From a virus: DNA of 20,473 nt. The stretch spans positions 1 to 20,473 of the IMG/VR virus record IMGVR_UViG_3300043430_000039. One strand, 5' to 3'. The translations under genes and the position numbers were made by a program. Shown one piece after another: positions 1-20,473 of the stretch (position 1 is its first letter; each line of letters opens with the position of its first letter). A model generated the notes under the pieces. That model was not told the DNA's origin. It did no database searches and saw only the letters and a list, made by a program, of their open reading frames with translations.

Positions 1-652
1 GCCGGCCGAGACCGAGTACATACTGCGCCAGCTTCTTCATATGGCCGCTGTAGCAGCTCGGCGTAATCTTGTAATACTGTGACGGGATGACGGTCTCTGT
101 CGGTTGCGGGAACACGTCGTACCATTTAGGCGCGTCTACCGCCAGCTGGGATAGCCGCTGATACCCCGCCCCCAAAGGTGTGAGGGGGGTATACCCCGGC
201 GTATCCTTGTTCGCGGCATTCTGTTTGTCGACGAATGCGTTGTACTGTGCTCGCCACGCGGAAGTGGGTTTGTATGCACTGAGTACCGAGTAGCTCGATA
301 CATTCGGAGGCGGCCCGAAGTCCCACTCACCGGCGTCCAGCTTGCTCGCTGTGGTCAACGTGCCGCCCTTGACGACCCCGGAATAAAACTTCGGTCGGCT
401 GCGTGCCTCTTGTACCGCCTTCGCTGAGGGTACGGACTGCGGCGCGGCATTGATAATGATGACCGACTGCTGTGCGGTGTACAGAGCGTAGGCGACGACA
501 CCTTCGACAAGCGTCGCCGACTTGCCGAACATACCCACACCCGCCGCATCGGCTACGCCTCGGGCCTTATTCAGCAGGGTGTGGGCTTCCCCCATGAAGA
601 GGGCAGCGCGTTCGCTGTCGCCTTCATAGATGAGCTTGGTCGGGCTGTGCAT
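1..652 (-). CDS. Hypothetical phage (probably virion) protein, 3' end cut by window edge
   Basis: An uninterrupted reading frame starts at the ATG at 652-650 and runs to the window edge with no stop, giving 217 visible residues. The start is set by a TAATG junction in which the stop of the upstream 198-residue gene overlaps this ATG, so translation is probably coupled. It begins MHSPTKLIYEGDSERAALF, followed by an Ala/Gly-rich, weakly hydrophobic stretch at about residues 28-70 and then a Pro/Ser/Tyr-rich part. No signal peptide or known catalytic motif is visible. I do not recognise the family. Its place at the end of a run of structural genes suggests a virion component, which is inference only. 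The protein is incomplete here, so an informative C-terminal domain may lie outside the window. Confidence 0.8.
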   Translation of the reverse strand, partial: MHSPTKLIYEGDSERAALFMGEAHTLLNKARGVADAAGVGMFGKSATLVEGVVAYALYTAQQSVIIINAAPQSVPSAKAVQEARSRPKFYSGVVKGGTLTTASKLDAGEWDFGPPPNVSSYSVLSAYKPTSAWRAQYNAFVDKQNAANKDTPGYTPLTPLGAGYQRLSQLAVDAPKWYDVFPQPTETVIPSQYYKITPSCYSGHMKKLAQYVLGLGR

Positions 653-1248
653 TACGCCGACGTCAGTACGACACGGTACCCGACGTTGTAGATATCCGTG
701 TTTTGAAGTACGCGCGGTGTAGAAAAGCGCGTCGCGGACATCAGTACGCCGGAGGTTGAGCCCTTACCGCTGTCGCTCACCAGCGCCGCGCCTTGTACAG
801 TCAGCGAGCTAGCGGTGACGATGGTAAAGGCTGCTTTGCTCGCGGTGTTGTCGATGGTGTTGGCCGCAGCTGCGCCGGGTTGGAACAGGCGGCGCGTACC
901 CTCACTGTAGCCTTCGGTGCCGGATACAATCTCGTTGGCGGTTGCAGCGAAGTTTGCGGCATTCCAGCCCGCAGCCGGGTTGATCGCGCCTGAGTAGAGG
1001 GCGAGGTACCATTGGGCGATCTTGATGGACGCGCCCAGCGCGACGGCCAGCAGGTGTGTCAGGCCTTCGTCGGTAACGAGGTTACCGTCTTCGCGGACGT
1101 CTTCACCGTTTACGTCGTGGATGTACAGGCCGCGCGCCATGACTTTAGCAGCGGGGAAGAACACACCTTCGTCAGTCTGTTCGTAGCGGTTGTTTGCCAG
1201 CGCGTCGTGGAATTCCTTCGCGTGGCGTTGCAGGTCGTGGTCAAGCAT
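652..1248 (-). CDS. Conserved phage virion-type protein, 198 aa
   Basis: The start at 1248 (MLDHDLQRHAKEF) is preferred over an upstream TTG because a strong AAGGAG lies 5 bases before it. The protein has an N-terminal helical part (about 1-40), then a motif around VNGEDVREDGNLVTDEGL (about residues 45-62), then a long Ala/Thr/Ser/Gly-rich part likely to be beta-rich and ending in GYRVVLTSA. No membrane segment or enzyme motif is seen. From memory, proteins of this pattern occur in the structural modules of various tailed phages and are annotated as structural or hypothetical; I cannot give a precise role. A 78-base gap separates it from the upstream 394-residue gene, and its TAA overlaps the next ATG. 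A tail or adhesin-associated part is the best guess from context. Confidence 0.85.
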   Translation of the reverse strand: MLDHDLQRHAKEFHDALANNRYEQTDEGVFFPAAKVMARGLYIHDVNGEDVREDGNLVTDEGLTHLLAVALGASIKIAQWYLALYSGAINPAAGWNAANFAATANEIVSGTEGYSEGTRRLFQPGAAAANTIDNTASKAAFTIVTASSLTVQGAALVSDSGKGSTSGVLMSATRFSTPRVLQNTDIYNVGYRVVLTSA

Positions 1249-1253
1249 GACAG

Positions 1254-1259
1254 CTCCTT
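1254..1259 (-). promoter_or_regulatory. Ribosome binding site that fixes the start at 1248
   Basis: On the minus strand this reads AAGGAG, 5 bases before the ATG at 1248. It decides the start against an in-frame TTG further upstream, which lacks an obvious site. Confidence 0.75.
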
Positions 1260-1326
1260 GTGGAAGAAGAAGCTGCTTCAATGCTTACGCTCCGCAGACG
1301 GTTCCAGTATGAATTACATGGCGCGG

Positions 1327-2511
1327 TTATTCTACCGTAGTTATTACCCGGTTAATACCCCGCACCGGCGCCAGCACGGACGCTGTCGCGTCCCCGGCGA
1401 GCCCGCCAACACGGTCTGATTGGAGGGGGGTAACGCTGCCGTCTGGCGTACCGAGGTAGTATCCGTCATGCGCTAGCCATGCGGCGTATAATCCGCCCCG
1501 CCGGGCGAAATCTTCTTCCAGCAGGCCCGCCGGCACAGCCAGTCCGGACCACGGCACCGGGGGCGGGGCCGCCATTTTTGTATGCGCCGCGTTCGGCCCG
1601 TCACCGGCGAGGTAGTGCAGGTGCTCGCGCGTGCCGACATACAGTCCGGACTCTACAGCCTGCAGCAGTGTGATTTCGCTCTCGTACAGCACAAACCCGT
1701 GCTGCGGCGCGGTGAGTCCGTAATGTAGCGGCTCCGAGAAATACAAGACATTACCGCGCGCGACATACATCCGGCCGTTATACCCAGCAAGCAAGCGGCC
1801 CCCCGGCATCTGCGTCAGGTACTGGTTTGTCGCCGCTTTACCCTCGGCCTGCGCGCCGATAAGTATCGGCGGTACCAGTCCGGCCGGGATGTCGAGCGCG
1901 TGGTACAGGCGGTCGCCATCTGGCTGTGTCATATACACGCGCACGTCGCATCCGGCGGGTGCGGGCGGGATATGTAGCAGCTCCACACCTGCCGTGGTGT
2001 AGGTAAACGTTATCGCCGATACACCCGACTCTTCAGTCGCCGATACGAACGACAGCGCCAGACCGTAGCGCCCCGGCATCAGGCCGCCTACCCCGGCCGT
2101 ACGGATAGCCGGGGACGCCGGGGTAGGTAGTCCGGCGCGCACAGTACTATGCCCGTCAGCGGATACGCAGCCGAGCATGTCGCCGTCGGTAAACCAGACG
2201 CGCCCCGCATGCCGGGTGTACGCCACAGGGTTGATCGGGTGCAGACCCGTGGCGATCAATGTAGTTGCTAGTGGGTAGTCTACGCGATAGAGCCCATCCC
2301 CTTGCGCGCACAAGGCAAAAGTATCAAACCCCTGCAAACACCGGGCGCCGGGTAGCAGGCCTGCCGGGGTGAACCCTTCACGCACGTAGCCGATACCGTT
2401 CGCAGCGACGTCGACGTTGGTGATGTCACGGGCTCGATCGGCCGGTATATTAGTCGGGTCGGTTTTGGTGTCCATACCGCCGGCAAATTGCATACGATTA
2501 GTGGGTAACAT
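1327..2511 (-). CDS. Phage virion protein with propeller-like composition, 394 aa
   Basis: The ATG at 2511 follows a GGAG at suitable spacing, and the gene overlaps the end of the giant gene before it by 14 bases, which suggests coupled translation. The N-terminus carries a FAGGMDTKTDP motif (about residues 9-19) followed by N-D and G-x-x-R-E-G-F, a pattern I associate with a phage structural family found next to large repeat proteins. The body has repeated short beta-type segments ending in GLYRVDYP, GRVWFTDGD, GRMYVARGN and GLYVGTREH, as expected of propeller blades. No signal peptide or membrane segment is seen. A tail or head-completion part is plausible; a beta-propeller adhesin is the alternative. 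The structural class is fairly sure and the exact role is unknown. Confidence 0.85.
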   Translation of the reverse strand: MLPTNRMQFAGGMDTKTDPTNIPADRARDITNVDVAANGIGYVREGFTPAGLLPGARCLQGFDTFALCAQGDGLYRVDYPLATTLIATGLHPINPVAYTRHAGRVWFTDGDMLGCVSADGHSTVRAGLPTPASPAIRTAGVGGLMPGRYGLALSFVSATEESGVSAITFTYTTAGVELLHIPPAPAGCDVRVYMTQPDGDRLYHALDIPAGLVPPILIGAQAEGKAATNQYLTQMPGGRLLAGYNGRMYVARGNVLYFSEPLHYGLTAPQHGFVLYESEITLLQAVESGLYVGTREHLHYLAGDGPNAAHTKMAAPPPVPWSGLAVPAGLLEEDFARRGGLYAAWLAHDGYYLGTPDGSVTPLQSDRVGGLAGDATASVLAPVRGINRVITTVE

Positions 2512-5500
2512 TGGATGCTCCGAAAGTTGAAAAGTCAGTCTCTCCGGCGACGATGACTACGCGGTCGCGGCAGCCGTAGATATTGGTTACCGCCGGCGGC
2601 TCATACCCGCTGCAATCCACACCTGCAGGGCGTAGCGGCCGGCCGATACGCGCGCCGGCCGGCGGTAGCGGGGCGATGCCGGTAGCCCCCACTGACCGGT
2701 CGATACGGTAGCGCCCCCAGCGGGTCATATCCTGTGCGTATGGCGTAATCATGCCATACACCGCGCGGCTCGGCGCCCCAACGAGCGCGGCATCGAACGA
2801 GTCCGGACTGACCGTGAACCGGGCCTCTACGCGGGGGCGTGTCAGCGCCGGCGCCGGCGCAGCCACCGAACGCGCGACAACTGTCCGTACACGGTAGCTC
2901 ACCTGCGCGATGACGACAGGTAGCGCCTGTATACCGGCGACCGCGTATCGGCTGATGCCGTGCCGTACATACAGGCGGTGCTTCATTGCTGATATATCCT
3001 CACGGCACACCAGCGCCATATCTTCGCCTTCTACTGATAGTGTGCGATGGCGGTAGGCGATCTGCGTGATCGTGATCTCCGGCGGCACAATGCCCATTGG
3101 GTTGAGCCGGAACGGCGGGTGTGCCCATACTAACGGTACGTGCAGGGCGTCATCCCCGCTGGGGTAAACCCGGCGTATCAGGTTCTCGACACGCGAATAC
3201 CCGAACCCGGTGGCGCTGAAGCCAGTAGGGATCAGGTACGGGCTCCACACAGGCGGCGGGGTGTAATAGCCGGTGACGGGCTCCCCGAATAACGCGGTAT
3301 CGAAATTATATTGCGGCGCGTCGGGCATGTAGTCATCGGTACTCCTGCCCCAGTACGGGGCGATATACTGCGGCCCGCGAACCTCGACCATACCATACGC
3401 CCTGCGGTTGGAGTCCCAGCCGGTTGCGAATATCTTGTTTGTCGATACCGTCGGTATGCCGGGGTTGGGTGGGGGTATGGGTATGCTGCGGACTGCTCTG
3501 TGTTGGTTACTGACGTCGGGCTCCCCGAATACCGGTTTAACCCCCTCCTTCCCCGGCTCCGCAAGGTGTGCATCTACGAGCCATTCAGCGCGGACGTCAC
3601 CGAACGGACCCAGTACCGCCGGGAACATGAACACCCTCGAAGGTTCAAACACCAAGGGTCTTTCCACAGTGTTGATGAGTATGGTGCGGTGTTTGAAGCT
3701 GATCCACGGGTCGCCGGCCTTCGCCGAATCTCCAAGCGTGGAATCGATCAATATACCGTTCGATGTGACGGTGGGGCTGCCGAACTTCGACATATCCTCA
3801 CCGACCATGAGCGCCGAACGCCTATTGATAGTTACCGGGGGTAGGTCTGTTACCCCTATACCGCCAGCGATACATCGCTGCGTGTTGGGTAGCTGCGGCT
3901 CGTCGTGCTTCACCTCCAGCAGGCGCGAGAAGCTGTCGGTCGCGGCGCCGCCGGGGCGGATCGTGCGGTTACGCAGTGTGGGGTTCGGAGCGCCTACTCC
4001 CGCCGCCGGAATACCCACTCCACCGATATCTACCACCCGCACGCGGAAGCTCACCCAAGGGCCGTAATACCCCGGTTGCAGCGCGAACCCGATCACCCAC
4101 GCTTGCGGGTTGAAGTTCTTGACCGTCGGTGCCCCGTATTTGTCTTGCGGGTACCCGTGCGCCCCGGCGATATTCCGCTTGCTCTCGACGAACAGATTAC
4201 CGTAGCGATCTTGCCCGAACGGTACCGGGTACACGCGCTGTATGTAGAACCCGATATACGGCGGTGCAATGTATGGCGTGTCGTAACGTGCGACGACGAT
4301 CGTCCGCACACGGTCTGCTACGAAGACTCGGGAGGGCTCGACGGGGGGCGGCGCCGACACGGGGTATATAAGCCGCTCGTTGCGCCATACCGTCGGAAGC
4401 CCGGCATACGGGCGCGCGATACCCCCTTTATCCGGTAATACCTGCCGCAGGTTCCACACGGCTGTCCAGCGACCGACTGCACCGAGAACGTCGCCGTCAG
4501 GCACCACCGTCCGGATGCGCGGAGCGGCCATCACCTCCCCGAACAGTGCGGAGTCTGTACCTGTCGGCAGCAGTGCCCGCCCTGCATTCAGGATGGTGTA
4601 GTAGTGGCTGACGAAGGACGTATCGTAGCCGGCAGGGCGTACTGTCTTGTTCCGCTGGGTTACGCCCGGTACGCCGAATACGTCCGGCATGAGCGGCGAC
4701 CATGTAGTGCAGTATGTCCGCCAGTTCCAGACCGAGCCCTCACCCGCCAGCGTAGCCTTGAACCCTTCGACTGCGCGTCGCCGATGCCGATGTGAAACAT
4801 CGGCGTACCCGAAAGATGACAATACGCCAAACGTCAGCGGCCATACGAGCTGCTCATTGCGCCAGACGTCTGTGTCACCGAGTCGGGACTGGTCTCCGCA
4901 CCCTGCAACGATAGGCTGCAGGCGGTATGAGGTGCGTAGTACGCCGAAGGCCGCGCCGGGGGTGTCGAAGAACACGCCCTCTGGGTATACCGTGCGCCGC
5001 TGCAGCATGACATCAGTCGTGCCGAACTTGTCTGTGCTGAAATGCGGGATGTATACCCGCCGATACTTGTACGCCGCCTGCGTGTTGCCGAACACCGGTG
5101 AGTCGTGTCCGGCTACCGGTACGTAGCGACGCGCGAGTTCTACCGTCACCTCCGATATCTGTGTCAGGGCAGTACCGTCCGGGTACACCGGGCGCACCCG
5201 ATGCGCGGTGTGCGGGTCTCCGAACACTGGTGACTGGAACCCGGCGGGCGCCGCGCCCAGATGCAGGTTGAACACACTGATGTCGCCGAACACCGTCATC
5301 AGGCTGCCGTACACCTGCTTCATACGGTTGAAGCGGTCGGCGTCAGTCACCCCGAAAGTCAGGGACTCCCAGCCGCTCGGCCGGAACACGAGGGCTGCGT
5401 TGCGCACACTGACAGGCGGCGCTATCGCATGATCCGCGCCGAGTGGCTTCGCCTGCTTGCGTGCGTTGCGTACCGTCGGGTGGAACGAGTTGAAGCTGGC

Positions 5501-7567
5501 ATGATCGGTCGTGTCCGGTACGACGATCTTGTTGAAGTTACGTATGTCCGGATCGCCGACGTGCCATACGTCGAACGCAGCGACAGAGAGCGGGTAAGTA
5601 AACTGTCTCAGGTCAGTGACAAATACCTGCTGTACTTCTGCGGCATCGAACCCGTCAGGGCGCAGCTTGTTATCCCGTAGCGCGATAGTGCCAAAGCTGG
5701 TCCCGTATAACGTGGTCGGGAACACCGCTCGGTTTTGTAGCTGGACGTAGGGCTCACCGACGATGCGGTGGCTGCCTGTTGCCGGGTATACGTAGCGCTG
5801 CTGTAGCCGCGTATTTGCGACCCCGAAAGCTGGTGACGGAGGGGCTATGCCGGCAGGGTTGGCCGCGTAAGTGATGACTGAGCTGACGTTAACCGATGCT
5901 TTGACTATCCACTCACCGAGCGGCTGCCATCCCGGAGGGATGTACCCCGCGCCCCCCGGCTGGATGCGCTGATCGAACGTCATCGACAGGTACGCCTCGG
6001 TGTCCGACATCAGCCGGGTATTACCGAGTCTCTGGTGGAGCGCCCAGTCTGGAGCGCTTAGTGCCGGCGGGCGGGTTATGTCAGGCGGCCACGGTGTAGC
6101 CGGAAACGCCATGTACTGCTCGGGCAAGGCGTATGGTGGCGGCCATAATTGTGTACTGGGTACGACGCCCCCTTGGGCGATCGGCAGATACCCCGCTACT
6201 GTGTGCCGGTCTGCGCTGCCATACAGCAGGACCGTCCCGTGGGAGGTGTCGATCGCCGCGAGGTTCGCGCTGCACTGTGGGCGTTGCTCCGGTACGGAGC
6301 AGGCGGGGGTACTGCCGGACGGCTCGAAAGCAGCGACCGATACTTCGTTCAGCGGGGTGAGCGAGAGGTCGTAGGCGTAGGCGGTGGCTGTACCGTCTAC
6401 CACCCATACCACATGCTCGGTTACCGCCAAGACGTGCGTATTCGGCGTGACGCTAACCGTAGCGACTGGTAGCCCGGTATCAAGATCGAGGCGCTTCAGT
6501 TCGTCGGTCGCAATATCCAGCAAAAACAGGGCCGTGCTGTTTGCTGCGAGGTGTGTGGAGAATGATGGCGCCGATACCAGCGGCGAGGCGTTTACACCGA
6601 CGCCTCCGTACAGCATGTCGGTCTGCCCGTGCGTAAAGTAGACCCGGTTGCCTACCGCCGCAAAAGCGTAAATATCGCCCTGCCCCAGATTACTGTGGGC
6701 TACATAAGTGCCGTCGCTGGTCAGCTGCAGCAGGCCGATATACATCGAATTGTCTGCGCGCCGGGCATAGCAGGGCATGAGCATATCCCCGGCGACATTG
6801 GTGAAGCCGAATTCAGGGGAAGGCTTGATAATGTCCCCGGAGACCGGATCGGATACGACGCGCTGAACCTCGTCAGTCTGCCAAGTCTGCCTGTCGAAAC
6901 GTGTCAGGAAGTCTGATGTCGGGCTAACGGGTGAGAACGAGGTGGCTACGAAGACATAGCTGTCGGAGTGGAACACCGTGCGGGGGCCGCCCGACACAGA
7001 AGGCACGCCTCTGTTGAAGTAGTCCAGATACCGCAAGGCGTGCCGCCGGCGATCTTCCGGCTCGACGCGGGTAGTGCCGAAACCCGTCGCTACGAACCCG
7101 TTTGTACGCAGGTACTCGTGCTGGTTATGTACGGCGGTAGCCCCGAATAGGCTGGAGTCTTTCCCCGATGCGCGGAAGAAGCTATGAAAATTCCATACTT
7201 TACCCGGCGTGCCCATGTCCAAGTGGTTCGCACCACTTACCGGTACCGTGCGCCGCGTGTTCACAGCCTCTGGCGTACCGTACTCAGCAGTGTTAGTACC
7301 GACCGTAGTGACGCCCTGAGCGCTGTTGAATACAGTCGCTGTGCCATGCGCCGACGCGTCGAAACCGTTAAGGGTAGTGACGCGGGATTTGTTGCGTATC
7401 GCCGGGGGCGCTATGGCACCATCAGTGAACGCATCCGGGTAGACGGCTTGTGCGTCGCCCTCCGGTGGCGGTATGAGGTTCGCTTTAATCAGGCGCGCGT
7501 CAGGCGGCGTGTATTCGCTACGTAATACCGTCTTGAGAAGCCTGCTGTCTGGCGGGGTGTAAGACAT
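2498..7567 (-). CDS. Giant FG-repeat virion protein, 1689 aa, with propeller-like insertion
   Basis: One continuous frame of 1689 residues begins at the ATG at 7567, one base after the preceding stop. Residues 1-35 hold two copies of a YTPPDxRLxK motif about 16 residues apart. From about 45 to 170, and again from about 575 to the end, there are dozens of diverged short repeats of the form FG-x-P/T-x-V-x-N-x-x-R-x-V-x-P-x-G. Their spacing ranges from about 22 to 45 residues, as expected of stacked beta-hairpins. Between them, residues about 190-460 differ: hydrophobic strands separated by turns such as FLLDIATDELKRLDLDTG look like beta-propeller blades. No signal peptide, membrane segment or enzyme motif is evident. 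By size and place, between the receptor-binding candidate and the 394-residue protein, it is probably a long tail fibre, tail spike scaffold or other virion appendage. This assignment is inference. Confidence 0.88.
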   Translation of the reverse strand: MSYTPPDSRLLKTVLRSEYTPPDARLIKANLIPPPEGDAQAVYPDAFTDGAIAPPAIRNKSRVTTLNGFDASAHGTATVFNSAQGVTTVGTNTAEYGTPEAVNTRRTVPVSGANHLDMGTPGKVWNFHSFFRASGKDSSLFGATAVHNQHEYLRTNGFVATGFGTTRVEPEDRRRHALRYLDYFNRGVPSVSGGPRTVFHSDSYVFVATSFSPVSPTSDFLTRFDRQTWQTDEVQRVVSDPVSGDIIKPSPEFGFTNVAGDMLMPCYARRADNSMYIGLLQLTSDGTYVAHSNLGQGDIYAFAAVGNRVYFTHGQTDMLYGGVGVNASPLVSAPSFSTHLAANSTALFLLDIATDELKRLDLDTGLPVATVSVTPNTHVLAVTEHVVWVVDGTATAYAYDLSLTPLNEVSVAAFEPSGSTPACSVPEQRPQCSANLAAIDTSHGTVLLYGSADRHTVAGYLPIAQGGVVPSTQLWPPPYALPEQYMAFPATPWPPDITRPPALSAPDWALHQRLGNTRLMSDTEAYLSMTFDQRIQPGGAGYIPPGWQPLGEWIVKASVNVSSVITYAANPAGIAPPSPAFGVANTRLQQRYVYPATGSHRIVGEPYVQLQNRAVFPTTLYGTSFGTIALRDNKLRPDGFDAAEVQQVFVTDLRQFTYPLSVAAFDVWHVGDPDIRNFNKIVVPDTTDHASFNSFHPTVRNARKQAKPLGADHAIAPPVSVRNAALVFRPSGWESLTFGVTDADRFNRMKQVYGSLMTVFGDISVFNLHLGAAPAGFQSPVFGDPHTAHRVRPVYPDGTALTQISEVTVELARRYVPVAGHDSPVFGNTQAAYKYRRVYIPHFSTDKFGTTDVMLQRRTVYPEGVFFDTPGAAFGVLRTSYRLQPIVAGCGDQSRLGDTDVWRNEQLVWPLTFGVLSSFGYADVSHRHRRRAVEGFKATLAGEGSVWNWRTYCTTWSPLMPDVFGVPGVTQRNKTVRPAGYDTSFVSHYYTILNAGRALLPTGTDSALFGEVMAAPRIRTVVPDGDVLGAVGRWTAVWNLRQVLPDKGGIARPYAGLPTVWRNERLIYPVSAPPPVEPSRVFVADRVRTIVVARYDTPYIAPPYIGFYIQRVYPVPFGQDRYGNLFVESKRNIAGAHGYPQDKYGAPTVKNFNPQAWVIGFALQPGYYGPWVSFRVRVVDIGGVGIPAAGVGAPNPTLRNRTIRPGGAATDSFSRLLEVKHDEPQLPNTQRCIAGGIGVTDLPPVTINRRSALMVGEDMSKFGSPTVTSNGILIDSTLGDSAKAGDPWISFKHRTILINTVERPLVFEPSRVFMFPAVLGPFGDVRAEWLVDAHLAEPGKEGVKPVFGEPDVSNQHRAVRSIPIPPPNPGIPTVSTNKIFATGWDSNRRAYGMVEVRGPQYIAPYWGRSTDDYMPDAPQYNFDTALFGEPVTGYYTPPPVWSPYLIPTGFSATGFGYSRVENLIRRVYPSGDDALHVPLVWAHPPFRLNPMGIVPPEITITQIAYRHRTLSVEGEDMALVCREDISAMKHRLYVRHGISRYAVAGIQALPVVIAQVSYRVRTVVARSVAAPAPALTRPRVEARFTVSPDSFDAALVGAPSRAVYGMITPYAQDMTRWGRYRIDRSVGATGIAPLPPAGARIGRPLRPAGVDCSGYEPPAVTNIYGCRDRVVIVAGETDFSTFGASNVTH

Positions 7568-7568
7568 A

Positions 7569-9659
7569 TTAGCTATCCCAAGCTACTGCGTCTGGCGGCA
7601 GAGTATAAATAAACGGCTCGCGCCCCATGTTAAGGCTGACAGCGCCGTAGCCTATATAGTTGGATATTGCTGGGTACAGATTGCCTGCGACACCGGTAGC
7701 ATACGCTACCCCCTGCGACACGCCATTCTTTATGAACTCTACCGAGCCGGCAGTGAAGTCGACTAGCACCCCGAGCACGTCATTGGCCCCGTATACGGTC
7801 CCGTATGCGGCGGTAGCGCCTGCGTTGAGTTTACGGGCATCCGATATATACCCCCACCCGCCAGACGCTACCCCTATCATCGTCAGCGGGTGCGCTGCAT
7901 TCAATACCCCTACCATCGCCCCTCCGGCATACATAGCAGACGGCATGGTGATCTCGAAATAGCGTACCCCGCTGTTGCGAGTAGTGATTGCGCGGATCGA
8001 CTGCCACGAATTTTGTTGTGGGTAACTCGCCAGATAGCTTAATTGACTGACGCGCCAGTTATCCCCTTTAGCCGTAGCGTCCCAGCCTGCTACTACTGGT
8101 GGGGCGTACTCCGCGTCACCATATGCCGCCGTATGCGCCGGTTGCGGGTATGTAAAGTCCCCACCACGTAAGCGTATGGTCCCTCGGCCGTTTTGGAGGC
8201 ATGAGATCGTCGGGAACTGACGCTGAGACGAACTATTAGTACGCGCGAAAACGAGCACGCCATTGATGTATATGCGGCATTCTTTTATATCCGCATCCAG
8301 TACGAACCCCAACACATCGCCGACAACGATAGGCGGTACGGAGAGCGTAGTGTTGGCGCCATCTATGTAGACTATAGGGGCGCTACCGGCGCGCGCCCAG
8401 ATACCGGTCGAACCGGAGGTTGTTCCGGCATAGTTGCCTGTGGGGAGGTTGGTGGCTGACACACCAGCTATCAGCGAATTACCTGTGTTACTCTCTACCA
8501 GAACCTCCCAGTACCAACGGCCGGTATTTTTACTGTGCGTGAGGCGCGCGCTACCCCAGTTCGCAGCAGTCCCTGCCACCGTCATGTCACCATTACTGAG
8601 GACAGTATTGCCTTCTTTATCCTCCGCATTAAACCGCATCGCGCTATTCCATCGTCCGGCGATACGCGACATCTGTAGCGCCGATAGTGGGTAGTCGAAG
8701 ATAGCGACTTCATCCAGCGTACATTCCGCCGAGTAGGCGTTAACCCCTTCAGCAGCATTGAATAACGTGATAGATGCTTGCGTAGGCCACGCAGGGGGCG
8801 TAGCTGGCGTTCGGGTAGCTGTCACCGCGCCGTCGAAATACATCTTCTGAGTGTTGGTGCCTGCATCGTATGTAACCCCGCACAAATGCCACCTGTCGTC
8901 CCGTACAGTAGGGGCACCGACTGCCTGATATACGTCGCTCGACCATGGTTGCGCCACAACCTCGAAACCGCTGATGCCGTGCATGATGAAACTTAGTATG
9001 GGCTTGTCAGCGGCCCCGGCCCCGTAGTCGCGCCACTCAAGCCATTTCTGGTAGTACGCGTTTGTGTCTGGCTTAACGAGGAAGACGACCGAGAAACCGC
9101 TCGCTCCGGGTACAAGGCCCGTGACCTTACCCGTCGACATATACTCGTTCGTACCGACAGTTCCATGGCGAATGGCCGTGTCACCAGCGATAAAAAGCCC
9201 TGATGATTGTGCGTAGGTGAACGTGCCGGAACTGACGGCCATGTCGGCGAAGTTCTGTTCGTCGTTCGGCGCCCCCGTCGCTTCGCTGAGCCGCCAGTAC
9301 GCCAGCGGCGTCAAATTTTTGATGGTCGCTTCGTACGAAGTGAACTCTACTTTCGCAGACCCGGAGACATCGGTAGTACTCCCTATAGTCTCGACCGTCC
9401 GTGTCAAGCTGGTGACCGGAGTCAGGTAATCGAACACGATAGCGTTATACTGTACCCCGCCGATCGGGTCGAAGGCTACGACGAAGTAGTTGGCGGTCAG
9501 TGTCTCGTCGAGTCCGGAGAACAAGAAGTTACCGTAGACCCCGGTAACCTCCGACGACAGTAACGAGCCTGTCGGGCGGTCGTATAGACGGACAGTACAT
9601 GATGGCACCGGTGTCGCGCCTTCCAACACGACGCCGGCGATCTTTCCGTTCGTAGGCAT
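7569..9659 (-). CDS. Candidate receptor-binding tail protein: CarboxypepD_reg-like, LamG-like and two SPRY-like domains, 696 aa
   Basis: The start at 9659 (MPTNGKIAGVV) is chosen because a run of six G lies 5 bases upstream; an in-frame TTG six codons earlier has no such site. Domains in order: residues about 4-85 look like a carboxypeptidase-regulatory-like beta sandwich (GKIAGVVLEGATPVPSCTV, then VYGNFLFSGL). Residues about 115-337 look like a concanavalin A/LamG lectin fold (PLAYWRLSE, DRWHLCGVTYD, KMYFDG, LDEVAIFDYPLS). Residues about 340-515 and 525-696 each look like a SPRY domain (GRWYWEV and VRYFEI, with internal GDVLGFVLD and NDVLGVLVD). SPRY-like and LamG-like modules in phage tail proteins bind surface ligands, so host recognition is likely. 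The gene starts right after a terminator and is followed one base later by the giant repeat gene. Confidence 0.88.
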   Translation of the reverse strand: MPTNGKIAGVVLEGATPVPSCTVRLYDRPTGSLLSSEVTGVYGNFLFSGLDETLTANYFVVAFDPIGGVQYNAIVFDYLTPVTSLTRTVETIGSTTDVSGSAKVEFTSYEATIKNLTPLAYWRLSEATGAPNDEQNFADMAVSSGTFTYAQSSGLFIAGDTAIRHGTVGTNEYMSTGKVTGLVPGASGFSVVFLVKPDTNAYYQKWLEWRDYGAGAADKPILSFIMHGISGFEVVAQPWSSDVYQAVGAPTVRDDRWHLCGVTYDAGTNTQKMYFDGAVTATRTPATPPAWPTQASITLFNAAEGVNAYSAECTLDEVAIFDYPLSALQMSRIAGRWNSAMRFNAEDKEGNTVLSNGDMTVAGTAANWGSARLTHSKNTGRWYWEVLVESNTGNSLIAGVSATNLPTGNYAGTTSGSTGIWARAGSAPIVYIDGANTTLSVPPIVVGDVLGFVLDADIKECRIYINGVLVFARTNSSSQRQFPTISCLQNGRGTIRLRGGDFTYPQPAHTAAYGDAEYAPPVVAGWDATAKGDNWRVSQLSYLASYPQQNSWQSIRAITTRNSGVRYFEITMPSAMYAGGAMVGVLNAAHPLTMIGVASGGWGYISDARKLNAGATAAYGTVYGANDVLGVLVDFTAGSVEFIKNGVSQGVAYATGVAGNLYPAISNYIGYGAVSLNMGREPFIYTLPPDAVAWDS

Positions 9660-9664
9660 AGCTA

Positions 9665-9670
9665 CCCCCC
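9665..9670 (-). promoter_or_regulatory. Ribosome binding site of the lectin-like tail gene, abutting a terminator
   Basis: On the minus strand six G residues lie 5 bases before the ATG at 9659. The site directly touches the U-tract of the upstream terminator. Transcripts reading through would carry a hairpin immediately before the site, which could affect initiation. Confidence 0.6.
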
Positions 9671-9708
9671 AAAACAAAACGCCTCGCCCCGGTGCGGGTG
9701 CGAGGCGT
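9671..9708 (-). terminator. Rho-independent terminator after the 136-aa gene
   Basis: ACGCCTCGC (9679-9687) and GCGAGGCGT (9700-9708) form a perfect 9-bp stem with a GC-rich loop, followed on the minus strand by TTTTGTTTT. It lies about 60 bases after the stop of the 136-residue gene and just before the ribosome site of the next gene. The bases between (9709-9770) hold nothing else I can recognise. Confidence 0.85.
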
Positions 9709-9770
9709 CGATTTGACGTAAGTTGTTGATTGTTAATGATTAGACATCAACGTGACCTGCGATAATGGCT

Positions 9771-10181
9771 TTACACTTTAAATATTTTGTTGGGACCGTT
9801 GTCCCACGTCACGATAATATCGCCGCCGTTCGGGGTGATCGGTAGGCCGGTACCCGTATCGATGAAGGCGATCAACGGGCTAGAGGCTTCATCGGCACCC
9901 TCTTTATAGATAACGATGGCCTCGATGGATGGGCCGCTGACGGAGGGGAATGTCACGTCGCGCCCGTTAGCGGCCCCGCCCGACGTCTCTTTGTCGACGA
10001 GCGTAACGGGCGCCGAGGAGATGCGCGCCGCCGGGCCGATATCTGCCAGATTGGCGTGGGTGCCGAAGCTAGGGGTGTACGAACCGGTATCGACCAGAAT
10101 CACCTTGATGGTGTCGGTCATCCAGTTGATCTCGCCTTTCAGAAAACGTTCGCGTGCGCTGTCATAAAGCGTATTAGCCAT
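9771..10181 (-). CDS. Small conserved phage virion protein, 136 aa
   Basis: The ATG at 10181 follows GAGGAG with a 6-base spacer. The protein starts MANTLYDSARERFLKGEINW and continues with TDTIKVILVDTGSYTPSF. It ends in a beta-rich part, TPNGGDIIVTWDNGPNKIF. This matches, from memory, a well-spread family of small phage structural proteins with a K-G-x-I/H then D-T-x-K-V-x-L pattern. The 139-residue protein at 15529-15948 has the same general layout, so the two are probably distant relatives. There is no signal peptide or membrane segment. It is the only gene in its transcription unit, enclosed by terminators at 10260-10296 and 9671-9708, which fits a separately controlled and perhaps abundant particle component. 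The exact role (decoration, tail or fibre part) is unknown. Confidence 0.88.
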   Translation of the reverse strand: MANTLYDSARERFLKGEINWMTDTIKVILVDTGSYTPSFGTHANLADIGPAARISSAPVTLVDKETSGGAANGRDVTFPSVSGPSIEAIVIYKEGADEASSPLIAFIDTGTGLPITPNGGDIIVTWDNGPNKIFKV

Positions 10182-10206
10182 GTCGGGCTCCTCTATTAGT
10201 GAGTCC

Positions 10207-10237
10207 GCAGCGGCGCTGCTTCGTTCTCAGATCGAAG
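10207..10237 (-). other. Two small hairpins in the leader of the 136-aa gene
   Basis: CTTCG (10219-10223) pairs with CGAAG (10233-10237) around a 9-base loop, and GCAGC (10207-10211) pairs with GCTGC (10215-10219) around 3 bases. The two share one base, so they would compete or stack. They lie between the terminator and the ribosome site. The function is unknown; they could stabilise the message or tune initiation. Confidence 0.4.
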
Positions 10238-10243
10238 TTAGAT
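10229..10243 (-). promoter_or_regulatory. 15-base leader element shared with the capsid gene leader
   Basis: On the minus strand this reads ATCTAACTTCGATCT. The capsid leader has ATCTATCTTCGCTCT at 19042-19056, identical at 13 of 15 positions. Both copies begin about 15 bases after a terminator U-tract and precede a gene that seems to need its own promoter. It may be part of a phage promoter or a leader RNA element; only these two copies were noticed. Confidence 0.4.
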
Positions 10244-10259
10244 TGGCGGATCGTAGCAT

Positions 10260-10296
10260 AAAAAAGAGCGGCCAGTACAGGGTAATACTGGCCGCT
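10260..10296 (-). terminator. Rho-independent terminator after the lysis cassette
   Basis: AGCGGCCAGTA (10267-10277) and TACTGGCCGCT (10286-10296) form a perfect 11-bp stem with an 8-base loop. On the minus strand it is followed by C and six T. It closes the transcript that ends with the holin gene. Confidence 0.92.
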
Positions 10297-10315
10297 CCGG
10301 ACGGTCGGGGGTTTT

Positions 10316-10330
10316 GCGGGGCAGCCCCGC
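10316..10330 (-). other. GC-rich hairpin between holin stop and terminator
   Basis: GCGGGG and CCCCGC flank a 3-base loop. A further CCCC-AACT-GGGG hairpin lies just upstream on the minus strand (about 10341-10352). Neither has a T-tract, so they probably protect the 3' end or assist the terminator at 10260-10296. The rest of 10297-10361 holds nothing else I can recognise. Confidence 0.4.
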
Positions 10331-10361
10331 TGGCGGCCCACCCCCAACTGGGGCCGGCCTC

Positions 10362-10907
10362 TTAAACCTTCATGCCGGGCGGGCGTAGGGCAGGGGCCGG
10401 GCGTGACCCGAACCACCACCCCACACAAACCTCCGTCATGAAGAATACCCACTGCACTGACTGCGACAGCAGCACGTGCATCTGATCCGTCGAGAATGAC
10501 AGCTGGTAGATGAAGAACCCGTAATACAGGATGACAGCGACCATAAAGAGCGAGGCGAAACCATATAGCGCAGTGGCCATCGGGCGGATCAAGCCGCGCA
10601 GGGCGTCGACGCGACCCCCGCCGTACGTCGCCTTGTCGTTACCGTAGCTCTCCGTCATGGTTTTGTACGCAACCTCGGTAAGGCGCTGGGCGCCTTCCTC
10701 CTGCACCACCTGTAGTTTCTGCCCGGCCTCAGCGATCATGAACTCGCGCTCTTTATCCATCCGCAGCAGCTCGTGCGCTTGTAGCGACTCCTGCAGGGCA
10801 AGTTCCTTGTCTTTCAGGCGCAGGTCGAAGAAGCGGTTCATCACCCCGCCTGCCCAACCCAGCAACGCCCCCAGACCGGGGGCTGCCAATAGTGCCGTGA
10901 AACTCAT
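10362..10907 (-). CDS. Three-helix holin-like membrane protein, 181 aa
   Basis: The ATG at 10907 overlaps the stop of the DUF5675 gene (ATGA) and follows GAGGGG at 8 bases. A short N-terminal hydrophobic segment (about residues 4-23) is followed by a long charged helical or coiled region (about 28-90). Two strong membrane segments come next, at about 112-135 (FASLFMVAVILYYGFFIYQL) and 148-167. The C-terminal part, with R-P near residue 108 and W-W-F-G-S-R at 164-169, resembles the GTA-type 3TM holin families. Such proteins make holes in the inner membrane at the end of infection or help release lysin. Its place next to a candidate lysin and just before a terminator supports a lysis role. An inner-membrane structural function is less likely. 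The family match is from pattern memory. Confidence 0.8.
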   Translation of the reverse strand: MSFTALLAAPGLGALLGWAGGVMNRFFDLRLKDKELALQESLQAHELLRMDKEREFMIAEAGQKLQVVQEEGAQRLTEVAYKTMTESYGNDKATYGGGRVDALRGLIRPMATALYGFASLFMVAVILYYGFFIYQLSFSTDQMHVLLSQSVQWVFFMTEVCVGWWFGSRPAPALRPPGMKV

Positions 10908-11326
10908 GATGTGACCCCCTCGATCGTTAACGTGAAACTCGCCCCGCCCAGTTTGGCCATGAACGCGCGTACCGTAGGGCGGCTCAGAAGGATTGCACGT
11001 TGCCCGTCTATGGCACCGTAGTATTTGCCAAGCAGGATGCAGCCCTGAACGTGTGTTTTCAGTCCTTTGTCGATATCCCCGGCAAAATTTCCGGCGTGGA
11101 TCAGGACATGCGTGCGCGGATCGGTGTTACGCAGGGTGTACACCCGCCCGAATTTCGGGCTGGATACCATCTCGCACAAGTAGCTTCCGGGAGGCACGCA
11201 CGAACGCTGGCGCGCGTTATCCCGCCACGGCAGTTCCAGCGTTTTGCAAGTAAAGCCTTCCGCCATGAGGCACCCCTCGGTACCTGTGTCGGTCTGGTAT
11301 AGGCGTTTGATCAGCGCCTGCTTCAT
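10904..11326 (-). CDS. DUF5675 family protein, candidate phage lysin, 140 aa
   Basis: The start at 11326 is chosen because its ATG overlaps the previous stop (ATGA) and the domain begins there (MKQALIKRLYQTDTGTEG); the frame stays open upstream but only in antisense-like sequence. Conserved-looking blocks are KTLELPWRDN (28-37), SCVPPGSY (42-49), SPKFGRVYTLRNTDPR (56-71), LIHAGNFAGD (75-84) and GCILLG (95-100). This is the pattern of DUF5675 (PF18925), a phage family without a settled function. His77 in IHAGN and Cys96 in GCILLG recall the His and Gly-Cys motif of YkuD L,D-transpeptidases. A cell-wall enzyme is therefore plausible, and it sits between two membrane proteins in what looks like a lysis cassette. 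There is no signal peptide, so it would need the holin for release. Confidence 0.82.
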   Translation of the reverse strand: MKQALIKRLYQTDTGTEGCLMAEGFTCKTLELPWRDNARQRSCVPPGSYLCEMVSSPKFGRVYTLRNTDPRTHVLIHAGNFAGDIDKGLKTHVQGCILLGKYYGAIDGQRAILLSRPTVRAFMAKLGGASFTLTIEGVTS

Positions 11327-11781
11327 AGCGGTGCTTCTTTCTGGCGGTATAGATGATCGATGCGCTGCTTCAGCGTCTCCAACTCGTGCTGCTGGCGAAT
11401 GGCTGTGTCGTGAGCTTCGATGTAAGTGGACGCGAAACTCTTTACTGATTCGGCCACATACCCAAGCAGCGCGATGACTACCAGACCGCCGCCGCCCACA
11501 GTGAACATCCACTTACGTACTACGTCGATGCGTTCGTGTATGTTCTTGTTGGCGTGGATGCGATTAGCTTCCTCAGCCTCCAGATTAGTCTCCAGCTTCG
11601 TGACGGCAGTGTTCACCCGTAGCTCCATCTGCTGTGTGTAGTTCCGGTGGTTGTCGGCCTCCACCTGCATCACGGCTACAGTCTTCGTCATGTCCAGCAG
11701 CATGTCGACCTTGCCCGCCAAACTGGTGATGGCTTCATTTATGTGTACGAGCTGTACGCGGGTGGATTCTTGTGTCGTCAT
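11323..11781 (-). CDS. Coiled-coil protein with one membrane segment, probable lysis accessory or holin, 152 aa
   Basis: The start at 11781 (MTTQESTRVQL) is preferred because GAGGG lies just before it; an ATG at 11817 would add 12 residues but has a weak site. Residues about 5-90 are charged and helical with heptad-like spacing (INEAITSLAGKVDMLLD, then VNTAVTKLETNLEAEEANR). One membrane segment follows at about 91-112 (WMFTVGGGGLVVIALLGYVA). The C-terminal tail (about 113-152) is again helical and charged, ending near the stop that overlaps the DUF5675 gene. This layout resembles XhlA-type or other single-pass phage lysis proteins. It could be a holin, an antiholin or a spanin-like part; I see no lipobox and no separate outer-membrane spanin gene. 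It opens the lysis cassette. Confidence 0.75.
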   Translation of the reverse strand: MTTQESTRVQLVHINEAITSLAGKVDMLLDMTKTVAVMQVEADNHRNYTQQMELRVNTAVTKLETNLEAEEANRIHANKNIHERIDVVRKWMFTVGGGGLVVIALLGYVAESVKSFASTYIEAHDTAIRQQHELETLKQRIDHLYRQKEAPL

Positions 11782-11835
11782 GGCGCCCTCTACAGACTGT
11801 TCTTCTATGTATGGCATCGTCTACCCGATGGAACT

Positions 11836-13431
11836 TCAGAGCTGGACAAGCACGGCCTGTCCACCCCCGAGAGTAATGTGTTCCGGCCCCTCTACGGTCA
11901 GTACGATCTGTTCTGCCCGCCCGCCGCGTATCTGGACCTGCTCTGCCTGCGCACCTACTGTGATAAGTTCTGTCCGCCCGCCGCGTATCTGGACCTGTTC
12001 TACCTGCGCACCCACTGTGATAAGTTCTGGCGGCGCTCTGGCTGGCGGTCGCGAAGCGACTGCCGCCAGTATGCCGACTACCGCCGGTACGGCTATACCT
12101 GATACAGCCGTTTGCGCAGACGCAAACAGTGTCGGCGCAGAGGCTAAGGCTATCACGCCGGAGGTGGCGAGCACCGTACTGGCCTCTGCTGCACAGGTTA
12201 TCGCCCCGCCGGTAGTCGTCGCAGCCGTGCCGGGCAGACTGACTGCTGCGGCGGCGCCGGCGATAAGGGTGCCGACGTCAGCCTGCGCGTACGCACCGGT
12301 AACGGCGTATAGGGCGGTCAATGTGACAGCCGGTGCCTGTGCCCAAGTGTGCGCCTCAGCCCCTGCTACCACTACCGCCGCGCCGCCTGAAGCAAGCACC
12401 GCGCCGACTGCCGTCGCTACCGCCGCGCCTGTGACCGCTGCGCTACCGCCGGTGCCGGTCGATACCGATATTGACCCGGCAGCTGCCGTCGTACCTACGC
12501 CCGCGATGACAGCGACGCCGGCCGCCGTCGCAGCCACATCCCCCGCCATAGCCGCTGCGCTGTCGCCAGTGAGTTGTACCAGCCCTGAAACCGCACCGAC
12601 CGCGCTGATCGCGCCGATCGAGATCGGGCTGACTGCGCCTGATAGCGTGGTGTTGCTGTCAGCATGCGCGCTTATCGCTCCGGCACCGGTCTGAGCGCTA
12701 GCGCCGGTGAGCTGCGCCAGCCCCGACCCCGCACCACTCGCGCTGACGGCCCCCGCTGTAGACAGTGCCGCTGCGCCTGATAACGTGGTGTTACTGTCAG
12801 CATGCGCGCTTATTGCTCCGGCGCCTGTCAGGGCGCTGGTGCTGGGGAGCTGTACCAGCCCTGAACCTGCGCCGACCGCGCTTATTGCTCCGGCACCGGT
12901 CTGGACGCTGGCACCGGTGAGCTGTGCCAGCCCTGAACCTGCGCCGACCGCGCTTATTGCTCCGGCTGTAGATAGTGCCTCTGCGCCCGTAATGGCAGCG
13001 TCGCCAGCGGCTATTGCAGTGATGTCGCCTGTCAGGGCGGCTGTATCAGCACCCGTAATGGCAGCGTCGCCGCCGGCATGCGCACTGACAGCGCCGACAG
13101 CAGACATCGCCATTGTGCCCGAGGTCGAAACATCCCCCGCAGCTACGCCGGCAATGCCCCCCGCTGTGGCAGCGAGTAGAACGCCCGCCACTGCGGCAGT
13201 GCCGCCACTAGCGCTACTGGCCGTGACGATACCGGCAGCGCTGTTTGCAGCAGCACCGGTGAGCAGCGTGCTCGCACCGGCCAGCGCGCTGATCGCGCCG
13301 TGCGCCGATGAGGTCGAAACGCCTGTCACAACAGCTGTGGCGTCCCCCCCAACCGCCGGCGTATCCGCCAGCGGCAGACTACCAAGCTCTTCGGCCGCGC
13401 CGTCAAACCAGAAGGCTTGTGAGCGCCACAT
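11836..13431 (-). CDS. Ala/Gly/Ser/Thr-rich repeat protein, probable fibre or adhesin, 531 aa
   Basis: The ATG at 13431 follows GGAG and lies one base after the previous stop. A short unique head, MWRSQAFWFDGAAEELG, is followed from about residue 28 to 455 by repeats of roughly 12-24 residues with the pattern G-A/D-x-x-x-x-G-A-x-x-x-x-x-G-A-I-S-A. Some are nearly identical in DNA (12847-12893 and 12919-12965). After a Pro/Arg linker (RPPARAPPE) the C-terminus holds two 19-residue copies of ELITVGAQxEQVQIRGGRx and a diverged third. Regular small-residue repeats suggest a beta-solenoid or stacked-strand shaft. Similar V-T-G-x-x-A-x-G-x-I/V repeats occur in phage tail proteins. The opposite strand is also open here, a by-product of GCN-rich codons. 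A slender fibre or surface decoration is the best inference. Confidence 0.82.
   Translation of the reverse strand: MWRSQAFWFDGAAEELGSLPLADTPAVGGDATAVVTGVSTSSAHGAISALAGASTLLTGAAANSAAGIVTASSASGGTAAVAGVLLAATAGGIAGVAAGDVSTSGTMAMSAVGAVSAHAGGDAAITGADTAALTGDITAIAAGDAAITGAEALSTAGAISAVGAGSGLAQLTGASVQTGAGAISAVGAGSGLVQLPSTSALTGAGAISAHADSNTTLSGAAALSTAGAVSASGAGSGLAQLTGASAQTGAGAISAHADSNTTLSGAVSPISIGAISAVGAVSGLVQLTGDSAAAMAGDVAATAAGVAVIAGVGTTAAAGSISVSTGTGGSAAVTGAAVATAVGAVLASGGAAVVVAGAEAHTWAQAPAVTLTALYAVTGAYAQADVGTLIAGAAAAVSLPGTAATTTGGAITCAAEASTVLATSGVIALASAPTLFASAQTAVSGIAVPAVVGILAAVASRPPARAPPELITVGAQVEQVQIRGGRTELITVGAQAEQVQIRGGRAEQIVLTVEGPEHITLGGGQAVLVQL
11911..12024 (-). repeat. Two tandem 57-base repeats near the 3' end of the 531-aa gene
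   Basis: Copies at 11911-11967 and 11968-12024 differ at about 4 positions and encode 19 residues each (ELITVGAQ then EQVQIRGGR). The unit is a whole number of codons, so gain or loss of copies keeps the frame. Confidence 0.85.
12635..12965 (-). repeat. Near-identical internal repeats in the 531-aa gene
   Basis: A 47-base segment at 12847-12893 recurs at 12919-12965 with one mismatch, 72 bases apart. A second block starting at 12635 recurs at 12773, 138 bases apart, over about 50 bases with a few mismatches. Both offsets are multiples of three, so recombination between copies would change protein length without a frameshift. Confidence 0.8.
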
Positions 13432-13432
13432 A

Positions 13433-14227
13433 TCAGGCTCCGATCAGTTTTGTGGCACCGTACTGCTGCGTACTGCTGTTGCCGCCGAAGCTCAGAAACT
13501 CAATACAGGCGTCGTTATGGACTTGAAACAAGCCACCATACAACGCCGCCATTGCTTCGCCCCATTGCGCGCCGCCGTGCATCATGTTTCCATGCGCCCA
13601 GCCGAGCGGCTTGAACAGTGTTACCCCGACGTTGCCGGCTACAGCTGTACTCCCGGCAAACGTCACACCTTCCACGCTACGCACGCCTGTATCACCGTCT
13701 TGCAGAGGTAGGATGTATCGGCGGCCTACTGGCGCGCTCGCTGGCCAGACAACAACCTTCGTCACGCGACCGGCAGTCCCGTCTTGATTGGTGTAACGTG
13801 CGGTGACGGTTGTGGCGGTGCCGCCTGTCGCTGTGTAGACGTCCAGCGCCAGCATGACGCCGATGCCATCTGTGTATCGGGGTAGTGCCGCCGTTGGCAG
13901 GTTAGTCGTCTGCTCTGTGGTGATATTGGCGACCAGCCCGCCGCTATGTACCAGCCGGTCGGTAATCATGGGCAGGCCGAGAAACATCTGAGCGTTAGTC
14001 TGGTGTCCGAGCGTTGTCACTTGCAGAAACTGGTCGCCGGCATCCGGTATTTCCGGAATCTGCGCCCCTGTGGTGGCTTTCGTAAGCGCAACGCTGGCGG
14101 TAGGCGCTACGCCACTATTAGCCGTCCACGTACCGTATTGCGCATACCTGCCGGACAGGTTGGGAAAACGGCCCGGAGTTGTATCTCGCAGCTTCTGCAA
14201 GTATTGGTCAAACGAGGTGAGCGCCAT
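13433..14227 (-). CDS. Virion protein, second member of tandem paralogous pair, 264 aa
   Basis: The ATG at 14227 follows GAGG at 7 bases and lies two bases after the previous stop. The protein starts MALTSFDQYLQKLRDTTPGR. The second half shares with its upstream neighbour the series YTNQDGTAGR-x-TK, then LPLQDGDTGV-x-SV-x-x-VT, then AGN-x-x-V-x-L-x-KPL. The two genes are therefore duplicates with diverged N-termini. I know this YTNQDG pattern from uncharacterised structural proteins of several tailed phages. There is no signal peptide, membrane segment or catalytic motif. Position after the head and adaptor genes and before the fibre-like repeat gene suggests a tail or capsid-surface part. 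Two related copies could form alternating positions in one ring or two different layers. Confidence 0.85.
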   Translation of the reverse strand: MALTSFDQYLQKLRDTTPGRFPNLSGRYAQYGTWTANSGVAPTASVALTKATTGAQIPEIPDAGDQFLQVTTLGHQTNAQMFLGLPMITDRLVHSGGLVANITTEQTTNLPTAALPRYTDGIGVMLALDVYTATGGTATTVTARYTNQDGTAGRVTKVVVWPASAPVGRRYILPLQDGDTGVRSVEGVTFAGSTAVAGNVGVTLFKPLGWAHGNMMHGGAQWGEAMAALYGGLFQVHNDACIEFLSFGGNSSTQQYGATKLIGA

Positions 14228-14229
14228 GA

Positions 14230-15078
14230 TCAGGCCTCAACCATGTGCAGCGTCATCATGATCTGCGGGATAGCTGTTCCCGGCCCGATGAACATCGAGC
14301 TCAGGCACGCCCCTGTCAGCACCTCCGGCAAGGCCGGGGCGTTGGTAACGGCGTCACGAATGAACGTGCCGCCTGCGTAGGACGTGCCAACTTGAAGCAA
14401 CGGCTTGATTAGCAGCACCGCGAAGTTGCCCGCCGTGCCTGTGGTAGCGGTAACGGTCACGCTCTGCACGCTCAACACCCCAGTATCGCCATCGGCCAGC
14501 GGTAAAAACAGAATGCGCTGTAGCTCGCGGTTGCCCGTACCGCCGAAAGCAGTCAGCTTTGTGGTTCGCCCCGCCGTGCCGTCTTGATTGGTGTAACTGG
14601 CGGATATCGTGGTTGCGGTTGTACCGACAGCAACGCCAATCTCAACGGCAATCTGTACGCCGACGGCAGTCTGCGCCGTGTTGTAGCGGGTTGAGCTAAT
14701 GTTGCAAGTCTGCGCCGTAATGACTGTGCCTGACCGCCCACCAATTTGCGCCAGCCGGTCATAGATCAGGTAGTTCGCTGCAATAGACGAATAACCCTCA
14801 ATACCCAGCAGCCACAACTGCCGGCCTCCGGTCGGGTCGTTCTGCCCGAAGGCACCGGCAACATTACGCGCCGGGTTCGTAGCCGCAGCAGGTAGCGCCC
14901 CGGAGCCGCCCAGCGTGGCGTTATATTGCCACAGGCTTGTCCAGCGGTTCACCACGGGCGCCTGCGCTGCTGCCGCACCGACGCGGCTGTCGATCCATGT
15001 TGTGATGTGTTGCGGGTTGCCGTTGTTTCCGCCAGTGACGCGGTTCACCAGTGCGGAGAGGTCTGTCAGCGCTGCCAT
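14230..15078 (-). CDS. Virion protein, first member of tandem paralogous pair, 282 aa
   Basis: The ATG at 15078 overlaps the preceding stop (TAATG); no strong ribosome site is present, so translation is probably coupled. It starts MAALTDLSALVNRVTGG, then has an Ala/Asn/Gly-rich middle. The C-terminal half contains SYTNQDGTAGR-x-TKL, LPLADGDTGV-x-SVQSVTV and AGNFAVLLIKPL, matching the downstream 264-residue protein in the same order. The two also share an exact 17-base DNA match (14581-14597 and 13781-13797) over the YTNQD codons. It is a structural protein of unknown role, most likely beta-rich in its second half. A tail, decoration or adhesin function is inferred only from neighbours. Confidence 0.85.
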   Translation of the reverse strand: MAALTDLSALVNRVTGGNNGNPQHITTWIDSRVGAAAAQAPVVNRWTSLWQYNATLGGSGALPAAATNPARNVAGAFGQNDPTGGRQLWLLGIEGYSSIAANYLIYDRLAQIGGRSGTVITAQTCNISSTRYNTAQTAVGVQIAVEIGVAVGTTATTISASYTNQDGTAGRTTKLTAFGGTGNRELQRILFLPLADGDTGVLSVQSVTVTATTGTAGNFAVLLIKPLLQVGTSYAGGTFIRDAVTNAPALPEVLTGACLSSMFIGPGTAIPQIMMTLHMVEA

Positions 15079-15518
15079 TATTGTGTTACCCCGAGAATCT
15101 GGTTGGCGCGGCCCGGAGCATCCAGTAAGCCGGCCGCTTCAAGCTGCCGAACGCCAGCGATTGTCTTTGGCAGCAGCAAGCAGATGAACTCCACCATATC
15201 GCGCTGTTTCAGCATCCGGGCGATCTGGGTATTGCCCTCTGCCGCAGCGGTGATACGCACCCACTCCGCATCGGTGAAGCGCTCGTCAAAACTCAGCTTG
15301 CTGATCCGACACGGCTTATCGTCAACCGGGATGCTGTCGAACTCTGCCTGCAGCGCGGCGCGATCATCTGCAGTCAGCGCCACACCGCAAGCGGCCTCAA
15401 GCTCAGTCACTGTCGGGTACTGCATCGCCCTGCTGCCGTAGACCTGCCCGTCAACTTGCGCGGAGTAAGTCCCGACGTCCTTGTCGAACCAGAAGATATC
15501 CCCGCCAACGTGGATCAT
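15078..15518 (-). CDS. Conserved small phage protein of tail-gene neighbourhoods, 146 aa
   Basis: The ATG at 15518 (MIHVGGDIFWFDKD) is chosen because AAGGGG lies about 7 bases upstream and 10 bases separate it from the previous stop; the longer frame up to 15632 would overlap the preceding gene and adds antisense-like sequence. Two parts are visible: residues 1-40 with an aromatic beta-type start, and a C-terminal helical part with ISKLSFDERFTDAEW (72-86) and GVRQLEAAGLLDA (122-134). From memory, the second pattern (R-F-T-x-x-E then L-E-A-A-G-L-L) is frequent in small phage proteins encoded among tail or fibre genes, with no established function. No membrane segment is seen. An assembly helper is one possibility. 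Confidence 0.8.
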   Translation of the reverse strand: MIHVGGDIFWFDKDVGTYSAQVDGQVYGSRAMQYPTVTELEAACGVALTADDRAALQAEFDSIPVDDKPCRISKLSFDERFTDAEWVRITAAAEGNTQIARMLKQRDMVEFICLLLPKTIAGVRQLEAAGLLDAPGRANQILGVTQ

Positions 15519-15528
15519 GGGGCGCCCC

Positions 15529-15948
15529 TTAACCGATACGGACCAGACCGTTTGCTGCGTCTGGCGTCGGTAGCTGTGCGGTGAAGGTACCATTAGTGCT
15601 GGTAATATCCGAACCAAAGTTGAACGCAGCAACCGCTTTATTACCTTTGGAGCTGTTGTAGATCAGCGCGCCGCGCGCGGTGATCGATGCCGTCGGCCAG
15701 CTCGGATCAGTGGTGAAGTCGAGGACGGCCGTATCGCCTGACAGGGCGATGCTCAGGCCGGCCAGCGTTGCACCGCCAGCGGTGTACCCAGTACCGGCAA
15801 CCTCGTTTGTTACGCTGTATACAGTGGTAGTTTTGTCCAGCGTCGCAGCGCTGGTGTAAAGCGCAATCTTATAGGTGTCTGCACTGGCATGGACGCCCTG
15901 CATGATTTCCTGTTTGTAGCTGTTGCAGACTGCAGTGGTGATGGCCAT
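15529..15948 (-). CDS. Small conserved phage virion protein, 139 aa
   Basis: The ATG at 15948 follows AAGGA at 6 bases. The protein starts MAITTAVCNSYKQEIMQGVH and continues with ADTYKIALYTSAATLDKTT. A middle VTNEVAGTGYTAGGATLAG motif and a final beta-rich stretch follow. The S-x-K-Q-E-x-x-x-G-V-H then D-T-x-K-I-A-L-Y pattern belongs, from memory, to a widespread family of small phage structural proteins. The 136-residue protein at 9771-10181 has a related layout. No signal peptide or membrane segment is present. It sits in the connector and tail part of the operon, after the 116-residue protein, so a virion role is likely, but its location in the particle is unknown. Confidence 0.85.
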   Translation of the reverse strand: MAITTAVCNSYKQEIMQGVHASADTYKIALYTSAATLDKTTTVYSVTNEVAGTGYTAGGATLAGLSIALSGDTAVLDFTTDPSWPTASITARGALIYNSSKGNKAVAAFNFGSDITSTNGTFTAQLPTPDAANGLVRIG

Positions 15949-15957
15949 GATGTTTCC

Positions 15958-16308
15958 TTATCGAGTAACTGCGGGCGACACCGCCACGGTGCCGGCCATC
16001 AGGCGGGTTTTACCCCCGGTGGGGAATGTGATCTCCATATCGAACACGCCTTCGGTGAACGGGAGGGTGTCAGTCGTCAGTGCGTCGAGGTCGATACGCA
16101 CGGTGCCTGCGGCCCCGCCAAGCGTGATCCGGCCGTTAGCGGTCGTCATCGTCAGTAGCACTACCGGTGATTCAATCTCCGAGCGTACTTGCGCCTCCGC
16201 GCTGCACCCGCTGAAATCAATCAGCGCCTGCTGCGCGTCGCGTACGATAAACTCCTTGACGAAGGTCGCCCCCTGATCGATCTGTAGCTTGGTCTTGTGC
16301 GTCGCCAT
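15958..16308 (-). CDS. Small beta-sandwich-type phage structural protein, 116 aa
   Basis: The ATG at 16308 (MATHKTKLQIDQGATF) overlaps the upstream stop as TGATG, with GGAGGG close by; a GTG three bases earlier is an alternative start. The sequence has the order L-Q-I-D-Q-G-A-T-F, an acidic V-R-D turn, A-x-A-Q-V-R-S, L-T-M-T-T-x-N-G-R-I-T-L-G, G-V-F-D-M-E-I-T and M-A-G-T-V-A-V-S-P-A-V-T-R at the end. This is a familiar pattern of small phage tail or baseplate-associated beta proteins (BppU-N-like). It is short and lacks membrane or enzyme features. It lies directly after the adaptor-like gene with coupled translation. A structural role is fairly safe and the precise place is unknown. Confidence 0.85.
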   Translation of the reverse strand: MATHKTKLQIDQGATFVKEFIVRDAQQALIDFSGCSAEAQVRSEIESPVVLLTMTTANGRITLGGAAGTVRIDLDALTTDTLPFTEGVFDMEITFPTGGKTRLMAGTVAVSPAVTR

Positions 16309-16958
16309 CACAGCCCTCCGTAGGCGACGGAACGCGCCTTGTGTTTACTGGTGTTCTTTTCTTTCTGGGCGTTGTAGCAGTACTTCTCGAAGGCGACCTC
16401 GAACTCAGCCGCTTTGGTCTTGTCGAAAGTCTCTGCGTCCTGCTTACTGTACGCCATGTGCTTCATCCACAGCAGCAGCGCCGTGTGGTGCTGCTCGGCA
16501 ATCTCGATCTTCTGGTCAAAGTCATCCAGCGCCTTGATAGGTAGGCGGTAGACCAATAGCTCCAGCGTCTCGTCCGCAGCCGGGACGGGGTAGGCTCGGG
16601 CTTTGTTCTCCTGCATGCCGAGTATCAGGATTTCCGGCGCGCCAGTACGCGCGTCCAGCTTGATACCGCGCTTCTGGAAATCCTCATAGTTCTCCGGGTC
16701 GATATAACGGCCATCGGCGCCGTTGATCCCGCGAATCTTGCGGATCAACGGACTTATGGAGACCCAAGGGTTACCGGCAGTGACAGCGACTTGCGTCACT
16801 GCCGGCGTACCTGCGTCAGCGATCCCGTCTGTCAGGCGACAGAACTTCTTCTGCGCTTCATCTGCGTAGTGGAACACTTCATCGTCGGCCCACAGGTACG
16901 GCTCGGCGACGTCAGCAAGCTCGCTACGGAACAGGGTGTACAGACGGGTCGTGTCCAT
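16308..16958 (-). CDS. Head-tail adaptor-like protein, 216 aa
   Basis: The ATG at 16958 lies one base after the previous stop, with only a weak GAGAAG upstream, so coupling is likely. The N-terminus MDTTRLYTLFRSELADVAEP then W-A-D-D-E-V-F-H-Y-A-D-E-A-Q-K-K-F-C resembles the helical start of phage head-completion adaptors. The middle has short beta segments (WVSISPLIRKIRGI, ILILG, LELLVYRLP). The C-terminal helix contains AEQHHTALLLWMKHMAYSKQ and a Lys/Glu-rich tail with F-E-K-Y-C. This overall order matches gp4/gp6-type adaptor proteins that join portal to tail. Position shortly after the capsid gene agrees. No signal peptide is present. A different connector-ring component remains possible. 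Confidence 0.8.
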   Translation of the reverse strand: MDTTRLYTLFRSELADVAEPYLWADDEVFHYADEAQKKFCRLTDGIADAGTPAVTQVAVTAGNPWVSISPLIRKIRGINGADGRYIDPENYEDFQKRGIKLDARTGAPEILILGMQENKARAYPVPAADETLELLVYRLPIKALDDFDQKIEIAEQHHTALLLWMKHMAYSKQDAETFDKTKAAEFEVAFEKYCYNAQKEKNTSKHKARSVAYGGL

Positions 16959-16959
16959 A

Positions 16960-17334
16960 TTACTTCTCGTCGCTATTCATCGCGGCCTGAACCTTGGTCC
17001 ATACCGCATCGCGCTCTTTGTGGTGGATGCCGAAGCCCAGAATGTCTTTCAGCGCGCGGGCATCCGGCAGGCCGGAGGCAGTAAAATCTTCGCGCTTGTT
17101 GCGCAGCACCAGCTGCTTCATGGCATCGATAATGGCCTGTTCGCGCTCGGCGCCTTGCGGCTCGCTCGGCAGCTTCGCCTCAGTATCCGGCAACTCATCT
17201 ACCGGTACCGCCCCGATAGCCATTACGTCGGTGTGCATGTCGTCCGGTACGTGTACCGGCTCGTCCTTGATAAAAGTGATGGTGTGGCCTCGGGTCGAGG
17301 ACACAGTCTTGTTACGGTTCAGGATGAAATCCAT
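16960..17334 (-). CDS. Conserved phage head-module protein, 124 aa
   Basis: The ATG at 17334 follows GGAG at 8 bases. Residues 1-45 form a small beta-type module (MDFILNRNKTVSSTRGHTI, then FIKDEPVHVPDDM and A-I-G-A-V-P). A Pro/Glu-rich linker at about 46-65 leads to a helical C-terminal part with REDFTASGLPDARALKDILG (81-100) and a charged end. This two-part pattern is common, from memory, next to capsid genes in many tailed phages, where it is annotated as head or hypothetical protein; the C-terminal part resembles small helix-extended-helix folds. No enzyme or membrane motif is visible. It probably contributes to the head or its completion. A hairpin with a UUCG loop lies in the space before it. 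Confidence 0.85.
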   Translation of the reverse strand: MDFILNRNKTVSSTRGHTITFIKDEPVHVPDDMHTDVMAIGAVPVDELPDTEAKLPSEPQGAEREQAIIDAMKQLVLRNKREDFTASGLPDARALKDILGFGIHHKERDAVWTKVQAAMNSDEK

Positions 17335-17356
17335 CTGCCTACTCCCTCATGAATGT

Positions 17357-17374
17357 AGGGGGCCGAAGCCCCCT
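17357..17374 (-). other. Intergenic hairpin with UUCG tetraloop
   Basis: On the minus strand AGGGGGC and GCCCCCT form a perfect 7-bp stem around TTCG. It follows the stop of the 144-residue gene by a few bases. No T-tract follows, so it is more likely to protect the upstream capsid-region message or slow polymerase than to end transcription. Confidence 0.65.
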
Positions 17375-17378
17375 TGTG

Positions 17379-17813
17379 TTACATAACCTCGTTAGCGCGG
17401 CCGTCGATGATATACATGACACGTACGCGCACCTTACCAGCAGTAGGGCTACCGCCGGTAAAGGCTAACGTAGCACGCAGCGACTCACCCTGCCCGGTGT
17501 ATCCGGTCGGGATGATAGCGACGCGAGCAGCCGCAGCCAGCACAGTCGCGGCCGCCGCGTAACGAGCGGCGCTTACCGCGTCGCCGAGCGCGATGGTGGC
17601 AGCGGTGACGCCGCCACCAGTCAGTGCGGTTTCGGTGACAGCTTCACCGCCGATCACTTGCGCGCCCGGTGGCAGGTCCGCGAAGTCGAACGCACCGTTG
17701 GCGTTCAGACCTTGCACGGTGCCGCCGGTATTAGCCATCGTGTCAGCCATATTGATGATGAACTCAGCAACCAGCGGGGTTTGCGCGGTGCGGATTTTCT
17801 TTACCAGAGCCAT
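17379..17813 (-). CDS. Capsid-adjacent structural protein, possible head decoration, 144 aa
   Basis: The ATG at 17813 follows AAGGAG at 8 bases, right after the capsid stop. The protein starts MALVKKIRTAQTPLVAEFII, has a Gly/Asn/Phe middle (GLNANGAFDFADLPPGAQVI), an Ala-rich helix-like stretch at about 80-97 and a beta-type end, K-V-R-V-R-V-M-Y-I-I-D-G-R-A-N-E-V-M. Small proteins with this V-I-G-G-E-x-V-x-E beta pattern are often found directly after N4-gp56-type capsid genes and are called structural or decoration proteins. It shares the capsid transcript. No signal peptide or membrane segment is seen. A decoration role is likely but not proven; a minor tail part is the alternative. Confidence 0.82.
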   Translation of the reverse strand: MALVKKIRTAQTPLVAEFIINMADTMANTGGTVQGLNANGAFDFADLPPGAQVIGGEAVTETALTGGGVTAATIALGDAVSAARYAAAATVLAAAARVAIIPTGYTGQGESLRATLAFTGGSPTAGKVRVRVMYIIDGRANEVM

Positions 17814-17825
17814 ATCGGATTCTCC

Positions 17826-18938
17826 TTACTGTGCGCAGAAGGCGTTGATCACGCCGAAATCTTCGACGGCGCCGTTCTCGTAGATCGAGCTGAACTTGGG
17901 TTTCAGGAAACCCAGAATCTTGCTGACCGAGATACCCTGCTGGTTCTCGTAGTCGAAGCCCTTTTCGATCCATTCCGGCGCGCCGATGTCAGCCATGCCC
18001 AGTGCTTGCGCACCGCAGAAGGCGATCGAGCAACCGTCAACGGTACCGCCAGCACCCCACTTGTTACCCGAGGTGGCGTTGGCAGTGTTGTACACATGGC
18101 GGAACTCGTGCAGGTACAGACCGTCGATCTTCACGCTGGAGCCGGTAAACAGGACGTTGCCGTCGCCGCGCTGCTGTGCGTGACGTACGTTCTGCATATA
18201 GTTGCTATCCAGCTTCAGCTTGGCCATGGCCTGCGGAGTCAGGAATACGTGGAAAGTTTCCTCGCCGCCGGCTTCTTTGATCCCGCGAATGTAATGGTCC
18301 TTAGCGTAGGCTTTCAGCTGCACCAGCATCTCCCAGCTCGGGGTATCCGCCGCAGCGACCGCACTGGTTGCGCCGCCTACGGTGAACACTTTGGCGGCGC
18401 CGTCCCAGCGCAGGCGGCGGTTGGCCGTCGGAGCGCTTACGTCCTGCGCGAAGTCCAGATACTGCAGGTCTGAGCCGACACGGTTCGCGCCTCGGTTGGT
18501 CTTGGCGTAGCTCACGCCGGCGAGCGACAGGAAGGCCAGCTGATCCATACGGTCGGCGAGCCAGTACGACAGCACGTCTTTGGAGTTACCACGGAATTCA
18601 ACGATCGACTTCTGATCAGCCACGCGTCCTTCGTGACGGTTCGCATGACGCAGCTGGTCGATGCGGATCACTTGGTCGAACGACTGCATAGCCTCTTCGT
18701 TGCCTTCCAGCATACGGTCGCCGGCAACGCCGTCGCCAGTCAGATCGGCCAGCAAGGTGATGACCGCGCGGGCGCCTTTCTCGGATTTCTTCAGCTCGGT
18801 AATGTGCTGAATCATCGAGTTCGGGCCTTTGCCGAGGAACTTGTTGATAAAGGACTGGTTACGGGCTTGTTTCCACAAGTCCATGCTCCAGATTGTTTTT
18901 TGTTCTTGGGTCAATGCCCCAAAATTCGTCAGAGCCAT
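17826..18938 (-). CDS. Major capsid protein, N4-gp56 family, 370 aa
   Basis: The start at 18938 (MALTNFGALTQEQKTIWSMD) is set by GGAGG 5 bases upstream; an ORF reading further upstream adds 17 residues from the leader and is rejected. Typical family blocks are W-K-Q-A-R-N-Q-S-F-I-N-K-F-L-G (22-36), LADLTGDGVAGDRMLEGNEE (63-82), I-R-I-D-Q-L-R-H-A (91-99) and V-L-S-Y-W-L-A-D-R-M-D-Q (122-133). The C-terminal half contains H-V-F-L-T-P-Q-A-M-A and G-M-A-D-I-G-A-P-E-W. This is the Phage_capsid_3 (N4-gp56) pattern, an HK97-fold shell protein that assembles the icosahedral head. The length is normal for the family. The gene stands at the head of its own unit after a terminator and a long leader, consistent with high late expression. 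Confidence 0.95.
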   Translation of the reverse strand: MALTNFGALTQEQKTIWSMDLWKQARNQSFINKFLGKGPNSMIQHITELKKSEKGARAVITLLADLTGDGVAGDRMLEGNEEAMQSFDQVIRIDQLRHANRHEGRVADQKSIVEFRGNSKDVLSYWLADRMDQLAFLSLAGVSYAKTNRGANRVGSDLQYLDFAQDVSAPTANRRLRWDGAAKVFTVGGATSAVAAADTPSWEMLVQLKAYAKDHYIRGIKEAGGEETFHVFLTPQAMAKLKLDSNYMQNVRHAQQRGDGNVLFTGSSVKIDGLYLHEFRHVYNTANATSGNKWGAGGTVDGCSIAFCGAQALGMADIGAPEWIEKGFDYENQQGISVSKILGFLKPKFSSIYENGAVEDFGVINAFCAQ

Positions 18939-18943
18939 AGCGG

Positions 18944-18948
18944 CCTCC
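18944..18948 (-). promoter_or_regulatory. Ribosome binding site of the major capsid gene
   Basis: GGAGG on the minus strand lies 5 bases before the ATG at 18938. It decides that start against the longer frame that begins in the leader. Confidence 0.85.
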
Positions 18949-19023
18949 AATAATTGAATGAAAGAGAAGGCGTCTGCATGTCGCTGCAACTGGCGAGGGG
19001 TCAGCCCTTACGGGGTCGAGTCG

Positions 19024-19042
19024 TACCGGTCGCGCACCGGTA
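19024..19042. repeat. Inverted repeat TACCGGT in the capsid leader
   Basis: TACCGGT (19024-19030) and ACCGGTA (19036-19042) are separated by CGCGC. It could be a hairpin in the leader RNA or a binding site for a regulator. It abuts the 15-base shared element. Confidence 0.55.
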
Positions 19043-19056
19043 GAGCGAAGATAGAT
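19042..19056 (-). promoter_or_regulatory. 15-base leader element, capsid copy
   Basis: On the minus strand it reads ATCTATCTTCGCTCT, 13 of 15 bases identical to 10229-10243. It begins about 14 bases after the terminator U-tract. Confidence 0.4.
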
Positions 19057-19069
19057 CGAATATTAGAGG

Positions 19070-19098
19070 AAAAAAAGAGGCCACGCAAATGCGTGGCC
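19070..19098 (-). terminator. Rho-independent terminator between the accessory genes and the capsid gene
   Basis: GGCCACGC (19079-19086) and GCGTGGCC (19091-19098) form a perfect 8-bp stem with a 4-base loop. On the minus strand it is followed by TC and a run of seven T. It separates the scaffold, DUF2829 and Gp49 genes from the capsid unit. Confidence 0.92.
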
Positions 19099-19133
19099 GA
19101 AGGCGGCGATTACCGCGAATGAGAAGGAAAATC

Positions 19134-19439
19134 TCAGGGGGTGATGATACTGGTTTTTTCGGCGGCGGCAATAGATTGTTGTGCGATCTTAGCGTCGTGG
19201 GCCGCACAACTCACGCGGTAGCCTTCCAGACTCCACAGCTGGCGCAGAGCGTCCTTATACGCCAGCTCGCGCCCGACAGCTGCATCGAACTCTGCCGGGT
19301 CGATGCAGGCGCTGGTGCCGGTGACTACGAAGTCGCTGATGGTCTTGAGTAGACACAGCGTTGTCGTCGTACCGTCGACGTGGAAGAACTCCGCGTCGAT
19401 AACGCGAGCCCTGATGTCGTCTTCAGTCAGTTTCATCAT
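19134..19439 (-). CDS. Phage Gp49/Sf6 gene 66 family protein, 101 aa
   Basis: The first ATG at 19439 overlaps the previous stop (ATGA), and GGAG lies about 5 bases upstream; the next codon is also ATG. The family pattern is clear: E-D-D-I (6-9), an F-F-H-V-D-G-T-T-T-T-L-C segment (18-29), F-V-V-T-G-T-S-A-C-I-D-P-x-x-F-D (37-52), then A-V-G-R-E-L-A-Y-K-D-A (54-64) and L-W-S-L-E-G-Y-R (68-75). This is Phage_gp49_66 (PF13876), named after N4 gp49 and Sf6 gene 66. Its function is not established. It is small, soluble and not obviously structural. It follows the DUF2829 gene and is closed off by a terminator, so the two probably act in the same accessory unit. An anti-defence or host-takeover role is inference. 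Confidence 0.88.
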   Translation of the reverse strand: MMKLTEDDIRARVIDAEFFHVDGTTTTLCLLKTISDFVVTGTSACIDPAEFDAAVGRELAYKDALRQLWSLEGYRVSCAAHDAKIAQQSIAAAEKTSIITP

Positions 19440-19858
19440 ACAAGCTCCCAGTCTGTTGCCAGTATGTCTGTCTGGCTAGCCAGCCACGGTACGCGCGCGC
19501 CCGGCGTGTTGAGTGCGTTATCAGGGTAATTCAGGTACAGGTAGGGGAGGGTCATCTTGCTGTGCGCGTCGGGGTGCTGCATCTCGACCCACATGCCTCT
19601 GCCGTTCCAGCCGGTACGCCGTACCTTGCCACCTTTCTTCAGGATGTCCAGCGCGATCCCGAAGCCGAAACCGTCAATGTTCTGGGCAGGTAGCGCCAAC
19701 GTATTGCCCTGCACCATGAAGTCCAGTGTCTCGCCGTCGCGACCGTCCGGGTGGATGTAGAAGCCGACCCGGCCGCTACCGAAACTGCGGGCGCGTACCG
19801 AGAAATCGGTCACGTCCCGGTCCATATTCTCGTGAAAGTATTGCTCCAGTGTTTTCAT
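19436..19858 (-). CDS. DUF2829 (Tad2-like) protein with N-terminal extension, 140 aa
   Basis: The ATG at 19858 shares a base with the previous stop (TGATG). Residues about 64-140 carry the DUF2829 pattern: F-G-x-A-L-D-I-L-K-K-G-G-K-V-R-R-T-G-W-N-G-R-G-M-W-V (66-91), then L-P-Y-L-Y-L (104-109) and V-P-W-L-A-S-Q-T-D-I-L-A-T-D-W-E (123-138). DUF2829 (PF11195) includes Tad2, which neutralises the Thoeris defence by sequestering its cyclic ADP-ribose-type signal (glycocyclic ADPR). Residues 1-63 form an extra domain with FYIHPDGRDGETLDF (33-47) that Tad2 proteins do not usually need. Many DUF2829 proteins are untested, so anti-defence activity here is inferred. The gene sits between scaffold-like and capsid genes, an unusual place for a defence inhibitor. 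Confidence 0.88.
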   Translation of the reverse strand: MKTLEQYFHENMDRDVTDFSVRARSFGSGRVGFYIHPDGRDGETLDFMVQGNTLALPAQNIDGFGFGIALDILKKGGKVRRTGWNGRGMWVEMQHPDAHSKMTLPYLYLNYPDNALNTPGARVPWLASQTDILATDWELV

Positions 19859-20473
19859 CAGACGTCGTCCCCACGTAATTTGGCGAGGGTCTTCTCGTCC
19901 AGCTTGGCAAACTCGTCCTGCGACATCTTCATCACGTCGGCCGGGTTCAGTATGCCGCCGCCGGCTTTGTCGCTATCCATACCCACGCGGGCGGTGCTCG
20001 GGGGCTGCCGGCCCTCGGCGTCGAGGTTGCGCTTACGAGCCTCCGTAGCGCGGTCGGTAGTTACCTTGTCCTTATCGACGCGCGGAGTCACCTCGGTGGC
20101 GAGGCGTTCTTTACCCGTATTCGGGTCCCCCATTACCAGTTTGACGGCCTCCTGCATCGCAGCGCTCGGCGTGTCGCCGGTGGCCATCAGACCTTTCCGA
20201 ATCTTCAGTACCTTGGCGACCTTGCCCTCGTCATAATCCTCATGGCGCGGATTCAGTTCGGGGTAGGCTTCCTCGATACGGTCGATCACCATACTCTCAC
20301 GCACCTGCTCAACGGCCTGCGTGGTGGCCTGCTGCGCTTTCAGGTCTGCCTTGAAATCGGATATAGCGTCAGACAGCTCACGGATGGCGGCCATCGTCTG
20401 CGAGGCTTTCTCACTCTCACCGTCAGTGATCTGCTTGGTGAGCTGTTTCTCCAGCTCGCCGAGACGTCCTTGG
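19858..20473 (-). CDS. Coiled-coil, scaffold-like protein, 5' end cut by window edge
   Basis: The frame is open from the window edge through an internal ATG at 20394, giving 204 visible residues. The extra part upstream of that ATG reads GRLGELEKQLTKQITDGE, a heptad-like helix continuous with AIRELSDAISDFKADLKAQQ. The ATG at 20394 is therefore probably not the start. The protein is charged and helical throughout, has a Lys/Arg/Asp-rich middle (about 110-150 of the visible part) and ends in a helical KMSQDEFAKLDEKTLAKLRG segment. Such low-complexity helical proteins shortly before a capsid gene are usually scaffolding proteins that shape the procapsid. Identification is by composition and position only. 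Its stop overlaps the DUF2829 start. Confidence 0.75.
   Translation of the reverse strand, partial: QGRLGELEKQLTKQITDGESEKASQTMAAIRELSDAISDFKADLKAQQATTQAVEQVRESMVIDRIEEAYPELNPRHEDYDEGKVAKVLKIRKGLMATGDTPSAAMQEAVKLVMGDPNTGKERLATEVTPRVDKDKVTTDRATEARKRNLDAEGRQPPSTARVGMDSDKAGGGILNPADVMKMSQDEFAKLDEKTLAKLRGDDV

Follow-up and report, generated by a model that had tools for sequence, protein, structure and literature searches.

A predicted double counter-immunity cassette of Tad2- and Acb4-family genes in the scaffold-capsid slot of a phage head operon

Two overlapping genes lying between the scaffold-like and capsid genes of a phage very probably form a double counter-immunity cassette, in which a Tad2-family protein (P0002) directed against Thoeris and an Acb4-family protein (P0001) directed against CBASS are predicted to act as signal sponges. 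The window, that is, the whole stretch of DNA analysed here (20,473 bp), is an entire IMG/VR virus contig and probably a fragment. Our reading is based on family membership, fold, gene overlaps, a terminator, the enrichment of such genes in the corresponding slot of relatives, their recurrence and their fusions, while signal binding and immune evasion have been shown by others for members of these families. For P0002 and P0001 themselves, we infer signal binding, the identity of the ligands and the timing of production.

Gene order at the end of the head operon

On the minus strand, a scaffold-like ORF (19858..20473, the 3' part, with the window end inside the ORF) is followed by P0002 (19436..19858, 140 aa), P0001 (19134..19439, 101 aa), a terminator and the major capsid protein gene (17826..18938). 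The original prediction had placed two overlapping genes between scaffold-like and capsid genes, and this arrangement was recovered: P0002 and P0001 overlap by 4 bp, and the ATG of P0002 overlaps the TGA of the scaffold-like ORF by 1 bp at 19858 (TGATG). Since the cassette overlaps the scaffold gene, it is probably co-transcribed and translationally coupled with that gene; the overlap supports a single transcript, and the pair may be produced late, together with the head proteins. In a second contig (L068), both ORFs are 100% identical to those of the window and the pair lies directly 3' of a scaffold-like ORF of 351 aa. Nearly all relatives have a homolog of this ORF ahead of the capsid gene; its assignment to a spectrin or other coiled-coil family was rejected, as the matches fell below cut-offs.

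The capsid ORF matches PF13252 (E 2.3e-39) and phrog_334 (E 1.5e-82). We prefer the ATG at 18938 as its start over a longer TTG ORF starting at 18989, because alignments with homologs begin at residue ~15-18 of that longer ORF. A Rho-independent terminator-like hairpin on the minus strand (19098-19079; GGCCACGCATTTGCGTGGCC followed by a T-rich tail), with a GC-rich 8-bp stem, separates the cassette from the capsid gene. The strong terminator proposed for this position is supported by the predicted stability of the 72-nt region (-24.8 kcal/mol, z-score -6.0), which was equalled by 0 of 200 shuffled sequences. Across the window, no Rfam families were found.

Family membership and predicted ligands

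P0002 consists of a Tad2-like domain (residues 64-140) and an extra N-terminal domain (residues 1-62). The Tad2-like identity proposed for the protein is borne out by the match of residues 66-140 to PF11195 (Tad2-like; E 1.6e-20, 73.9 bits, curated cut-off 25) and by sequence matches in the PDB (8sme and 9eib); a search of NCBIfam with P0002 and P0001 gave no match. The AlphaFold2 model, built from alignments of the locus proteins, has a pLDDT of 77 overall, with values mostly >90 in the Tad2 part (residues 61-140) and of ~55 in the N-terminal domain. When the model was compared with the PDB using Foldseek, the best 24 matches were all Tad2-family chains (E 1e-5 to 3e-4, TM(target) 0.56-0.83), including SPO1 Tad2, ModTad2 (Myroides), HgmTad2/AcrIIA7 and SptTad2, and at E<=0.001 chains of this family were the only PDB matches. 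Comparison of 36 diverse phage homologs gives a set of invariant residues, all of which P0002 also keeps (R81, G83, W84, N85, G86, P124, W125, S128, Q129, D131, D136 and W137). The gcADPR pocket of Tad2 is formed by the b1-b2 loop, b4, the b4-a3 loop and a3, pocket elements that we took from a review (PMC12043709), and most of the invariant residues of P0002 lie in these elements of the model. The structural comparison suggested earlier has thus returned a predicted Tad2 fold with conserved pocket-forming loops. P0002 shares its domain, its fold and the motifs GWNG and W-x2-SQTD-x4-DW with known Tad2 proteins (PF11195; SPO1 gp34.65, ModTad2, HgmTad2/AcrIIA7 and SptTad2), and its Tad2 domain is a short version, as in SPO1 and Myroides. 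It differs from them in its additional 62-residue N-terminal domain and in the position of its gene, which sits in a head operon beside an Acb4 gene.

The N-terminal domain (window 19673-19858) was absent from the original prediction and is almost unique: the one relative that we found, gp82 of Pseudomonas phage SS2019XI (HMM E 4e-9), is a stand-alone protein of 58 aa, the gene of which is flanked by excisionase and integrase genes.

The second gene had been assigned to an uncharacterised family, Gp49/Sf6 gene 66. The family assignment holds, as residues 4-76 of P0001 match PF13876 (N4 Gp49/Sf6 gene 66 family; E 1.2e-16, 61.3 bits, curated cut-off 27), but the family is no longer uncharacterised: PF13876 is the Acb4 family of tetrameric sponges for 3'3'-cGAMP, which act against CBASS (PMC11722364). 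The suggestion that Gp49 might be a second inhibitor therefore fits the literature. The AlphaFold2 model of P0001, from the same kind of alignments, has a pLDDT of 91, and its best 13 Foldseek matches in the PDB are all chains of the SPO1 Acb4 structure 9e4w (E 8e-5 to 5e-4, TM(target) 0.66-0.79, rmsd 1.1-2.3), with which it shares the a-b-b-b-long helix fold. No other structure was returned at E<=0.001. At the sequence level, P0001 and SPO1 Acb4 are far apart (~25% identity, phmmer E 0.069). This distant alignment indicates that the pocket positions F48 and F62 are kept (F37 and F51 in P0001) and that I66 is replaced by a similar residue (V55), whereas several base- or phosphate-contacting residues are changed (K36 to T25, E49 to V38, Y57 to I46, N63 to D52 and T70 to L59); V56 also differs, and K81 lies beyond the alignment. 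P0001 keeps all family-invariant residues. A first survey of its relatives returned 5 loci only, because P0001 is divergent, whereas a typical Acb4 query returned many more. SPO1, in which both families were found, encodes Tad2 as well as Acb4 (PMC11722364); P0001 differs from SPO1 Acb4 in its polar pocket residues and in that its gene overlaps the Tad2 gene in a capsid-adjacent slot.

The most likely ligand of P0002 is a Thoeris signal, namely a TIR-made ADP-ribose compound of the cADPR type or His-ADPR. Cyclic-dinucleotide binding by some Tad2 proteins has been attributed to a long b2-b3 insertion (PMC12043709); since the b2-b3 segment of P0002 is short (~11 residues) and this insertion is missing, we favour an ADPR-type ligand. 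For P0001, a cyclic dinucleotide of CBASS is the most likely ligand. Its family assignment is safe, while its exact ligand may differ from that of SPO1 Acb4, and both its distance from SPO1 Acb4 and its changed pocket residues count against the cassette reading. It is conceivable, though rather unlikely, that both proteins are sponges with another division of labour, the Tad2 domain binding cyclic dinucleotides in the manner of HgmTad2/AcrIIA7, or the Acb4-like protein binding another nucleotide signal. Some Tad2 proteins do bind cyclic dinucleotides (PMC12043709), AcrIIA7 is a Tad2 homolog, and P0001 retains the Acb4 pocket only in part. However, the short b2-b3 segment of P0002 does not suit such a division, and all Acb4 homologs tested by their discoverers (8/8) bound 3'3'-cGAMP (PMC11722364).

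A variable slot between scaffold and capsid genes

Capsid relatives were collected in viral contigs, in bacterial genomes and among isolates, and clustering with a threshold of 95% nucleotide identity left 97 clusters. Scaffold and capsid genes are separated by as little as 97 bp or as much as 3.35 kb, and the gap contains variable cargo; in the nearest isolate, Pseudomonas phage KPP25, the slot is empty (182 bp). At least one of Tad2, Acb4 and the RyR domain occupies the slot in 32 of the 97 clusters (Tad2 in 8, Acb4 in 20 and RyR in 16), and these domains are ~180-fold denser there than in the surroundings: 71.0 kb of slot sequence hold 44 of them, and 860 kb of flanking sequence hold 3. A Pfam search over the whole of 35 longer records placed 16 of 24 matches inside slots (~38 kb of 1.70 Mb) and 8 elsewhere, some of the latter in genomes whose slot is empty (AP1, KPP25, L094 and L095). 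In 30 of the 36 slots that hold any recognised family, the first such gene begins <=30 bp from the scaffold stop, and in 21 of these 30 at or overlapping it. Terminator-like hairpins 5' of the capsid gene are more frequent in slots with Tad2, Acb4 or RyR (14/32) than in the others (9/65; p 0.0016), and their sequences vary from case to case. On the capsid tree, the 32 carriers require at least 21 changes of the cargo trait (shuffle mean 27; 1/200 as low), so there is some inheritance and much exchange. In its variable cargo, domain enrichment and frequent exchange, the slot resembles a moron site.

The slot also accepts cargo other than counter-defence genes. An 899-aa ORF resembling a tail-spike or depolymerase-type protein is found in four slots (L076, L077, L078 and L144), and fibre-like proteins in two (L121 and L122). 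In the more distant Lastavirus and Lessievirus (L218, L219 and L220), the scaffold-capsid gap contains a gene for a CsrA-like regulator.

The position of the pair raises the question of whether its products serve the head itself. Accessory head-assembly or virion proteins that share sponge folds by chance would suit genes located between scaffold and capsid and overlapping the scaffold gene. Yet Tad2, Acb4 and RyR are missing from the slot in 65 of the 97 relatives, unrelated cargo is swapped in on a nearly unchanged head operon, carriage is patchy on the capsid tree, and in Acidovorax phage AP1 the same families adjoin lysis or integrase genes, while in KPP25 they lie elsewhere, all of which leaves a structural role highly improbable. 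Somewhat less remote, but still improbable, is a regulatory role for the Acb4-like protein, which would bind RNA or nucleotides and control the head operon instead of acting as a sponge: Acb4 has the a-b-b-b-a topology of a dsRBD (PMC11722364), and the CsrA-like gene sits at the same place, but the best structural match of P0001 is Acb4 itself, and Acb4 recurs beside or fused with Tad2 and RyR, both of which are described as acting against nucleotide signals in phages. That slot cargo comes and goes might also be expected of decaying passenger genes without function; such decay deserves hardly any weight, as the ORFs are intact, keep all family-invariant residues, are 100% identical in the second contig and are tightly packed with overlaps.

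Anti-defence islands, such as anti-CRISPR clusters (PMC7648647) and the leading regions of plasmids (PMC11541004), similarly collect counter-defence genes at a set place and are useful for guilt by association. The slot differs in that it is a single narrow site within a head operon, rich in antagonists of nucleotide immune signals and with fusions across families.

Recurrent neighbours, fusions and proposed mode of action

In 2026, RyR-domain proteins of phages (RyDEP) were found to bind Thoeris signals or to degrade them (PMC13232231). The RyR copies in the slots match PF02026 (E 1.7e-10), and the RyDEP residues H75, W78, H100 and D117 (H-x2-W-x21-H-x16-D) recur at exact spacing in 16/16 slot copies and in 90/94 unique domains, a conservation that is partly built in, as the domain set was gathered by similarity. 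In RyDEP, these are ligand-binding or catalytic residues. Tad2, Acb4 and RyR are thus three families of nucleotide-immune-signal antagonists. The slot of relatives holds RyR beside or fused to Acb4, whereas the window itself lacks RyR.

In a wider network sample (533 loci, 340 protein clusters at 80%), which is biased by the queries used, PF11195 and PF13876 are adjacent in many phages and also occur fused, so the predicted association of the two families is found. Around Acb4 (n=77 loci), Tad2 occurs in 7, 1 and 1 loci and RyR in 7, 0 and 0 at <200 bp, 0.2-1 kb and 1-3 kb, respectively, and around RyR (n=67) the corresponding counts for Acb4 are 12, 1 and 0; partner domains are <200 bp apart or hardly ever nearby, a fall-off with distance that is internal to this query-biased collection. 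The suggestion that the pair may recur together holds in this sample, but the two genes are not always paired. In the slot, co-occurrence of Tad2 and Acb4 is above expectation over all slots (Fisher p 0.009) but not clearly so among occupied slots (p 0.10), and we therefore rejected the pair as a linked unit there; the unit is the slot.

Fusions extend the association to further domains. The two-domain clusters comprise SWSP+Tad2 (49), VGR+Acb4 (5), VGR+Tad2 (4), Acb4+RyR (3), SWSP+Acb4 (3), Acb4+crAss001_48 (3) and Acb4+Tad2 (1), in which SWSP is our working name for a ~75-residue domain (GTKxVxA...SWSPxxxFExAYR) and VGR that for phrog_2293-like proteins. Single cases combine VGR+Acb4+RyR (340 aa), SWSP+Tad2+Acb4 (330 aa) and SWSP+Tad2+Acb4+crAss001_48 (428 aa), and in one protein (L275:2863-3540) a whole RyR domain lies within the hypervariable Acb4 loop. 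Further natural fusion proteins are encoded at L212:5071-5742, L226:2162-3184 and L474:2971-4257. PHROG models with matching combinations exist (phrog_872, 9467, 18865, 3934 and 4435), and in the isolate AP1 an SWSP-Tad2 gene adjoins Acb4 between the lysis genes and the integrase. An apparent Acb4-SWSP-Tad2 fusion in L003 was set aside, because in L004 these genes form two separate ORFs, which makes a frame error likely. The literature on Acb4 (PMC11722364) and RyDEP, as far as covered, describes no fusion and no capsid-adjacent site, and the RyDEP paper (PMC13232231) does not mention the slot or fusions; in the part of the literature found, each family is known separately, and Tad2, Acb4 and RyR are not described as a set.

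The recurrent fusion and adjacency of SWSP, VGR and crAss001_48 with Tad2, Acb4 and RyR point to these domains as further counter-immunity candidates. A broader reading, which we put forward tentatively and hold to be somewhat less probable than not, is that phages draw on a modular kit of Tad2, Acb4 and RyR together with SWSP, VGR (phrog_2293), crAss001_48 (PF21825) and the N-terminal domain of P0002, combined as neighbours or multi-domain proteins to block several alarms at once, and that one podovirus lineage keeps this kit in a head-operon slot, where it would be made with the capsid protein, a possible trigger of some of these alarms. If so, the unstudied domains would be new signal-binding or signal-degrading families. 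A fixed site at which antagonists of Thoeris and CBASS signals accumulate, with fusions of up to four domains per protein, lets new anti-immunity families be traced directly through genomic position and fusion. The simultaneous blocking of several alarm systems becomes testable too, as does the reason why such genes would be tied to capsid production.

For the cassette in the window, we propose that P0002 and P0001 would be made from the scaffold transcript, the Tad2-family protein capturing the Thoeris signal and the Acb4-family protein the CBASS signal. Signals would thereby be kept below the level at which effectors fire, so that the host suicide effector stays off, and the terminator would close the cassette ahead of the capsid gene. 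Related phages fill the slot with other sets of Tad2, Acb4 and RyR (RyDEP), as single, neighbouring or fused genes. Described antagonists of this type are active in the early to middle stages of infection (PMC11722364, PMC13232231), an awkward fit with a late head operon that counts against the cassette reading. According to a review (PMC12043709), the major head protein of a phage is recognised by a Thoeris sensor, so that making antagonists together with the capsid could be sensible, although this is speculation.

Several minor features accompany these loci. The hypervariable Acb4 loop differs greatly in length among other Acb4 proteins too. VGR (KPTVGRxVWY...EWMPYQxGQAK), for which Pfam gave no match, occurs beside or fused with Acb4, Tad2 and RyR, in slots (L082, L091, L099, L122 and L131) and also in L226 and L227; SWSP (in the longer form GTKxVxAxPM...SWSPxxxFExAYR) and crAss001_48 are often fused to Tad2 and Acb4 (L109:3608-4048, L119:5429-5854 and L474). 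Elsewhere in the window, two tandem paralogous ORFs of structural type (13433-14227 and 14230-15078) have a YTNQDGTAGR.TK region in common, two phrog_644 paralogs occupy separate loci (9771-10181 and 15529-15948), and a 1689-aa protein (2498-7567; phrog_11272) contains many degenerate repeats with stretches resembling FG...V..R.RTV.P.G.
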